DNA of 64,000 nt from Halocatena salina (lineage in GTDB: Archaea; Halobacteriota; Halobacteria; Halobacteriales; Haloarculaceae), in the NCBI RefSeq assembly GCF_023115355.1, contig NZ_CP096019.1, positions 930,001 to 994,000 of the forward strand, given 5' to 3'. This document shows, in pieces, positions 1-64,000 of this stretch. The translations under genes and the position numbers were made by a program. The stretch's first letter is position 1. Each line of letters starts with the position of its first letter. A model generated the notes under the pieces. It was not told the DNA's origin. It searched no databases and saw nothing but the letters and a program-made list of their open reading frames with translations.

Positions 1-1
1 G

Positions 2-376
2 CCGGCTGCTCTCCTCTCGAAATGCGTCTGGCAGCAGGTGGCCGATGGCGATCCCAACCGGTTCTGGAAGTGGCACCATTCGATATTCGAACAGCAAGGC
101 GAGGAAAACAGCGGGTGGGCTGACATCGACAAACTCCTCACCATCACCGAAAACGCCGGATTCGATACCGATCCCCTCAAGAAATGTATCCGAAACAGAC
201 AAGACAGTATTAAGGAGGATATCCAAGCCGAAATCGATGCCGCCAATCAGGCGAATATCACAGGAACACCCGCATTCGTCTTTGTAAACCCCACGACGGA
301 GAACACCCAGAGGATCACCGGGACGCAACCGTACGACGTGTTCAAACGTACGATACAGTCTATAAAAGACGTTTGA
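2..376 (+). CDS. DsbA/thioredoxin-fold protein, C-terminal part (5' end outside window)
   Basis: The reading frame is open to the left edge, so the start and the N-terminal CxxC region lie outside the window. What remains is the C-terminal half of a DsbA-family (Thioredoxin_4) domain: a helical insert with FWKWHHSIFEQQG, then the conserved cis-proline segment ITGTPAFVFVNP, then a final helix. The family makes or reshuffles disulfides, usually outside the membrane. A GTG at 38 could be mistaken for a start, but the upstream codons (AALLSKCVWQQV) read as natural helix-domain sequence. The catalytic cysteines cannot be checked from this fragment. Confidence 0.78.
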   Translation, partial: PAALLSKCVWQQVADGDPNRFWKWHHSIFEQQGEENSGWADIDKLLTITENAGFDTDPLKKCIRNRQDSIKEDIQAEIDAANQANITGTPAFVFVNPTTENTQRITGTQPYDVFKRTIQSIKDV

Positions 377-395
377 TTTGTTCCGACGTAACTAT

Positions 396-593
396 TTATA
401 AATCGTGTTCGACCTCCTCTTGGTCTGCTTTTTGGATGATGATTTTGTCTTCGCGGACCCGGACAAACACCTCATCGCCGATCGACATTCCTGCGACCGT
501 CAACTCGTCCTCGTGTAGATTGAGGTGAGCGTTGTGGTACTGACCATCTGCATCCTTGGTCCCACTGGGACTGAGTTTCTTCTTCCTCACCAT
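396..593 (-). CDS. Small AbrB/swapped-hairpin-like protein (65 aa)
   Basis: I chose the ATG at 593, which gives 65 aa beginning MVRKKKLSPSGTK. The frame continues upstream but that part has no protein character. The middle (HLNLHEDELTVAGMSIGDEVFVRVREDKIIIQKAD) has the two short strands and the 'GxxIGDEVxVRVRxDKIII' pattern of the MazE/AbrB swapped-hairpin DNA-binding fold. Such small archaeal proteins act as transition-state or antitoxin-like regulators, but no toxin gene is next to it. The function is inferred from the fold only. Confidence 0.6.
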   Translation of the reverse strand: MVRKKKLSPSGTKDADGQYHNAHLNLHEDELTVAGMSIGDEVFVRVREDKIIIQKADQEEVEHDL

Positions 594-726
594 CGGACTA
601 ACCGTTAGCCATTGTCGGGGAAGCGTCCATTTAACTCTTTTTAGGCGATTCCATCCTGATTTTTTCATTTCGTTCAAGAGTTCTACTAACTCGGTTCCAC
701 ACCCTCGTTCGATCGTGACGGCCACA

Positions 727-1143
727 TCATGGCATCGTGGTGTGAAACAGTGTCGTCGTTCTATCGCTGGTCGGACTGCGCCAAACGACGAGGACCTCAG
801 CACCACTATCGACGCTTCCGGTGTAGATCGTTTCTCCCGCCGTGTACACCGCATCGGATCCGCCCGGTTCGAGCGCTCCCGACCCGACTGATGTACCATC
901 CACGACGATGTCGATGGATCGAATGGCGAGCGAATCACCGCTGCCGTGGCGAACCGTCACCTGTTCACCGTCGACGGCGAAATCGAGACGCGCCTGTGGT
1001 GGTTGTTCTTGCTCCCCGCCGAGCCCGAATACGAACGCACCGATAACCGCCGCCAGTATGACTGTTATTGCGACCATTACGATCACACCGATAACCGGCG
1101 ATACTCCCCGTTCCCGCTCGTACAGCAATCGTTTCGTTCTCAT
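727..1143 (-). CDS. Type IV pilin-like / archaellin-N-terminal secreted protein
   Basis: The 138 aa protein starts at the ATG at 1143. Its N-terminus [23 protein letters not shown] is the haloarchaeal type IV pilin signature: basic stretch, GVSPVIG, then a hydrophobic helix (about residues 14-42) that is both export signal and assembly helix. PilD-type prepilin peptidase would cut near residue 13. The rest is beta-rich and predicted extracellular, with [17 protein letters not shown] and a C-terminal [15 protein letters not shown] strand. It probably is a pilin or pilin-like surface subunit. No pilus assembly ATPase is nearby, so it depends on machinery encoded elsewhere. Confidence 0.82.
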
Positions 1144-1596
1144 TGTATCGATACCCACCAACGTACCGTCGTCCGTCCGACGATCGTCCAACCATCCGGT
1201 AACTGAACGTGGTAGAGGAGATCCCAGTCGGTCCGTGACGATCTGATACACGGACTGGCTGGATCGACGTCGCAACACGTCGATTTCGTCTTCGATTTGC
1301 GTTTCGATGCCTCTTCGACCCGAAGGGATGATGAATGCACATGCGATGGCGGCCCGCTCGGGACGTTGCGAGTGAAAACGACCGACTGGGACCATAGAGC
1401 GTGTCTCCAGAACGCGATCGACCCGATTCGACCTGATCTCCGCGTTCTGGAACGAGACACGGAGAGCGTGCCAAACGATGAATCGCTCCGTCGCATGTGC
1501 AAGGCTGAGTGGTCCCGTTTTTTGGTATAAACCTTCGTACGCTCCGTTCGGGAATCCCATCTCGGCCCTTTTTCGTGTTCGCGTCGAAGCGATCGG
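1144..1596. other. 453-base gap with a long inverted repeat
   Basis: No frame here has convincing protein character. The clearest feature is an inverted repeat at 1401-1460, listed separately. The rest has base composition like its surroundings, so a decayed gene cannot be excluded. Confidence 0.4.
1401..1460. repeat. Imperfect 16-bp inverted repeat with tandem repeat in the loop
   Basis: Bases 1401-1416 (gtgtctccagaacgcg) pair with 1441-1460 (cgcgttctgg, a 4-base bulge aacg, then agacac). The ten inner pairs are perfect and six more follow the bulge. The 24-base loop contains two adjacent 10-mers, tcgacccgat and tcgacctgat, that differ at one base. There is no T-run on either strand, so it is not a simple terminator. 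It lies between two minus-strand genes. Confidence 0.6.
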
Positions 1597-2751
1597 TCAG
1601 CGTAGTTGGGTGGCGAGTTGGTCGGCGATAGTGAGACCGAGTCCGGTCTTCGATCCCACGTACTCCGTATGGTCGTTCGGACCGACGAGTAGCGCACGGG
1701 TTTGTCGTTCACCCAACACGTTCGTGTCGTTTGCAACGACAAAGGAGAGATCAGCCCGATCGAGGGGACCACGGGCTGCTTCGATCAGGTCGTCGTCGTC
1801 CCCATCGCTTTCGAGTTTGAATCCGACGATCGGAAGATTCGGGTGTGTATCGCGGATGGTATCGATGAGCTTGGGTGTCGGTTTGAGATCGATCGATAGC
1901 TGCTGGCCCGATCGGACCTTCTCGGAGCGCGTTTCGGTGGTGTAATCGGAGATAGCAGCTGCCGAAACGAGCGCGTCCGCCATCGGGGCGTGGCGTTCGA
2001 CGGCATCGATCATTTCGCGCGCACTCTCGACCTGCTCGACGGTAGCATACGACACGTCGGTTCCGTCGTGGACCAGCGTGACGTTTCCACCACGGACGTA
2101 ACACGCGCGTGCGACAGCCCGTCCGGTTCGACCGGATGCGCGATTCGTGATCGTCCGAACTGGATCGATCCGTTCGGCTGTCGCACCGCTAGTCACGACG
2201 ATGTGCTTGTCGGCTAATGGATCGGATCCCGTCTGTTGCGCGAGCGATAACACGATCGAATCGTCGGAGGCGATCTTTGCCTTTCCTTCCTCGACGCGGG
2301 GATCGACGAATGTCACACCCCAAGATTCGATCCGCTCGATGGCTTCGAGCACGCCGGGATGATCGTACATGGGTTCGTGCATCGCCGGAGCGACGACGAT
2401 TGGAACGTCGGTCCCGAGCGCAGTCGTCGCACACGTAGTTACCGGCGTATCGTCGATAGCGGCCGCGATCTTTCCGATCGTGTTTGCTGTCGTGGGTGCG
2501 ATGAGGACTACGTCTGCCCATCCATCGTGTCCACACAGCTCGACGTGTTCGACCGATCCGGTGATCTCGGTAACGACAGGGCGATCCGTGGCAAATTCGA
2601 GCGCCCATGGATGGATGATTCGTTGTGCGCTCTCGGTCATCACCGTCCGTACGGTCGCCCCACACCGCCGGAGTTCGTGGGCAAGTTCGACGGTTCGAAC
2701 CGCCGCGATCGACCCAGTCACACAGAGCGCGACGTTCACTCCTTCGAGCAT
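1597..2751 (-). CDS. coaBC: Bifunctional phosphopantothenoylcysteine decarboxylase / phosphopantothenate-cysteine ligase
   Basis: This 384 aa cytoplasmic enzyme catalyses two consecutive steps of coenzyme A synthesis: adding cysteine to 4'-phosphopantothenate (CoaB) and decarboxylating the product (CoaC). The N-terminal flavoprotein half shows VALCVTGSIAA, the active-site TTANTIGKIA, and the PAMHEPMYDHP loop that contains the PxMNxxM-type motif. The C-terminal ligase half shows IVVTSGATAERIDPVRTITNRASG, followed by AAAISDY and the conserved KPTPKLI segment. Both halves and the length are as expected for the family, so it looks intact. Confidence 0.95.
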   Translation of the reverse strand: MLEGVNVALCVTGSIAAVRTVELAHELRRCGATVRTVMTESAQRIIHPWALEFATDRPVVTEITGSVEHVELCGHDGWADVVLIAPTTANTIGKIAAAIDDTPVTTCATTALGTDVPIVVAPAMHEPMYDHPGVLEAIERIESWGVTFVDPRVEEGKAKIASDDSIVLSLAQQTGSDPLADKHIVVTSGATAERIDPVRTITNRASGRTGRAVARACYVRGGNVTLVHDGTDVSYATVEQVESAREMIDAVERHAPMADALVSAAAISDYTTETRSEKVRSGQQLSIDLKPTPKLIDTIRDTHPNLPIVGFKLESDGDDDDLIEAARGPLDRADLSFVVANDTNVLGERQTRALLVGPNDHTEYVGSKTGLGLTIADQLATQLR

Positions 2752-2866
2752 TGTTCAGTCATGGGAGCTAAACTGTTGTAAATGGTCCCTCTTGTGGGAT
2801 CGAGTCGGCATCAGGAGTACGTCGAGAGAACAGTATACTTAGGAGGATGGCAGATAGATAGGGATT

Positions 2867-3397
2867 GTGGACGCCGTTGAAGCTAGCACCGTAGTGTATC
2901 TGCCGCCCGAGGAGGTGTACGAGTTTCTCGTGGATTTTCCACGATACGCGAACTATTCGGAGCACATCACTGAGGTTCGTCAGTATGGCGAGGGCAAAAC
3001 GGGGACGAAGTACGACCTCGTGTTTGCGTGGTGGAAGCTGTCATACACCGCTCGTTCGGAAGTCACTGCGCTCGATCCGCCCACCCGCATCGATTGGGAA
3101 CTGATCAAAGACGTCGACGCCCACGGCCACTGGACGGTCGAACACACACCGGAGAAAGCGCCGGACGACGAACCTGACGCCTCGGAGGTTCGGCTCCGAG
3201 TGGAGTTCAACCCCGATTCAGCGAACAAAGACGCGATCGATTTACCGGCGCTCGTATCGCTCGATTGGGTGATCAAAAAGGTGACGCCGAAAATCGAAGC
3301 GGAAGCGAGAAACATCGTTCGGCGGATCGTCGCCGACCTCGAAGGCGAGGAACGTCCTGTGGATGTTGCTATTCACACCGCACCCGACTCGATGTGA
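2867..3397 (+). CDS. SRPBCC (START/polyketide-cyclase-like) protein
   Basis: The 176 aa protein uses a GTG at 2867; the ATG 19 bases upstream runs straight into a stop. The opening VEASTVVYLPPEEVYEFLVDFPRYANYSEHI is the classic first strand and helix of the SRPBCC fold, a deep hydrophobic ligand pocket. A long C-terminal helix (IEAEARNIVRRIVADLEGE) closes it. A negatively charged loop with APDDEPDASEV lies mid-protein. Members bind or modify lipids, quinones or polyketides; the ligand here is unknown. It diverges from coaBC. Confidence 0.8.
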   Translation: MDAVEASTVVYLPPEEVYEFLVDFPRYANYSEHITEVRQYGEGKTGTKYDLVFAWWKLSYTARSEVTALDPPTRIDWELIKDVDAHGHWTVEHTPEKAPDDEPDASEVRLRVEFNPDSANKDAIDLPALVSLDWVIKKVTPKIEAEARNIVRRIVADLEGEERPVDVAIHTAPDSM

Positions 3398-3409
3398 TCG
3401 TTTCGGGTG

Positions 3410-4186
3410 CTACTGTTCGTAGTCACCACCGTACCGGAGGAAGAAGTACGCCAGTCCCAGCGTTGAGACCATCGTGGCGAACGTCGCAACCCCGAGGTTT
3501 TTCGTGCCTTGGCTGACGGCGGGCGTGACGGGAGCGGCTGGCTCTTTCCGTGGGACCTGCCCGACGGCGAGCGCGCCCAACATCCCTTGGCCCTTGTGTG
3601 GTTGGCAGAAATAGGGGATCACGCCCTCTTCATCGGCAGTGTACTCGAAGGTGCCCTCGCTTTTGATCTCGCTTTCGAACTGTCCGTCTTCGGCTTGGAC
3701 GTTGTGACCCGGTCCTGCCCACTCCCAGATGATCTTCGTACCGGGATCGACGTGGACCGCCACGGGATCGAAGTTGTTTGAGCTGTCCGGACCGACCGTG
3801 ATGGTGACTTCTCCTTGGCCAGTCATATCGGTCGTGCTGCCGTCGCCCCCCCAGCCGTTGGCGTCGTCCAAATACCCACCGTAGTCGATCGGACCTGAGC
3901 CACCACCGCCCGATCCACCACCGGACTCGGCTGTTCCGTTCCCAGTTTGGTTACCGGTTTGATTACCGGTCTCGTTTCCAGTTGTATTTCCAGTCTGGTT
4001 GCCGGTTTGGTTGCCAGTCTCGTTTCCAGTCTGGTTACCGGTTTGATTACCAGTTTCGTTCCCGGTGGTGTTGTTCCCTCCTTCTTGGGCAGCCACAGAG
4101 CCGCTCGCTCCAGCGACGCCAGCGGTTGCGGAGACGCCGGTCATCCGTAGGAAGTCGCGGCGGTTCATTCCCTCGTCCGTAGTCAT
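3410..4186 (-). CDS. Halocyanin-like blue copper protein with a sequon-repeat stalk and C-terminal membrane anchor
   Basis: The 258 aa protein carries electrons on the outer face of the membrane, probably to a terminal oxidase. Order of parts: a twin-arginine signal (NRRDFLRMTGVSA, about residues 8-33), a stalk of 12 TGNx repeats (residues 39-85), a glycine-rich spacer, then a plastocyanin-type domain with PGTKIIWEWAGPGHNV and YFCQPHKGQGM, which supply the His, Cys, His and Met ligands of a type I copper site. A C-terminal helix (LGVATFATMVSTLGLAYFFLRYG) can hold it in the membrane. The Asn-X-Thr repeat is unusual and is discussed in the findings. Confidence 0.92.
   Translation of the reverse strand: MTTDEGMNRRDFLRMTGVSATAGVAGASGSVAAQEGGNNTTGNETGNQTGNQTGNETGNQTGNQTGNTTGNETGNQTGNQTGNGTAESGGGSGGGGSGPIDYGGYLDDANGWGGDGSTTDMTGQGEVTITVGPDSSNNFDPVAVHVDPGTKIIWEWAGPGHNVQAEDGQFESEIKSEGTFEYTADEEGVIPYFCQPHKGQGMLGALAVGQVPRKEPAAPVTPAVSQGTKNLGVATFATMVSTLGLAYFFLRYGGDYEQ
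3932..4072 (-). repeat. In-gene tandem repeat encoding 12 consecutive Asn-X-Thr sequons
   Basis: The 12-base unit encodes T-G-N-x, with x being Glu, Gln, Thr or Gly. Asparagines fall every fourth residue from N39 to N83, and each is followed by X-Thr. The DNA copies differ at third positions (tttccagt, taccggtt, tgccggtt), so the array is not a fresh slippage product. Confidence 0.9.
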
Positions 4187-4237
4187 GGTGGGGGCTAAGA
4201 AACCGGCCGTAGTGAATACTTTGATTCTCCCATCGAC

Positions 4238-5296
4238 TTACAGGCGGTAGTCATGCTCACCGGTTTCGCTTTCCAAAAAGGCCGTCAAGAGATCGATCGT
4301 GGCGGTGAGATCGGCGTGGTGGACGCTCTCGGTGACGGTGTGGAGATACCGCGTCGGAACGGAAATAGCCCCGACCGGCGTGGCTCCGTGAGTGGTTTGG
4401 AACCCGGCGGTGTCCGTTCGTCCACGCGGGAGGATCTCCATCTGATACGGTATCTCCGCTTGCTCAGCGACCGACTGCAGTCGGCTGTGGACCTTCGGAT
4501 TCGTGATAACGCCCGAATCTTTGAGTTTGATCCCCGTCCCCTCGCCCAACTCGGTGACGTGCTCTTTCGCTTGGTGGGAAGGAATATCGTTTGCGACCGT
4601 CGTATCGAGCGCAATAGCTAGATCGGGATCGAGATCGACACCGAGCGCGCTCGCACCGCGTAGCCCGACCTCCTCTTGAACGGTGGCAGCAAAGTGGATC
4701 GTCACGTCGGGAGCGGTGAGTTGCCGGGCGGCGGTCACCATCGCACACACAGAGACGCGATTGTCGATCGCTTTACCCGTGATATGGTCACCGACCTGCT
4801 GGGTGCTCTGGTCCATCGTGATGAGATCACCGACGCTCACGCGCGTTTCGACGGTCTCTGCGTCCAACCCTACGTCGACGTACACGTCCTCGATCGACTG
4901 CTCGTCCGAATCGTCGTCCGTGTGTGGGGGCGTCGATCCGATGACGCCCGGCAGATCGCCGTCATCGGTGTGGACGGTGACCCGCTGGGCGCGAAGCACC
5001 CGAGGATCCCATCCACCGAGAGCGTCGATCGTGAGAAATCCGTCGTCAGTGATGTGCCGAACCATGAACCCGATCTCGTCCATGTGAGTCGCCACGACGA
5101 CGCTGTAGTCGCTCGTGCCGTCGAGCGTCCCGATCACGTTGCCCATCGCGTCGGATCGAACCGTGTCCGTCGTGGCCGATAGTTCCCGGCGAACGATCTC
5201 CCGAATGCGGTCTTCGTACCCGGGAACACCACTCGTTTCCGTCAGTTCTGCCAACAAACCAGTGTCAAACTCGAAGTCCGTCTCGAACGCACCCAT
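4238..5296 (-). CDS. M42 family metallo-aminopeptidase
   Basis: This 352 aa cytoplasmic enzyme belongs to the M42 (glutamyl aminopeptidase / TET) family, which makes large self-compartmentalised dodecamers that trim peptides released by the proteasome. Visible metal and catalytic residues: VATHMDEIGFMV (His), GKAIDNRVSV (bridging Asp), VQEEVGLRGA (the Glu pair), ALDTTVANDIP (Asp), and a final His in YLHTVTESVHHAD. The PDZ-like insert with VHTDDGDLPGVIGSTPPH lies between. It is intact by length, and it complements the PAN ATPase found at 13.4 kb. Confidence 0.92.
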   Translation of the reverse strand: MGAFETDFEFDTGLLAELTETSGVPGYEDRIREIVRRELSATTDTVRSDAMGNVIGTLDGTSDYSVVVATHMDEIGFMVRHITDDGFLTIDALGGWDPRVLRAQRVTVHTDDGDLPGVIGSTPPHTDDDSDEQSIEDVYVDVGLDAETVETRVSVGDLITMDQSTQQVGDHITGKAIDNRVSVCAMVTAARQLTAPDVTIHFAATVQEEVGLRGASALGVDLDPDLAIALDTTVANDIPSHQAKEHVTELGEGTGIKLKDSGVITNPKVHSRLQSVAEQAEIPYQMEILPRGRTDTAGFQTTHGATPVGAISVPTRYLHTVTESVHHADLTATIDLLTAFLESETGEHDYRL

Positions 5297-5386
5297 ATGC
5301 CATCTACTAGATCGGCGTCTATATCAGGGGTGCGTCTCGAATATGTATCAGACGACTAGTAATTGGGGAACAGGACTTTCGTTGGC

Positions 5387-6478
5387 TTACACGTCTCGGT
5401 CGATCACGAACCGTGTGAACGCGGCGAGCTGGTCGGCGACATTGGGATCGAGATCGAGTTGTTGCAGGCACGCACGCGCGTCGTTCGACAGCTGCTGTGC
5501 TTTTTCGCGTGCATAGTCGACGCTACCGGTTTCATAGAGGAGTTCGACGACGGTCTCGATTTCCTCGGTGGTGTTCTCGTCGGCCCACAGGATGTTCTCC
5601 ATCCGCGCGACCTCTTGTGGTGAGGCGTTGTTCGCAGCATGGATGACCATCAGCGTCTTTTTTCCCTCACGGATATCGTTTCCGGCGGCTTTACCGAACG
5701 CTCCGCCATCCTCGTCACTCGTCTCAATGTCGAGTATGTCGTCGCCGATCTGGAACGCGACGCTCATCAGCTCGGCGAACTCGCCGACGGTTTGTTCGGT
5801 GGCGTCGTCTTGTCCCGTGACGATGGCAGCGAGCCGCGCAACGATGCGTCCGAGACAGCCGGTTTTACACGCACACATCTCCAGATACTCCGCTTCCGTG
5901 ATGTCGATGGTTTGTTTGTTATGCCAGTAAATGTCCATACCCTGCCCGAGATGTGTCCGATTGAGTTCGTGCATCAACATCTCGTAGGCAGAAAGCCTCC
6001 GTTCGGCGGAGAGATCAGCAGGGTTGTGGGTGAGGATCTTCAACGGAAAGAAATACATGGCGTTTCCTGCGTTGAGTGCGACATCCTTTCCCGAAATGTG
6101 ATGCAAGGCGGGGTCTCCACGCCGCATGTCCGCCTCGTCTTCGACATCGTCGACGATGATCGTTCCGTTGTGGAGGATTTCCGGAATACAGGCGTACTGT
6201 AGGTACTCGTCAGGATCCTCACCGAACCCTTCGACCAGTAATAAGAAGACGATGGCCCGCCACCGTTTCCCACCCCGATCGAGGAGGTTCCAAACTGGAT
6301 CGGACAGGGCACGCTGAAGCCCGTTTGAATCGTATTCGTAGCGTGCTGAACCGAAAAACTCCGAAAGATACGCCTCGTCGATGGTTCGTGGTAGCAAGCG
6401 CTCGATTTCCCTGTCAACGACCGGCCGCCACTCCTCAAACACCTCCCGCATACCCTGCTTCACTCCGTCCTCATTCAA
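5387..6478 (-). CDS. idsA: Polyprenyl (geranylgeranyl-type) diphosphate synthase
   Basis: This 363 aa trans-prenyltransferase joins isopentenyl diphosphate to allylic diphosphates, making C20 or longer chains for archaeal lipids or quinones. The first aspartate-rich motif is IIVDDVEDEADMRRG and the second is QIGDDILDIE. Both bind the magnesium-diphosphate. The spacing between the two aspartates of the first motif (DDxxD) and the bulky residues before it suggest a C20 product, but chain length cannot be fixed from sequence alone. It starts at ATG 6478, just downstream of the initiator tRNA on the same strand. Confidence 0.92.
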   Translation of the reverse strand: MNEDGVKQGMREVFEEWRPVVDREIERLLPRTIDEAYLSEFFGSARYEYDSNGLQRALSDPVWNLLDRGGKRWRAIVFLLLVEGFGEDPDEYLQYACIPEILHNGTIIVDDVEDEADMRRGDPALHHISGKDVALNAGNAMYFFPLKILTHNPADLSAERRLSAYEMLMHELNRTHLGQGMDIYWHNKQTIDITEAEYLEMCACKTGCLGRIVARLAAIVTGQDDATEQTVGEFAELMSVAFQIGDDILDIETSDEDGGAFGKAAGNDIREGKKTLMVIHAANNASPQEVARMENILWADENTTEEIETVVELLYETGSVDYAREKAQQLSNDARACLQQLDLDPNVADQLAAFTRFVIDRDV

Positions 6479-6566
6479 AAGCCTCGTTATTTTCGTCCGA
6501 CGGTGGATTCAGAAGGACTAACCAGTGTTCGGATCACAGCAACAGAATCAATGACACCAGAAATAT

Positions 6567-6640
6567 AGCGGGAGGTAGATTTGAACTACCGATCTCCGGG
6601 TTATGAGCCCGGCGGAATCTCCTGGCTATCCCATCCCGCT
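6567..6640 (-). tRNA. tRNA-iMet (initiator), anticodon CAT
   Basis: The minus-strand 74-mer runs from AGCGGGATGGGATAGCCAGG at 6640 to CTACCTCCCGCT at 6567. The acceptor stem AGCGGGA pairs with the 3' end TCCCGCT. The anticodon loop is CTCATAA (CAT) on a stem of three G-C pairs, GGG/CCC, the hallmark of initiator tRNAs. The T arm is GGTAGTTCAAATCTACC. No intron is present, and CCA is not encoded. Confidence 0.96.
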
Positions 6641-6776
6641 ATTGCCTTTTAGTTCGGTCACGGTAGTAAGGGTTATGATTCGTTCGCCGTCTGGTAATCA
6701 TACCCACCCATCACCGGTGTGATCGGTTGGTCGTTCAGTCAGAAAGATGTATGTCTGGTGACGGGTGATTGACCGC

Positions 6777-9107
6777 ATGGAGTATTGGCTCGTGATTCGG
6801 TGGCTTGTGGTCTATCTTCTTTTGTTAATTGCGGGGGTGCCGATCACCGCGGTGTTGTGTCCTCGTCTCGAAAATCGAGGGGTCGGCATTGCGCTTCCGG
6901 TCGCCCTGGCCAGCATCGGTCTTCCGGTGTACTGGATCGGACAGTTGACGTTCGGCTGGGTCTCGATCGGTGGTGGAGTGGTGGCGCTCGTCGTCGTGGT
7001 CCTCGTCGTTCGGTCCCGAGAGGCGATCGAAATCGATCGTCGTCCGGTCGTCGAAGCGGCCGTCGTGTTTACGATTTCCTTTCTCGGCTTGGTGATCGTG
7101 CGCTCTGTCGATCCGGGGATTCATCCCGCCGGGGGGGAGAAGTTTCTCGATTACGGGCTGTTAGCAAGCCTGCTTCGCGCGTCAGCACTGCCCCCAGAAG
7201 ACTTCTGGTTCGCTGGCGAGTCCGTGCAGTACTACTACGGGGGACACATGCTTTCTGCGGTGTTGTCGACGCTGACGGGCACGACAGCACCATACGGCTA
7301 CAATCTCGCGCTGGCTGGTTGGTACGCGATGTTAGTGACAGGTGTGTACGGGCTGGCCGGTTCACTCGGCGCATCTGTCGGACTGTCACGGTGGCGCACC
7401 GGCGTATTCGGTGGGATCTTCGTGGGCGTTGCGAGTAATCTTCAAACCCCGGTGCGCGCGTTGTTGTGGCTCCTACCCGACGAAACGGCAGCATCGATAG
7501 CGAAATGGCTGAACGTTCCCATCGAAGGACTCGCCGTCACGCCAGCGAACTTTTCCTACTGGAATGCGAGCCGGGTCATTCCCGGCGTGCCGACCGATCC
7601 AGACTCCTATCGCATCGCAACCGAGTTCCCGCTGTTCGCGTGGCTGAACGGCGATCTCCACGCACACATGATGAGCACTCCGTTTTTGGTGGTCGTCACG
7701 ACGCTCTGTTTCAGTTACTACCGGAGTCAGCCCGCCGAGCGCTCACTTCGCACGACGTTGTTAGCCACGGTCGGAGTGCTGTCCGGACTCATCGGGTTCA
7801 TCAACATGTGGTCGTTTCCGACGGCACTCGGGGTAGCGTGGCTCACGCTCCTGTTCGCGTCTCCGTCGGGGACGATGCAGGCGACCGCACGTCGGGCGTC
7901 ATCGCTTCCGCCCCTTCGATGGTTCGAAGACCAAGAGAGGAAGTGGTTCACCCGTGAACTCCAGCACGTCGGTCGTTCACTCCTCATCGTCGGAGGAATG
8001 GCACTGGTTGGAGTAGCAGCGACGCTTCCGTTTTGGCTCGGTCCTGCGAGTGGCCGGGCGATCGGTCTCGTTTCGGATCAAACACCCTTCGGCCCGCTGT
8101 TTCTCGTCCATGGAGGATTTCTGCTCGTGTTCGTTCCCGTGTTGGTAGACAGATCGAGCATCATCGTCCATCTCAAGCGCAGACCGATCGTGTCGGGTGT
8201 GGTGGTCGGGCTGTCGATAGCAGTTGCCGCGTGGCTTGGGTTTCCCGCGCTCGTTGTGATCGGTCCGATCGTGCTCTGGACGTGGGCGCGCCTCAGGGCC
8301 GAACAGCTCACTGACGAACCCCGTGACGCATCACTCGGCTATCCAGGGGTACTCGTGCTCGCAGGTGCGGGAATCGTGTTGCTCGTGGAGCTGCTCTATC
8401 TTCAGGATCAGGCGGCATCAGGGCGGTTCAACACCGTTTTCAAGGCGTATTTCCAGGTGTGGGTGTTGTGGAGTCCGGCCGCAGGCGTCGGACTGATCTG
8501 GCTTTTCCGCTGGCGGCCTCGCGGTGTTCGTCTCGGACGGCTGTTGGTTGCCGCAGTGGTCCTCAGCACGGCGATTTACGGGCCGCTTGCGCTCTCGAAC
8601 CATTTTACCGGGAGTGCGCCCGACGCCACATTAGAAGATCCGACGCTCGATGGGTTGACGCATCTCGACACCGTCCATTCCGACGAAGCCACCGCGATCC
8701 GCTGGCTCAATCGACAGCCCGGTCAGCCGGTCGTTGCCGCCGCCCCCGGAAAAGACCAGTACAGCTGGGTGAATCCCGAATCCGCACTTACCGGTCTCCC
8801 GACGATTGTCGGCTGGACACACGAAATCATCTATCGCAACGCCTCGGTGTACAATGCGCGGGCGGCTGACGTGGATACGTTGTATCAGGGACCGCCCGAA
8901 CGAACCATCGAACAACTCCAGCACTACGATGTGCGCTACATCTACGTCGGTCCGCGCGAACGCCAACGGTACGATGAGCGCCCCTTCGATCGAATCAACG
9001 GACTCGAAAAGCACCGCTTTGGGGACGTGACCATCTACGAGGTGAACCAAACGAGGCTGACGCCAACACGCAATCTCACCGCTGAAAAATCACTGAGAAC
9101 GGTTTGA
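6777..9107 (+). CDS. DUF2298 (Chlor_Arch_YYY) multi-spanning membrane protein, probable GT-C glycosyltransferase
   Basis: The protein is about 776 aa with a dozen or more membrane helices. I prefer ATG 6777; an in-frame GTG lies four codons upstream at 6765. The conserved YYY-type block GGEKFLDYGLLASLLRAS...FWFAGESVQYYYGGHMLSA identifies the family, found in haloarchaea and chloroflexi and thought to be GT-C-like transferases that use lipid-linked sugars. A second conserved part is NGDLHAHMMSTPF. The soluble C-terminal domain (ATAIRWLNRQPGQPVVAAAP...) is outside the membrane by topology of related proteins. The substrate is unknown. Its last 18 bases overlap the convergent gene at 9090. Confidence 0.85.
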   Translation: MEYWLVIRWLVVYLLLLIAGVPITAVLCPRLENRGVGIALPVALASIGLPVYWIGQLTFGWVSIGGGVVALVVVVLVVRSREAIEIDRRPVVEAAVVFTISFLGLVIVRSVDPGIHPAGGEKFLDYGLLASLLRASALPPEDFWFAGESVQYYYGGHMLSAVLSTLTGTTAPYGYNLALAGWYAMLVTGVYGLAGSLGASVGLSRWRTGVFGGIFVGVASNLQTPVRALLWLLPDETAASIAKWLNVPIEGLAVTPANFSYWNASRVIPGVPTDPDSYRIATEFPLFAWLNGDLHAHMMSTPFLVVVTTLCFSYYRSQPAERSLRTTLLATVGVLSGLIGFINMWSFPTALGVAWLTLLFASPSGTMQATARRASSLPPLRWFEDQERKWFTRELQHVGRSLLIVGGMALVGVAATLPFWLGPASGRAIGLVSDQTPFGPLFLVHGGFLLVFVPVLVDRSSIIVHLKRRPIVSGVVVGLSIAVAAWLGFPALVVIGPIVLWTWARLRAEQLTDEPRDASLGYPGVLVLAGAGIVLLVELLYLQDQAASGRFNTVFKAYFQVWVLWSPAAGVGLIWLFRWRPRGVRLGRLLVAAVVLSTAIYGPLALSNHFTGSAPDATLEDPTLDGLTHLDTVHSDEATAIRWLNRQPGQPVVAAAPGKDQYSWVNPESALTGLPTIVGWTHEIIYRNASVYNARAADVDTLYQGPPERTIEQLQHYDVRYIYVGPRERQRYDERPFDRINGLEKHRFGDVTIYEVNQTRLTPTRNLTAEKSLRTV

Positions 9108-10724
9108 CGTGGCGTTCGATCCGTTGGAAACCGATGTGTCGGTGTCGGTCAGTTCGAACACGGCCACACCAGGGTTTTTATGCCGAAGCGAATATTTCTC
9201 GGAGGCGTTCATCGAATGAAGCAGCCCCGGATCCGGACTGTATTCGTCGCCATGCACGGTGTAAACGTCACGAGGGACATACACGTAGTCAGGCTGGCGG
9301 TCTGAAAGTCCGAACAACACGTTGAGACAGTCGACGTTCGAACAGGTGGCGATATCACGAAACAGCTCGTACTCCGTGTAGTAACCCGAAGTGGTGGTCC
9401 ATTCTGCACCCCATGGGCTGAGGATTACCGTCCGTTCGGAGTAGTAGGGAACCCACTCAGCCGCATCACTGAGGACCACGAACGTCTCGTTCGGTTGGGT
9501 TTCGTTTTTGATCCAGTCCACTGCCCGCAGATCATCGTCATCGACCGTCTGTGGTTGTGTCCGGCTGTCTTGGTGGGTGGTGGTCAGTTCGCTTCCTGCG
9601 AACGCGACGCCAGTACCGACCGCACCGAGAACGAGGACGACAGCCACCCCGATCGGTACCATCTTTCTGTGGGTATCCGAAATCGAGATCGACAGATAAC
9701 TGATGATAGACGACAACGCCGGAACGACGAGATCGACAACGAGGACGGCACTCAGCATGGCACCGGCAACGAAGGTAAACCGTTGCTTACCGATGATATA
9801 GCTGGCGATCACCATCCACGTCGGAAGGAAGTATCGCCGCTGATACAGGGCGTACAATCCCCCCGCGAACGCTATGACATAAAACGGTGTGACGACATCC
9901 ATATCCCAGATCGGGTAGACGAACTGGGATGCGAGTCGACCGACACCACCGAACAGTCCAGTGTGCGTTCCGCTTGCTGAGAGGTAGATATCCAGCCCGT
10001 GGGTGGTTGCGATCTGCAACCACCACGGAGCGGTGAGCACGATTCCACCGGTAGCGACGATGGCACCGTTGAGTAGTCCACGCAACGTTCGATCGTGAAA
10101 AGCGAACAATAGAAGATAGCTACTACCGAAAAACACCGTATACACCGGGTGTGTGAGCAACGTCAGGGAGAACAGAACCGTGCCCGGCACCAACCATCGT
10201 CGGTCGCCGGTCTGGAAGAGTTTCACCCCAGCGTATATTCCGAGCAGGGTGAACAGCACGGCAACGGCTCTGACGATTCCTCCTGCCGAGATGTGCCATC
10301 GGAGTACCGACGGCGTGACGGCGAAAAATATCGTCCCGATACCAGCTTTCCCGGGGGAGCCAACCAGTTCTTTCGTGAGATAATAAAACGGGATCAGATA
10401 CACGACAGCTATCGCACCCGGAACGTACAACTCCAGCGCTACCGGATCAACGCCCGTGACGTCGGTGATGATGGCAATGAGGTAGAACACGAGCGGCGGA
10501 TAGGCGAACGGGATCCCCCCTTCGAGATAGTGGGGGATCCGTTCGGGCAGCACATACCCGTTCTGGATGATCTCTTCGACGAATTGGAGATACAATCCAC
10601 CCTCATACGCCGGATGGGTGTGCGTCAGAAGATACGCGATGTACACCCCACTGCCGACGAAAAGCGACATAGCGAGCCAAAAACGATCGTCGAACCAGAG
10701 ACCAGACGCATTCTTATCGCTCAT
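9090..10724 (-). CDS. GT-C-type membrane glycosyltransferase-like protein (PMT/GT39-like)
   Basis: This 544 aa protein has about 11-12 membrane helices followed by an exposed C-terminal domain with EWVPYYSERTVILSPWGAEW. The first external loop, with HPAYEGGLYLQFVEEIIQNGYV...PFAYPPLVFYL, resembles the acceptor or catalytic loop of PMT/ArnT-like enzymes that move sugars from dolichol-phosphate. The only soluble acidic pair candidates are in that loop. It is convergent with and overlaps the DUF2298 gene, and it lies just downstream of the GT2 gene at 10.8 kb on the same strand. A role in surface glycoprotein or exopolysaccharide assembly is inferred. Confidence 0.75.
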   Translation of the reverse strand: MSDKNASGLWFDDRFWLAMSLFVGSGVYIAYLLTHTHPAYEGGLYLQFVEEIIQNGYVLPERIPHYLEGGIPFAYPPLVFYLIAIITDVTGVDPVALELYVPGAIAVVYLIPFYYLTKELVGSPGKAGIGTIFFAVTPSVLRWHISAGGIVRAVAVLFTLLGIYAGVKLFQTGDRRWLVPGTVLFSLTLLTHPVYTVFFGSSYLLLFAFHDRTLRGLLNGAIVATGGIVLTAPWWLQIATTHGLDIYLSASGTHTGLFGGVGRLASQFVYPIWDMDVVTPFYVIAFAGGLYALYQRRYFLPTWMVIASYIIGKQRFTFVAGAMLSAVLVVDLVVPALSSIISYLSISISDTHRKMVPIGVAVVLVLGAVGTGVAFAGSELTTTHQDSRTQPQTVDDDDLRAVDWIKNETQPNETFVVLSDAAEWVPYYSERTVILSPWGAEWTTTSGYYTEYELFRDIATCSNVDCLNVLFGLSDRQPDYVYVPRDVYTVHGDEYSPDPGLLHSMNASEKYSLRHKNPGVAVFELTDTDTSVSNGSNATSNRSQ

Positions 10725-10820
10725 ATGAGATCTTCGATCCAGATTTCGTTCACGTTCACTTTCTCGTTTCGATTCGTGATGGTCCGTTCCAAGCAGCGAA
10801 TTCAGACTCCCGTGGGATCA

Positions 10821-12194
10821 TTACCGGGGATGGCTTTGGCTTTGGCTTTGGTCCGAACGCGAGGTGGTCACGTAGATGCTGTCTTTGTCGAGGATGAACT
10901 CGTCGATAAACGCGGCCACGAACACCGCAGACTGAAACACGAGATACGGCCAGAGGGTGAACGCAGCGAAGTATTCAGAGAGATGGTGGGACTCCCCATC
11001 GATCCAATCCTGTAAGAAGATGATATACGATACGATGATGGGAGCGATCGATATGAACGTCCATACGGCCCAGCCGTTAGGAATGAGCGTCGTCGTCGAA
11101 ACGCCGGACAGACCGTTGAACAACGGCATGGGAAACACGAGAATGAACAGCACTGGGAGGATCGCATAAACGAAGGTGTACACGGCGTCGATCTTCTTCC
11201 GGGTCGAAACCGCGCGTTCTTGGGGCAAAAGCGGGAGATACCGAACTGCTACCTGCATCCATCCCCGTGCCCACCGTTTTCGCTGATTCCACCACGCAGA
11301 CAGCGTTGCGGGGTTTTCTTCGTAGGTGATAACTTGCGGATCGACGTGCAGTTCCTTACCGATCTGGTGGATCTTCGAAGACATATCGATGTCCTCGACG
11401 AGGATTTCCTCATCGAACTCGCCGAGTTCGTCGAACACCTCCGCACGGAAGAACGCCTGTCCACCGCCGAAGATGGTGAATCCGTCTACGACCTCCCGAG
11501 CGAACAGATCAGCCTTTTCGGCGATGTGACGCTCGACGGTCGCGTGGAGTGCCAACAACGAGTCCGTCGGATTGCTTCCATAGCACCGTCCTTTCACACA
11601 CCACGTGTCTTCGTCCGCGAGGAACCACGATACTGCGCGCCGGATCGCGTTCGGTTTGAACTGGTGGTCGGCGTCGATGCTCGCAATGATGTCTCCCGTG
11701 GCGTGTTGCAGCGCGTAGTTCGTCGCCTTGGCTTTCCCTCCACCCGGCTCGTCGCGCTCAACAGCTATGAATCGAGAATCGCCAGCGGCAGCTTGCTTGG
11801 CGATTTCGGCGGTTCGATCCGTCGAGCTCGCTTCATAGCAGAGCACGACTTCTAGCTTCTCCTCAGGGTAATCCACTTGCTTACACGCCTCGATCGTTCC
11901 CGGTAACACCGGCTCTTCGTTGTACGCCGGTATCACAACTGATACCGTGGGTAACACCGCGTCGTCGTCGATCTCTGGGGGACTCGTCCCGGAAAACGCG
12001 AGTACTGCAGACAGAAGTGTCCGCCCAACGAGTCCGATCAACCCGATCAACAACACCGTGTTGAGTACGCTACCGTACCCCTCGATATACGGAATCGGCA
12101 GCAGGACACCGATAACGAGTAGTCCCGTTATCGTCGTATACGTCGTCATTTTCTTGAAAGATAACGACGTCTCTTCGACCGTCTTGACTTCCAT
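10821..12194 (-). CDS. Membrane-embedded family 2 glycosyltransferase (cellulose/hyaluronan-synthase-like)
   Basis: The 457 aa protein has two N-terminal membrane helices (about residues 18-65), a cytoplasmic GT-A domain and three C-terminal helices. Motifs of processive family 2 enzymes are present: VSVVIPAYNEEPVLPGTI, SIDADHQF (DxD), VEDIDMSSKIH (ED general base) and WWNQRKRWARGW (QxxRW). Processive enzymes of this kind make and export beta-linked polysaccharide; simpler members load one sugar on a lipid. The C-terminal tail SQSQSQSH is encoded by a 6-base tandem repeat at about 10831-10853. Confidence 0.88.
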   Translation of the reverse strand: MEVKTVEETSLSFKKMTTYTTITGLLVIGVLLPIPYIEGYGSVLNTVLLIGLIGLVGRTLLSAVLAFSGTSPPEIDDDAVLPTVSVVIPAYNEEPVLPGTIEACKQVDYPEEKLEVVLCYEASSTDRTAEIAKQAAAGDSRFIAVERDEPGGGKAKATNYALQHATGDIIASIDADHQFKPNAIRRAVSWFLADEDTWCVKGRCYGSNPTDSLLALHATVERHIAEKADLFAREVVDGFTIFGGGQAFFRAEVFDELGEFDEEILVEDIDMSSKIHQIGKELHVDPQVITYEENPATLSAWWNQRKRWARGWMQVAVRYLPLLPQERAVSTRKKIDAVYTFVYAILPVLFILVFPMPLFNGLSGVSTTTLIPNGWAVWTFISIAPIIVSYIIFLQDWIDGESHHLSEYFAAFTLWPYLVFQSAVFVAAFIDEFILDKDSIYVTTSRSDQSQSQSHPR

Positions 12195-12476
12195 ACAGAG
12201 AAAGCAATCCGTTACCTAATAAATCAGTGAAATCGTTCCGGTTCGTTGCACGTTCAAAGTGTCGTTGCAGACCGTTTCGTCGATTCATGCCGCTTTTCTA
12301 GTAGTATAATGACTGTATCGTACCTGGGGTTCAGATGCCAAAATACGGGGAATAACCACCTATTAACCCAATTACGGAGTCGATAAACGCCGGGCAATAC
12401 GATAGTGTACTGATAGCAGATAAAAATTCATTAATAACCGTGACAATACGGTGCGTGTGGTAACAATAATTTGATA
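12195..12476. other. AT-rich 282-base intergenic stretch, nothing recognised
   Basis: This region separates two minus-strand genes and is much richer in A and T than the coding DNA around it. I see no RNA gene and no open frame with protein character. It should contain the promoter of the glycosyltransferase gene. Confidence 0.4.
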
Positions 12477-12722
12477 TTAGCTGTGGACGGTGATCGATTC
12501 GGAATCAGCGTGGTCGGTCTCTAAGTACATCGGAATGTACTCGCGGCGTTCGTAGGTTTCCCGCTCGTCTTCCGTACCAACGGTACACCACAACTGAACC
12601 CGCTCGGGACCGTGCCAGTCGCCCTGTCGCTTGACCGAAAAGCAGACGACTTCGTCCTCGTCGTACTCGATAACCGCGTCCTTCCGGATGCCTGGATCCC
12701 CATCGATGATGAGATGCTTCAT
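12477..12722 (-). CDS. Small conserved haloarchaeal protein (HAH_0734-like, 81 aa)
   Basis: The protein starts MKHLIIDGDPGIRKDAVIEY and is beta-rich and acidic, with one Cys in CFSVKRQGDWHGPERVQLWCTVG. I recognise it as resembling a small protein conserved across haloarchaea and annotated only by locus family; no function is known to me. It has no membrane helix and no signal. It sits just downstream of the small winged-helix gene on the same strand, separated by a gap of about 180 bases, so they may not share a transcript. Confidence 0.75.
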   Translation of the reverse strand: MKHLIIDGDPGIRKDAVIEYDEDEVVCFSVKRQGDWHGPERVQLWCTVGTEDERETYERREYIPMYLETDHADSESITVHS

Positions 12723-12905
12723 GTTCTTTCTCGATTCAGCGTCGGATTAAACTTTACCAAGGAGAATTCTCAGACGCCGCATTACAGAATATGGTGGTCG
12801 TCTCCGCACGGCCCCTGTCGGCACGATGGAGCCTGCCGGTCGATCGTCTGCTGGAGAGGAAAGCTGATTACCCCTGCCCATGTGGCTGGCAGCGTATGGA
12901 GCGTT

Positions 12906-13160
12906 TTACTTCGTTTTGAGGCTGTACACGCGCTTTCTGGCGTCAGTGAACGAGAAACGGGAGTGGACGACACCGATCTCATCCAACTGCGAGACCGCAT
13001 ACCGCACTGTTCGCGTGGGTAACAGGGTCTCTTCGGCGAGTTCCTGTTGGGTGAGTGGTCCATCGTATTCGAGTACCTTGGCGACCAACTTCGCGCTCGG
13101 TGGACAGTCCTGCAACCCGTCCACCCCAACCTGTTCGTCTCGATCGTCTGTAGTGCTCAT
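12906..13160 (-). CDS. Small winged-helix transcription regulator (84 aa, MarR/TrmB-like)
   Basis: The single domain shows a winged helix-turn-helix: AKLVAKVLEYDGPLTQQELAEETLLPTRTVRYAVSQLDEIGVVHSR, with the turn at LAEETLLPTRTV and the wing in FSFTDARKRVYSL. Such 80-100 aa proteins are common haloarchaeal regulators. It is divergent from the PAN gene, with about 220 bases between the starts, so it could act on that promoter or its own; that is inference from position only. Confidence 0.8.
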   Translation of the reverse strand: MSTTDDRDEQVGVDGLQDCPPSAKLVAKVLEYDGPLTQQELAEETLLPTRTVRYAVSQLDEIGVVHSRFSFTDARKRVYSLKTK

Positions 13161-13344
13161 ACCGTCAGTTAATAATGCAACTATGTAATATTTCCCATTT
13201 CAAAATTACCAAGAATAATTGTAGACAGTAGGCGGTAAATATTGGCACAACGGAATCACGGCGTCTGTATTCTATGTGTTTGCGCGTGTGCGATCACTAT
13301 CGTCAACGATTCCCCGATACTGGCCAGATACGGTGTAGACGACC

Positions 13345-13359
13345 CGAAACCTCTTATGA
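13345..13359 (+). promoter_or_regulatory. Probable BRE/TATA element of the PAN gene
   Basis: The sequence cgaaac followed by ctcttatga is centred about 28 bases before the PAN start at 13383. That spacing places transcription start at or within a few bases of the ATG, so the message would be leaderless, which is common in haloarchaea. Confidence 0.45.
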
Positions 13360-13382
13360 GGACAAGCGCTATTCCCGGGTAG

Positions 13383-14600
13383 ATGACCGACATCGTTGAC
13401 GACGTCGAGTGGCCTTACGAACCCGACGCGTCACAACAGGAAAAGATCGAGTCACTTCAGGAACGACTCGAAATACTCGAAGGACAAAACGAGGAGATGC
13501 GGGACGAGCTCCTCGATGCGAACGCAAAAAAGAACAAATACCAGCAGAAGTTGGAACGGCTGACCCACGAGAACAAGAAGCTCAAACAATCGCCGCTGTT
13601 CATAGCGACGGTGCAAGAGATCTCAGAGGAGGGGATCGTGATCAAACAGCACGGCAACAATCAGGAGGCGCTCACCGAAGTCACCCAGGAGATGCGCGAA
13701 CAGCTCGAACCGGACGATCGGGTCGCGGTGAACAATTCCCTGTCGATCGTTCGCGTGCTCGACGCCGAAACCGACGTTCGTGCGCGGGTGATGCAAGTAG
13801 AGCACGAACCAGAGGTCGCCTACGAGGACATCGGGGGTATCAGCGAGCAGATCGATGAGGTCCGTGAGACCGTCGAGCTGCCACTGACCAGTCCGGGACG
13901 ATTCGATGCGGTGGGGATCGATCCGCCGTCAGGGGTGTTGTTGCACGGGCCGCCGGGGACGGGGAAGACGATGCTGGCCAAAGCGGTCGCCAACCAGACG
14001 GAGGCGACGTTCATCAAGATGGCCGGCTCGGAACTCGTCCATAAGTTCATCGGAGAGGGGGCGAAGCTCGTTCGGGATCTGTTCGAACTCGCCCGCCAGC
14101 ACGAGCCAGCAGTGCTGTTCATCGACGAGATCGATGCGATCGCTGCAAAACGCACCGATTCGAAAACCTCCGGAGACGCCGAGGTCCAGCGGACCATGAT
14201 GCAGTTGCTCTCGGAGATGGACGGCTTCGACGACCGCGGCGAGATCAGCATCATCGCCGCCACAAACCGCTTCGATATGCTCGATCGCGCCATCCTCCGC
14301 CCCGGACGGTTCGACCGCCTCATCGAAGTCCCAAAACCAGATCTGGAAGGTCGGGAGATGATCTTCCGCATCCACACCCGTTCGATGAACGTCGCGGACG
14401 AGGTGGATTTCGAACAGTTGGCCGAGGATACCGAAAACGCCAGCGGTGCGGACATCAAGGCGATCTGTACTGAAGCAGGGATGTTCGCCATCCGAGACGA
14501 CCGGCAGACAGTCACCCGCGAGGACTTTGAAAACGCGTGGGAGAAGATCGATGACGACGAAGAAAGCGACGGCGACGAGATCAGCCGGACGTTCGCGTAA
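13383..14600 (+). CDS. pan: Proteasome-activating nucleotidase (PAN)
   Basis: This 405 aa AAA+ ATPase unfolds proteins and feeds them to the 20S proteasome in the cytoplasm. An N-terminal coiled coil (about residues 18-68) precedes an OB domain (70-145), then the AAA+ core with GPPGTGKT at 189-196, Walker B LFIDEIDAIAA, the arginine-finger region RPGRFDRL and the pore-loop region after the Walker A. The end is DEISRTFA: a Phe takes the place of the Tyr of the HbYX docking motif and the preceding residue is Thr. Haloarchaea usually have two PAN paralogs; which one this is cannot be told here. Confidence 0.96.
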   Translation: MTDIVDDVEWPYEPDASQQEKIESLQERLEILEGQNEEMRDELLDANAKKNKYQQKLERLTHENKKLKQSPLFIATVQEISEEGIVIKQHGNNQEALTEVTQEMREQLEPDDRVAVNNSLSIVRVLDAETDVRARVMQVEHEPEVAYEDIGGISEQIDEVRETVELPLTSPGRFDAVGIDPPSGVLLHGPPGTGKTMLAKAVANQTEATFIKMAGSELVHKFIGEGAKLVRDLFELARQHEPAVLFIDEIDAIAAKRTDSKTSGDAEVQRTMMQLLSEMDGFDDRGEISIIAATNRFDMLDRAILRPGRFDRLIEVPKPDLEGREMIFRIHTRSMNVADEVDFEQLAEDTENASGADIKAICTEAGMFAIRDDRQTVTREDFENAWEKIDDDEESDGDEISRTFA

Positions 14601-14674
14601 CCGTTTTTGGGTTTCCAGTTTCGTAATAGGTGTCGTATCGACGTTCATTTGAACGCGTGTTCCGTAGCCGGGAT

Positions 14675-15100
14675 ATGGACGATCAACCGGGATTGAGCGA
14701 TCAGTACCGGATGTCGAGTCCGTGGCCGGTTTTCGTTGCGCTTGGGCTCGTCCTTTCGGAACTCGGGGTGCTGTTTGGGATCATTCCGCTGTCCGTTGGT
14801 GGGTTGTTGTTGTTTACCGGATCGGTCGCGGGGATTCTCACCGAATCCGGGTATACGCCCGATCTGTGGCGAGTGATGAGCATTCTCGGTACGGTACTAG
14901 CCGTGCTCGGTGCGATACTCGTCGGAACACAGCTGGGATTTGCCACGCCCGACACGATGCTGTCCGAGTTGATCGATGCCTTCGGTGAACAGCCAAACGG
15001 AATTATCATCCGGGGCGTTTCGATAGTCGTTGCGGGCGCGATTGCCGTCGGTGTGGGTGCTGTCGCGCCGTTCGTGCAGTCCGATTTGAAGACACCGTAG
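14675..15100 (+). CDS. Haloarchaeal four-helix membrane protein near the oxidase (DUF7541-like)
   Basis: I chose ATG 14675, giving 141 aa from MDDQPGLSDQYRMSS; an in-frame GTG-type start further up adds residues without protein character. About four hydrophobic helices are seen (VFVALGLVLSELGVLFGI, VGGLLLFTGSVAGIL, ILGTVLAVLGAILVG, VSIVVAGAIAVGVGAVAPF). It lies in front of DUF6684 and oxidase subunit I on the same strand, an arrangement that suggests a role in making or stabilising the oxidase. The DUF name is from memory and less certain than the location and topology. Confidence 0.72.
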   Translation: MDDQPGLSDQYRMSSPWPVFVALGLVLSELGVLFGIIPLSVGGLLLFTGSVAGILTESGYTPDLWRVMSILGTVLAVLGAILVGTQLGFATPDTMLSELIDAFGEQPNGIIIRGVSIVVAGAIAVGVGAVAPFVQSDLKTP

Positions 15101-15144
15101 AGAAGAATCGATACTCTATTTACCCATCCACACGGAAGCCCGGT

Positions 15145-15384
15145 ATGGCATCGAGTGTCTTCGACCGCGAGACACTGCTCGATCTCTCGGTCAACATCAT
15201 CCCGCTGGGTATCATCTTGTTTTTCATCGCCGTGTTCGTTGCCCTACCGGGATTTGAATACGATCCGTTCATAACGACGATCCAGATGAGTCTGCTGGTG
15301 ATCCCGTTCATCGGACTGGCGGTTCTCACGTACGTCTCCGGGAAGGCGATCACGAAAGCAGAACAGGAGCTTGAAGAACAGTAA
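15145..15384 (+). CDS. Two-helix membrane protein in the oxidase cluster (DUF6684-like)
   Basis: The 79 aa protein has two membrane helices (VNIIPLGIILFFIAVFVALP and MSLLVIPFIGLAVLTYVSG) and a charged C-terminus KAEQELEEQ. It sits 44 bases after the previous membrane protein and about 150 bases before subunit I. By length and position it resembles small non-catalytic partners of haem-copper oxidases. No cofactor-binding residues are visible. Confidence 0.75.
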   Translation: MASSVFDRETLLDLSVNIIPLGIILFFIAVFVALPGFEYDPFITTIQMSLLVIPFIGLAVLTYVSGKAITKAEQELEEQ

Positions 15385-15530
15385 CTGCTGCGGATATCAA
15401 AGGTTTGAAAGCACAGATTGGAACTGTAAAACGAGTGAATGAGGTGTTCCTCCGCACGAACGAGTCGGGCGGGAAGTCTCCCGTGATAGTTCCATAACCT
15501 TTCTAATCACCCGGTGCCGATAGGTCGTAT

Positions 15531-17327
15531 ATGGACCTATCAGCACAGCTCGCGCTGACTGTTTTGATGGGGTTATTTCTCGCTGCTGTAGCGATGGCCC
15601 TGTCGCGCATAGAGGACTGGCGGTCGTACACGCCGCTTGCGGGCGGGGGAGCCGCAGTGGGCGGGGAGACGGGATACGTTTCCAAAGAGAAGCCCGCTGG
15701 ACTCGTGCGGTGGTTGACATCAGTCGATCACAAGGACATCGGGATACTGTACGGTGTGTTCGCAGTCGTCTCCTTCGGGTGGGGTGGTCTAGCCGTCCTG
15801 TTGATGCGGGTGGAACTCATGACGCCTGCGATGGATGTACTCACCGGCCTCGGCGGTGAGAACTTCTACAACGGGTTGATGACGAGCCACGGTATCACCA
15901 TGCTGTTTCTGTTCGGGACACCGGTGATCGCGGCGCTCGGTAACTACTTCATCCCGTTGCTCATCGGGGCCGACGACATGGCGTTTCCCAGGATCAACGC
16001 GATCGCCTTCTGGCTGCTGCCACCGGCTGCACTCCTTATCTGGGCGGGCTTTTTCCTCGATCCGATGACGGACGGGGCGATTCAGGCGTCCCAGACGAGT
16101 TGGACGATGTACCCTCCGCTCTCCTCAGCACAGGCCAATCCCGGCGTGGATCTGTTCTTGTTGGGACTGCACCTATCGGGTGTTTCGACTACGATGGGCG
16201 CGATCAACTTCATCGCAACCATCTTCACCGAGCGCGCGGAGGATGTTAACTGGGCCAACCTCGACATCTTCTCGTGGACGATCCTCACCCAGTCGGGACT
16301 GATCCTGTTTTCGTTCCCGCTGTTGGGTAGCGCGCTGATCATGCTGTTGTTAGACCGTGGCTTTGGGACGACCTTCTTCGCGGTCGACGGCGGTGGCGCG
16401 ATGCTTTGGCAACACCTGTTTTGGTTCTTCGGCCATCCGGAGGTGTACATCCTCGTGTTGCCTCCGATGGGTGTGGTGAGCCTCATTCTCCCGAAGTTCT
16501 CGGGCCGGAAGCTGTTCGGCTTCAAGTTCGTCGTCTATTCGACGCTGGCCATCGGAGTGCTTTCTTTCGGCGTGTGGGCACACCACATGTTCGCGACGGG
16601 AATCGATCCGCGCATCCGGCTGAGTTTCATGGCGGTGTCGATGGCGATCGCCATTCCGAGTGCGGTCAAAACGTTCAACTGGATCACCACGATGTGGAAC
16701 GGTGACATCCGGTTGACGGCACCGATGCTGTTCTGTGTCGGCTTCGTCTCGAACTTCATCATCGGTGGCGTGACCGGGGTGTTCCTCGCGTCGATCCCCG
16801 TCGACCTCATCTTACACGATACGTACTACGTGGTGGGCCACTTCCACTACATCGTCATGGGTGCGATCGCCTTCTCCGGCTTTGCAGCCATGTACTACTG
16901 GTATCCGATCTTCACCGGTCGCATGTACCAGCGGACGCTCGCGCGATGGCACTTCTGGCTGTGGATGCTCGGGTCTAACATCACCTTCTTTGCGATGTTG
17001 TTGTTGGGTTACGAGGGTATGCCACGCCGGTATGCGACGTACGAACTCTCCGAGGGCGGTCCGTTCTCGGTGCTCATCCAGAACCTCCACGTGATCGCCA
17101 CCGTCGGCGCACTCCTCATGGCTGTCGGGACGATAATCTGGCTGTGGAACTTCGTAGTTTCGTGGTACGAAGGGCCAAAAGCGGGAGAAGATCCGTGGGA
17201 CCTCCGTGAATACGGCATGGAAGCCCGCGAATTCGAATGGCACGCCGACCGGATCCAAACGACCGTCACCGACGGTGGCGAGGAAGAGGTCCGTACCGAC
17301 GGCGGAACCGAGTCCACCGAAGAGTAA
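15531..17327 (+). CDS. coxA: Haem-copper (cytochrome c/aa3-type) oxidase subunit I
   Basis: This 598 aa membrane protein is the catalytic subunit that reduces oxygen to water and pumps protons. An extra N-terminal helix precedes the KPAGLVRWLTSVDHKDIG start of the core. All ligands are present: TSHGITM (low-spin haem His), FGHPEVY (CuB His with the cross-linked Tyr and the A-family Glu), WAHHMF (two CuB His), and HDTYYVVGHFHY (high-spin and second low-spin haem His). The acidic tail (EEEVRTDGGTESTEE) is typical of haloarchaea. No subunit II or III gene occurs in this window. Confidence 0.96.
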   Translation: MDLSAQLALTVLMGLFLAAVAMALSRIEDWRSYTPLAGGGAAVGGETGYVSKEKPAGLVRWLTSVDHKDIGILYGVFAVVSFGWGGLAVLLMRVELMTPAMDVLTGLGGENFYNGLMTSHGITMLFLFGTPVIAALGNYFIPLLIGADDMAFPRINAIAFWLLPPAALLIWAGFFLDPMTDGAIQASQTSWTMYPPLSSAQANPGVDLFLLGLHLSGVSTTMGAINFIATIFTERAEDVNWANLDIFSWTILTQSGLILFSFPLLGSALIMLLLDRGFGTTFFAVDGGGAMLWQHLFWFFGHPEVYILVLPPMGVVSLILPKFSGRKLFGFKFVVYSTLAIGVLSFGVWAHHMFATGIDPRIRLSFMAVSMAIAIPSAVKTFNWITTMWNGDIRLTAPMLFCVGFVSNFIIGGVTGVFLASIPVDLILHDTYYVVGHFHYIVMGAIAFSGFAAMYYWYPIFTGRMYQRTLARWHFWLWMLGSNITFFAMLLLGYEGMPRRYATYELSEGGPFSVLIQNLHVIATVGALLMAVGTIIWLWNFVVSWYEGPKAGEDPWDLREYGMEAREFEWHADRIQTTVTDGGEEEVRTDGGTESTEE

Positions 17328-17424
17328 TCCGGCTTCCAGAACCGACTGATTTTCGTCGTGAGTTCATGAGAACAAGCTTTCGAAACTCGAACGAACAGGA
17401 CGCTCGTATTCCCGGGCGGATAGT

Positions 17425-17895
17425 ATGAGAACGCCGGAGATTCGACAGGCAGCCGTCGAAGATGCCAGCACACTCGCGGCAGTGTATCGAAGTGCGTATC
17501 AAGAGAACCGTGAGCTTGGGTTTCCTGCGAGCGCGGGATCCGTATCACCGGTCACCGTCGCGGACTGGATTCGAGAGACCGAGGTCTACGTCGCCACGAT
17601 CGATGGCGAGATCGTCGGCGGCGTACGGCTCGAGCTGACGAAAACGGAGGACGCTCAGCTCAGCCGGTTCGGCGTCCACGAGACGTACAAGGGAGAGGGG
17701 ATCGGAAGTGAACTCCTCGCTCATGCAGAGAGACGGGCCTCCGACCGTGGTCACACGACGATCTGGCTCACGACACCCGAAGACCATCCGTATCTCCCCG
17801 CGTTCTATCGGCGTCGTGGATACGAGAAAACGGGCGACTATCCCCTCGAAAATCGTTCCTACGACGAGATCGTCATGGAAAAACAGCTTCGGTAG
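17425..17895 (+). CDS. GNAT-family N-acetyltransferase
   Basis: The 156 aa protein has the whole GNAT fold: an N-terminal IRQAAVEDASTLAAVYRSAY strand-helix, the acetyl-CoA pyrophosphate loop FGVHETYKGEGIGSELLAHAERRA (R/QxxGxG/A motif as YKGEGIG) and the C-terminal FYRRRGYEKTGDY. The acceptor is unknown. It follows oxidase subunit I on the same strand after about 100 bases but is not obviously related in function. Confidence 0.88.
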   Translation: MRTPEIRQAAVEDASTLAAVYRSAYQENRELGFPASAGSVSPVTVADWIRETEVYVATIDGEIVGGVRLELTKTEDAQLSRFGVHETYKGEGIGSELLAHAERRASDRGHTTIWLTTPEDHPYLPAFYRRRGYEKTGDYPLENRSYDEIVMEKQLR

Positions 17896-18001
17896 CTGTC
17901 GAATTCACGTCTAAAGGAGGGGCAGGGATTCTCCGTGACGATCGCTCGTCGTCACCGAACACTCGTGACAGTATGGAAACGTACCAATACCGGACGAGCA
18001 G

Positions 18002-18097
18002 TCAGTACGCGGCGTTCGTGATGAGAACGATTCCGGTGACGAACATCAACACGGCGATCCCAGCGAGGACGAGGATGAGGAGATCCTTTTCGCGCAT
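18002..18097 (-). CDS. 31-aa single-helix membrane microprotein
   Basis: The ORF runs from the ATG at 18095-18097 to the TGA at 18002-18004. It begins MREKDLLILV, and about 25 of its residues form one hydrophobic helix, ending in ITNAAY. The charged start (R-E-K-D) would stay inside the cell. It lies antisense to nothing recognisable, between the acetyltransferase and a two-helix protein in the oxidase region. Very small single-helix subunits are known for many haem-copper oxidases, so an oxidase role is possible. The evidence for translation is composition and hydrophobicity only. Confidence 0.55.
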   Translation of the reverse strand: MREKDLLILVLAGIAVLMFVTGIVLITNAAY

Positions 18098-18155
18098 ACG
18101 GTGCGTTGTGGACGCAGGACAAAAGGCTAATCGTACCGGTGATCGTAACACCACT

Positions 18156-18428
18156 GTGAGTCACGACGGTTCCGCCTACGACGGCCAGCGGTTCGTCACT
18201 GGCATGTACTTCGCTATCGTCGGTGTCGCTGCTCTCGCGGGATACATCATCGGTACCCTTCAGATCGAGGGGATGGATCCGGAGCTGTTCGGAGTCATCC
18301 AACTCCCACCGACAGCGATCGGGATGGCCCTGTATGGGGGAATCACGGTCGGAACGTTACTGGGCGTGTTGTTGGTTGTGATGGTCATCGTCTCGAAACG
18401 GTATGCCGATCCCGACGGGGGATCGTGA
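18156..18428 (+). CDS. Two-helix membrane protein (DUF7520-like) in the oxidase cluster
   Basis: I chose the GTG at 18156 (V-S-H-D-G-S-A-Y-D-G), giving 90 aa; in-frame codons further upstream overlap the microprotein and lack character. Two helices are clear: GMYFAIVGVAALAGYIIGTLQI and LYGGITVGTLLGVLLVVMVIV. Between them lies a short external loop with DPELFGVIQLPPTAIGM. The family is found close to cytochrome oxidase genes in haloarchaea as far as I recall; its function is unknown. Confidence 0.68.
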   Translation: MSHDGSAYDGQRFVTGMYFAIVGVAALAGYIIGTLQIEGMDPELFGVIQLPPTAIGMALYGGITVGTLLGVLLVVMVIVSKRYADPDGGS

Positions 18429-18442
18429 TTCCATCCGCGAGG

Positions 18443-18447
18443 TTAAA
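18443..18447 (+). promoter_or_regulatory. Probable TATA box of the UspA gene
   Basis: The bases ttaaa within gaggttaaacgg lie 25-29 bases before the ATG at 18472, the spacing expected for a leaderless haloarchaeal transcript. Confidence 0.35.
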
Positions 18448-18471
18448 CGGCAGTGACCCTTGTGTTCTTTC

Positions 18472-18861
18472 ATGTATCACGTCGTTACGGGGATCGCCCC
18501 CGATGATCCGCAGGGTCGCTCGAAGGTAACTGCCATCACCGATCTGCCCGCCGTTTCCGAATCCGTTTCGGTGACGATCGTCCACGTGACCGACGAGGGA
18601 ACCGATCTCTTGACGATCCCGTCGGTTGCGGCGGCCCACGAGCGACTCACCGACCACGGGATCGACGTGTCATTGCGCGCTGTGGACGGAACGCCTCTGA
18701 ACGCCGTGCTCTCGGTGGCCGACGACGAAGATGCGGACCTCATCTGTATCGGAGGCCGGCGTCGCTCTCCAGCGGGGAAAATGCAACTCCGCAGCGGTTC
18801 CAAGGCGGTCGTACTCAACACCGATCGGCCAGTATTGATCGCCGGAAGCGAGGAGAGCTAA
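18472..18861 (+). CDS. Universal stress protein (UspA family)
   Basis: The 129 aa protein starts at ATG 18472 ([14 protein letters not shown]). It has the alpha/beta UspA fold: a first strand [19 protein letters not shown], and the C-terminal [36 protein letters not shown]. That last part corresponds to the ATP-binding G-2x-G-9x-G-S/T motif ([17 protein letters not shown]). Members bind ATP and help stress survival through unknown targets. Confidence 0.88.
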
Positions 18862-18985
18862 CATCCGTACAGGGTGGTGCGTCCGAGTTGTCCATCACCA
18901 CCATCCACAAAATCGCGGGTATGATATGCCCGGGCGCAAAATTCTCCCCTACTGGGGTGTCGACGGACACCGATCGACGCACACC

Positions 18986-20314
18986 ATGACGAACCACGAT
19001 ACCGGCAGCCCCTTCGCACCACACACCCCCTCCGAGACGGCAGCGATGCTCGCTGCTGTAGGGGTAGACAGTGAAGAGGAGCTGTTTGATATTCCGGAAG
19101 ACGTACTGTTCGACGGTGAGTTTGGCATCACTCGCCAGTCGGAACAGTCAGTGATCGAAGAGACAGCGGAACTACTGGGGGAAAACGACGATCTGACGGA
19201 GTTTTTGGGTCGTGGGCATTACGACCACTACGTTCCGTCGTGGGTCGACCACATCGCGGACCGGTCGGAGTTTCTCACGAGCTATACGCAGTATCAGCCC
19301 GAAATCGCCCAGGGATTCCTACAAGCCCTGTTCGAGTATCAGTCAATACTCGTAGAGTTGACGGGACTTCCCGTAGCGAACTGTTCGATGTACGACGCCG
19401 CCACTGCGCTGGGAGAGGCCGCAACCCTCACCAGTCGCGTTCGCGCGGCGACGGGCGAGACGGTGCTCGTCCCCGAGTTGCTCGATGCGCGTCGGCGCGA
19501 CGTAGTGGAAAACTACGTATCCGGAACCGAGTTGAACGTCGAGTCTTATCCGATGGACGACGGGAACGCCGACCTGACGGCGCTCGAACGCCGGATGGAC
19601 GAGGACGTTGCGCTGTTGTACGCCGAAACACCCACCGTCCGAGGCACTATCGAAGAGCAACTCTCCGAACTCGGACGGCTCGCACACGCGGCCGACGCAC
19701 TGTTCTGTCTGGGAACCGATATCGTCGCGCTCGCGCTGTTAGAAGAGCCTGCAAGCGTTGGCGCAGACATCGTCGTTGGAGAAGCGGGATCACTCGGGCT
19801 TCCGATGAGCTACGGCATGGGTCTCGGGCTGTTCGCCTGTCGTGAGCGGTTCTTGCGGCAAGTACCGGGTCGGCTCGTCGGTGCCAGCAACGACGCGACG
19901 GACAGACGAGCATACACGCTCACACTCCAAACGCGGGAACAACACATCCGCCGGGAACGCGCAACGAGCAACATCTGTACGAATCAGGCGTGGGTCGCGC
20001 TCCGAACGGCGATGTGTATCGCATCACACGGCCCCGACGGATTGGTCGAACTCGCAAACGACTGTGTGACGGGGGCACGAGAACTCGCCGACGGATTGGA
20101 CGCCATCGATGGGGTCACAGCCCCGGTACACGATCGACATCACTTCCGAGAGTTCATCGCTCGCGTTCGGGATGCACCGGACGTACGAAAACGACTGGAG
20201 ACGCGCGGGTTCGCCGTTCACGCCATCGACGATCACCATCTACAGGTGTGTACGACCGAGACCAACGCGGACGAACGCGACCGTCTCTGCACAGCCATGG
20301 AGGAAGTCGTATGA
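18986..20314 (+). CDS. gcvPA: Glycine dehydrogenase (decarboxylating) subunit 1
   Basis: The 442 aa protein is half of the P-protein of the glycine cleavage system, which decarboxylates glycine and passes the aminomethyl group to the lipoyl H-protein. I chose ATG 18986 ([22 protein letters not shown]) because [13 protein letters not shown] is where family members begin; an ATG 60 bases upstream is in frame. [12 protein letters not shown] is the typical N-terminal family motif and [20 protein letters not shown] follows it. Its stop overlaps the gcvPB start by 4 bases. The T and H components are not in this window. Confidence 0.95.
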
Positions 20315-21750
20315 GATACGATCAAGCGCGGTGGACCGAAGACGAGGACCGATACGAACCACTGCTCGCAGAAAAACGATCGACGACGGTCGATGTCGGT
20401 GGAACGGAGTCAGCACTCCCGGAGGATCTGACGCGCGAATCGCTCACGCTACCTGACCTCTCCGAGCCAGAGCTGACCCGTCATTACACCCGCCTATCGG
20501 CGATGAACTATGGAATCGAGAATGGGCCGTTCCCGCTCGGCTCCTGTACGATGAAGTACAATCCCTCGTTCACTGAGGATGTCGCAGCACTCCCGAGTGC
20601 GAGCGTTCATCCTGATCGATCCAAAGCGAGTGTCCAAGGAACGCTCGAACTCCTGTATCGATTGCAGGAGTATCTCGGCCGGATCGGCGGGATGGACGCA
20701 GTCACCCTGCAACCGCCGGCAGGAGCGGCAGGTGAGTTCACTGGGATCCTCATCGCCAAGGCCTACCACGAAAACAACGGCAACGACAGGACCGAGGTGA
20801 TCGTTCCGGACAGCGCCCATGGAACGAACTTCGCCAGCGCAGCGCTCGCGGGGTACGACGTAGTGAGCCTCCCCGGCGGCGAGGACGGGCGGGTCGATCT
20901 CGACGCGCTCACGGCAGCTGTTGGCGATGATACTGCCGCACTGATGTTGACGAACCCGAACACGCTAGGGCTGTTCGAACGCGATATCACCGAGATCGCC
21001 GACATCGTGCACGACGCCGGTGGGCTGTTGTACTACGACGGTGCGAACCTGAACGCGCTGCTCGGACGGGCACGCCCCGGTGATATGGGCTTCGACGTGA
21101 TGCACTACAACGTTCACAAAACGTTTGCGACGCCCCACGGCGGCGGTGGTCCGGGTGCCGGTCCCGTCGGCGTCACTGAGGAACTCACAGAGTTCCTTCC
21201 CGAACCCCGGGTGAGACGGACAGACGAACACGGAAACGGATTCGAGCTGTTCACGCCCGAGCGATCGATCGGACGCGTTCACGGCTATCAAGGCAACTGG
21301 CTGGTGTTGCTCAAAGCCTACGCGTACATCGCCCGACTCGGGGACGTCGGGCTCCGGGATGCGAGCGCCAAGGCGGTGTTGAACGCGAACTATCTCGCCA
21401 GCCAGATCGAATACGACGTTCCGTTCGGACCGTTCCACCACGAATTCGTCGCCAGTGCGACCAACGACGCCGCCGATATAGCCAAACGGATGCTCGATTA
21501 CGGCGTCCATCCGCCGACGACGAAGTGGCCCGAAGCCGTTGAACAAGCGCTGATGACCGAACCGACTGAAATCGAAAACAGACGAACGCTCGATCAACTC
21601 GCAAAAGCGTTCAACGCCGTTACAGCCGAGGACGAAGCAATGATCGAGACGGCACCCCAACGCACTGCTGCCCGACGGATCGATCAAGCCACTGCTGCCC
21701 GAACTCCGCGGCTGTCGTGGCAGGCGCTGGACGAACACGACGAACAGTAG
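20311..21750 (+). CDS. gcvPB: Glycine dehydrogenase (decarboxylating) subunit 2
   Basis: This 479 aa subunit holds the pyridoxal phosphate. The ATG at 20311 overlaps the gcvPA stop (ATGA), so the two chains are probably made by coupled translation. Diagnostic parts: [15 protein letters not shown] near residue 70, [25 protein letters not shown], and [21 protein letters not shown] with the Schiff-base lysine in VHK. The reading frame is open a long way upstream but that part is the gcvPA gene in another frame. Confidence 0.96.
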
Positions 21751-21781
21751 ATCGAGACCACCGAGTCACGCTACAAGGAGT

Positions 21782-22090
21782 TCATTCCCATCCCAACGTT
21801 GGGAGACGACGAACGCAGTTGCGACAGTACGTGTAGATCGGATCGTTTTCCGTGCCACACTGGGGACACGTGATTAGCGTCGAGTCGATGTCCGACGAGG
21901 GAGTGCCGCCATCGAACGACAGCATCGGCTGGGGATCGTTCGGATCGATCCAATAGGGGTTCGGGGCAAGGGTTGGGACATCGTCGTCGGAGTCGTCCTC
22001 TTCCAGACGGCGAGCGACGTAGATGAGGATAGGGATCTGGAGTAAGGGAAAGACCGCGAGGACGATAAGCCCCCACACCAGCGCACTCAT
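21782..22090 (-). CDS. Membrane-anchored zinc-ribbon protein (102 aa)
   Basis: One N-terminal helix (LVWGLIVLAVFPLLQIPILIYVAR) is followed by an acidic linker (EEDDSDDD), a proline-rich stretch and a C-terminal zinc ribbon with two CxxC knuckles: ITCPQCGTENDPIYTYCRNCVRRLP. This build is common in haloarchaeal small proteins of unknown role. It is convergent with gcvPB, with about 30 bases between the stops. The exact family is not identified. Confidence 0.75.
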   Translation of the reverse strand: MSALVWGLIVLAVFPLLQIPILIYVARRLEEDDSDDDVPTLAPNPYWIDPNDPQPMLSFDGGTPSSDIDSTLITCPQCGTENDPIYTYCRNCVRRLPTLGWE

Positions 22091-22174
22091 AAGCGCACTA
22101 CGTTAGCTAATGACTTACACATTACGGTGTTTTTATACTTTCTATTCGGGCCGAGCGGCGGTAATTGTATAGTG

Positions 22175-22396
22175 ATGGAACGACATACCACGGTCATGCC
22201 AGCAGAATCGGTCGTCTCCCTCGGGTCGATCGGCGGCGTCACCGTTGGCTTGGGCATCTTGTTGATCGGCGTTGCCAGTCACGGGGGTGAACCACTCCAG
22301 GCCGTCGGCGGTGTAGTGGTGTTGCTCAGTATCGCTGCGCTCGCCATGTCACTGTCGAGACTGGACAGTTCGATGGAATCGATCGAGAAAGAGTAA
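22175..22396 (+). CDS. Small two-helix membrane protein (73 aa)
   Basis: I chose ATG 22175 (MERHTTVMPAESV); an upstream in-frame ATG adds a hydrophobic run that overlaps the promoter area, and a downstream ATG at 22196 is also possible. Two membrane helices follow: LGSIGGVTVGLGILLIGVAS and LQAVGGVVVLLSIAALAMSL. The tail RLDSSMESIEKE is charged and inside. The function is unknown. It precedes tRNA-Gln on the same strand. Confidence 0.65.
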   Translation: MERHTTVMPAESVVSLGSIGGVTVGLGILLIGVASHGGEPLQAVGGVVVLLSIAALAMSLSRLDSSMESIEKE

Positions 22397-22430
22397 CGCT
22401 ATTGTACTGCCAGGAACAACCCACGTATGC

Positions 22431-22535
22431 AGTCCCGTGGTGTAGCGGCCAATCATAATGGCCTTTGGACGTGAAACGGCGCTGTCCGATCGCGGAAGAC
22501 AGCCATTGACCCCAGTTCGAATCTGGGCGGGACTA
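22431..22535 (+). tRNA. tRNA-Gln (anticodon TTG) with a 32-base intron
   Basis: Exon 1 is 22431-22468 and exon 2 is 22501-22535, giving a 73-base mature tRNA. The acceptor AGTCCCG pairs with CGGGACT, the anticodon stem ATGGC pairs with GCCAT after splicing, the loop is CTTTGGA with anticodon TTG, and the T arm is CCCAGTTCGAATCTGGG. The intron interrupts between positions 37 and 38, the canonical archaeal site. CCA is not encoded. Confidence 0.95.
22469..22500 (+). other. tRNA-Gln intron with a complete hBHBh' splicing motif
   Basis: Loop bases cttt pair with gaag at the intron's 3' side to form the 4-bp central helix. It is flanked by the 3-base bulges gga (cut gg|a) and aca (cut ac|a). A 5-bp inner helix cgtga/tcgcg extends it, and the anticodon stem atggc/gccat is the outer helix. 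This is exactly what the archaeal splicing endonuclease needs. Confidence 0.92.
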
Positions 22536-22617
22536 TCGGATTTATCGTTTCTGTGGCCGCTGTGCTGTATGAATCAGTTGTGGACTCGTGCGTGAAACCA
22601 AATGGTAATAGTTGTTC

Positions 22618-23346
22618 CTACAGATACGCCGCGTCCCACCGGGTCGCTTTACGCTGATTTCCACACTGGTTACATTCGGCGCGGCCCATCGCGTCCATAG
22701 CGATATCGAGGCTGTCGCAGTTCGAACAGAAATAGCCGTAGAGATCGGTACGGTCCGTATCGTTGTAAGCAGCGAAAAACGGCGCGACACTGCCACGTTC
22801 TGCGTCGTCGTAATCGATGTGTACGTCGCCGTTGTTACCCATGATGGTTTCGATATCGGTGGGTTCGTCCTCGACGTAGATGTTTTCGACGTACTGAGTA
22901 CCGTCGATGTCGACCCGCTCATCGCCGGCTTTGACGAGTCCGTGCTGTTCGTAGAAGTCGTTACCACTGTGGTTATCCCGGAGCACCCGTCCACGAAGCC
23001 GCGATGCACCCATCGTCATCAATCGGTCGTAGATAGTGTTGTACAGACGCTCTCCAACGCCTTCACCCCGGTAGTCAGGATCGACGTGCAACCAGAGAAG
23101 ATCGCCGTCACCGTCCGATTCCACGACGACACCCTCCGCAAATCCAACGACGTTTTCCTCTCGTTCTGCAACCAACATGACATAATCGGGTTCCTCGAGT
23201 TTGTCGATGATGTCCTCCTCGTCGTACCACTGTGTCACCGCGCTTTCGATGGTTTGAGGGCTGAGTGAGTAAGAGGATTCGAGCGACCGCCGCGCAATCG
23301 TCCGAACTGATGCCCCATCCTCCAGTTCTGCTGTGCGTATGTTCAT
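22618..23346 (-). CDS. GNAT acetyltransferase with a C-terminal zinc-ribbon domain
   Basis: The 242 aa protein has a GNAT domain (residues 1-155; coenzyme A loop VDPDYRGEGVGERLYNTI, C-terminal NDFYEQHGLVKAGDE) and then a domain of about 85 aa ending in FCSNCDSLDIAMDAMGRAECNQCGNQRKATRWDAAYL, a four-cysteine zinc ribbon. The substrate is unknown; the zinc ribbon suggests binding to a protein or nucleic acid partner. It is convergent with the tRNA gene, and its promoter lies in the AT-rich DNA just after 23346. Confidence 0.85.
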   Translation of the reverse strand: MNIRTAELEDGASVRTIARRSLESSYSLSPQTIESAVTQWYDEEDIIDKLEEPDYVMLVAEREENVVGFAEGVVVESDGDGDLLWLHVDPDYRGEGVGERLYNTIYDRLMTMGASRLRGRVLRDNHSGNDFYEQHGLVKAGDERVDIDGTQYVENIYVEDEPTDIETIMGNNGDVHIDYDDAERGSVAPFFAAYNDTDRTDLYGYFCSNCDSLDIAMDAMGRAECNQCGNQRKATRWDAAYL

Positions 23347-24162
23347 ATTATGCTAAACTCATTCTGGGACAATAAACCCCCCTGCCGATGGTGAATATTC
23401 GGTGATCATCCATCAAGAGATCGTGAGATTCCGCCGGATAGACGCCATGAGACCCCCGAAACGACAATTATTATCTTTGCAGAATACTAAATGCATTATA
23501 GGCACTTCTGATAACAACTAGTTGTCTAATACCAATATATTGATGCCATTGACGTAATGCATCCGGATGTCGAAGCTAATATTGACCTCCTCCACGCCGT
23601 AAACGACATGGAACCTGACCATCGGATCGGCCAGTCGTCGCCTTCACGGGTCCAACCCGCACTCAGCGGGAACCGGGGACACTCCGGTAGAACTCTCGTT
23701 TCCTCCCGCATATAGGGCTGTGGCGCGGTCAAACACCCCATCGGCAGCCGTGTCATCGCCGTGTGACGAACAGACCGCGTTCGTCACTCTCCCTTGTCTG
23801 TTCGGGAACGGCCTCTCACTGCTGTCGTAGCAATCGGAAAGGAGTGGATCACAAGCAAAACGATAGCAGTTTGAAATCCGGGGAGGCAACCGCTGGTAGT
23901 TGTGTCCGCTATGATCCGCTCGACCTGTGTTGACGAGATTCGAAGTATCTTGTTCGTACACCAGAAATATCTGATTTCTAGAGATGACTGAAGTCGCAGC
24001 TATGCGCTCGTAATCTGTATCAAGGAAGTTCCTATCTGAAGAGTGGAGGCTTTCTCTCGGTCCGAACGGTTGAACCGCCTCTTCGTAACCCCGTAACCCT
24101 CAAGACTATAACACCACTATCCACGTGCAACATGAGCACTTGGCGGTACTGGGGGCGGTATT
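23347..24162. other. 816-base region with several hairpins and no clear gene, possible mobile-element remnant
   Basis: The left part (about 23390-23560) is AT-rich. The part from 23640 to 23790 has four small hairpins: cgggt/acccg at 23647-23659, cccgc/gcggg at 23656-23670 (exclusive with the first), accgg/ccggt at 23672-23688, and a perfect 9-bp stem gtgacgaac/gttcgtcac at 23763-23787. A minus frame stays open for 105 codons (23644-23961) but matches no family I know. At 24045-24081 another imperfect stem (ggaggc with gcctc, inner cggt/accg) is seen. It resembles the decayed end of an IS element, but I cannot confirm this. Confidence 0.45.
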
Positions 24163-24858
24163 GTGGGGGTTGAGATACGCGAAAATCCCGTCTCTGACGA
24201 TGATTTCGAGGAGATGAAACAGTTCGTCCGCGACTATCTCACTGCGAGCGTAGAGGGCGAAGAGGACGGCGGACGGATGCGGTGGTATCCGTGGCACTCT
24301 GCGGAGTATCGGTTTAACCACATCCTGAACGTCGTGTCTATTGCAACACATATCGCAGAAAAAGAAGGGGCGAACGCCGACGTGGTTCGTGTGGCAGCGC
24401 TGTTTCACGACATTGCGAAGCTTGAGGTCGACCAAGACGTTCACGCCGAGGCCGGTGCTCGCATCACACGGGAATATCTCCGGAGTCACTGCGAGTATCC
24501 GTCCTCGTTCGTGGACGAAGTGTGTGATTCGATCGAAAACCACTCCTATCAAGGGCCACTCACGGATCTGCCGCTCGAAGCACGTTGTCTCATCGAAAGC
24601 GATCTCCTCGATAAGGTCGGTGCCAACGGGATGACGCTCATCCTTCTTCGCATGGGCTATGAAGCTCGAACCCACACGGACGCCCCAGAAATGATCAATC
24701 GGATCGTCGAACGTGGTGAAAACGTGATCGACCGGATCGTAAGCGACACCGCAGAGAGCATCGCTCATCAGCGGTTGAAACGCGTTCGGTGGTTTCGCGA
24801 GTGGTTCATCTCGGAGGTGGCACAGCTAGAAGAGGGCGAGCCAGAGGTGATGGAGTAG
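24163..24858 (+). CDS. HD-domain phosphohydrolase
   Basis: The 231 aa protein uses a GTG at 24163. It shows an HD domain: YRFNHILNVVSIATHIA (first His), VAALFHDIAKLE (the HD pair), IENHSY and LIESDLLDKVG (Asp). HD proteins bind metals and hydrolyse phosphates of nucleotides or phosphoesters. The N-terminal 50 residues contain a helix and the unusual RMRWYPWHSAEYR. It is the first gene after the structured gap. The substrate is unknown. Confidence 0.85.
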   Translation: MGVEIRENPVSDDDFEEMKQFVRDYLTASVEGEEDGGRMRWYPWHSAEYRFNHILNVVSIATHIAEKEGANADVVRVAALFHDIAKLEVDQDVHAEAGARITREYLRSHCEYPSSFVDEVCDSIENHSYQGPLTDLPLEARCLIESDLLDKVGANGMTLILLRMGYEARTHTDAPEMINRIVERGENVIDRIVSDTAESIAHQRLKRVRWFREWFISEVAQLEEGEPEVME

Positions 24859-24865
24859 ACTCGAA

Positions 24866-25597
24866 TCAGTCCATCAGCAACGTCACCGCATCGATGAGAA
24901 AGTAGACGCCGAACCCAAAGAGTACGAGCGCGCTTGCAGCAGCGGTAAGCGGTGCGAACGAATCCATCCGTTTTCTCGCGGCGATGAGCATTGCCGGAAA
25001 ACCGACGATCCAGAGGGCGACCCCACTGAACAGTCCGAGCAGGAGCACTGGCGTCCCCGTCTGGACGACGAACTGACCGGCGAGCGCCGTCGACAGCGGT
25101 GCGAGTACGTCGACCGTGCCCGGATCGAGCAGCGCGACGCCGGCGGTCAGCCAGAACAAGATCTGATAGGGATTCGTGATCGCCAGCACGAACGCCCGGC
25201 GAAAGCCCCGGTCCGCTCCAGCAGCGTTGGCCGTTCGAAAGCCGCTTTGGAGGTCGGTGGCCGTGTCATAGGCGAAATACAGCATCAACACGCCACCAAC
25301 GGCGACCATCGCGGCCCGGAGCGTCGGCAGGCGTTCGACGACTGTTACCACACCCAACAACGCACCGACGAAAAAACAGATATCCGCCATCATCGCACCC
25401 ACTCCGGCGCGGACGCCCGACCGCCATCCGTGGGCCACGCTCTCCTCGGCGATGACGGCGTTCATCGGTCCCGGTGGAGCCGCGAGCGCAATCCCGAACA
25501 CTACACCGGCTCCGAACGTTACTACCTCGGTCACAGTGGGTGTAGGGTCGAAAATGCGAAAAAACGAACGAATATCGATCGTGGCCGGAGAGAGCAC
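24866..25597 (-). CDS. LysE-family amino-acid exporter-like protein
   Basis: The 243 aa integral membrane protein has about six helices. The motif FGIALAAPPGPMNAVIAEESVAHGWRSGVRAGVGAM matches the LysE/RhtB family, which pumps amino acids out of the cell. A second conserved piece is AFVLAITNPYQILFWL. The start at 25597 leaves an N-terminal segment of about 25 residues before the first helix. It is the last gene of the minus-strand run below the threonine-synthase-like gene, with an 89-base gap. Confidence 0.83.
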   Translation of the reverse strand: MLSPATIDIRSFFRIFDPTPTVTEVVTFGAGVVFGIALAAPPGPMNAVIAEESVAHGWRSGVRAGVGAMMADICFFVGALLGVVTVVERLPTLRAAMVAVGGVLMLYFAYDTATDLQSGFRTANAAGADRGFRRAFVLAITNPYQILFWLTAGVALLDPGTVDVLAPLSTALAGQFVVQTGTPVLLLGLFSGVALWIVGFPAMLIAARKRMDSFAPLTAAASALVLFGFGVYFLIDAVTLLMD

Positions 25598-25686
25598 TGA
25601 AAGAGGGAAGATCGTTCAGCTTCCGGGTTACGATAGTCTCAAAGGAGCCACAGTCACGGATGTGATGGGTGATATCTCGTTCCGTC

Positions 25687-26853
25687 TCAGATCCCTTGAC
25701 CCATCAGGTGGCTCCGGAGCAGATCCGCGTCTTTCTCCGCGCTCGCGGTGTTGATGAGAACGACCGTATCGTCTTCATCGAACCGTTCGCGCAGTTCCCA
25801 CGCCGCGCTCGCGGCAGCACCCGTCGCAACACTCACCCCGATCCCTTCGTGGCTGGCGACGGTGACCGCGCTTTCGAGGATGGTGTCGTCGCTGCTGGCG
25901 AGTGCGCCCCCGCCCGTCTCACGCAACGCATCGAGGACGAGCGCACCCCCTTTGGGATCCGGTCGTTCGAGTGCGCCACAGACGGTGTCAGGCACGTCCC
26001 ACGGTTCGTGTTCGTCGGCGCCAGCGTCGAACGCCTCCACGATCGGCGCACACGCCGCCGATTGGGCGGCGTACAACGCCGGCACCGAATCAACCAGCCC
26101 GAGATCCCGGAGTTCCCGAGCGGCCTTTGCCATGCCGACGAACGGCCCACCGCCCACGAACGGACAGAACACGGCGTCAGGCACCTGCCACTCCAACTGT
26201 TCGATGAGTTCGTACAGCACTGGCTTCGTGCCTTCGTGTCGGTAGGGGGTTTCGAACGGCTGGAGGGAGTACCAGTCCGCCTCGGCGTTCCGAAACGCTT
26301 CGTTCGCGTCGTCTAACCGCCCACCGACGACATTCATATCGCCGCCGTGGACGTTTATCATCGCTTTCGTGAGAAACGACGACCGAGAGGGAACGAAGAC
26401 GTGGCTGGTGATTCCGGCGCGGGCAGCGTAGGCGGCCACCGACTGGCCGCTGTCGCCCGGCGTTGAGAGGGCCACGTCGCTCGCGCCGTGCTGACGGGCC
26501 GCCGAAACGGCGAGCACGCTTTCTCGATCCGCGATCGTTCCCGTCGGGTTCGTGCCTTCGTCTTTGATCACCACGCGACCGACACCGAGTTCCTCGGCCA
26601 GCGACGGACAATCGACGAGCGGCGTGCCTCCTTCACCCAGCGACATCCGTGCGTCGGCCGGGATCGGGAGAAGTTCCTCGTATTTGCCCGGTTCGAACGG
26701 CCGCCGCTCGATCTCCGCTCTGGAAAGCTCGATCGCCTCGTACGCGTACGCCGGATCGAGCGATGCGCCATCCGGATGGTGGCTCGTCGTCGCATCGAAC
26801 CGCTCGTCGGTTTCAGGGCACCGTAGCCCCGCGAACGTCGGGGTCGTCTTCAT
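25687..26853 (-). CDS. Threonine-synthase-like PLP-fold protein lacking the Schiff-base lysine
   Basis: The 388 aa protein starts at ATG 26853, which gives MKTTPTFAGLRCPETDERFD, a zinc-finger-less threonine synthase start. LSLGEGGTPLVDCPSLA and IKDEGTNPTG match the family. But where family members have the PLP-binding lysine (PTGSFKDRG), this protein reads PTGTIADRES: residue 108 is Ala, codon GCG at 26530-26532. Later motifs (STPGDSGQSVAAYAARAG, FCPFVGGGPFVGM, VGGG phosphate loop) are intact. Either the protein does not form the usual internal aldimine, or it is no longer an enzyme. It is 43 bases below the PAC2 gene. Confidence 0.85.
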   Translation of the reverse strand: MKTTPTFAGLRCPETDERFDATTSHHPDGASLDPAYAYEAIELSRAEIERRPFEPGKYEELLPIPADARMSLGEGGTPLVDCPSLAEELGVGRVVIKDEGTNPTGTIADRESVLAVSAARQHGASDVALSTPGDSGQSVAAYAARAGITSHVFVPSRSSFLTKAMINVHGGDMNVVGGRLDDANEAFRNAEADWYSLQPFETPYRHEGTKPVLYELIEQLEWQVPDAVFCPFVGGGPFVGMAKAARELRDLGLVDSVPALYAAQSAACAPIVEAFDAGADEHEPWDVPDTVCGALERPDPKGGALVLDALRETGGGALASSDDTILESAVTVASHEGIGVSVATGAAASAAWELRERFDEDDTVVLINTASAEKDADLLRSHLMGQGI

Positions 26854-26896
26854 GCGTTGGCTATCCCGGCCCGCGACTAAGCACTGTTGGGTCCGA

Positions 26897-27685
26897 TCAG
26901 CCGATGTACCTGAGATCGTCGTCGGTCGGCGCTGCTCCCTGTTCCATCTCACGGATCTTCGTGACGACTTCTTCCATCTCCTCGGCCCGTTCTTCCAAGG
27001 AATCGTATCCGACTTCGAAGTCGAGAATCGTTTCGAGGGTTTCGAGGACGGCACGAGCGCTTTTCGGATCCACGAGATAGCCACTCGTCTCACCCATGAG
27101 ACAGGCGGCTTGTAGTCCTCGCCGGCCACCCAATCCGAGCAAGAGACCACTTACCCCAACGATCCCCCCGGCTGGCTCGTTCTCGCGGAATTCGATGAGG
27201 TCCGACAGTTCCTCAACGAGCGCCTCCGAGGACGCCGCACCGATGACGCTGTACTCCTCGATCAGTTCACCGGTTGGAACGCCCCCCAGTGTGAACACGC
27301 GCTCGACGCCGTATTCCTCCGAAACGTCGAGGATGGTGTCCGTCAGTTGGTAGTGGCCGGATGGATCCTGTGCCTGATGATCACCGGTCAATACGATCAG
27401 ATCGTGGGACGGATCCTGATCGGATGGGGACTCCTCGGAGTCGGTAGGGGTAGACAGATCCACCTTGTGGAATTCGAGACAGGCCAGTTCTGTGATGCCG
27501 TCCTCGATCGTCACCTGTGGAGGGAAGTGCTCGGAGTACAACCGGCAGAGAAGCGTCGTTTCGAACTCTTCGAGGAGGTGTTCCGCAGCGAGCTTACCGA
27601 CGTGACCGACGCCGGGAAGTCCTTCGATGAGGATCGGAGCGTGGAGATCAGGTTCGGCGACTGTCTCGATATCGAACTCGTCCAT
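26897..27685 (-). CDS. PAC2-family proteasome-assembly-chaperone-like protein
   Basis: The 262 aa protein has the PAC2 fold: LIEGLPGVGHVGKLAAEHLLEEFE, FFPPQVTIEDG-like strand HFPPQVTIEDG, LIVLTGDHQAQ, VFTLGGVPTG and GVSGLLLGLGGRRGLQAACLMGETSGY. The ending is a long acidic helix (YDSLEERAEEMEEVVTKIREMEQG) that could be a coiled coil. The family is related to eukaryotic proteasome assembly chaperones. It is 5 bases below nop10 and belongs to the translation operon. Confidence 0.9.
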   Translation of the reverse strand: MDEFDIETVAEPDLHAPILIEGLPGVGHVGKLAAEHLLEEFETTLLCRLYSEHFPPQVTIEDGITELACLEFHKVDLSTPTDSEESPSDQDPSHDLIVLTGDHQAQDPSGHYQLTDTILDVSEEYGVERVFTLGGVPTGELIEEYSVIGAASSEALVEELSDLIEFRENEPAGGIVGVSGLLLGLGGRRGLQAACLMGETSGYLVDPKSARAVLETLETILDFEVGYDSLEERAEEMEEVVTKIREMEQGAAPTDDDLRYIG

Positions 27686-27690
27686 GCAGC

Positions 27691-27873
27691 CTATTCCTGT
27701 GCTCGCCGCTTAAGTGCACGTCGGTACTCGCCGTATCGGTCCGTCGGATCGTACGGTGCCGGCGCGCTGTTGACAGCATCTCCGCCGCATTCCGGACAGC
27801 TGGTGGTAAGCGTGTACACCGGTCGGTCGTGGTGCTCGGACCACGACGCACACACACGGAGATCAGAATGCAT
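27691..27873 (-). CDS. nop10: H/ACA ribonucleoprotein protein Nop10
   Basis: This 60 aa protein is the small core subunit of H/ACA RNPs that turn uridine into pseudouridine in rRNA. It starts at ATG 27873 (MHSDLRVCASWSEHHDRPVYTLTTSCPECGGDAVNSAPAPYDP), which gives the single zinc-ribbon knuckle SCPECG with CASW, the conserved VNSAPAPYDPTDRYGEYRR segment and a basic tail. The longer frame upstream belongs to the aIF2-alpha gene region. It follows aIF2-alpha by 10 bases. Confidence 0.94.
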   Translation of the reverse strand: MHSDLRVCASWSEHHDRPVYTLTTSCPECGGDAVNSAPAPYDPTDRYGEYRRALKRRAQE

Positions 27874-27883
27874 CGGACGGCGA

Positions 27884-28690
27884 TTAATTGCCCTCGCCTT
27901 CGGTCTGTTGTTCGCGGTGGAACTGCGCGGTGCCGCCCCGATCCTCGATGACCGACTGGGTGCGATCGACGGTTGCAGTGAGTTCGTCTTCCGCGAGCTT
28001 GTACGAGGGTGCACGGACTTTGATGCGGTATTCAGGCGCACCCACGTAGGTCACGTCGAGTTCCGTCTCCTCGCCGATCTCCCCGTTACCGGCTGCCGTT
28101 TCGAGGGCTGCCCGAATATCGTCGACGCCGTCGGGGTTTGGTGATTCGAGGTGGATGTATCCCGTAACGGTAACGTACGGCACCGAAACGTTCGCGCGAG
28201 CGGTCTCGACGATCGCGTCGATCTCCTCGTCCGTCAGATCGGTGTCTACAAGCGCCTCCCTTCCACGGATCGCCGCCTGTTCGAAGCCCTCATACAGTGT
28301 GCCGAACGCTCCGAGCAGCTCGTTGGCGACCGTACCGTACTGTTCGTCGGAAACGTCCTCACCGAACGCTAACGTCATCCACTTATCCGCTTTCTGTTCG
28401 TTTTTCCACTCCTGGATCTTCTCAGAGCGTTGGTGATCGTTGACGTCTTTGAGCGAGAGATCGATCTGTTGGGTGCTTTGATCCACATCGAGCACCTTAC
28501 AGACGACCGTCTCACCCGTGCCTACGTGGTCGCGGATGTTTTTGATCCATCCGCTTGCGACCTCGCTGATGTGTACTAGCCCACGTCGATCGGTGTACTC
28601 CAAAAGATCCACGAACACCCCGAAATCCTCGATCTCATCGATCCGGCCGACGACGAGATCGCCCGGGTCAGGCCAGCCTGTGTATTTCAT
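27884..28690 (-). CDS. eif2a: Translation initiation factor aIF2 subunit alpha
   Basis: This 268 aa protein is the alpha subunit of the factor that brings initiator tRNA to the ribosome. ATG 28690 gives [17 protein letters not shown], the usual start. Domain 1 is an S1-type OB fold (residues 11-84) with [28 protein letters not shown]. Domain 2 is helical ([12 protein letters not shown]...). Domain 3 ([13 protein letters not shown]...[15 protein letters not shown]) is the alpha-beta domain that binds the gamma subunit. The tail [17 protein letters not shown] is acidic and low-complexity. Confidence 0.95.
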
Positions 28691-28767
28691 GCTCGTCGAT
28701 TGTGGACTGACGGGAATAAAGGCACCGTATACCGGATGCACCTCCAAAACAGATCGTTACCGACTAC

Positions 28768-28950
28768 TTAAGCGTGATTTTGACGCGTGATCGTCTCGGT
28801 GACCTCGCCCTCAAAAACGGCCTTGCCGCCCGTGGGACGGGCGAGAACGTGGCCACAGACCGCACATGCGACATCGCTCGCAGCCTTGCCATAAAGGGTC
28901 TGTTCGTTCTCACAGTCCGGGCATGTCACTCGGTAGAACTGTCCCGCCAT
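28768..28950 (-). CDS. rps27e: Ribosomal protein S27e
   Basis: The 60 aa zinc-binding small-subunit protein starts at ATG 28950 (MAGQFYRVTCPDCENEQTLYGKAASDVACAVCGHVLARPTGG). The two CxxC knuckles (CPDC and CAVC) make one zinc ribbon. The start is 2 bases below the L44e stop, showing tight coupling. The in-frame extension upstream lies in L44e and is not part of this gene. Confidence 0.96.
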   Translation of the reverse strand: MAGQFYRVTCPDCENEQTLYGKAASDVACAVCGHVLARPTGGKAVFEGEVTETITRQNHA

Positions 28951-28952
28951 GA

Positions 28953-29237
28953 TCACTCCTGAAACTCCAATCGACCGGCTCGCCATCCCTCGCGGAGGTG
29001 GGCGTTGCCGCACTCGCTACACCGGTAGGTCAGGTTGGTCTTTTTCGTCGGTTTGTTCCCCGCCGGTACTTTCGAGAACTTCCCGGCGTTCCCGATACCG
29101 GATTTCTGGCGCTCGCGCTGGCGGCCCTGAACCTCCGTCATTCCCGAGGGACGCCCGGAGCGAACTTTCTCGACTTCGTGCTCCTCATGGGAGTCACAGT
29201 TCGGACAGTACGTCCTGAATCGGCGTGGCATCTGCAT
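28953..29237 (-). CDS. rpl44e: Ribosomal protein L44e
   Basis: The 94 aa large-subunit protein is very basic. It has [28 protein letters not shown], with the first zinc knuckle, and [25 protein letters not shown], with the second. A basic middle ([23 protein letters not shown]) binds rRNA. L44e is the first gene of the operon L44e, S27e, aIF2-alpha, nop10, PAC2. This order is widely conserved in archaea. Confidence 0.96.
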
Positions 29238-29317
29238 GGTTACTGAGTCTACTTTATCGACGCCGCATTAAAACCCGTTTGGTTCGGACCAGAACGACCG
29301 GAGATCGAATCAACCGT

Positions 29318-29752
29318 TCACGTCCGCGTGCATTCCTCGGAACGCGCTTTGGAAAGTTTCGATCGCGCCCGTGGTGTGAGTTCGTACCCCAACACCGGTT
29401 CGGAGACGGTAGCGACGAGTCCTCCGACACGAAGCTCGGTGAGTAGCCCGTTGAGATCGCTCTCACACAACTCCGTGAGATCGACCAACTCGACTGCCGC
29501 GATCGGATCGTTGTGCGAGAGCACGACCAACAGCCCGAGGGCACGATCGTCACGGACACCGATCTCCGCGCCGGTAGCGTCGGGGACCGTCGCTCCGAAC
29601 GCTTCTAGCGGTGGAGTCTCCTCGCGGAGTTCGAGCCGATCGGTGTCGATGTAGCGCTCTTCGCCCGTGGCCGGATCACACACGAGCCACGCATCACAAC
29701 CACGTTTCCGGAGAAGATACTGAGACCCATCGTCAGCCCGAACGGTGCGCAT
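29318..29752 (-). CDS. Haloarchaeal two-part protein with a C-terminal winged helix
   Basis: The 144 aa protein begins with a beta-rich half (MRTVRADDGSQYLLRKRGCDAWLVCDPATGEERYIDTDRLEL) that resembles a small barrel reading out a GC-containing phrase. The second half is a winged helix: ALGLLVVLSHNDPIAAVELVDLTELCESDLNGLLTELRVGGLVATV. The basic end (RARSKLSKARSEECTRT) could touch DNA. It looks like a regulator; no target can be named. It sits between the DUF7322-like gene and the L44e gene on the same strand. Confidence 0.7.
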   Translation of the reverse strand: MRTVRADDGSQYLLRKRGCDAWLVCDPATGEERYIDTDRLELREETPPLEAFGATVPDATGAEIGVRDDRALGLLVVLSHNDPIAAVELVDLTELCESDLNGLLTELRVGGLVATVSEPVLGYELTPRARSKLSKARSEECTRT

Positions 29753-29776
29753 ACCGTCGGTACTAGCCGACAGCAG

Positions 29777-30115
29777 TTATCGATTCCGGTGGTTTCGGTA
29801 GCGGAGATAGCCGATCAGTAACGCAGCCATACCTACTACGATCAGACTCCCGCCGAACCGGAGTTGTTCCCTGAACACCACGAACAGCACCCCGAGGCTG
29901 AGGGCGAACAGCCCGACGTTAGCCATCAGTACCAACAACCAAAACGTGCGGCGCAGTTCGGGCGGAACATCGGTGTCGCTCGGATCGGGGGCCTCCGGGA
30001 TATCGATCCGAGGCCCGATCGCATCGGGATCGGTCTCCTCTGGCTCGACGGACATGGGATCGAACCCATCCGGATCCGTTGGCCACGAACTGTCGTCCTC
30101 TCGGGATGGAGCCAC
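29777..30115 (-). CDS. Haloarchaeal membrane protein (DUF7322-like, 112 aa)
   Basis: An acidic, disordered N-terminal half (SREDDSSWPTDPDGFDPMSVEPEETDPD) leads to two membrane helices: FWLLVLMANVGLFALSLGVLFVV and SLIVVGMAALLIGYLRY. The tail RNHRNR is basic, so both ends are inside. The function is unknown. It starts 25 bases above the winged-helix gene, and they are probably co-transcribed. Confidence 0.68.
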   Translation of the reverse strand: MAPSREDDSSWPTDPDGFDPMSVEPEETDPDAIGPRIDIPEAPDPSDTDVPPELRRTFWLLVLMANVGLFALSLGVLFVVFREQLRFGGSLIVVGMAALLIGYLRYRNHRNR

Positions 30116-30189
30116 ACCGGGCTGTTCTCCGGTCAGTCACAAAAGGTTCTCGTTGCTGTGTGACTACTACAGAATCGGTTCGTCCCGGA

Positions 30190-30369
30190 TCAAACGGCGT
30201 CGTCGAGCCTGATGGCGCTACAGGCCTGGATCCACGCCAATGGGTTATCAGCGTCGTAGAACACGACACCCTCCTCAGTCTCATACGCCTCCGTCGTCGC
30301 GATGGCATCGGAGCCGGGTGACTCGGCGCGTTGTGCGTCCGTCGACATCAGGGTGTCATTGTCTGACAT
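30190..30369 (-). CDS. Small acidic haloarchaeal protein (59 aa)
   Basis: ATG 30369 gives MSDNDTLMSTDAQRAESPGSD; an in-frame GTG-type start adds 9 residues. The C-terminus (YETEEGVVFYDADNPLAWIQACSAIRLDDAV) is the conserved-looking part, and the N-terminus is disordered. It resembles a family of short haloarchaeal proteins I know only as a DUF. It is divergent from polB, with the shared promoter between 30370 and 30499. Confidence 0.6.
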   Translation of the reverse strand: MSDNDTLMSTDAQRAESPGSDAIATTEAYETEEGVVFYDADNPLAWIQACSAIRLDDAV

Positions 30370-30499
30370 GCCGTACTCCACGGTGGTGACTCTCACGGCA
30401 TAGGTTTTGGGGGCCTACCCAAGGATTGCCGATGTCGATAGCTATCCAACGAACGGCGAGATCATCGGAGTTTTTACCCGTTGGCGGCCATCGATACCT

Positions 30500-33190
30500 A
30501 TGACCGAGAACGCGCGCCTCACGGATTTTATACGGGAGGAGGAGACGAGCCAGCGACCGCCGGGGGAAGCAGCGGCAGTAGCTGGTAACGGGGGCGATCC
30601 CCACGCTGCAGACATCATCGATACGTCAGCATACCGGTATCCAGACGCTGAGGGTACGGTCGAGCTGTCGGTCATGCAGGTCGATTACACCATCGAGGGA
30701 CGCGGAGCTGAAGAGCATCCGATCTTGCATATATTCGGCCGAACTACTGACAACGAGACTGAACACGTCCGAGTTCGTGAGTTTCGACCGTATTTTTACA
30801 CGCCGACACGCTCGCTCGAAGCACCCCCCGAAACCGAGTACGATCGGCTTACTGGGAGTGAGGACGGGTATGAAAGCATTCGGGGAGAGCCGTTGACGAA
30901 AGTGTTCGGTCAGACGCCTCGAGACGTCGGTCAGTTGCGTGACCACTTCGAACATTACGAAGCGGACATCCTCTTTCCGAATCGGTTGCTCATCGATAAG
31001 GACATCACCAGCGGTGTCCGCATTCCCGAGCGTCGGACGCAGGATGGGGTCATCGACGTCCCTCACCCCGAGATCGAACCGATCGAACTGGACGCCGATC
31101 TCCGAGTGAACACCTTCGACATCGAGGTCGACGACCGCAACGGCTTCCCCGAGGACGGCGAGCAGCCGATCCTCTGTCTCACCAGCCACGATTCCTACGA
31201 GGATCGCTACACGGTTTGGCTGTACGAATCGCCGAGTGGGAAACCAGGGCCCGACGAACTCCCCGACTACGACCCTATTTCCGGGGGGATCGACGTGGAC
31301 GTGCGCCGGTTCGAGAGCGAAGAGCGGATGCTCGACGGCTTTCTCGAATACATCGAGACGACTGATCCAGACGTGGCGACGGGGTGGAATTTCACTGATT
31401 TCGATATGCCGTATCTCCTCGATCGGTTGGAGAAACTCGGTGGAACCGGATCGCTCGATCCCGATCGGCTATCACGGGTGAACGAAGTGTGGCGCGACGA
31501 CTGGCGGGGGCCGAACGTGAAGGGCCGAGTGGTGTTTGATCTGCTGGACGGATACAAGCGCACGCAGTTCACGGAGCTAGAATCCTACCGGTTAGACGCC
31601 GTGGGCGAGGTGGAACTCGGCGTCGGGAAAGAACGCTACCCGGGCGACATCGGTGATCTCTGGGAGACCGATCCCGAGCAGCTGCTCGAATACAATCTCC
31701 GAGACGTGGAGTTGTGCGTCGAACTCGATCGAAAACAGGGAATCATCCCGTTCTGGGAGGAGGTCGCCACCTTCGTGGGGTGTAAGTTAGAGGACGCGAC
31801 GACGCCAGGGGACGCGGTGGATCTGTACATCCTTCACAAGGTGTACGGAGAATTCGTGTTACCCTCGAAAGGCCAACAGGAGACCGAGGAGTATGAGGGC
31901 GGCGCGGTGTTCGAACCGATCACCGGCGTCAAGGAGATGGTGAGCGTACTCGATCTGAAATCACTTTATCCAATGGCGATGGTTACCACCAACGCCAGTC
32001 CCGAAACGAAAGTCAGTCCGGAGTACGACGGCGATGTGTATGAGGCACCCAACGGGACGCTGTTCCGGAAGGAGCCTGACGGCATCATCCGGGAGATGGT
32101 TAATGAGTTGCTCAGTGAACGTGATGAGAAGAAAACTCGACGCGACGAACACGATCCTGGCAGCGAGGCATACGAGACCTACGACCGACAGCAACGAGCT
32201 GTAAAGGTCTTGATGAACTCGCTGTACGGCGTTCTCGGATGGGAGCGATTCCGTCTTTACGATATGGAGATGGGCGCCGCTGTGACAGCAACCGGACGAG
32301 AAGTGATCAAACACACTGAAAAAGCTGCTAATAAACATAATAAAAGAGTCATATATGGTGACACCGACAGCGTCATGATCGAGTTCGGTCGTGATCTGTC
32401 GAAGAACAAAGCCATCGAGCAATCGTTCGAGTTGGAGGACGCGATCAACGATTCGTACGACCAGTTCGCAAAGGAAATACTCAACGCAGAGGAGCATCGC
32501 TTTGAGATCGAGTTCGAGAAGTTGTACCATCGATTCTTCCAAGCCGGCCGAAAAAAGCGGTATGCCGGACACATCATCTGGAAGGAAGGCAAGGATGTGG
32601 ATGACATAGACATCACTGGTTTCGAGTACAAGCGCTCTGATATTGCACCGATCACCAAGGAAGTCCAGCGTAAGGTCATCGAACTGATCGTCACGAGTGA
32701 GGGCGAGGAATATCAGGAGGCCGTGACCGAATACGTCCACGACGTGATCGAGCAATTCCAAAACGGGGAGATGTCCGTCGAGGAGGTGGGTATTCCCGGT
32801 GGAATCGGTAAGCGGCTTGATAGCTATGATATCGACCGAGCACATATTCGTGGGGCCAAGTACGCGAACAAAATGCTCGGGACGAACTTCGCGCGCGGAT
32901 CGAAGCCGAAACGGCTGTACCTCGACCGAGTACATCCCGACTTCTTCGATCAGGTCGAAGACCAGATTTCGGACGAGGAAACAGAGCTTTACACCGAGTT
33001 CAGGAGAGAACAGGACGTCATCTGCATTGAGTACGCCGATCAGTTGCCCAACGAGTTCAGTGTCGATTGGGACACGATGCTCGACAAAACACTCAAAAAT
33101 CCTATCGAACGTATTCTTGAAGCCATCGGCATCTCGTGGGATGAGGTCAAAAGCGGACAGCAACAAACAGGACTCGGCGAATACGTGTGA
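30500..33190 (+). CDS. polB: Family B DNA polymerase (PolB)
   Basis: The 896 aa enzyme has both polymerase and 3'-5' exonuclease activity and is a main replicative polymerase in haloarchaea. ATG 30500 starts MTENARLTDF. Exonuclease motifs: NTFDIEVDDRNG (about residue 206), GWNFTDFDMPYLLD and YNLRDVELCVELD. Polymerase motifs: LDLKSLYPMAM (about 485), KVLMNSLYGVLGW and VIYGDTDSVMI (about 619). The gene has no intein at its three usual insertion sites. Bases 32311-32360 are strikingly AT-rich (15 of 50 G+C), with AGA, AAA, AAT and ATA codons rare elsewhere in the gene, right before the YGDTDS motif. Confidence 0.97.
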   Translation: MTENARLTDFIREEETSQRPPGEAAAVAGNGGDPHAADIIDTSAYRYPDAEGTVELSVMQVDYTIEGRGAEEHPILHIFGRTTDNETEHVRVREFRPYFYTPTRSLEAPPETEYDRLTGSEDGYESIRGEPLTKVFGQTPRDVGQLRDHFEHYEADILFPNRLLIDKDITSGVRIPERRTQDGVIDVPHPEIEPIELDADLRVNTFDIEVDDRNGFPEDGEQPILCLTSHDSYEDRYTVWLYESPSGKPGPDELPDYDPISGGIDVDVRRFESEERMLDGFLEYIETTDPDVATGWNFTDFDMPYLLDRLEKLGGTGSLDPDRLSRVNEVWRDDWRGPNVKGRVVFDLLDGYKRTQFTELESYRLDAVGEVELGVGKERYPGDIGDLWETDPEQLLEYNLRDVELCVELDRKQGIIPFWEEVATFVGCKLEDATTPGDAVDLYILHKVYGEFVLPSKGQQETEEYEGGAVFEPITGVKEMVSVLDLKSLYPMAMVTTNASPETKVSPEYDGDVYEAPNGTLFRKEPDGIIREMVNELLSERDEKKTRRDEHDPGSEAYETYDRQQRAVKVLMNSLYGVLGWERFRLYDMEMGAAVTATGREVIKHTEKAANKHNKRVIYGDTDSVMIEFGRDLSKNKAIEQSFELEDAINDSYDQFAKEILNAEEHRFEIEFEKLYHRFFQAGRKKRYAGHIIWKEGKDVDDIDITGFEYKRSDIAPITKEVQRKVIELIVTSEGEEYQEAVTEYVHDVIEQFQNGEMSVEEVGIPGGIGKRLDSYDIDRAHIRGAKYANKMLGTNFARGSKPKRLYLDRVHPDFFDQVEDQISDEETELYTEFRREQDVICIEYADQLPNEFSVDWDTMLDKTLKNPIERILEAIGISWDEVKSGQQQTGLGEYV

Positions 33191-33243
33191 GTGATAAAGA
33201 AATGAAGATGATCACAGTCTCGCTGTCGACCACAATGGTCGTG

Positions 33244-33828
33244 CTATGCGGTCGACACGAGTGCCCTCCACGTGTTGGGACCGGTAATTCCATCAACGGT
33301 TAGATTCCGGCTGCTTTGGAAGGATTCAACCGCAGATTCGGTACTGGGACCGTAGATACCATCGACGGAGATATTATACCCGTATACCTCGCTGAGCTGG
33401 TATTGTACTCCTCCAGTTGCGTAGCTCCGATTGCTAGGACTACCCGAACCCCGGCTCACGGTGACTGTCAATGCGCTCCAGGTCTCGGGACCCGTGATAC
33501 CATCGACACCCGACAGCCCATAATCCCGTTGGAAAGCATAAACGTTGCTTTCTGTTTCGGGACCGTAGATACCGTCGTAGCTATCCAAATAGTAGCTGTG
33601 TTCACCGAGCAGAAATTGAATAGTGCCAACGTCGGGACCCTGGTCACCACGTGAATAGGTCGGCCACGTGTACGCCATCGCCTCTTCAGTAGTGGTGGCG
33701 ATGCCGACCACACCGACAACACTGGCACCAGCAGTTTTCTTGAGGAACCCACGCCGACTGAGTGATCGTACTGTATTTTGGTGGGTGTCGTTCGATTCGA
33801 TCGATCGGGCCGCTAAATCCTTTATCAT
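33244..33828 (-). CDS. Tat-exported protein with two peptidoglycan-binding-fold repeats
   Basis: The 194 aa protein has an N-terminal twin-arginine signal (SLSRRGFLKKTAGASVVGVVG, about residues 22-50) followed by two PG_binding_1 domains: repeat 1 at about residues 58-115 (GDQGPDVGTIQFLLGEHSYYLDSYDGIYGPETESNVYAFQRDYGLSGVDGITGPETWSAL) and repeat 2 at about 133-192. Archaea have no peptidoglycan, so the fold probably binds another surface polysaccharide or protein. It is not linked to a catalytic domain. A relative of its tail is found in the pseudogene at 63.8 kb. Confidence 0.88.
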   Translation of the reverse strand: MIKDLAARSIESNDTHQNTVRSLSRRGFLKKTAGASVVGVVGIATTTEEAMAYTWPTYSRGDQGPDVGTIQFLLGEHSYYLDSYDGIYGPETESNVYAFQRDYGLSGVDGITGPETWSALTVTVSRGSGSPSNRSYATGGVQYQLSEVYGYNISVDGIYGPSTESAVESFQSSRNLTVDGITGPNTWRALVSTA

Positions 33829-34194
33829 TGTCTTTACGTATTGGTCATCGTTCTATATGTTATCCATCTGTCTATTCTTCGAATCGATAACAGAGGTAGC
33901 GTCATATAGCACCATTCTGTTACCTCGACCGGAATTATACGGTATCTTTCAGGTCGGTTGCTATTGGTGGTTCTCCCGCATTCTTAGGATATTTCACACC
34001 ACACATCGTCATTGACATCGTTTGTATTAACATTACTGAATGGTAAACTAATCATTGATAGTCGCACATATAATACGATTACGAATATCACCGCAGTTCG
34101 CTGAATAGCGGCCTCAAAAGTGTCTATATGATTATTGTTTATATACGGTCGTACATCAGATACCACGAATTCGTTCCGTACTCGTCCTTGCTCT
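33829..34194. other. AT-rich 366-base gap, nothing recognised
   Basis: This is one of the most AT-rich stretches in the window. The short open frames on both strands have no protein character. It should hold the promoter of the peptidoglycan-binding-fold gene (minus strand); a TATA-like ataacatatag lies about 35 bases before that ATG. It also covers the 3' side of asd. No tRNA or repeat family is seen. Confidence 0.4.
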
Positions 34195-35235
34195 TTACAG
34201 CCACCCTTGGCTGTGGAGGAGTTCGCCGTTCAACACGCTCGCACCGGCCGCTCCCCGAATGGTGTTATGAGCCAAGCAGTTGTACTGGACGCCATCGGCA
34301 GTCCCTTGGAAGCCCCCCGCAGTAACAGCCATCCCATCACCACGGAGTCGGTCGAGTCGGGGTTGTGGTCGATCCGGTTCGTCGTCGTCGAACACGTGAA
34401 CGAGCGGATCGGGGGAGCTGTAGAGATCGGCCGAGGAGTATGACTGCATTGCGCCACGAGCGTCTGCTGGGGTAATCGACTCTCGGGTGTCGACCCAGAC
34501 GTTTTCGAGGTGCCCATCGAGCGTCGGGATGCGATTGCACGATGCCGCCACGTCTACCCCATGCCAGTCGATTTCTGCCCCGTCAAACGTGCCGAGGAGC
34601 TTGCACGCCTCCTGTTCCATCTTCCGTTCCTCTCCACCGATGTGCGGGATGGCGTTGTCGATGATCTCCATCGAACTCACACCCGAGTACCCTGCTCCCG
34701 ACACCGCTTGTAGCGTGGAGACGGTGATTCGTTCGAGACCGAACGAATCGAGCGCCGCGAGCGTCGGCACCATCGTGATCGTCGAACAGTTTGGGTTTTT
34801 CACCAGTGCCCCCTCCCAGCCGCGTTCATCCTGTTGGACTTCGAGTACGCCGAGATGGTCAGGATTCACTTCGGGAATGGTGAGCGGAACGTCGGACGCG
34901 GTCCGGTGGTTCGAGGAGTTCGAGGAGACGACGTAGCCCGCTTCACAGAACGCCGGTTCGACACGCTCGCCGACGCTCGAAGGCAGAGAGGAAAACAGCA
35001 GGTCGACGTCGTCGGGTACCACGTCGGGATCGGTCCGACGGACGGTCATCTCCGCGATCGAGTCGGGAATCGGCGCGTCGATGCGCCACTTCGCAACATC
35101 GCGGAAGGGATGGCCAGCGCTCGCGTCGCTAGCGGTGAGCACAGTCAGTTCGAAATCAGGGTGTGGTTCGAGCAGTTGAATGAGTCGTTGACCGACAGCT
35201 CCAGTCGCACCGAGGATTCCAGCAGTGACAGTCAT
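34195..35235 (-). CDS. asd: Aspartate-semialdehyde dehydrogenase
   Basis: The 346 aa NADPH enzyme makes aspartate semialdehyde for threonine, methionine and lysine synthesis. ATG 35235 gives MTVTAGILGATGAVGQRLIQLLEPHPDF, so the GATGAVG dinucleotide loop is at residues 9-15. The catalytic Cys is in LVKNPNCSTITMVPTL, and QAVSGAGYSG and HLENVWVDT follow. The archaeal-type branch is suggested by SSNHRTASDVPLTIPEVN. It lies below the DUF106 gene on the same strand after a 55-base gap. Confidence 0.96.
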   Translation of the reverse strand: MTVTAGILGATGAVGQRLIQLLEPHPDFELTVLTASDASAGHPFRDVAKWRIDAPIPDSIAEMTVRRTDPDVVPDDVDLLFSSLPSSVGERVEPAFCEAGYVVSSNSSNHRTASDVPLTIPEVNPDHLGVLEVQQDERGWEGALVKNPNCSTITMVPTLAALDSFGLERITVSTLQAVSGAGYSGVSSMEIIDNAIPHIGGEERKMEQEACKLLGTFDGAEIDWHGVDVAASCNRIPTLDGHLENVWVDTRESITPADARGAMQSYSSADLYSSPDPLVHVFDDDEPDRPQPRLDRLRGDGMAVTAGGFQGTADGVQYNCLAHNTIRGAAGASVLNGELLHSQGWL

Positions 35236-35290
35236 TACCGAAGATGGGCCGTGCCGAACAAAAACGGTTGTGATACGCACAATTGGCGCG

Positions 35291-35911
35291 CTATGCTGTC
35301 ACGTGGTCGAGTAGTCGCCGGGAGAGCACTGACGCCGAAACCGAACCGCCGACGTACCAAGCGAGCCAAACCTTGATCGGTCCGATGAGTGTGGCTGAGA
35401 GAGGGACAGAACCGACGATCGGGACGGTGAGCGCGACCGGAACGGCCGCTGCCGTCGGTGCAATCATCGCCCACCGAAGCCAAAGGAACACAGGTACCGT
35501 CACGAGCAGACTCCACACGACGGGACGAAACTGGAGTTTGATCGTTGCTATCCAACTGTTCACGAACGCTCGGTGTTCCGGTGACAACTCTTCTTGTGTC
35601 CCTGCACTATCACCGTCGTGAGCGGTCGATAACGCCTCCTGTAACTCCGTGAGACGGGACTGGAGTCGGTCGAGTTGCTCGTGGTCGTGGAGACAGTAGC
35701 GGATCACAGTGGATGAAGCCCCAGTCACACCGGCCAATCCGAAGAAAAACAACGTGAACGGGATGACTGTCACGAGAGGAGCAAACACGAGATCGAGAGC
35801 GGTAACGACGAGGTGTTCGACAGGAGTCAACAGATATCCTGACACCAAAACGAGCGAAAGGATGCCGGCCATCGTATCGTACACCGTCCAACCACCGCTT
35901 TCGAGGACCAT
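35291..35911 (-). CDS. DUF106/EMC3-family membrane protein
   Basis: The 206 aa protein has about four membrane helices with a cytoplasmic helical hairpin between the second and third (CLHDHEQLDRLQSRLTELQEALSTAHDGDS), then HRAFVNSWIATIKLQFRPVVWSLLVTVPVFLWLRW. This is the topology of archaeal DUF106 proteins, related to eukaryotic EMC3 and to YidC/Oxa1. They help insert proteins into the membrane. The hydrophilic groove arginine is in the FRPVVW region. It is intact. Confidence 0.86.
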   Translation of the reverse strand: MVLESGGWTVYDTMAGILSLVLVSGYLLTPVEHLVVTALDLVFAPLVTVIPFTLFFFGLAGVTGASSTVIRYCLHDHEQLDRLQSRLTELQEALSTAHDGDSAGTQEELSPEHRAFVNSWIATIKLQFRPVVWSLLVTVPVFLWLRWAMIAPTAAAVPVALTVPIVGSVPLSATLIGPIKVWLAWYVGGSVSASVLSRRLLDHVTA

Positions 35912-35999
35912 ACACGGGATAAATGTCGAACAGATATTAGTTTTTCTCTTGGATCATGACAACGGATTCCATCCACTGCGACCGGTAGAGACGGCTGGA

Positions 36000-36965
36000 T
36001 CATTCGGCCGTCGCGTCGGAGAGCCGTCGGAACACGGTTTCCAGTGGCATCTCGTCGAGATCGAACTGCAACAACGGATACGAACTGAGGGTCTCCATTA
36101 GCGTGTTGATATCACCGGTGAACGTAAACGACACGTCCGTCACGACGGACGACCGGCTGGTCGTCTTCTCCTCCGGTTCTCGGCAACCCGCTCGAGAGTC
36201 CGCCGCGAAAGAAACAGTTTGAACGTCGAGATCGTGAACGCCGTCGAACTCGAACGATGACGCAGTCACCGCTGTCGCGATACGGAGGTGAACGACCTTC
36301 CCACACCGGTGGCGCAACGATTCGACCGGTTCTGTTCCGAGTAGACGGCCGTCTCGAAGAACGGCGACCCGGTCACAGAGCCGCCACACCTCGTCTACCG
36401 CACGTGAAGCGAGAAAAACGGTAACACCGCGGCGTCGTTCCTCGTGGATGAACCGCGTGAAGCGGTGACGGTCGAACGAGGGACCTCCCACGCCCCTACC
36501 TACCATCGGCTCATCCATGATCACGAGCGCTGGATCGTGCATGAACGCGCCAACCAGCGCGAGTCTCCGTAGCTCATCCGGAGAAGAATTGCGTACACGG
36601 CGGTCAACAGGAGGATCGAAGCGCGCCACCAGCTCTTCGCGCCGGTCATCACCCTTGATCTGTCCGCGTGAATCGAGGATTTCTGCTCCTGTCGCGCTCT
36701 CGTCGAACCGTGGCGACGCCGGAAGGTAGCCGATGTCGGCTTTGTGCCGACGAAGATCGTTGTGCGGATCGAAACCGAGAACGGTCGCTTGTCCCGCTGT
36801 CGGTGACTGGATCCCGAGCACCGTTCGGATCGTCGTCGTCTTCCCCGATCGCCGAGGACCGATCAATCCGAACACCTCCCCCTCCTGCACGCTGAACGTT
36901 AGCGAATCGATTCCCGTCCCATCCTCGTACCTCTTGGTCAATCCCCGTAGTTCGATCGCTGCCAT
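36000..36965 (-). CDS. ABC transporter ATP-binding protein without a permease partner
   Basis: The 321 aa protein has an ABC domain: Walker A IGPRRSGKTTTIR (residues 36-44), Q-loop LGIQSPTAGQAT, Walker B LVIMDEPMVG, and D-loop. The signature, normally LSGGQ, reads NSSPDELRRLALVGAFMHDP here, so it is degenerate. A C-terminal extension of about 100 aa (residues 225-321) follows. No membrane subunit gene is nearby, which leaves the transported molecule unknown. The start region promoter is AT-rich (about 36970-37000). Confidence 0.85.
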   Translation of the reverse strand: MAAIELRGLTKRYEDGTGIDSLTFSVQEGEVFGLIGPRRSGKTTTIRTVLGIQSPTAGQATVLGFDPHNDLRRHKADIGYLPASPRFDESATGAEILDSRGQIKGDDRREELVARFDPPVDRRVRNSSPDELRRLALVGAFMHDPALVIMDEPMVGRGVGGPSFDRHRFTRFIHEERRRGVTVFLASRAVDEVWRLCDRVAVLRDGRLLGTEPVESLRHRCGKVVHLRIATAVTASSFEFDGVHDLDVQTVSFAADSRAGCREPEEKTTSRSSVVTDVSFTFTGDINTLMETLSSYPLLQFDLDEMPLETVFRRLSDATAE

Positions 36966-37092
36966 ACCGTGAATGGCAGCAAGGATTACACATCAATTTT
37001 TACATATTGAACGACAAAACGGAGAATGGATCGGACGGTAGACGATGATCGATCGGACGGATGGGTATCATCCCGCTAGTTTGAGAGGTGTG

Positions 37093-37281
37093 TTACTGGG
37101 GGGTGGCGCCTTTCTTTCGGGTGATGTAGCCAGCGATCCGGTTACGGACGGATTTCGATTCGATGTTGGTGAGTTCCATGACGAGGTCCTTGTTTCGATC
37201 GAAGTCGTCGTCGAATGCCTCGGAGTATCGTTCCAGCAGGACTGTCGCCGTTTTCTTGACGTAGGCGGGTTTGATGGCCAT
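37093..37281 (-). CDS. rps17e: Ribosomal protein S17e
   Basis: The 62 aa small-subunit protein is the archaeal short form. It has MAIKPAYVKKTATVLLERYSEAFDDDFDRNKDLVMELTNIESKSVRNRIAGYITRKKG. Basic residues cluster at both ends to touch 16S rRNA. It is the only ribosomal gene in this stretch and is followed by the ABC ATPase gene on the same strand. In many haloarchaea it is next to asd; here two genes are between them. Confidence 0.96.
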   Translation of the reverse strand: MAIKPAYVKKTATVLLERYSEAFDDDFDRNKDLVMELTNIESKSVRNRIAGYITRKKGATPQ

Positions 37282-37405
37282 GCGGTCGTTTCCCTGCGAC
37301 GAGGCTAAAAGGATTCGTTTCGTGTTTCAATCTCGTCGTGAGCTTTTGCTCTGTTGAACCGAACACCGGGAGTTGGACGCATCCAACCTGCACGTCTCAC
37401 GTGGA

Positions 37406-37675
37406 CTAGATCGACTGCATGTATTCAGTCGCCGTCCGTACTGCGTCGATAGTCAATTCTTCCCGGCAGATCGTCTCAGTGTCATTATTGGCTGTCACCG
37501 TCACTGTAACAGTCTCCGGCCAGTCCGCTCCACGACGAACGTCGATCGTCTTTCCCGTCTCCTCGTGCTCGTAGCGGGCAAAGACATCGTTGTCGTCGGT
37601 CTTGATCCGATCCCAGCCGTTCACATCTATCATATCGTATCTTCTTTCTGACGTATTTTTAATCATTGTGGACAT
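37406..37675 (-). CDS. Small hypothetical protein (up to 89 aa)
   Basis: The frame is 89 aa from ATG 37675, but the natural start may be the internal MIDVNGWDRIKTDDNDVFARY, 14 residues later. The protein is acidic and soluble, with a strand-rich middle (KTIDVRRGADWPETVTVTVTANNDTETICREELTI). No family is recognised. The gap above it (37676-37946) is AT-rich and should contain its promoter. The acidic composition and periodic hydrophobic residues support a real gene. Confidence 0.55.
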   Translation of the reverse strand: MSTMIKNTSERRYDMIDVNGWDRIKTDDNDVFARYEHEETGKTIDVRRGADWPETVTVTVTANNDTETICREELTIDAVRTATEYMQSI

Positions 37676-37946
37676 CGAGAAAAACTCGAATGCGCTGTTT
37701 GGTTCAAATTTATAATGGGATACTCACTGTTGTAACAAGACACGTGTCCAATCTCTACAATAAGCCTTCTGGCCACGTTTCAACCCAAGTTGGACTCCAT
37801 GCTGATATAACTATTACATATATAGATTAGGGACACTATGTTTCAATTTGGTAGTGGGTTTCTGCCCTATCGTGACGTAGCTACTGGCACGTGAGACCTT
37901 GCACGGCTGTTACAGGAGGGTAAAAACCCACTACAGGGTTAAAATC

Positions 37947-38501
37947 TCACTCAACCAGTTCTTCGAACCGTTCCCACGCCGCTCGCTCGCGGTCGCCGCC
38001 ACAGCGTTCGACCACGGATTCGGCTCGATCGATCTGCGCCCTGAGTTCGTCAGTGTCGTACTCGGGCACATCGAGTCGTGAGGCGGCAACGGTGGCCTCG
38101 ACGATGGCGTAATATCCCCGGTTCGTCGTCGGAACCACACGCTGTTCGATACCCGATTCGACGGGTGTGAGTGCCCACTCCTCCCAGTCCTCACCCGTTC
38201 CGATCGATTCGACGGCGACACGGACCCATGCGTCAGCGCTATCGAGGATCGGCGACGCTTCTTCGCGGATCGAACACGCTGCCTCGACGAAATCAACGGG
38301 ATCGCGGGTGAACTGGACGTATCCTTCGCCGCGCTCGTGGAAGTTACGACGCGTGCGCGTGCGTCCCCACGTTCGGGCAGTGATCACCTCGCCAGCGAAC
38401 AGTCCAAGCACGGCGACGTTCCACCGATCGTTCGGTCCCAGCGTCGTGACGATCGACTCGGTGACACCCGACAGTTCGAGGGGCCATCCATCCCCAGTCA
38501 C
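37947..38501 (-). CDS. DUF447 protein (flavin-reductase-like split barrel)
   Basis: The 184 aa protein matches archaeal DUF447: ESIVTTLGPNDRWNVAVLGLF, VITARTWGRTRTRRNFHERGEGYVQFTRDPVDFVEAA, and a C-terminal acidic helical part (YDTDELRAQIDRAESVVERCGGDRERAAWERFEEL). Crystal structures of the family show a split-barrel, FMN-binding fold related to flavoredoxin. The start ATG at 38501 overlaps the CitG-like stop (ATGA). It is the last gene of the four-gene cofD operon. Its reaction is unknown. Confidence 0.85.
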   Translation of the reverse strand: MTGDGWPLELSGVTESIVTTLGPNDRWNVAVLGLFAGEVITARTWGRTRTRRNFHERGEGYVQFTRDPVDFVEAACSIREEASPILDSADAWVRVAVESIGTGEDWEEWALTPVESGIEQRVVPTTNRGYYAIVEATVAASRLDVPEYDTDELRAQIDRAESVVERCGGDRERAAWERFEELVE

Positions 38502-39340
38502 ACCGACACCCCCCGTTCGAGCGCGAGAAACAGTGCGGCCGCAGTGATGTCGGCGGTCGTTCCGGGATTGATTCCCTGCTGAACGAGCTCCGCCGCAAGA
38601 TGCTCGGGTGCGATCGTCCCGTCGAGCGCCGCCTGTGCGCGCTCGACCACCTCGGTTGCCGTCTCACGGTCGTGTCGTTTCACGATGAACGTGTCCGGCT
38701 CTGCAGCGAGCAGTCGGAGATACGCGTCTGCAGCCCGATCAGCAACGGGACCGTCATCTGCTTCGATCCAGTCGGCGGCACGAAACGAACGCGGAAACGC
38801 TTCCGTCCACTCTCGGGCGACGCCGTCGACGTCCGTGCTCAGCTCCATTACGTCGAACAGCGTGAGACCGCGCTCTCGCAGCACCGACTCGGCGCGGGCC
38901 CCGCGCCGGACATCGAGTGCGTCGAGCTCCGACGGCGGATCACCAACACCTACGTCCACGTGTTCGAACGCCCGATAGAAATCACAAGCATCCTCGACAG
39001 TGGTAGCGCGAACGATCTCCTCGACCGTGTCCGAAGCAAGGGCGGTCTCGGGATCCACGCTCGCGGCTCGGACGAGCGGAACGAGCAGCAACAGCGCCCC
39101 GAACTGAGTGTTTCCGCCCTTCTGTTCGGCCATACCCACGACGCCGCGCTCGAAGGCACGACCGACCGCAGCACCCTGTTGTGCCAACAACAGCCCCCGC
39201 GTGCTTCCGACGGCACCAGCCATGAAATGCTCGAACCGGAGGTCGTCGTACTCGTGGCGACGATCCACGTTGCCGGGCTTTGGCGTTCCAGACACTTCGA
39301 GTAACAGCGCCAACTGGGCGTTCTGTGCTGGTGATCTCAC
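38498..39340 (-). CDS. Triphosphoribosyl-dephospho-CoA synthase-like protein (CitG/MdcB family)
   Basis: The 280 aa protein uses a GTG at 39340 that overlaps the upstream stop by 4 bases. The longer frame upstream is in the neighbouring gene. [43 protein letters not shown] is the characteristic start of the CitG family, which joins dephospho-CoA to ATP-derived ribose to build a prosthetic group. Haloarchaea have no citrate or malonate lyase here for which such a group would be made, so a different nucleotide-sugar role is likely. AEQKGGNTQFGALLLLVPL is the second motif. Confidence 0.87.
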   Translation of the reverse strand: MRSPAQNAQLALLLEVSGTPKPGNVDRRHEYDDLRFEHFMAGAVGSTRGLLLAQQGAAVGRAFERGVVGMAEQKGGNTQFGALLLLVPLVRAASVDPETALASDTVEEIVRATTVEDACDFYRAFEHVDVGVGDPPSELDALDVRRGARAESVLRERGLTLFDVMELSTDVDGVAREWTEAFPRSFRAADWIEADDGPVADRAADAYLRLLAAEPDTFIVKRHDRETATEVVERAQAALDGTIAPEHLAAELVQQGINPGTTADITAAALFLALERGVSV

Positions 39341-40113
39341 GCATCGGCCCTCCGATCGATACCGAACCATTCTACTGTCGCATCGTAGACACGAGAGAGC
39401 ACGCGCGGATCGTCGCTCGGTCTGCCGACGCTTACCGCGTCCGCGCCGTAGTCGAAATACTCCCGTGCCGTCTCCCGGTCGCGGACACCGTTGTTCGCGA
39501 TGAGGAACGCATCGCTGTGTGCAGCCACCTCCTCGATCACCGGCTCCGAGTCCATCGCATCGATGTGTAGGATATCCGCCCCCGCTTGGCTCGCTCGTCT
39601 CGCTGTTTCGGGGAGGTCGACGCCCGGAACCTCAGCGCGCATTTTCACGCTCGTCGTTGCGCCCGTCTCACTCACACCGCGGACGTACGCACAGAGCCTA
39701 TCGAGATCGGCCAACAGCGTTTCACCGGCACCTGCCGTACACATTTCGTCCTGTCTGCAATGGGCGTTGATCTCGACGATCGCGTCGTGCTCATGGCAGA
39801 CAGCAGCCGCATTCTGGAGTGGTGTGAGTGAGCTACTCCGGACGTTGAACCCGGCGGTGATCGGTAACTCTGACAGTTCGGACAGTTCCGTATCGATGAA
39901 GGCGAGCGGATCAGTGGGCAGAAACTCCTCTCGGTCGCGCGCTGTGAGTGCCCGAGCGGCGTCACGGGTGGGTCGGTCGAGCGCGATTCCACCCAGAAAC
40001 GCACAGCCGGCGTACGGGGCAGCCTGCCGTGCCCAGGCCGCATCCGACGCACCGCTCAGACTCGCCACCGCAATCCGGGGGGCGAACGCCGCGGGAGCCG
40101 ATCGACCCATCAC
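39337..40113 (-). CDS. Dihydrouridine-synthase-like TIM-barrel protein (MJ0144-like)
   Basis: The 258 aa protein has the barrel pattern of a FMN-binding Dus-like enzyme: [112 protein letters not shown]. The residues match the family's conserved Asn-Cys-Arg-Gln block, with Cys-109-like HCRQDEMC. It is shorter than real tRNA Dus enzymes (they carry a helical tRNA-binding domain), so another substrate is likely. It starts at ATG 40113, overlapping cofD by 4 bases. Confidence 0.8.
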
Positions 40114-41150
40114 TGATCACCGTCCGTCTCGGGCTGGGTGGCGCTGGGCGGTGCCGTGTGTTCGCTCAGTTCGAGCGCATCGCGGACCGCGCGGGCGACC
40201 CGCGCCGCGTCGGCGTCGGTGTCGAGCGTCGTGTCGGTTCGCACCACTGGCCGGTCAAGCGCGGTCAGATCCTCGGAATCGAGCACGAACGCATCCACGA
40301 AGGGGTAGGCCTCGGCGACGCCAGCGGTGCTAGCTTCATAGCCCATTGCGCGCATGAGCTTGGCCGCCGGGCCGGAAAAGACCTGATCACCGATGAACGG
40401 TGAGACTGCGACGACCGTCGTCTCGAACAGCGCTTGTTCGAATCGCTCCATCGACAGCATGGGCCCGATGCTCGTCACGGGGTTCGACGGACCGATCACG
40501 ACCGGTTGGGACAGCGCGTCGAGCACCTGCTCGGTCGGCTCGGCGTCGGCTGCACCCCGGAACTCCACCGTCTCAACCGGTGGCTCTCCGTCGTGGCCGA
40601 CCCAAAACGCCTGGAAATGCATCGGTCCGTCCGGCGTGTGAACGATCGTTGCCACCGGATCGTCGCTCATCGGCAACAGGGTCCGATCCAGACCGAACGC
40701 GTCGGCTAGCGTTTCCGTCGCCTCCGTCAGCGTCGCACCCTCATCCAGCAGGCTCGTCCGAGTCACGTGAACCGCACGGTCGCGGTCACCGATCTGCATG
40801 AACTCCCCCACGCCAGAAAACCGTCGCCACTGGGCGATCTCTCGGCCAGCAGTCTGTCGATCCTCGGGAAGGTAGCGCGGTTCGGAATCGAGTCCCGTTC
40901 GGTCAGCGATCCGGACGAGTTCGTCGTGAGTGATACTCGGATCGTCGTCGATCCCCCACCACGTTTTACGGTCAAGCACACCGCCGTCCAGAAAGAGTAC
41001 CGTATCAAGATCCGGCGAGATGAGGACACCACCGAGTTCGATGTCATCTCCCGTGTTCCCAACGACGACCGTTTCGGACGGGGGAAACACGGTATCGCTC
41101 CCGGCGAGCAGTTTCGGGGTGCCGGTTCCACCAGCGAGGAACGTCGTCAT
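40110..41150 (-). CDS. cofD: 2-phospho-L-lactate (or PEP) transferase of coenzyme F420 synthesis
   Basis: The 346 aa enzyme joins lactyl- or enolpyruvyl-diphosphoguanosine to the deazaflavin Fo, giving F420-0. Family motifs: [58 protein letters not shown] and [20 protein letters not shown]. It is the first gene of the four-gene operon, divergent from the HD phosphohydrolase at 41271, with about 120 bases between them. CofE and CofGH are not in the window. Confidence 0.95.
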
Positions 41151-41240
41151 ACTCCCAACCGGGAGATGTACGAAGATAAGTGCTTGTGGTTGTACTTGTA
41201 CACCCAGTTGCTACCACGGGCACAGTTTAGCACGGCCGCG

Positions 41241-41249
41241 TTTTTATCG
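41241..41249 (+). promoter_or_regulatory. Probable TATA box for the HD phosphohydrolase
   Basis: The bases tttttatcg lie about 26 bases before the GTG start at 41271. This supports GTG 41271 as a leaderless start, not the longer open frame that runs back across cofD. Confidence 0.4.
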
Positions 41250-41270
41250 TCCGAACGCAAAGTGCAGTCC

Positions 41271-42506
41271 GTGACGACGATCAAAGACAGTGTTCACGAC
41301 CATATCGAGGTCGAGGGCGTCGCCGCCGCCTTGCTCGATACGCCGCCGGTCCAACGGTTGCGTCGTGTCAGCCAACTCGGGACGGTCGATCTGGTGTATC
41401 CATCAGCCAACCACACCCGGTTCGAACACAGTCTCGGCGTGTACCACATCGCCAACCAAGCCCTCTCGAAGCTCGGGATCGGGGGACAGAACGCCGACCG
41501 GATTCGGGCGGCGGCGTTACTTCACGACGTGGGACACTGCCCGTACAGCCACAACATCGAATCTCTCGTCCACCGACATACGGGGAAATACCACGACGAG
41601 GTATACGAGCTGCTCGAATCGTCGTCGATCGCAGCGGTACTAGAACGTCACGACATCGACCCTGAGACCGTGGCGGCGCTCATCGCTGGAGAGGGACAGT
41701 ACGGACAGCTCGTTTCGGGTGAACTCGACGTTGATCGGATGGATTACCTCGTCCGGGATGCCCACCACACGGGCGTCCCCTACGGCACGATCGATCACGA
41801 GCGCTTCGTCAGAGAGCTACGATTCATCGATGGGGAACTCGTGCTCGACGCTGGCAACGTCCAGACGGCAGAAAGTCTGCTGCTCGCGCGGGCCCTGATG
41901 AACCGCGCAGTGTACAAACATCCGACCGTTCAGATCGGGCGAGCGATGCTCCAACGAGCGACCGAACGGCTGTTGGCAGCCGATGCCACCGATCCTGAGA
42001 CGCTGCGTCGGATGGACGACCACGATCTTCTTGCTGCGCTCCGTTCGTGTCCGGCGACGACGGAGTACGCCCGTCGCCTCGATACCCGAACGCTGTACAA
42101 ACGCGCAGTGTGGGCGGAACTCGATGACGTCCCCGACGAGCTACTCGAGATGAACCACGAGCGAACACGAGCGCTCGAAGCAGACGTAGCCGACGCGGCC
42201 GATGTCGATACCGAAGCCGTTATTTTCGATATTCCCGGAGAGCCGTCGATGCCCGAATCGACGAGCCGCGTCGTCGTCAACGGAGAGGTCAGGACGCTTG
42301 CGGGCGAATCGACGCTCGTCCGCGCGCTCATGGCAGCCCACCACGACCGATGGCGGTTTGGCGTGTACGCACCCGAAGCGTCGGTTGACGCCGTCGGCCG
42401 CGCGACCGAACAGGTGCTTGGACTGGAACTTGACGCGCTGGTCAACGACCTCCAGCTCGGTCGACCCGCAACGCTCGATGAGTTCACCGAGGAGGGACGA
42501 TCGTGA
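41271..42506 (+). CDS. HD-domain dNTP triphosphohydrolase-like protein
   Basis: The 411 aa protein starts at GTG 41271 (VTTIKDSVHDHIEVEG). Its HD core shows TRFEHSLGVYHIANQAL (His), ALLHDVGHCPYSHNIE (HD) and DVDRMDYLVRDAHHTGV (Asp), the order seen in dGTPase/SAMHD1-like enzymes. PPVQRLRRVSQLGTVDLVYPSANHTRFEH is the diagnostic lead-in. It likely hydrolyses dNTPs or other nucleotides. The stop overlaps the amidohydrolase start by 4 bases, so the two are coupled. Confidence 0.9.
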   Translation: MTTIKDSVHDHIEVEGVAAALLDTPPVQRLRRVSQLGTVDLVYPSANHTRFEHSLGVYHIANQALSKLGIGGQNADRIRAAALLHDVGHCPYSHNIESLVHRHTGKYHDEVYELLESSSIAAVLERHDIDPETVAALIAGEGQYGQLVSGELDVDRMDYLVRDAHHTGVPYGTIDHERFVRELRFIDGELVLDAGNVQTAESLLLARALMNRAVYKHPTVQIGRAMLQRATERLLAADATDPETLRRMDDHDLLAALRSCPATTEYARRLDTRTLYKRAVWAELDDVPDELLEMNHERTRALEADVADAADVDTEAVIFDIPGEPSMPESTSRVVVNGEVRTLAGESTLVRALMAAHHDRWRFGVYAPEASVDAVGRATEQVLGLELDALVNDLQLGRPATLDEFTEEGRS

Positions 42507-43531
42507 GCACGCAGCTCACCGGGACGATCCTCCGAGGCCGCGAGTTCGAGCCGGTCGAGGGACGGGTCGTCATCGACGACGGCCACATCACCGCCGTCGA
42601 GGAGACGACCACCGACTCGACGGACATCATCCTCCCGGCGTTCGTCAACGCCCACACCCACATCGGGGATTCGATCGCAAAGGAAGCCGGTGGGGGGCTG
42701 TCGCTGGACGAACTCGTTGCGCCGCCAGACGGTCTCAAACACCGCCTGCTCCGAGCGGCAAGCGACGAGGAGCTGACACACGCAATGGCCCGCTCGCTGC
42801 GGTTCATGCAACGAAGCGGCACCGGTGCGTTCCTCGAATTCCGTGAGGGCGGCACTGCGGGCGTGCAGGCGCTCGAACGCGCGCTGGCGGACGATGATCT
42901 CGATCTGACGGCCGTCGTGTTCGGCCGAGAGTCGATCGAAGCGATGGAGATAAGCGACGGGTTTGGGGCCAGCGGTGCGCGCGACAGCGATTTCGAAGCG
43001 GAGCGAAAAGCCACCCGCAACGCTGACAAACCGTTTGCCATCCACGCCGGCGAGCGCGATCCCGATGACATCGATCCCGCCTTCGATCTCGATCCGGAGC
43101 TGCTCGTCCACATGGTCCACGCCCAACCCGACCACTTCGAGCGACTCGAAGAAACTGAGACGCCGGTCGCCGTCTGTCCCCGGTCGAACCTCGTAACTGG
43201 CGTCGGGCTGCCACCCATCAGACAGCTCCTCGATCACACCACCGTCGCGCTCGGCACGGACAACGTCATGCTGAACAGCCCCTCGATGTTCCGGGAGATG
43301 GAGTTTGCCTGTAAGTTCGCGGACGTTACCGCCCGCGAGACGTTGCGGATGGCGACGGTCGCTGGTGCCGACGCCGTGGGACTGAACTGCGGTCTCATTG
43401 CGGAAGACAGAAACGCCCGACTGCTCGTACTCGACGGCGATTCGGACAACCTCGTAGGCGCACGCGACCCCGTGCGGGCGGTGGTCCGCCGGGCGGGCGT
43501 GAGCGATGTGAAACGCGTGGTGCTGACGTAG
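42503..43531 (+). CDS. Amidohydrolase-superfamily deaminase/hydrolase
   Basis: The 342 aa enzyme starts at GTG 42503, overlapping the HD gene. Metal ligands are complete: VNAHTHIGDS (HxH), FAIHAGERD (His), LLVHMVHAQ (His) and LGTDNVMLNSPS (Asp). A short beta-sandwich is formed by the N- and C-termini (TILRGREFEPVEGRVVIDDG and LLVLDGDSDNLVGARDP). These features match adenosine/guanine/cytosine deaminase and chlorohydrolase relatives. Together with the HD gene it suggests nucleotide clearance, but the substrate is unknown. Confidence 0.88.
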   Translation: MSTQLTGTILRGREFEPVEGRVVIDDGHITAVEETTTDSTDIILPAFVNAHTHIGDSIAKEAGGGLSLDELVAPPDGLKHRLLRAASDEELTHAMARSLRFMQRSGTGAFLEFREGGTAGVQALERALADDDLDLTAVVFGRESIEAMEISDGFGASGARDSDFEAERKATRNADKPFAIHAGERDPDDIDPAFDLDPELLVHMVHAQPDHFERLEETETPVAVCPRSNLVTGVGLPPIRQLLDHTTVALGTDNVMLNSPSMFREMEFACKFADVTARETLRMATVAGADAVGLNCGLIAEDRNARLLVLDGDSDNLVGARDPVRAVVRRAGVSDVKRVVLT

Positions 43532-43532
43532 A

Positions 43533-44345
43533 TTACGGTTCGACCGGATGTTCGGCGACAGCGATCCCATTGCCTGTTATAGCTGATGTCCCGGAGGTCA
43601 CTTTGTTCTCTACTCGCACATCGAACCTTCCCGTCGCAGTACCGGGTGTGCTAAGTTGTGTCGCATCAGCTGTCGTTGGATCTCCATTGTAAATTTCTCC
43701 TTTGAATGTTAATTCAACTGTTGTCGTTTGACTTCCTCCGTTAGTTGATACTCCGAAGTGATCCGTTGAATAAGGATCATCAACGACAACATACCCTCCT
43801 GAACGTGGGAGACCGGATGGATCGTCGTAATTTGATGAATCGATATACCCATTTGATGTCGGTGATGACTCACTGACCCAGCCGTTTTCTGCGATCACAC
43901 AGATTGGGCGTCGATGCGATGTTTCGATACCAGAATATGTCCCGGTGGATTTAATACTGTATGTGCCACCCACTGGAACGGATGAGAAATCATCTGGAGT
44001 TTCAATATAACCATACCTTGATAATTCTCTCATTCCTTCATCGATAGCAAATGTTTCTTCCTGCCAAGTTTTTGACATAATCTCAGTTCCGTTTCGTAGG
44101 AGTCGGCTTGAGAACACTGCACGTCCGTGTGTGACTGTCGAATTGACATCGTCCCAATTATACGTCAATTCACCGGAGAAAGCCACATACGCTACTGCTC
44201 CATTTTCGGACTCAACTACGGTTGGACCCGATATATCGACCGTTGCCCCAGCAACACTGTCACTCAGAAACTGTACACCAAGGCCACCAGCGATTGCACC
44301 ACCCGCAGCCATTCCTATTCCTTTCAGGTAACTTCGTCTGTCCAT
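43533..44345 (-). CDS. AT-rich, Tat-exported protein of unknown function
   Basis: The 270 aa protein starts MDRRSYLKGIGMAAGGAIAGG, with a twin-arginine-like RRSYLK motif, a hydrophobic stretch and an Ala-rich cut site. The rest is Ser/Thr/Gly-rich beta structure (SGPTVVESENGAVAYVAFSGELTYNW...TTTVELTFKGEIYNGDPTTAD) with possible Asn-X-Thr sequons. The base composition stands out: 43691-43750 has 20 G+C out of 60, unlike the genes on both sides. No family is recognised. It is convergent with the amidohydrolase, with one base between the stops. Confidence 0.7.
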   Translation of the reverse strand: MDRRSYLKGIGMAAGGAIAGGLGVQFLSDSVAGATVDISGPTVVESENGAVAYVAFSGELTYNWDDVNSTVTHGRAVFSSRLLRNGTEIMSKTWQEETFAIDEGMRELSRYGYIETPDDFSSVPVGGTYSIKSTGTYSGIETSHRRPICVIAENGWVSESSPTSNGYIDSSNYDDPSGLPRSGGYVVVDDPYSTDHFGVSTNGGSQTTTVELTFKGEIYNGDPTTADATQLSTPGTATGRFDVRVENKVTSGTSAITGNGIAVAEHPVEP

Positions 44346-44465
44346 TATTTCAGCGGCGATTTCTCGCCGACTTATTATAAATATCCTATTATAATAAATT
44401 CACCTTATTGTTATTATCATATCTATAGTTTATATATTATTTTATTTATTGTTATTTATGTGCTG
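44346..44465. other. Strongly AT-rich junction (120 bases)
   Basis: The stretch is made mostly of A and T (runs such as ttattataaatatcc and tattattttatttatt). It lies between the exported protein and the carbonic anhydrase gene and ends the AT-rich island that begins in the exported gene. No gene is seen. Confidence 0.5.
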
Positions 44466-44969
44466 TTAATCGATCAGTTCGGAACTCCGTTCGTGTCGCT
44501 TTGCCAGTTCCACGTAGTGCTCGCCGGCGTAGGTCCACGGCGAGTCAGGGACGTGCTCGCGGACCTCCGCGGGCGTGCCGACGGCGATGTGTTCCGACGG
44601 GATTTCAGTATCCTCGGTGACGACGCTGCCGGCGGCTACGAGGCTCCGATCGCCGACGTGTGCCCCATCGAGCACCGTCGCACCCATCCCGATCGTCGCG
44701 CGCTCACCAACCGTCGCCGCGTGCACGATCGCGGTGTGGCCGACCGTGGCGTACGGACCGATCTCACACCCCTCGTGACAGACAGCGTTATCCTGAACGT
44801 TCGCGCCCTCTCTGAGTACGATCGCGCCCGAATCGCCCCGGAGCGTCGTGTTGGGCCAGACGCTCGCTTCGGCCTCGATCGTCACATCACCGATCACGAC
44901 CGCCGTCTCGTCGACGCGGGCCGTCTCGTGCACTGTCGGAGCTGTCCCTTCGAACGAACGTAACACCAT
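44466..44969 (-). CDS. Gamma-class carbonic anhydrase-like left-handed beta-helix protein
   Basis: The 167 aa protein starts at ATG 44969 (MVLRSFEGTAPTVHETARVDETAVVIGDVTIEAEASVWPNT). It shows the hexapeptide repeat of a left-handed beta-helix, and the three zinc-binding His are in AVCHEGCEIG and VGHTAIVHAATV. The C-terminal YAGEHYVELAKRHERSSELI is a helix that packs on the next subunit. Members hydrate CO2 or, in the YrdA branch, have lost this function; which is the case here cannot be judged. Confidence 0.87.
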   Translation of the reverse strand: MVLRSFEGTAPTVHETARVDETAVVIGDVTIEAEASVWPNTTLRGDSGAIVLREGANVQDNAVCHEGCEIGPYATVGHTAIVHAATVGERATIGMGATVLDGAHVGDRSLVAAGSVVTEDTEIPSEHIAVGTPAEVREHVPDSPWTYAGEHYVELAKRHERSSELID

Positions 44970-45066
44970 ACCCACTCGGAGGCCAGCAGACGGATAAACC
45001 CACCCACTGCGCCGCCAGCGTCGGCTCGGACGTAACCACCAAGTCGCCGTGCAGCGGGTAGTTGAT

Positions 45067-45852
45067 ATGGAGCTGTTCGACTCCCAGCCGATCATCGGAA
45101 TGGTCCACCTCGATCCACTGCCGGGCGCGCCTCAGTTCGACGGCGACCGTGCGGCGATCCGCCGGCGGGCGCTCGACGACGCCCGAGCGCTTGACGCCGG
45201 TGGCGTCGATGGCGTGATCGTCGAGAACTTCGGAGACGCGCCTTTCTATCCTGAGGACGTTCCGACCCACGTCGTCGCGGCGATGACCAGCCTCGTCGGG
45301 GCTGTGGCCGACACTGTCGACGTGCCGGTCGGGGTGAACGTGCTTCGAAACGACGCCGAGGCCGCACTGTCGATCGCCGCCGCGACAGAGGCGTCGTTCG
45401 TCCGGATCAACGTCCACACTGGCGCGCGCCGCACCGACCAAGGGATCGTCGAGGGACGAGCACACGACACCCTCCGGCTACGCGAGCAGCTGGACGTTGA
45501 TGTGCGGATTCTTGCTGACGTGGCGGTCAAACACAGCGAGCCGCTGGGGCCCGAAAACGTGCAAAACGAAACCCGGGATGCCGTCGAGCGCGGTCTTGCC
45601 GACGCTGTGGTCGTCTCCGGTGCGGGCACCGGACACGATGTCCCCCGTGACCGCCTTGACGCTGTTGCCGACGCGGCCCACGAGTGTACGGTCCCGGTGT
45701 ACGTCGGCAGCGGGGTAACCCACGATACTGCCGTGGAACTCCTCTCGGTTGCTGATGGCGCGATCGTCGGCTCGGCGCTGAAGGCCGACGGCAACGTACA
45801 CGAGCCGGTGGACCGATCCCGCGTCGAGGCGCTGATTGACGCGATCGACTGA
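45067..45852 (+). CDS. BtpA/SgcQ-family TIM-barrel protein
   Basis: The 261 aa protein starts at ATG 45067 (MELFDSQPIIGMVHLDPLPGAPQ). The family's GMVHLxPLPGxP motif is right at the start, followed by DAGGVDGVIVENFGDAPF, VPVGVNVLRNDAEAAL, VRINVHTGARRTDQGIVEGRAHD and VVVSGAGTGHDVPRD. BtpA was named for photosystem I stability in cyanobacteria, but the archaeal members have an unknown role. It is divergent from the carbonic anhydrase. Confidence 0.88.
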   Translation: MELFDSQPIIGMVHLDPLPGAPQFDGDRAAIRRRALDDARALDAGGVDGVIVENFGDAPFYPEDVPTHVVAAMTSLVGAVADTVDVPVGVNVLRNDAEAALSIAAATEASFVRINVHTGARRTDQGIVEGRAHDTLRLREQLDVDVRILADVAVKHSEPLGPENVQNETRDAVERGLADAVVVSGAGTGHDVPRDRLDAVADAAHECTVPVYVGSGVTHDTAVELLSVADGAIVGSALKADGNVHEPVDRSRVEALIDAID

Positions 45853-45880
45853 ACGGATCAGCGGCAACGAGTCATAGTAC

Positions 45881-45888
45881 TTTAATAT
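45881..45888 (+). promoter_or_regulatory. Probable TATA box of the cysteine synthase gene
   Basis: The bases tttaatat in the middle of agtactttaatatagtg lie about 30 bases before ATG 45916. This is close to the consensus of haloarchaeal promoters and predicts a leaderless or nearly leaderless transcript. Confidence 0.5.
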
Positions 45889-45915
45889 AGTGTGACGTGC
45901 AATATTTGCCATCGA

Positions 45916-46896
45916 ATGACGACACACAAAGAGCCGCTGTCGTCGGTCCTCAACACCATTGGAGAAACGCCGCTGGTCGCCGTCCACACCGATCTGTCGA
46001 CGGTCGACGTGTACGCCAAACTGGAATCGTTCAACCCCGGCGCGAGCGTGAAAGATCGGATCGGGAAGTACATGCTCGAACGGATGCTCGACCGGGGCGA
46101 CATCGATCCCGGCGGCACGGTGATCGAACCGACGGCTGGAAACACGGGGATCGGATTTGCGATCGCGGCCCAACAGCTCGGTCTCGAAGCAATCTGTGTG
46201 GTTCCTGAACGGTTCAGCCGGGAAAAACAACAGCTCATGCGCGCGCTGGGTGCGGAGGTGGTGAACACGCCGACCGAGGCCGAAATGTCGGGCGCAGTCG
46301 AACGGGCGCACGAACTCGCCGCGGAGATCGACAACAGCGTGGTTCCACAGCAGTTCTCGAATCCGTTGAATACGGAGGCCCACTACACAACGACAGGGCC
46401 GGAGATCTATGAGGCGCTCGACGGCGAGGTCGGGGCGGTCGTCGCCGGCTGTGGCACGGCGGGTACCCTAATTGGGATCGGTCGGTACGCCCGCGAACAG
46501 AACCCGGACACACACGTCTGTGCCGTCGAACCCGAAGGGTCGGTGTATGCGCGGTTTTTCGGGGAAGAGACCGACCACGAGGAGTACAAGACCGAAGGCA
46601 TCGGAACGAGCGATCCGACGACGAACGAGCTGTTCGAGCCGGAGCTGGTCGACGACGTGCTGCAAGTGAGCGATCGGACGGCACAGGCGGAGCTGAAACG
46701 GCTCGCTCGCGAGGAAGGCCACCTCGTCGCGTCGAGTTCGGGCGCTGCCAGCGTCGCCGCTCGACGGGTTGCTGAACGGATCAACGGCGGGCAGCTGTCG
46801 GTGCCACACTCGACTGTCGTCACGGTGTTTCCCGATTCGAGCGATCGATACCTCTCGAAGGGAATCTACGAAGAGTTCGAGGCGTGGGAAGGGTAA
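45916..46896 (+). CDS. cysK: PLP-dependent cysteine synthase-family enzyme
   Basis: The 326 aa enzyme starts at ATG 45916 (MTTHKEPLSSVLNTIGETPL), although eight residues further up are in frame. The PLP lysine is present in NPGASVKDRIGKYM, the phosphate loop is GCGTAGT, and PTAGNTGIGFAIAA is the substrate loop. Members make cysteine from O-acetylserine or cystathionine from serine and homocysteine; these cannot be told apart here. Compare the threonine-synthase-like protein at 25.7 kb, where the matching lysine is missing. Confidence 0.9.
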   Translation: MTTHKEPLSSVLNTIGETPLVAVHTDLSTVDVYAKLESFNPGASVKDRIGKYMLERMLDRGDIDPGGTVIEPTAGNTGIGFAIAAQQLGLEAICVVPERFSREKQQLMRALGAEVVNTPTEAEMSGAVERAHELAAEIDNSVVPQQFSNPLNTEAHYTTTGPEIYEALDGEVGAVVAGCGTAGTLIGIGRYAREQNPDTHVCAVEPEGSVYARFFGEETDHEEYKTEGIGTSDPTTNELFEPELVDDVLQVSDRTAQAELKRLAREEGHLVASSSGAASVAARRVAERINGGQLSVPHSTVVTVFPDSSDRYLSKGIYEEFEAWEG

Positions 46897-46906
46897 AGAG
46901 AGGGCG

Positions 46907-48412
46907 TCACGCAACCAACGACTCGCCGGTCATCCGATCGGGCACCTCGATTCCCATGGCTGACAGTACTGTCGGTGCGATATCGGGAAGCGTGCCGTCC
47001 TCGCGCACCGCGTGGTCGTCGTCCGTCACCGCAACGAACGGCACCGGGTTGGTGGTGTGTGCGGTGTGGGGGTCCTCTGGGGTGCCCATCTCGTCGGCGT
47101 TGCCGTGATCTGCGGTGATGAACACCTGCGCCCCAGCCTCGCGACACGCTTCGACGAGCCGGTTCAGCTGCGCGTCGACGGCTTCCACGGCCGCGACGGC
47201 CGCCTCGAAATCGCCGGTGTGTCCGACCATATCCGGATTGGCGTAGTTGAGCACGAGCAACGCCGGGTCGTCGCGGTCGATGGCGTCGATCGCGGCGTCG
47301 GTCACCTCGGGCGCGCTCATCTCGGGTTGGTGATCGTACGTCGGCACGTCGGGACTGTCGACGATGGTTCTGTGCTCGCCCGCGAACTCCACTTCTCGGC
47401 CGCCGTTGAGGAAGTACGTCACGTGGGCGTACTTCTCGGATTCGGCGAGTCGGAGTTGCGTCCGATCGTGAGCAGCGACGACCTCCCCGAGCGTGTCGGT
47501 TGGTTCGTTGGGCGGAAACGCGACCGGGAGATCGAAGGTGGCGTCGTACTCCGTCATCGTTACGAGACGCGTGTCGGGTGGCGTCGTCTCGAAGGACCAT
47601 TCGGGACGAATATCGGCGAGCATCCGAGTCAGTTGCCGCGCCCGATCCGCCCGGAAGTTACAGAAGACGACCGCATCGCCGTCGGTGAGTGCCGGTCCTC
47701 CCTCGATCAGTGTCGGGACAACGTACTCGTCGGTCTCCTCGCGGTCGTAGGCGTTTTCGATGCTTTCGACGGCGCTGGTCGCGGTGTGCTCTGCGCTCCG
47801 GTTGACGATGGCATCGTAGGCGCGTTTCGTCCGGTCCCAGTTCTCGTCTCGATCCATCGCGTAGTAGCGCCCGGACACCGTGGCGACGTGGCCGGTTCCA
47901 GCCGCCGAAGCCACCGCCTCCAACTCGCGGAGATACCGTATTCCGCTCGTCGGCGGGGTGTCACGACCGTCGGTGAACGCGTGGGTGACGGCTGGAACCT
48001 CGTGATCCGCGATCAGTTCGATGAGAGCGTGCAGGTGCGATTGCAAGGAGTGGACGCCGCCGTCGCTGACTAATCCCATGAGGTGAACGCGTCCATCGTG
48101 TGCTCGTGCGTGCTCGATCGCATCGGAGAGCGCTTCGTTGTCGGCGATCGAACCGTCGGCGATCGCATCGGAGATACGCGTCGAACTCTGGGAGACGACC
48201 CGGCCCGCGCCGATGGTTAGGTGACCGACCTCGCTGTTACCCATCTGTCCGGTCGGCAACCCAACCGATCCTCCGTGCGTCGTGAGCGTTCCTGAACCGT
48301 TCTCCGATCGGAGGCGGTCGAACGTCGGCGTCCGTGCGGCGGCGACCGCGTCACGTCCATCCGATCCGATCCCCCACCCGTCGAGGATGATGAGCGCCGC
48401 GTCCATATCCAA
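46907..48412 (-). CDS. gpmI: 2,3-bisphosphoglycerate-independent phosphoglycerate mutase
   Basis: The 501 aa enzyme interconverts 3- and 2-phosphoglycerate in glycolysis and gluconeogenesis. It starts MDMDAALIILDGWGIG (an ATG two codons later is also possible). The metal-binding DGWG and the catalytic serine in QMGNSEVGHLTIGAGR are at the start; SGRYYAMDRDENWDRTKRAYDA, VVFCNFRADRARQLTR and the metal site TADHGNADEM follow. It is full-length. It converges on the cysteine synthase gene. Confidence 0.96.
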   Translation of the reverse strand: MDMDAALIILDGWGIGSDGRDAVAAARTPTFDRLRSENGSGTLTTHGGSVGLPTGQMGNSEVGHLTIGAGRVVSQSSTRISDAIADGSIADNEALSDAIEHARAHDGRVHLMGLVSDGGVHSLQSHLHALIELIADHEVPAVTHAFTDGRDTPPTSGIRYLRELEAVASAAGTGHVATVSGRYYAMDRDENWDRTKRAYDAIVNRSAEHTATSAVESIENAYDREETDEYVVPTLIEGGPALTDGDAVVFCNFRADRARQLTRMLADIRPEWSFETTPPDTRLVTMTEYDATFDLPVAFPPNEPTDTLGEVVAAHDRTQLRLAESEKYAHVTYFLNGGREVEFAGEHRTIVDSPDVPTYDHQPEMSAPEVTDAAIDAIDRDDPALLVLNYANPDMVGHTGDFEAAVAAVEAVDAQLNRLVEACREAGAQVFITADHGNADEMGTPEDPHTAHTTNPVPFVAVTDDDHAVREDGTLPDIAPTVLSAMGIEVPDRMTGESLVA

Positions 48413-48510
48413 CCCTCGTCACCTGCGGGTAACTAGCCTTCGTTTCGAACACCGGCCGCTCTCGAATGACTGAGGGCATACCTACCACCTCTCGTACCGA
48501 ACCTTTCTTG

Positions 48511-48519
48511 TTTGAATAA
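48511..48519 (+). promoter_or_regulatory. Probable TATA box of the second UspA gene
   Basis: The bases tttgaataa are centred about 23 bases before ATG 48538 and fit a leaderless transcript. Confidence 0.4.
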
Positions 48520-48537
48520 CCACTATGCATCATTACA

Positions 48538-48960
48538 ATGGAGGATGTGCTCATCCCACACGATGGATCGGAGCCATCCGAACGTGCGCTTGCACACGCA
48601 ATGGAGATCGCTCCGGATGCACACTTGACGCTCCTCACGGTGATCGATCCGTCGTCGGGGTTCGGAGCGGGGGCTGGTGCACCGGGAGCTGCTGAGGTGT
48701 GGTATCGGTCCGAGAAGAGCCGCGTCGAATCCCGGCTTGCGGACGCAAAGCAAACGGCCGAGCGGCAGGGAATGGAGGTCGAGACAGTGGTCGAGATGGG
48801 TCGTCCGGCTCGGACGATCATCGATCACGCACGCTCGAACGACGTGGATCGGATCATCATGGGGAGTCACGGACGACGGGGCGTCTCTCGGCTACTGTTG
48901 GGAAGCGTCGCTGAGACCGTCGTTCGGTGCTCGTCGATACCGGTGACAGTGGTGCCGTAA
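48538..48960 (+). CDS. Universal stress protein (UspA family)
   Basis: The 140 aa protein is a typical single-domain UspA: MEDVLIPHDGSEPSERALAHAMEIAPDAHLTLLTVID, a helix around GMEVETVVEMGRPARTIIDHARSNDVDRIIMGSHGRRGVSRLLLGSVAETVVRCSSIPVTVV. The ATP-binding motif G-2x-G-9x-G-S is complete (GSHGRRGVSRLLLGS). It is likely ATP-binding and dimeric. It differs from the UspA at 18.5 kb, which has a looser ATP site. Confidence 0.94.
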   Translation: MEDVLIPHDGSEPSERALAHAMEIAPDAHLTLLTVIDPSSGFGAGAGAPGAAEVWYRSEKSRVESRLADAKQTAERQGMEVETVVEMGRPARTIIDHARSNDVDRIIMGSHGRRGVSRLLLGSVAETVVRCSSIPVTVVP

Positions 48961-48964
48961 AGCG

Positions 48965-49915
48965 TCAGTCGTCGGCCGGACCCGCGTGTTCGGAATCGAA
49001 TATCGGGAGTTCTTGCCGGATCGCGTTTCGTTTGATCAGTGCGAATCCGACCATGACGACCCCGAAACCGGCGATCGTCGTGAGGGTGATGTGTTCCCCG
49101 AGGGCGAGAAAGCCGGTAACAGCGGCTACGGGCGGAGCAGTGTACGAGACGAGATTTATCTCGATCGGGCCGAGGCGGTCGAGCAGCGAGAAATAGATGA
49201 GAAACCCGATTGCGCTCGCAAACACCGACAGATAGCCCAGAGCGAGGATCGCCTCGGTCGTGATGGTGATCGCCTGCAGAGATTCACCGAGTCCGACGCT
49301 GGCCGCATGCATGAGCACAGCCCCGCCGAGCATCGACCACGCTTCGAGCGATTCGATCGGGAGGGTGGCATCGGATCGACGAGTGAGCACGCTGCCCAAC
49401 GCAAACGAAAGGGCAGCAATGAAGATCAAGAACGTCGCTACTACGTCCGAAGCGAACAGGTTCGAGGGATTCGGTCGTGCCAGAACGATCACACCGAGGA
49501 ATCCGAGTATCAAGCCACTCAGTCCGAGCGTTCCGAGGCGTTCGCTGGGGAGCATGAGACGAGCGAACGCGGTCGTCAACACCGGTGAGAGCGACACGAC
49601 GATCGCTGCAGTGGCGCTCGTCACTCCCGGATCGGTTTCCCCGATGAACAACAGCGCATGGTACGCTCCGATCAGAAACACCGCGCCGATGGCGACGAGG
49701 TGCCACTCGCTTCGAGTACGAGGGACGGGATCGTCGAGTACGTACCACGCGTATCCGAGCATCAGTACGCCGGCGATGTCGTATCGTAACGCAGCGAACA
49801 GCACCGGCGGAAAATACTCCACTCCAACCTTGATTGCCATGAATGCTGATCCCCACAGAACCGCGAGCACCAAAAACAAAATGAGATTTCGGTAGCGCAC
49901 ATGTAGGCTCCACAC
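48965..49915 (-). CDS. EamA-family (DMT) metabolite transporter
   Basis: The 316 aa protein has ten membrane helices in two EamA repeats: VLAVLWGSAFMAIKVGVEYFPPVLFAALRYDIAGVLML in the first and VVATFLIFIAALSFALGSVLTRRSD and LVSYTAPPVAAVTGFLALGEHIT in the second. The motif LRYDIAGVLM and PPVAAVTGFLALGE mark the family, which exports amino acids or other small metabolites. The substrate is unknown. Its start may be an internal ATG, as the N-terminal MWSLHVRYRN is variable. Confidence 0.88.
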   Translation of the reverse strand: MWSLHVRYRNLILFLVLAVLWGSAFMAIKVGVEYFPPVLFAALRYDIAGVLMLGYAWYVLDDPVPRTRSEWHLVAIGAVFLIGAYHALLFIGETDPGVTSATAAIVVSLSPVLTTAFARLMLPSERLGTLGLSGLILGFLGVIVLARPNPSNLFASDVVATFLIFIAALSFALGSVLTRRSDATLPIESLEAWSMLGGAVLMHAASVGLGESLQAITITTEAILALGYLSVFASAIGFLIYFSLLDRLGPIEINLVSYTAPPVAAVTGFLALGEHITLTTIAGFGVVMVGFALIKRNAIRQELPIFDSEHAGPADD

Positions 49916-49958
49916 GGGTCGACGGTCTACGTTCCGATCCCGGCAAACGTCAGCCCGG

Positions 49959-51827
49959 CTACAAGCCGATCACCGAACCATCGCGTCGACCGTCAGCCAC
50001 CCCGAAATACTCATCATCCCTGACGGCGATCGCCTGCACGTTGCCCAACGACGTCGATGTCTCCTCGACATCGTGGCCGAGCCGACCGAGCTGGCGGCGA
50101 CTCGCGGCAGGGACGCCCTCTTCCCAAACCACTGCCGGATCCACGTCAGCGTAAATGCGTGGCTCCACGACGGCATCCGGGAGACTCATCCCGAACTCGG
50201 CGACGTTGAGGATGACCTGTAAAATCGTCGTGATGATAGTTTTGCCGCCGGGCGAGCCGATCGTCATGAACGGTTTGCCGTCTTTGAAGAGGATGGTCGG
50301 GCTCGTGCTGCTGAGCGGTCGTTTGGTCGGTTCGACCTGGTTGGGTCCACCCGGCTTGGCGTCGAAGTCCGTCAGCTCGTTGTTCAGCATGAACCCGTGT
50401 TCTGGCACCATGATTCCCGTTCCGAAGAACTGTTCGATGGTGCTCGTCCACGAGACGAGGTTGCCCTCGCTGTCAGCAGTGGTGAAATGGGTGGTTTGTC
50501 CGAGATCGCTGCGTAGCGGGCTTTTGAGTCGCTTCGAGCTCTCGCTCCCATCATGCTTGCGTGTCGAAACCCGGTAGGGATCGCCGGGTTGATACGCCCA
50601 CGGATCACCGGGGTCGGCGTTTGCGAGCCCGGCACTGTCGGGATCGATCAGGCTGCGCCGCTGGTCGATGTACTCCTCATCGAGCAGCCCTTGCCACGGC
50701 GCATCAACGAGCGCTTTATCGCCCATGTACTCGCCGCGATCCGCGTACGCCAAGTGGAAGGCTTCGATCAACGTGTGATACGTTTCGGCCGAACGACGAT
50801 CGTACTGACGGAGATCGAACTCCTCCAACAGTCCGAGGAGTTGTGCGATCGTCAGCCCGCCTGAACTCGGAAGTGACTGCGTCCGAACGGTCAGATCGCC
50901 GTACTCTCCGACGTCCGGATGGTCGACGGTGACGTTGTATCTGGCGAGGTCGTCGATCGTCATGCTGCCACCGTGCTCCTGAACGACGTCGGCGGTCGCC
51001 GTTGCGATCTCGCCGTTGTAGAACGGACCGATTCCCTCATCCCTGATCTGTCGGAACGTGTCGGCCAACGACGGCTGTACCAGTTCATCCCCCGGTTGAA
51101 GCGGCTCGCCGTCGGGTACGAACACTGACCGGGCAGCGTCGTTGAACTTCCTCCGTTCCTCTTCGATCACGCTTGCGAGATGCTCGTTCACCGTAACGGG
51201 ACACTCACCGCTAGCGAGCTCGATCGCTGGCGCGATCAACTCCGAGAGTTCCCGCGTTCCGAACCGCTTGGTGGCCACGTCACACGCCCTGAGCGTGCCG
51301 GGAACGCCGACCGCCTCTCCGAGCGTGATCCGCTTTTCGAAGGGGATCGGTTCGCCCGCATCGTCCAGAAACATCTCGGAGGTCGCGCCGAGCGGTGCCC
51401 GCTCGCGGTTATCGATCGAGTAGAGTTCGTCTTCCTCGGCCATGTAGACGAGCATGAAGCCCCCACCACCGATCCCTGAGCCGTGGGGTTGTACCACGTT
51501 CAGCGCGAACTGCGCCGCGACTGCAGCGTCGATCGCATTGCCTCCGTTCCGAAGCACGTCTGCCCCCGCCTTGGTCGCTTGGGGATGGACGGTCGAGACC
51601 ATTCCCTCCGATCCCGTGTCCGTCCGAACCTGCCGCTTCGATCGATTCGCGCCCGTTTCGGACGCACGAGCGGCCGAAACCGGTATCGCGCTCGCACCGA
51701 GCGTAGCAGCCGACCCTTTCAAAAACGTCCGCCGATACGTCGTCACCGAGGCGTCGTTACCGTTTGTGTCTTCGGCCGACCGATCGCTCGGGGAGTCCGC
51801 AACGTCCTCACCGTCGTCGTGCGTCAT
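49959..51827 (-). CDS. ggt: Tat-exported gamma-glutamyltransferase
   Basis: The 622 aa pre-enzyme has a twin-arginine signal (TYRRTFLKGSAATLGASAIPVSA, about residues 28-55), so it works outside the cell. Motifs: MVSTVHPQATKAGADVLRNGGNAIDAAVAAQ, GSGIGGGGFMLVYM, and the autocatalytic site QTTHFTTADSEGNLVSWT, where the Thr starts the small subunit after self-cleavage. LNNELTDFD and TIGSPGGKTIITTILQ follow. Haloarchaea use gamma-glutamylcysteine rather than glutathione, which could be the substrate. It appears complete. Confidence 0.95.
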   Translation of the reverse strand: MTHDDGEDVADSPSDRSAEDTNGNDASVTTYRRTFLKGSAATLGASAIPVSAARASETGANRSKRQVRTDTGSEGMVSTVHPQATKAGADVLRNGGNAIDAAVAAQFALNVVQPHGSGIGGGGFMLVYMAEEDELYSIDNRERAPLGATSEMFLDDAGEPIPFEKRITLGEAVGVPGTLRACDVATKRFGTRELSELIAPAIELASGECPVTVNEHLASVIEEERRKFNDAARSVFVPDGEPLQPGDELVQPSLADTFRQIRDEGIGPFYNGEIATATADVVQEHGGSMTIDDLARYNVTVDHPDVGEYGDLTVRTQSLPSSGGLTIAQLLGLLEEFDLRQYDRRSAETYHTLIEAFHLAYADRGEYMGDKALVDAPWQGLLDEEYIDQRRSLIDPDSAGLANADPGDPWAYQPGDPYRVSTRKHDGSESSKRLKSPLRSDLGQTTHFTTADSEGNLVSWTSTIEQFFGTGIMVPEHGFMLNNELTDFDAKPGGPNQVEPTKRPLSSTSPTILFKDGKPFMTIGSPGGKTIITTILQVILNVAEFGMSLPDAVVEPRIYADVDPAVVWEEGVPAASRRQLGRLGHDVEETSTSLGNVQAIAVRDDEYFGVADGRRDGSVIGL

Positions 51828-52008
51828 GGCCTACCCTACGCTCACGTTTCCCTGTAAACATATCGAAAAACCAGACATCCTGCCGGTTGTCTCTCGCTGT
51901 GACACTGATCCGATGTTCGAGATGTGTCGTTTGTTGTTGGACGACACAGGAACTAATAATTGTGTCTATCGGCAGCAGATTTAAGGTGGGCGAGGAGTAG
52001 TGATAGAT

Positions 52009-52644
52009 ATGGCCGCATACGGCCGGCCGACGTTGCGAGACCTATTCGATGAATCGCCGACTCCTCATATCGCTCATCCGCCGCGAACGCATCACCGTGA
52101 TTTTTACATCGCTAGCGATGGTTCGTTCAGCGACGCCGGTGGCGGGCTTGGTGTCATCATAGAAACCCGTGACGGCGAGCGTGTCGTACGCCGGTCGCTC
52201 CCTGATGACGTTCCGAACAACAACGTCGCAGAGTACCGTGCGTTACATCTCGGGTTGGACATCCTCAGCGCCCGAGCGCCCCGAGACACACGGGTGGGAG
52301 TGCTCATTGACCACGATAATTTGGCCGCGAACGTGAACCGAGCGACGATCGCTGCCAAACAGCCAGCCATTGGTCCCCCACACCCGTTCCGGGTTCCTGG
52401 TCAATCTCGCCACCACTGGCGGGGGATCCGCGCTCGGATCGCGGGTTTTCAGGAACTTCGTGCTGCTCGGATCGACAGCAGCGAGAATCCGGCCCATCCG
52501 CTTGCGAACACCCCCGAGCAGTACGCCCACGTCAATCAGGAGCCGGACCGGTGTATGCTCCCTTCACACCCTATCGAAACCGATTCGACGGGACAGTTCC
52601 CCCCACCGTCACGGGCTAACCGACCGCGTCACGCCAGCGACTGA
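52009..52644 (+). CDS. rnhA: Ribonuclease HI-type protein
   Basis: The 211 aa protein has an RNase H core at about residues 27-120: DFYIASDGSFSDAGGGLGVII (first Asp), NNNVAEYRALHLGLDIL (Glu) and VGVLIDHDNLAANVN (second Asp). The N-terminal 25 residues and the region after HWRGIRARIAGFQELRAARIDSSENPAHPLANTPEQYAHVN are conserved in haloarchaea; the last 30 residues look disordered. It cuts RNA in RNA-DNA hybrids. The start is the ATG at 52009; a GTG three codons before it is also possible. Confidence 0.78.
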   Translation: MAAYGRPTLRDLFDESPTPHIAHPPRTHHRDFYIASDGSFSDAGGGLGVIIETRDGERVVRRSLPDDVPNNNVAEYRALHLGLDILSARAPRDTRVGVLIDHDNLAANVNRATIAAKQPAIGPPHPFRVPGQSRHHWRGIRARIAGFQELRAARIDSSENPAHPLANTPEQYAHVNQEPDRCMLPSHPIETDSTGQFPPPSRANRPRHASD

Positions 52645-52678
52645 CAGCACTGTTTTCGATCTCGGAATGTGACATTCC

Positions 52679-54418
52679 TCACGCCAAAAAGACGTGTCGC
52701 GGCCGATCAGTGAGGATGTCCCGGCCCCACTCGACCGTCTCCCGAAACTCATCCGATCGGAAAAACGTCATCGCATCGGCTTTGGAGCGCCACTGACTGG
52801 CGATGAACATGTCGTTTTCGTCTGCCGTATTGATCATGAGATCGGTTTCTCTGTGACCGTCCATCCCTGCGAGTACGTCACCAACCGATCCGAACGTGTC
52901 AAGAAACTCCTCGCGGTGCTCGGGTTTCACGGTGTAAAACATCCCCATCGTTCCGAAGCCGTCCGTCTCCTCGTCGGATCGGGCGATGATTCCCGGGAGA
53001 TCAGCGAGGTATCCACCCGCGGTTTCAGCACCGCTTTCGGTGTCCCAGAGACTCACCACGGCAGACCGTTCGTGATCGCGTGCGCGATACACGCTCGTTT
53101 CGACGTGTGTGTCATACCGATCGAACCCATCGCTGAGATCCGCGACCTCGCGTTCGAGTTCGTCGGTGGGCGCCGTCGAGTAGAGCACGATCGCATGAAC
53201 GTCCTCGCCGTGAGGCTGTCCGGCGTAGATGTCGAGAGACGCAAGCTCAGACCGCAGATCCGACGATTCAGATGTCTCGTGGTGGGAACCGCTCTCGTCG
53301 TCAGCAGGAGTGGTACCAGTTGATCCGGTGAGCGTCTCGGTCACTCCGGGAAGATCCTCAAGGAAGCCGGCAGCGGTGTCGGCCGCGCGGGCGGTTGTCC
53401 ACGTACTGATAACCGTCGGTTCATCGCCCTCGTGAACGAACGTCTCGATGTGACTGTCGTAATGCTCGAAGTTGCCCCTGAGATCGTCGACGGCATCGGT
53501 GAGTTCCTCGGCGGAGCTGTCAGACGACACGAGAACGACGTGGGAGTCTGTATCTTCGGGTGCGTCGAGCGACACTCCGAGACGGTCGAGGCGCGTCGAC
53601 AGATCGGTGGTGGTCGAGTCGTCGTCACGGGCATCCCAGTCGACGGGGGCACCGGCCAACACGGCGTCGAGATCCGACGGATCGAAGCGCCGTCCGAAAT
53701 AGAACGAGCCGAACTCCGCGTACCGCGAGGAAGACGGATCGAAGCGCATCTCATAGAGGAGATGTTTGATCTCGGTCGGATCGTCGGCGAACAGCGTCAC
53801 ACCCCACTCGTAATCGTCGAAGCCGATGCTACCGGTGATGATCTGTGTCACCTTGCCCGCGTACTCCCGCCCGATCTCGCCGTGGTTCGACATGAGATCC
53901 GCGCGCTCCTCGAAGGGAAGATCGTACCAGTTGTCCTGTTCCCCGCGGCGTTTGTCCATCGGATAGAAACAGACGTGTTCGGCGTCGGGGATTTCCGGCT
54001 CGATCCGCGAGCGGATGTAGCGGGCCATCCCACTGTCTTCGACGGTCTCACCCTCGAAATACTCCTGAGACATGTAGCCCGAGACCTCCGTCACCGAGAC
54101 GTACGAGGACGTCTGCTCGGTGAATCGAGCGAACGGTGTTCGCTCGAACCGGCGTTCGGCGGTGTCGAGTTGAGTCGTAGTGGGTCGAAGATGGAGAATC
54201 AACAGATCGGCTTTGTGTCCTAACACGGTGAACACCGCAGAGCCACCAGTCTCGCCATCGGTGTCGGCGAGCGACTCGTGTGCCTGTAAATAGTCGACGC
54301 CGGACTCGATGGCCCGTTCACGCTCGTGTTCGGGGGCTTCACGCCACGCGTCCCAATCGACGGTGCGAAAGTCGTGTAGCGCGTACCACCCCTCATCGGT
54401 CTGTGGTGCTTCGGGCAT
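52679..54418 (-). CDS. pitA: PitA: chlorite-dismutase-like domain fused to antibiotic-biosynthesis-monooxygenase-like domains
   Basis: The 579 aa protein starts at ATG 54418 (MPEAPQTDEGWYALHDFRTVDWDAWREAP). The N-terminal half (1-240) is a chlorite dismutase / coproheme decarboxylase (HemQ) fold with the haem-binding region MSNHGEIGREYAGKVTQIITGSIGFDDYEWGVTLF. An acidic linker leads to two copies of a 75-aa segment (HVVLVSSDSSAEELTDAVDDLRGNFEHYDSHIETFV and HAIVLYSTAPTDELEREVADLSDGFDRYDTHVETSV), then a monooxygenase-like domain (FGTMGMFYTVKPEHREEFLDTF). The upstream frame is out of gene character. It may make haem from coproheme. Confidence 0.9.
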   Translation of the reverse strand: MPEAPQTDEGWYALHDFRTVDWDAWREAPEHERERAIESGVDYLQAHESLADTDGETGGSAVFTVLGHKADLLILHLRPTTTQLDTAERRFERTPFARFTEQTSSYVSVTEVSGYMSQEYFEGETVEDSGMARYIRSRIEPEIPDAEHVCFYPMDKRRGEQDNWYDLPFEERADLMSNHGEIGREYAGKVTQIITGSIGFDDYEWGVTLFADDPTEIKHLLYEMRFDPSSSRYAEFGSFYFGRRFDPSDLDAVLAGAPVDWDARDDDSTTTDLSTRLDRLGVSLDAPEDTDSHVVLVSSDSSAEELTDAVDDLRGNFEHYDSHIETFVHEGDEPTVISTWTTARAADTAAGFLEDLPGVTETLTGSTGTTPADDESGSHHETSESSDLRSELASLDIYAGQPHGEDVHAIVLYSTAPTDELEREVADLSDGFDRYDTHVETSVYRARDHERSAVVSLWDTESGAETAGGYLADLPGIIARSDEETDGFGTMGMFYTVKPEHREEFLDTFGSVGDVLAGMDGHRETDLMINTADENDMFIASQWRSKADAMTFFRSDEFRETVEWGRDILTDRPRHVFLA

Positions 54419-54622
54419 ACGAATCGGTTCGTATCCGGCGGACAAGGACCTTTGGAGTTGGTCCCGTGCCGATCGGTTCTCATACGTCACCCAAGAACGG
54501 ATTTCAGTGCGTATCTCCAGCGTTCGTACGTTGAACCGTGTGTTCTCTGACAGCGCCGCAATGCTCAGTGAGGGGCTGTAGCATGGCACTGACAACGAAC
54601 CGCGGATGGGTTGCTTGTTCGT

Positions 54623-55534
54623 TTACGCCTCGATTTCGTCCAACGGAAACTCGACGAGTCGTTCGCCGCTGTCTGCACAAGTCACGGCGAGGACGCTGTG
54701 GGATTGACAACACGATTCGACGACCTCTTCGTTGTATTCGATAGCACCGCCGTCGCCGGGACAGTCCTCCAGAAACAGCCGAAGCCCATTGAGGAGCTGG
54801 CCCTTCTGGTTGGGCGAGCGCTCTTCCCAGTGCGGATCGAACTCGGCGAGGACCGCTGTCGCACTGACGTCGGCGATCAACGCGGCGTTCGATGGCCATT
54901 GTCCGATCATTCGCTGGCCCTGTCGGAGTATCCGAGCGTCGTCGTGGGACTCGATGGTGTACTCCTCGTCTCGCTCGTCGATTCCGAACGACGTGGCAAC
55001 GCGGTCGGCACTCGCATCCGTGTCCTCTACTCGTTCGATTTCTTCGGTCCATCTCGCCGAGAACTCCTCCGCCAGGCAGAGGTCGTCTTGCTCCTCACAC
55101 GGCGTGAGGACACCGATTTCGAGGAAATACTCGTCGGGATCGAGATCCGTGGTAGCGGCCGGTGATTCGTCGGCCGTCGATTCCGAACGTTCTTCGGATT
55201 CTCGAGAGGATGCGTTGGAAGCCTCCTCCAGTCGTTCGTCGCCTCCGAGTCCACTCCGGACCGGAACGTCGTCGGGGTCCTTGCCGAACCACTGGAGCAC
55301 CTCCGCTGGCAGATACCGTTTGGTGAGCGCGGGGGTCCCCGGGACTAGGTACCCACGCAGATAGATACACGCGAGCGATCCAGCGAACGCAAGCCCACCC
55401 CAGAGGCGCGATTTGCGCGAAACGACGAGGCTCCCAACCGCTGCGATCACGAGGTTCACGACCGTACATGGCAAACACCGATCCTCACCGGTGTATTCCG
55501 GCTGCCGGAGTTTATCTACTATTTCCTTTCCCAT
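54623..55534 (-). CDS. Haloarchaeal membrane protein with a large soluble acidic domain
   Basis: The 303 aa protein has two N-terminal membrane helices (about residues 21-65; CTVVNLVIAAVGSLVV and WGGLAFAGSLACIYLRGYL), a serine/glutamate-rich linker (about residues 100-130) and a cytoplasmic domain of about 160 aa with four conserved-looking Cys (GVLTPCEEQDDLCL, LFLEDCPGDGG, ESCCQSHSVLAVTCADSG). The CC pair could bind metal or form disulfides. No known family is recognised. It is followed by the start region of the site-2 protease on the same strand. Confidence 0.7.
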   Translation of the reverse strand: MGKEIVDKLRQPEYTGEDRCLPCTVVNLVIAAVGSLVVSRKSRLWGGLAFAGSLACIYLRGYLVPGTPALTKRYLPAEVLQWFGKDPDDVPVRSGLGGDERLEEASNASSRESEERSESTADESPAATTDLDPDEYFLEIGVLTPCEEQDDLCLAEEFSARWTEEIERVEDTDASADRVATSFGIDERDEEYTIESHDDARILRQGQRMIGQWPSNAALIADVSATAVLAEFDPHWEERSPNQKGQLLNGLRLFLEDCPGDGGAIEYNEEVVESCCQSHSVLAVTCADSGERLVEFPLDEIEA

Positions 55535-55598
55535 TATATATGGACAGCCACCTGGCGAAGCATCTATCTTTCGGTTTTGTTGTCAAATCGGTGAACGG

Positions 55599-57380
55599 TC
55601 AGTTGAACAGCTGTGGACCGAACACCATCAGGATCAACCCAGCACCCATGCTGAGTCCGACGAAGGTAGTGATAGTACGCGTGATAATTCGACCGTTTTT
55701 GATGGGCAGCCGCGAGACGATGGCTTCGGTGCTGGTTCGGAGAATGTGCCCGCCGTCCAATGGATAGGCTGGGACACAGTTGAAAAATCCGAGGTTGATG
55801 TTGATCCAGCCGGTCCAAAACAGCAGGTTGGCCAACAGGAACACCCCCTCACCGAGGAAGCCGAACGGACCGCTGATAGTGTAGAAGTTCGTGATCGGGT
55901 CGACGAAGCCCGCGAAATTGTAGGAGGTGAGTCCGACGGCTCCCGCCAGCGGGAGGAACAACACGCTAATCGATTGGCTGAGGAACCCACGAATGCTGAA
56001 GCCGGTGCCACCGCCGAGCATCCCAAGGAACTGCTCTGCGGGGTAGCCGAACACGCCGAAATCGTCCACGACGATCCCACCAGTTCCGCGATGGAGACTC
56101 ACTCCGAGGTAGCCGTGATCCTCGGGTCCATCAGTGAGCGTCGTGTTGTACTGGCGTTCCGTGTCGTTGACGTAGGCGGTCACCGTGACTGACTCGCCGG
56201 GGGAGGTATCCGAGAGACTCCGTTGGAGATCGGTGGGGGTCACGATCCGTTCTCCATCGACCTCCGTGATGACGACACTCGCACCGTCGGGCACGTCGTC
56301 AGCGAGCGGACTGTCGTCGTTGATCCGTCCGACGGAAGCCCCAGCGATCAACTCGAAGCTCCCGTTATCCGTCGTCACTGTCGTCACCGGATTGGTTTCG
56401 ATCGTCTCGTAGAACTCCGCCCGGGTGGAGACCTGACTCCCGTTGACCGTTTGGATGTGCGGCGGCGTACCATTCTCACCCGTCGTCATGTTCGCATCCA
56501 CGACGCCCGGTGCCGTGTGTGTCAGAAACAGCTCGCGCTCGACCTGTGTCGTCGTTTCCGACCCATTGCTATCCTCGACGGTCACCGACACCTGTTGAGC
56601 TTCGATTTCGGTGAGCGTTTGATCGAGATCCGACTCGTTTGCGACCGATTGATTGTTGATCGCCGTGATGCGGTCCCCTCGATCGATACCTGCGTTCGCG
56701 GCCGGGGATCCATCGACGATGTCGCCAACGGGAGCCCCCGGTGCAACGGCGATCGAACCGACGACAGGACCGAACAACAACACGAATCCGAGAATCGAAA
56801 GGGCAATGTTGTTCGTCACGCCCGCAGCGAACATCCGTGTCTGTGTCCCCCGGTCGGCTTCGAGTCGGCTCTTCTCTTCGGGTTCGACGAAGGCTCCGAT
56901 CGGGATGATCGCCAACAGTGCGAGCCCCATCGATTGGATATCGATATCCCCGACGCGACAGAACAAACCGTGGCCACCCTCGTGGACGACCAATCCGACG
57001 AGCAGCCCGAAGATGATCTCCGGGGCGACAGCCAGCGGTAGGAAGTCGTTGACCCCCGGGATCACCAACACGTTCTGGGGTTCGTTGATGGCAGTCGGCT
57101 GGGGATTCGACACCGCCACGATTCCGGAGTAGATCACGCTCACGAACACGCCGACGATCACGACGAGCGACATGCCGACGCCGAAGTTACCCCACGCACG
57201 CCAGAACCGTTTGGGACGAGACAGCCGATCGAGAAGCACCTTTCCGTACTGGGTGTGAATCGTCGTGATCGGCCCTTGAGCCCGTACCTGCTCGGGAAGC
57301 CATCCCCGCTGTTGAGCAACTGTTACGAGGAGCCAATAGAGCATCAGCCCACCAAGAGCCAACCAGAGCGTATCAACCAT
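55599..57380 (-). CDS. Site-2 protease family membrane metalloprotease with PDZ domains
   Basis: The 593 aa protein starts at ATG 57380 (MVDTLWLALGGLMLYWL). Membrane zinc sites: GLVVHEGGHGLFCRVG (HExxH as HEGGH) and CVPAYPLDGGHILR (third ligand Asp). Between them two PDZ-like domains are visible (PVGDIVDGSPAANAGIDRGDRITAINNQSV and VVITEVDGERIVTPTDLQRSL). It cuts regulators or other proteins within the membrane. A second, shorter family member is at 61.4 kb. It lies 99 bases below lysS on the same strand. Confidence 0.93.
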   Translation of the reverse strand: MVDTLWLALGGLMLYWLLVTVAQQRGWLPEQVRAQGPITTIHTQYGKVLLDRLSRPKRFWRAWGNFGVGMSLVVIVGVFVSVIYSGIVAVSNPQPTAINEPQNVLVIPGVNDFLPLAVAPEIIFGLLVGLVVHEGGHGLFCRVGDIDIQSMGLALLAIIPIGAFVEPEEKSRLEADRGTQTRMFAAGVTNNIALSILGFVLLFGPVVGSIAVAPGAPVGDIVDGSPAANAGIDRGDRITAINNQSVANESDLDQTLTEIEAQQVSVTVEDSNGSETTTQVERELFLTHTAPGVVDANMTTGENGTPPHIQTVNGSQVSTRAEFYETIETNPVTTVTTDNGSFELIAGASVGRINDDSPLADDVPDGASVVITEVDGERIVTPTDLQRSLSDTSPGESVTVTAYVNDTERQYNTTLTDGPEDHGYLGVSLHRGTGGIVVDDFGVFGYPAEQFLGMLGGGTGFSIRGFLSQSISVLFLPLAGAVGLTSYNFAGFVDPITNFYTISGPFGFLGEGVFLLANLLFWTGWININLGFFNCVPAYPLDGGHILRTSTEAIVSRLPIKNGRIITRTITTFVGLSMGAGLILMVFGPQLFN

Positions 57381-57479
57381 CGTTCGTCTCAAACAGTGGT
57401 ACTCGTATGAGCCTTATCTTCTTTCACGTCGTGATGTTTCAGTATCGTTGGTTATCCCTGATCAGATACTTCACACACG

Positions 57480-59150
57480 TTATTCCGTTGGCGTCCGTTC
57501 CCGACGGAGTCGATGAACCACGAACTCTTTGCTTACCGCAGACAGGAACGGACCGAGTCGGGGACCTTGTGGCTGACCGAGAAACAGCCGATACCCCAGT
57601 TCGAAGAAGTCCCCCACTTCGATATCGTGCTCTCGGGCGATGTCGTAGATGTGCTGTTGGAGCGTCTCCCCGTCGGGATCCTCGTGATCGATGAAATCGG
57701 CGAGTGAATCGAGCGCCGCAGCTTCGTTCGCCGAAACCGAGATGTCGGGCAGGGACTCGGCGAGTCGGTAGTTGTACTCGTTGTCCGTTCGCACTGCCCA
57801 CGTGCGTGCCTTCTCGACGCGTGCGAGTGCGTCATCGACGACCCATTCCGGACCACCGGCAGGAAGGTGACCGCTGCGACGGGCCATCGACGCACGAAGT
57901 GCCCTGTCGTCGGTCATCCCGAGCACGGCGGCGAACGTGTAGGGAATACGAACCCGGTCTTCACGGACCGAATCCACGACCATCGGATACGCACGTTCCG
58001 CGATCGCGTGCTCGCGGTCGGTCGCGTCGACTCGATCGAAGTAGGTCGATTCGAAACGATCGAACTCATCGACGAGCTGATCGAGCTGTTGTACGTCGAA
58101 ATCACGCGCGCGCTTGGGATCTTTCGTGAAGAAATACCGAAACACCTCGGGTTCGAGCATCGAAAGCACTTCATCGACGGTAATGACGTGTCCCGAAGAA
58201 GAGGATAGCGCCGTCCCGTTGTACGTGAACCATTCGTACACCATCGGCACCGGGGGCTCGGTCTCAAGCAGTTCCTGACAGATCTCCGTCCCGCTGGGCC
58301 ACGAACCACTGGCGTGGTCCTTCCCGAACGGCTCGAAGTCGACGTTGAGTATCGTCCACTGAGCCGGCCACTCGAACCGCCACGGAAGCTTGCCCTCACG
58401 GAGGGTTGCCGTTCCCTCGTGACCACACCCCTCGATGACCCGATCGCCCGCCTCGACGGCTTCACAGACGTACTCGACCGTCCCGGCCTGTAGATCGATC
58501 GCCGTCACGGTTTCGGTCAGATGTCCACACGATTCACACTGGGGGACGAACGGGACGTACGTGTCGTCGACCTTCTCCTGGTACTGCGAAAGGATTTCAC
58601 GCGCGCGGTCGCGGCGTTCGAGCACCGTCCGGGTGACGTCTTCGAACGCGCCGTCGGCGTACAGTTCGGTGTTCGAAACGACGTCGATCGGCACACCCAT
58701 CGTCTCCGCACTCCTGCGTAACAGCTCGGTCTGGTGGGCACCGAACGACGAACAGCAACCGAACGGATCCGGGATATCGGTCAACGGCTTGCCGAGATTC
58801 TGTCCGAGTGCACCGGCGTCCACGTCGTCGAGACCGACGATCTCCCCATCCAGCGAGGCGAGCGTCCGGGGCATCTTTCGCAATCGATCCTTGTCGTCGC
58901 TCGTGAACACCTGCTCAACCACGTAGCCGCGATCGCGGAGCGCTTGGGCCACGAAATACCCACGCAGGATCTCGTTCAAATGACCGATATGGGGAACACC
59001 GGAGGGAGAGACGCCGCCTTTGATCGTGATCGGCTCTTCGGGGTCGCGAGCTTCGATCTCGTCGGCAACCGCGTCGGCCCAAAACGCGCGGTGGTCAGTC
59101 TCGGTGTCTTCGACCGAATCTGACTGCCCGGAAGCATCGTTCCCCGTCAT
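57480..59150 (-). CDS. lysS: Lysyl-tRNA synthetase, class I
   Basis: The 556 aa enzyme is of the archaeal class I type: GGVSPSGVPHIGHLNEILRGY holds the HIGH signature (PHIGH), and TALSSSSGHVITVDE holds the KMSKS equivalent (SSSSGHV). Zinc-binding pairs are seen in VPQCESCGHL and EGCGHEGTATL. The long helical anticodon-binding C-terminus (ELGYRLFLGQPQGPRLGPFL) is complete. Its start overlaps the pyrH stop by 4 bases. Confidence 0.96.
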   Translation of the reverse strand: MTGNDASGQSDSVEDTETDHRAFWADAVADEIEARDPEEPITIKGGVSPSGVPHIGHLNEILRGYFVAQALRDRGYVVEQVFTSDDKDRLRKMPRTLASLDGEIVGLDDVDAGALGQNLGKPLTDIPDPFGCCSSFGAHQTELLRRSAETMGVPIDVVSNTELYADGAFEDVTRTVLERRDRAREILSQYQEKVDDTYVPFVPQCESCGHLTETVTAIDLQAGTVEYVCEAVEAGDRVIEGCGHEGTATLREGKLPWRFEWPAQWTILNVDFEPFGKDHASGSWPSGTEICQELLETEPPVPMVYEWFTYNGTALSSSSGHVITVDEVLSMLEPEVFRYFFTKDPKRARDFDVQQLDQLVDEFDRFESTYFDRVDATDREHAIAERAYPMVVDSVREDRVRIPYTFAAVLGMTDDRALRASMARRSGHLPAGGPEWVVDDALARVEKARTWAVRTDNEYNYRLAESLPDISVSANEAAALDSLADFIDHEDPDGETLQQHIYDIAREHDIEVGDFFELGYRLFLGQPQGPRLGPFLSAVSKEFVVHRLRRERTPTE

Positions 59151-59833
59151 GGAACGATCTCCGTTCCATCGTGTTCGCTGGCTCCGATCGCACGGTACAC
59201 GTCGTCAGGATCAGTACCATCCAACACGATCGTTCGGGTCCCAGAGCGCTGGATGAGCTTTGCCGCGAGGAGATCGACGGGTGCGTTGCTCCCCGCGCTC
59301 ATCTCGATGTCCCCGATGATATCGACCAGATCGGTCGTTGCAAGCTCTTCGTAGTGTGTCGCATCCGGATTGTCCTCGGGATCCTCGCTGTACACACCCG
59401 AAACACTCGTGGCATAAACGAGCAGATCCGCATCGACGGTTTCTGCGAGCGCAGCCCCCACCGCGTCCGTTGTCTGTCCGGGCACCATCCCCCCCATTAC
59501 AGGAATCTCCGACCGCCGGAGCGCAGCAGCAGCGGTCTCGTAACACTCTGGTGGTGTCGGAACGGCCGCCTCACCGAGAGCAGCAATGAGTAATCGGGCA
59601 TTGAGTCGCGTCACCCTGATTCCGAGCTGATCGAGCGCCATTTCGTTCGCTCCCAGATCACGGCCAGTCTCGATGTACTCACGGGCAATCTTCCCCCCAC
59701 CGACGACGAGACCGATCTCGTGGCCAGCTGAACGAAGTGTTTCGACGCAGTCGGCGTACGCCCTCACGCGCTCATCGTCAAGATCCGGCGCAAGAACGCT
59801 CCCACCGACAGAAATGATTACCCTCATTGTCAC
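59147..59833 (-). CDS. pyrH: UMP kinase
   Basis: The 228 aa enzyme makes UDP from UMP. It is a member of the amino-acid-kinase family: RVIISVGGSVLAPDLDDER (phosphate loop with GGS), VVGGGKIAREYIETGRDLGANEMALDQLGIRVTRLNA, and PVMGGMVPGQTTDAVGAALAE. The archaeal form lacks GTP regulation. The true start may be the second Met (MRVIISVGGS, two codons later). The gene is coupled to lysS by an ATGA overlap; the two are near neighbours in many haloarchaea. Confidence 0.94.
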   Translation of the reverse strand: MTMRVIISVGGSVLAPDLDDERVRAYADCVETLRSAGHEIGLVVGGGKIAREYIETGRDLGANEMALDQLGIRVTRLNARLLIAALGEAAVPTPPECYETAAAALRRSEIPVMGGMVPGQTTDAVGAALAETVDADLLVYATSVSGVYSEDPEDNPDATHYEELATTDLVDIIGDIEMSAGSNAPVDLLAAKLIQRSGTRTIVLDGTDPDDVYRAIGASEHDGTEIVP

Positions 59834-59935
59834 GCCGTAACCCTGTTACCCGTTTAAGCGTTATTAACGCGATATCGAGGATATCCCCCTTTAGCGTCGC
59901 AAAATAACTAAACCGTGCCGTCGGATACAAGTGGT

Positions 59936-60757
59936 ATGCACACCGTCACTGTCGTCGGTCCCCACGCATCGGACCTCATCGAGCGGTTGGTCAGCGAGCT
60001 CGCGACCGACGGATCGGTCGCAACCGTTTCCTCGCTTCCGGTCGCCCCGGCACCGGGATTCGAGGATGCGATCGGATACACTGCTGTGGGAGCCGGAGTC
60101 GCCGTCGGAAGCAGTTCCGATGGATGGACCGCGTACAACGACAGCGACGACCGATCGGTGTCCGAAATACTCGACGAACTCGCGCCGAACTACGACTACT
60201 GCCTGCTCGAAGGCATCTCCGATGCGGTGTTGCCCACGATCACCATCGACGGCGCCGAACACGCCGGTGAATCGATCGCGGCAGTCAAGGATTCGAACGA
60301 CTGTGCGCTCGAGCCGCTGCTCGACGCCATCGATGATACTGATCCCCACGAAACTCTTGACTCCCTCGTTGAACGCGTAAAAGGATCGCCTCGTGCCGAT
60401 AGAGCAGGAGCGATCGCCACCTTCACCGGTCGCGTGCGCGTGAAAGATGATCCCGATGACGATCCGACCGAACGGCTGGAGTTCGAAGCCTACGAGGACG
60501 TCGCAGCTGATCGGCTACGAACCATCAGATCCGAACTCGAAGAGCGCGACGGCGTCTATGAAGTGTGCCTTCATCACCGAACCGGCATCATCGAACGAGG
60601 GGAAGACATCGTTTTCGTGGTCGTGCTCGCCGGACACCGAGAAGAGGCGTTTCGAACCGTCGAAGACGGCATCAACCGTCTCAAAGACGAGGTCCCGTTC
60701 TTCAAAAAGGAGGTGACGACCGACGAGGAGTTCTGGGTTCACGAACGGACACGGTGA
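59936..60757 (+). CDS. moaE: MoaE (molybdopterin synthase large subunit) fused to a degenerate MobB-like domain
   Basis: The 273 aa protein starts at ATG 59936 (MHTVTVVGPHASDLIERLV). The N-terminal ~130 aa resemble MobB, but the P-loop is VVGPHASDLIERL and lacks the GKT/S, so it cannot bind nucleotide in the usual way. The C-terminal ~140 aa are MoaE: AGAIATFTGRVRVKDD, LEFEAYEDVAADRLRTIRSELE, VCLHHRTGIIERGEDIVFVVV and VPFFKKEVTTDEEFWV, with the active-site lysine in KKE. It converts precursor Z to molybdopterin with MoaD. MoaD is not in the window. Confidence 0.9.
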   Translation: MHTVTVVGPHASDLIERLVSELATDGSVATVSSLPVAPAPGFEDAIGYTAVGAGVAVGSSSDGWTAYNDSDDRSVSEILDELAPNYDYCLLEGISDAVLPTITIDGAEHAGESIAAVKDSNDCALEPLLDAIDDTDPHETLDSLVERVKGSPRADRAGAIATFTGRVRVKDDPDDDPTERLEFEAYEDVAADRLRTIRSELEERDGVYEVCLHHRTGIIERGEDIVFVVVLAGHREEAFRTVEDGINRLKDEVPFFKKEVTTDEEFWVHERTR

Positions 60758-60902
60758 GCCGCGCGGGCGCACCCCCCGATCGATCATCCACCAGAGAACA
60801 AGAGATATTTGCCTATTCCCAAGCAAGGAGATCGGATGCTGACTAAGGAAAGTGAGAATCCAGAACGGACGCTCCGAATTCGAAATAACGGCCTCAGATG
60901 CG

Positions 60903-60910
60903 GTTTTAAA
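60903..60910 (+). promoter_or_regulatory. Probable TATA box
   Basis: The symmetrical ttttaaaa lies about 29 bases before the ATG of the micro-ORF at 60936 and is the best TATA match in this gap. It would drive a transcript that starts near the micro-ORF and reads on into the small winged-helix gene. Confidence 0.45.
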
Positions 60911-60935
60911 ACGTCTAGAGCCATCTAAGCTGGTT

Positions 60936-61031
60936 ATGAATGGTACGTTTTATGAGCTTTCAGACGGCTTTGAGCCCACAGAGCGTGAATTAACCCTAGG
61001 GTTCCTTCCCTTATATGCTGGTGTCCACTAA
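60936..61031 (+). CDS. Possible 31-aa microprotein upstream of the winged-helix gene
   Basis: The ATG at 60936 opens 31 codons starting MNGTFYELSDGFEPTERELT and ending in LYAGVH. It would be leaderless from the TATA box at 60903. The composition is acidic and aromatic, as expected for a haloarchaeal protein. It may instead be an untranslated leader. There is no second line of evidence. Confidence 0.35.
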   Translation: MNGTFYELSDGFEPTERELTLGFLPLYAGVH

Positions 61032-61051
61032 CAGGAGTAATGTGAAAAAAG

Positions 61052-61312
61052 ATGAGCGCGATCCCTCAACGCAACGCTGAATCCTCCCCAGCAAACAAAG
61101 AAGAACGACTTCTCGCATATCTCCACCAGCAGACCGTGGAGGGTAACGGTGAAGTGTATTTTAAGAGCAAATTCATCGCGGACGACGTCGGTCTGTCGCC
61201 TAAGGAAATCGGCGCGTTGATGTGTAAGCTATGTGACTCGGACACGAAACTCTCGATTGAGAAGTGGTCGTACACGAGCGCAACGACGTGGAGAGTCACC
61301 ACAGACGGTTAG
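61052..61312 (+). CDS. Small winged-helix protein (DUF7123-like, 86 aa)
   Basis: The protein begins MSAIPQRNAESSPANKEERLLAYLHQQTVEGNGEVYFKSKFIADDVGLSPKEIGALMCKLCDSDTKLSIEKWSYTSATTWRVT. It is a winged helix: YFKSKFIADDVGLSPKEIGALMCKL is the helix-turn-helix and WSYTSATTWRVTTDG the wing. Small proteins of this type are conserved in haloarchaea and probably regulate transcription. The start is supported by aggag 15 bases upstream. Confidence 0.78.
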   Translation: MSAIPQRNAESSPANKEERLLAYLHQQTVEGNGEVYFKSKFIADDVGLSPKEIGALMCKLCDSDTKLSIEKWSYTSATTWRVTTDG

Positions 61313-61440
61313 GTCCCTGTCGATTTTCCCCTCTGGCTAGTCCACTGCCCTCCGATCGGTTTTCCCGTGTGAGCCGTGCGTTTTGGAACAGGGCGGTATC
61401 ACTCACGGGGTTTATTTTTGCTGAGACCATGATGTCGGTA

Positions 61441-62580
61441 ATGGCCGACACCGACGAACCAGTTGGTGGACCTCCTGTCGAAGCGTTCTCGTCGGTTTTC
61501 GATGTCGCCGAGATTCGGAAAGAGGACGATCGGCTGTTGTATTTCGGAGAGCCGACCGTCTCCGCTCCAGTGCTCGAACAGCACGTCTGGCCACTGTTCC
61601 GAAAGCACGGCTATGAAGTACGGCTGACGACTGTCAGCGACGACGAAACGGACCCCATCACCGGCGTCGAGATCAGCACGGAACGACGGGCACTCGTCGC
61701 CGAACAGCGATCGGTCGGTATCGACGGTGTTCCATGGAACAACCTCCTGTTTGCGCTGCTCACGATTGCAACCACGCTGTACGCAGGGCTTCAGTGGTAC
61801 GGATTCGACGATGATCCAGTAGCTCTCCTCCGAACGTGGCCGTTTGCGGTCGCCGTCCTCGGCGTCCTCGGGATCCACGAACTCGGTCACTACGTGATGA
61901 GCCGGTATCACCGCGTGAACGCGAGCCTGCCGTATTTCATCCCCGTTCCGACCATCTTCGGAACGATGGGCGCAGTCATAAAGATGAAAGGACGGATCCC
62001 GAGCCGAAAGGCGCTGTTCGACATCGGCGTTGCCGGGCCACTGGCCGGACTCGTCGCCGCCATCGTCGTAACAACGGTGGGGTTACAACTCGATCCAGTC
62101 ACCGTCGACGGACCGATCTACCAGATCGAGAGCCTGAACTATCCCCCACTCATTCAACTCATCGCGGCGGCCACCGGCACACAGCTTTCGTTCGCCGAAA
62201 GCGGAACGCGGGTTAATCCAGTCGTCGTCGGCGGCTGGGTCGGTATGTTCGTCACGTTTCTCAACCTGCTTCCGGTCGGTCAACTCGATGGGGGACATCT
62301 CCTGCGTGCGATGCTCGGCAAACGACAGGAGACCGTGGCGGCATTCGTCCCGGCCGTGCTGTTCGTGTTGGGATCCTATCTACTATTCGTGCGTGAGTTC
62401 GAGCTCGAATCCGTCTTCCTCTGGTTTTTCTGGGGACTCATCACGATCGGCTTTGCGTACGCTGGCCCGGCCCATCCGATCCACGACGAACCGCTCGACA
62501 CACGACGAATGGCGATCGGCGTGGTCACGTTCGTGCTCGGACTGCTCTGTTTCACACCTGTTCCGTTCCAATTGGTGTAA
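61441..62580 (+). CDS. Site-2 protease family membrane metalloprotease (no PDZ)
   Basis: The 379 aa protein starts at ATG 61441 (MADTDEPVGGPPVEAF). A soluble N-terminal part (about residues 1-95; YFGEPTVSAPVLEQHVWPLFRKHGYEVRL) precedes six or so helices. The zinc sites are GVLGIHELGHYVMSRYHRVN (HExxH) and LLPVGQLDGGHLLR (Asp). The FIPVPTIFGTMGAVIKMKGRIPSRKALFDIGVAGPLAG segment is typical of the archaeal group. In contrast to the protein at 55.6 kb, it has no PDZ domain. The substrate is unknown. Confidence 0.93.
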   Translation: MADTDEPVGGPPVEAFSSVFDVAEIRKEDDRLLYFGEPTVSAPVLEQHVWPLFRKHGYEVRLTTVSDDETDPITGVEISTERRALVAEQRSVGIDGVPWNNLLFALLTIATTLYAGLQWYGFDDDPVALLRTWPFAVAVLGVLGIHELGHYVMSRYHRVNASLPYFIPVPTIFGTMGAVIKMKGRIPSRKALFDIGVAGPLAGLVAAIVVTTVGLQLDPVTVDGPIYQIESLNYPPLIQLIAAATGTQLSFAESGTRVNPVVVGGWVGMFVTFLNLLPVGQLDGGHLLRAMLGKRQETVAAFVPAVLFVLGSYLLFVREFELESVFLWFFWGLITIGFAYAGPAHPIHDEPLDTRRMAIGVVTFVLGLLCFTPVPFQLV

Positions 62581-62808
62581 ACGATTCGACGCTAGAGAAC
62601 AGCGAACGAGTGCTGTAAGATATAATTCCATATGTATTATTAATAGGTTAGTGTATTTATGCATATGTAATATATCAACACATAATCAATAAAATGATTA
62701 TTGCTACAGCTATGGTAGTCACCGAGGGAATATACGGTGTATGAGTAGAAAGAACGATGGGACAGGGCCGGGGGGCGCCACCTCTGGGAGGGCAAGTTCA
62801 GAACGGGA
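62581..62808. other. AT-rich gap, nothing recognised
   Basis: Positions 62620-62705 are very AT-rich (for example tattattaataggttag, gcatatgtaatatatc). The right third is GC-rich again (ggggggcgccacc). I see no gene or RNA in it. Confidence 0.4.
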
Positions 62809-63827
62809 ATGACCGACGATTGACCGACGAACGTTGCTTCAGGGGATGGTTTTCGCTGGTATCGCTACTGGTGGATTGGAGCGACTCGCCGATCGGGTAA
62901 CCGCCTATGATGGTGGATACGACGACGTGTACGACCGTCACGATCGCCTGACGGATGCGATCGCCAAGCGTGAGCAGACGACCCAACGGTTGTTAACCGA
63001 TCTTACCGAGATCGAAGCGGCGTACACCAGTTCGTACTTCGAACACACAAAGCGGTTATGGAACCGAGATGTATCCGGCTCTCTTTATGAAAGAGATGGC
63101 CATGGAAAAAGACGGGGACGGTGACCCCTATCTAGAGGAATTCGTCTCCGTCGATGCCCACGAGACTGTCATGCGTCCGCTCGTTCAAAACCGTGATGGG
63201 TACGGTGGCATTCCACAGGGGGACGAGCGACGGTTCATCAGCCCCCAGTCAGTTCACTCGTTTCCGACAGAAGGGATGGATTCGTGGTCCGGAACGATAC
63301 CCCCAGCACCAGCACCCGACAGCGACCACATGGCAGGTGAAATGATCGATCTTTACTGGATGTCGGCTCTGCGTGATCGCCCTTTCGATACCTACGACGG
63401 CGATATCACGAACGAAGACATCGCAGCGGACCTCACCGCCATCGTCGAGGCAGATCTCGAGACGATCGATTACGGACCGAACCTCTCACAGTTTCTAATC
63501 CAAGACGGGATGTTCGGTGCGTTCCCGGTCAGTCCGAAGATCAAGACGTTCCACCGAGGACAGGACTACGGTACCACTCGTGATGAGTGGTTGGGACTGA
63601 TAGCAGGCCGAGGAAAGGGGGCCGAAGCGTCACCGCCGGAATCGAGACTCACGGTGGGACCGAACACGTGGAGTGTACTGATCGTCAACGTCTTAGGATC
63701 CGATCAGGCTCCCTGGTGGGCGACGTTCGCCGTCCAGCACAACCTCAAACACGGCCACGGATACGACATCGCCGTCGATGATCTCGTCGGTCCCGAAACT
63801 TGGCAGGCGCTCGTCGATCGCTTATAA
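62809..63827 (+). pseudogene. Broken Tat-exported vanadium-haloperoxidase-like protein joined to a peptidoglycan-binding domain
   Basis: Three frames must be joined. ATG 62809 starts MTDD, then a stop; removing one T at 62820/62821 yields MTDDDRRTLLQGMVFAGIA, a twin-arginine signal. A second shift near 63057-63070 joins ORF 62834-63124 to ORF 63069-63827. The second part has NRDGYGGIPQGDERRFISPQSVHSF, MAGEMIDLYWMSALRDRPFDTYD and YGPNLSQFLIQDGMFG...TTRDEWL, resembling the N-terminal half of vanadium-dependent haloperoxidases. The catalytic histidine/arginine helical bundle of that family is missing; instead VDDLVGPETWQALV, a PG-binding end, follows. Confidence 0.75.
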
Positions 63828-63852
63828 TCATTCGAAATCCGATCGAACCGGA

Positions 63853-63999
63853 TTAGTGGCTGTACCCGCGGTCTGGGAGCGGTTCACCGTCGATCGTCAC
63901 ACCGCGTTCGGTGACGGTGCCGATCGGCGTCACCGGCACGGATGCAACCGTCTGAACCGTCCCCACGTCGTCAGTCGTGAAGACGAGTTCGAAATCCTC
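63853..63999 (-). CDS. thiL: Thiamine-monophosphate kinase, C-terminal end (5' part outside window)
   Basis: The last 48 codons of a minus-strand gene are present, starting with EDFELVFTTDDVGTV, which matches the conserved GEDFELLFT of ThiL, and ending LPDRGYSH and a TAA stop at 63853-63855. ThiL uses ATP to make thiamine diphosphate. The rest lies beyond the right edge. It is convergent with the pseudogene, with a gap of 25 bases. Confidence 0.75.
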   Translation of the reverse strand, partial: EDFELVFTTDDVGTVQTVASVPVTPIGTVTERGVTIDGEPLPDRGYSH

Positions 64000-64000
64000 G

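Follow-up and report, generated by a model that had tools for sequence, protein, structure and literature searches.

A haloarchaeal operon joining cofD to a CitG-DUF447 pair with a probable role in a methanopterin-type methyl branch

Four consecutive genes of Halocatena salina overlap one another by four bases, which raises the question of why cofD, a gene of F420 biosynthesis, is combined with a Dus-like barrel protein, a CitG-like transferase and DUF447. The genes are located in the window, i.e., the 64,000-nucleotide stretch of contig NZ_CP096019.1 that was analyzed (Table 1). We consider it probable that the operon is a fusion of an F420 module with a CitG-DUF447 module serving a methanopterin-type methyl carrier, which would be used by the F420-dependent reductase Mer and the split methionine synthase MetE. 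This reading is based on observed co-occurrence, co-loss, island membership and folds; the individual reactions are predictions. It contradicts the published view that methanopterin-specific enzymes are absent from haloarchaea, which are described as using tetrahydrofolate (Pfeiffer and Dyall-Smith, 2021; PMC8305020).

Table 1. Genes of the operon and their junctions (window coordinates).
Feature	Position	Strand	Details
cofD, 2-phospho-L-lactate transferase of F420 biosynthesis	40110..41150	(-)	346 aa; TIGR01819; 96/96 haloarchaea
Dus-like FMN TIM barrel	39337..40113	(-)	258 aa from GTG; candidate dehydro-F420-0 reductase
CitG-like putative ribosyl transferase, probable methanopterin-type branch	38498..39340	(-)	280 aa from GTG at 39340; PF01874, tree, bacterial islands
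DUF447, FMN-binding split-barrel protein	37947..38501	(-)	184 aa; PF04289/PF20766; AF2 model and PDB matches
cofD/Dus-like overlap, 4 bases, GTGA	40110..40113	(-)	
Dus-like/CitG overlap, 4 bases, GTGA	39337..39340	(-)	
CitG/DUF447 overlap, 4 bases, GTGA	38498..38501	(-)	

Operon layout and conservation of gene order

The four consecutive ORFs of the original prediction are all present on the minus strand, and the family matches agree with them. The predicted four-base overlaps were found at all three junctions, although the cofD/Dus-like and CitG/DUF447 junctions had been given as ATGA and in fact read GTGA, like the third. The Dus-like gene has an alternative start, an ATG at 40110 immediately after the first GTG, and the CitG ORF has an in-frame ATG at 39370. 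The overlaps suggest that the four products are made together. They cannot be attributed to chance, since the full order cofD–Dus-like–CitG–DUF447 recurs in 74 of 96 haloarchaeal genomes. This count comes from the survey of gene order that the original prediction had proposed. It covered 96 genomes of the window's order (at least 95% complete), in which DUF447, MptG, CitG, CofD and the Dus-like protein were searched and their positions compared. The order was taken as haloarchaeal, since Natrinema and Halobellus provide the nearest named matches to genes of the window's genome and the sample gave the same picture as the Haloferax control. The expectations of a conserved operon, linked to F420 through cofD, and of something undescribed in haloarchaea were both borne out.

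Across the 96 genomes searched, cofD and the Dus-like gene are adjacent in 92 of the 93 genomes carrying both, and the same figure, 92 of 93, applies to CitG and DUF447. The inner junction, Dus-like next to CitG, was found in 76 of 90 genomes. The two pairs occupy distant loci in several genomes (G153, G202, G207, G215, and G187), and on a Natrinema replicon both overlapping pairs are present with other genes in between. The operon therefore consists of two modules, usually but not always joined. CofD, which passes the TIGR01819 equivalog cut-off (365 vs 257 bits), was detected in all 96 genomes, including three (G008, G049, and G104) without CitG and DUF447. The same three are the ones without MptG, and the trio of MptG, CitG and DUF447 is present in the other 93.

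Regarding the surroundings of the operon, an 89-aa ORF without a Pfam or NCBIfam match (37406-37675) lies between an ABC ATPase gene and DUF447. The divergent neighbors of cofD (40767-43531) encode an HD-domain dGTPase-like protein, with a GTG start, overlapping an amidohydrolase that comes close to NF005552 (285 vs 294 bits).

The Dus-like barrel protein

The Dus-like protein matches PF01207 with 32 bits and is a divergent relative of the MJ0144 family, scoring below the TIGR00736 cut-off (126 vs 218.7 bits over 220 of 231 positions). Its AlphaFold2 model (pLDDT 91.7) matches DHOD B, DusB/DusC and DPD. Compared with DusB (VIA-align Z 23.5, rmsd 2.4 over 209 residues), C118 aligns with the cysteine of the GCP motif and K156/R158 with KIR; the N motif is kept. 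The protein ends where the barrel of DusB ends (the alignment stops near residue 243 of 306), in agreement with the predicted absence of the tRNA-binding helical domain. The FMN barrel fold, the catalytic-position Cys and the flavin-site Lys, Arg and Asn are thus common to this protein and to Dus enzymes, DHOD and DPD, whereas the Dus-like protein lacks the C-terminal tRNA-binding domain and has its own conserved AHC[RK]Q motif. With these flavin-site motifs retained and no tRNA-binding domain, it is probably an FMN barrel of the ene-reductase type, acting on a C=C bond of a small molecule.

The archaeal dehydro-F420-0 reductase was left unidentified and named CofX (Bashiri et al., 2019; PMC6450877). 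CofD links Fo with a lactyl or enolpyruvyl phosphate; in the proposed scheme, the C=C bond there would probably be reduced by the Dus-like FMN barrel. From its cofD linkage and its fold, the Dus-like protein may be tentatively put forward as CofX, an assignment that we regard as clearly less likely than not but that supplies a concrete candidate for an enzyme open since 2019 (PMC6450877). It is favored by the linkage to cofD and by the retention of the gene in the three trio-less genomes; it is weakened by the neighborhood of its homologues in methanogens and by its absence from three CofD-positive haloarchaea, all of which are trio-positive. The C-terminal nitroreductase domain of FbiB shares the proposed reaction, FMN-dependent reduction of dehydro-F420-0, but has an unrelated fold, and none of the 96 haloarchaea has a match over the cut-off. 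The same domain, considered as a stand-in in the three genomes without the Dus-like gene, was accordingly rejected.

The methanogen neighborhood suggests that the barrel could instead be part of the methanopterin branch and not of F420 biosynthesis, which we treat as a serious possibility although we do not expect it to prove right. In roughly twelve archaeal loci, the gene immediately upstream of CitG-DUF447 encodes a Dus homologue of ~377 residues, an arrangement seen in many methanogens. Both such proteins that were scanned are the methanogenesis marker 9 protein, in which the marker-9 domain (TIGR03277) comes after a TIGR00736 barrel, and the Dus-like protein of the window is homologous to its N-terminal domain. 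The order barrel-CitG-DUF447 is the same in the methanogen block, but there the barrel carries a Cys-rich marker-9 C-terminal domain and cofD is not adjacent. Several observations speak against this placement. The haloarchaeal gene remains beside cofD in the trio-less genomes, in line with its near-constant adjacency to cofD; it is missing from three trio-positive haloarchaea; and it has no match in Sulfolobus acidocaldarius or in the bacterial tetrahydromethanopterin (H4MPT) islands described below. In three methanogen loci, the marker-9 C-terminal domain contains the motifs CC..C and TCFG..WCC..KPC, judging by which it possibly holds an Fe-S cluster feeding FMN.

Genes lost together with the CitG-DUF447 pair

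The three trio-less genomes are also exactly those in which the Mer orthologue is absent (no match in G008 and G049, a distant paralogue in G104); one further genome with a partial Mer match was counted as Mer-positive. Split MetE is affected as well. No match to the MetE catalytic domain was obtained in G104, while G008 and G049 have a single diverged MetE2-like gene, with the MetE1 partner missing. The product of this gene shows 46-47% identity to the Halobellus protein, compared to ~70% in three trio-positive genomes checked. The MetE1-MetE2 pair was present in the three trio-positive genomes checked for it, including that of the window. In both G008 and G049 the lone MetE2-like gene is found beside A-type ATP synthase genes. 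CofD, the Dus-like protein, Mch and a FolP-type DHPS are kept in all three trio-less genomes.

The co-loss is defined by three genomes and two events: a tree of CofD and the Dus-like protein places G104 inside its genus and G008 and G049 elsewhere, and at least two independent losses must therefore be assumed. Under random absences and with phylogeny ignored, two families would share the same three absent genomes with a probability of 7e-6. A single deletion cannot explain the pattern, because CitG (968 kb), Mer (1960 kb) and MptG (2300 kb) are far apart in the window's own genome, where Mch is likewise unlinked (2190 kb). General streamlining is a possible cause, the three losers being small genomes; other genomes of 1.9-2.5 Mb keep everything. 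Two further candidates for the set were rejected, namely Mch, which is present in 96 of 96 genomes, and a second DHPS-like paralogue considered as the RFAP-condensing enzyme, which does not co-vary with the trio. According to the co-loss pattern, MptG, CitG, DUF447, Mer and split MetE belong together functionally, and the probable source of methyl groups for methionine synthesis in haloarchaea is thereby identified.

A plasmid of Halobellus limi (NZ_CP031312.1, 6182-11818) carries npdG followed by mer-DUF447-MptG-MetE1-MetE2 on one strand, and the Mer encoded there scores above the cut-off of the NCBIfam equivalog for methylene-H4MPT reductase (448 vs 276 bits). With an F420 reductase gene alongside, this run has the appearance of a portable operon for the methyl branch. 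When plasmids were searched with DUF447 by tblastn, only two haloarchaeal records were recovered directly, and profiles were required for the bacterial members.

Most halophilic archaea have no methionine synthase other than split MetE, for which methyl-THF or another methyl pterin has been predicted as the donor (Price et al., 2021; PMC7857596). Our data point to the latter. As suggested by co-loss and by the occurrence of the genes in one operon, the methyl form of the pterin would be made by F420-dependent Mer and passed to split MetE for methionine formation, with folate staying a separate carrier. The F420 and carrier modules may be fused because both meet at Mer, which requires F420. The operon thus points to a hidden second C1 route feeding methionine synthesis in haloarchaea. 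A fuller version, in which a second, methanopterin-like C1 carrier for methyl groups only exists besides folate and the operon holds both its CitG-type alpha-ribosyl transferase and CofX, in the form of the Dus-like protein, must be considered doubtful at present.

It has also to be asked whether the trio makes the sole C1 carrier of haloarchaea, with the "folate" enzymes, including Mch, acting on the modified pterin. The homology of Mch and Mer to H4MPT enzymes and the presence of the trio in 93 of 96 genomes are consistent with this, but three genomes live without the trio and yet keep Mch and FolP-FolC, which makes it unlikely. The retention of Mch in these genomes indicates that Mch itself does not depend on the methanopterin-type carrier.

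The MptG homologue HVO_2628 has been judged unlikely to be MptG and probably not to catalyze the RFAP reaction (PMC8305020), and the annotation of the whole archaeal class assumes folate only. MptG of the window's genome belongs to the TIGR00144 family (160 vs 113.5 bits). Haloarchaeal MptG falls below the NF040726 equivalog (189 vs 328 bits), as do the MptGs of the bacterial islands (135-200 bits).

CitG and DUF447 in bacterial H4MPT islands

Using the CitG of a Paraburkholderia plasmid as query, we recovered 79 bacterial loci, mostly from Burkholderiales, Methylococcales, Hyphomicrobiales and relatives. Within ~8 kb of CitG, Mch was found in 78, MptG in 71 and DUF447 in 36 of the 79 loci (the DUF447 calls were confirmed by Pfam on four), while CofD and the Dus-like protein were found in none, the search covering the islands only. 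As an example, an Aquabacterium plasmid island includes MptG, methylene-H4MPT dehydrogenase (mtdB), an ATP-grasp protein, mch, a glutamate ligase, CitG, dihydroneopterin aldolase, a flavoprotein, DUF6513 (DHPS-like), DUF447 and MfnB. The order mch-orf5-orf7 known from methanotrophs (PMC3615186) matches mch-ligase-CitG, and CitG is therefore probably orf7. The islands (mch-orf5-orf7, mptG, orf17, orf19-22; PMC3615186) thus share the CitG subfamily, DUF447 and MptG with haloarchaea, along with C1-transfer enzymes, but also hold fae, mtdB, a glutamate ligase, MfnB and a DHPS-like protein. Haloarchaea, on the other hand, have no such island, their CitG-DUF447 pair is usually fused to cofD-Dus-like, and the folate gene FolP-FolC is also present. 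A literature search, exclusive of the original descriptions of the methylotroph orf genes, revealed no published link between methanopterin and either CitG or DUF447; the bacterial link may already be recognized in those descriptions.

These islands bear on the central claim of the original prediction, according to which a ribosylated flavin or deazaflavin is modified or used by CitG and DUF447 within a single pathway linked to F420. The four-base overlaps, the order kept in 74 genomes and the FMN bound in solved structures of DUF447 relatives would fit such a pathway. It is already contradicted, and we regard it as very unlikely: CofD is kept where CitG and DUF447 have been lost, on which ground one F420 pathway for all four genes was rejected; the bacterial islands hold CitG and DUF447 without cofD; and the pair tracks MptG and Mer exactly. 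Among 14 control genomes, MptG and DUF447 had matches in M. jannaschii, H. volcanii, S. acidocaldarius and M. acetivorans, as did CitG, which was also matched in E. coli. CofD was over the cut-off in three of the 14, with S. acidocaldarius not among its matches, and thus CitG and DUF447 follow MptG with or without F420. From the islands and from the retention of CofD, it follows that the CitG-DUF447 half of the operon goes with methanopterin-type biosynthesis, represented by MptG, and not with F420.

The CitG-like protein matches PF01874 with 234 bits but scores far under the CitG, MdcB and NF002315 equivalogs (31.7, 29.7, and 37.9 vs 272, 282, and 280 bits). In a tree, it groups with the archaeal and bacterial island CitGs, and this group is split from E. 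coli CitG and annotated CitG/MdcB at 100/100; since the bacterial and the true CitG groups are separated by long branches, only this split was used and not the inner branch order. The original prediction of a CitG-like ribosyl transferase without its usual lyase was confirmed, no lyase or CitX neighbor being seen. That the protein is a genuine CitG or MdcB, supplying citrate lyase or malonate decarboxylase with its prosthetic group, as its Pfam match might suggest, can practically be dismissed in view of these scores, the separate group and the missing neighbors.

True CitG consumes ATP, frees adenine and forms an alpha-ribosyl linkage bearing a 5-triphosphate, and an alpha-ribosyl 5-phosphate sits on the ribitol of methanopterin. 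We know of no enzyme assigned to the alpha-ribosyl step of methanopterin. The protein of the window shares its Pfam family with citrate lyase CitG and malonate decarboxylase MdcB (EC 2.4.2.52), so ATP-dependent alpha-ribosyl transfer is likely; it differs from them in its separate, well-supported group and in having no lyase or carrier protein partner.

DUF447 matches both of its Pfam domains (PF04289/PF20766; N 82 and C 68 bits). Its AF2 model is an FMN split barrel, with the FMN-bound structures 2PTF, 2NR4 and 2IML as best PDB matches, which agrees with the flavin-binding barrel originally predicted; it is an FMN protein, probably acting in the methanopterin-type branch. The conserved islands and the co-loss suggest that a methanopterin-type pterin would be built by CitG and DUF447 together with MptG, whose gene is unlinked. 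In such a route, MptG would couple p-aminobenzoate to PRPP, giving an aryl-ribose, on which DUF447 would probably perform a reductive step. By analogy with the action of true CitG on dephospho-CoA, CitG would probably move alpha-ribosyl(tri)phosphate from ATP to a ribitol hydroxyl with release of adenine, and the 5-triphosphate would also be suited to forming a phosphodiester with hydroxyglutarate in a subsequent step, much as CitX uses it with ACP. DUF447 and this CitG subfamily, both orphan families, thereby gain a pathway that can be tested with deletion mutants of Haloferax volcanii.

The phylum sample also contained 30 loci from other archaea, and in 28 of them CitG and DUF447 are neighbors. 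Three archaeal families have cofD on the strand of CitG-DUF447, at ~3-5 kb upstream, with DUF763 in between in two of them and a calcineurin-like phosphoesterase in one of these two.
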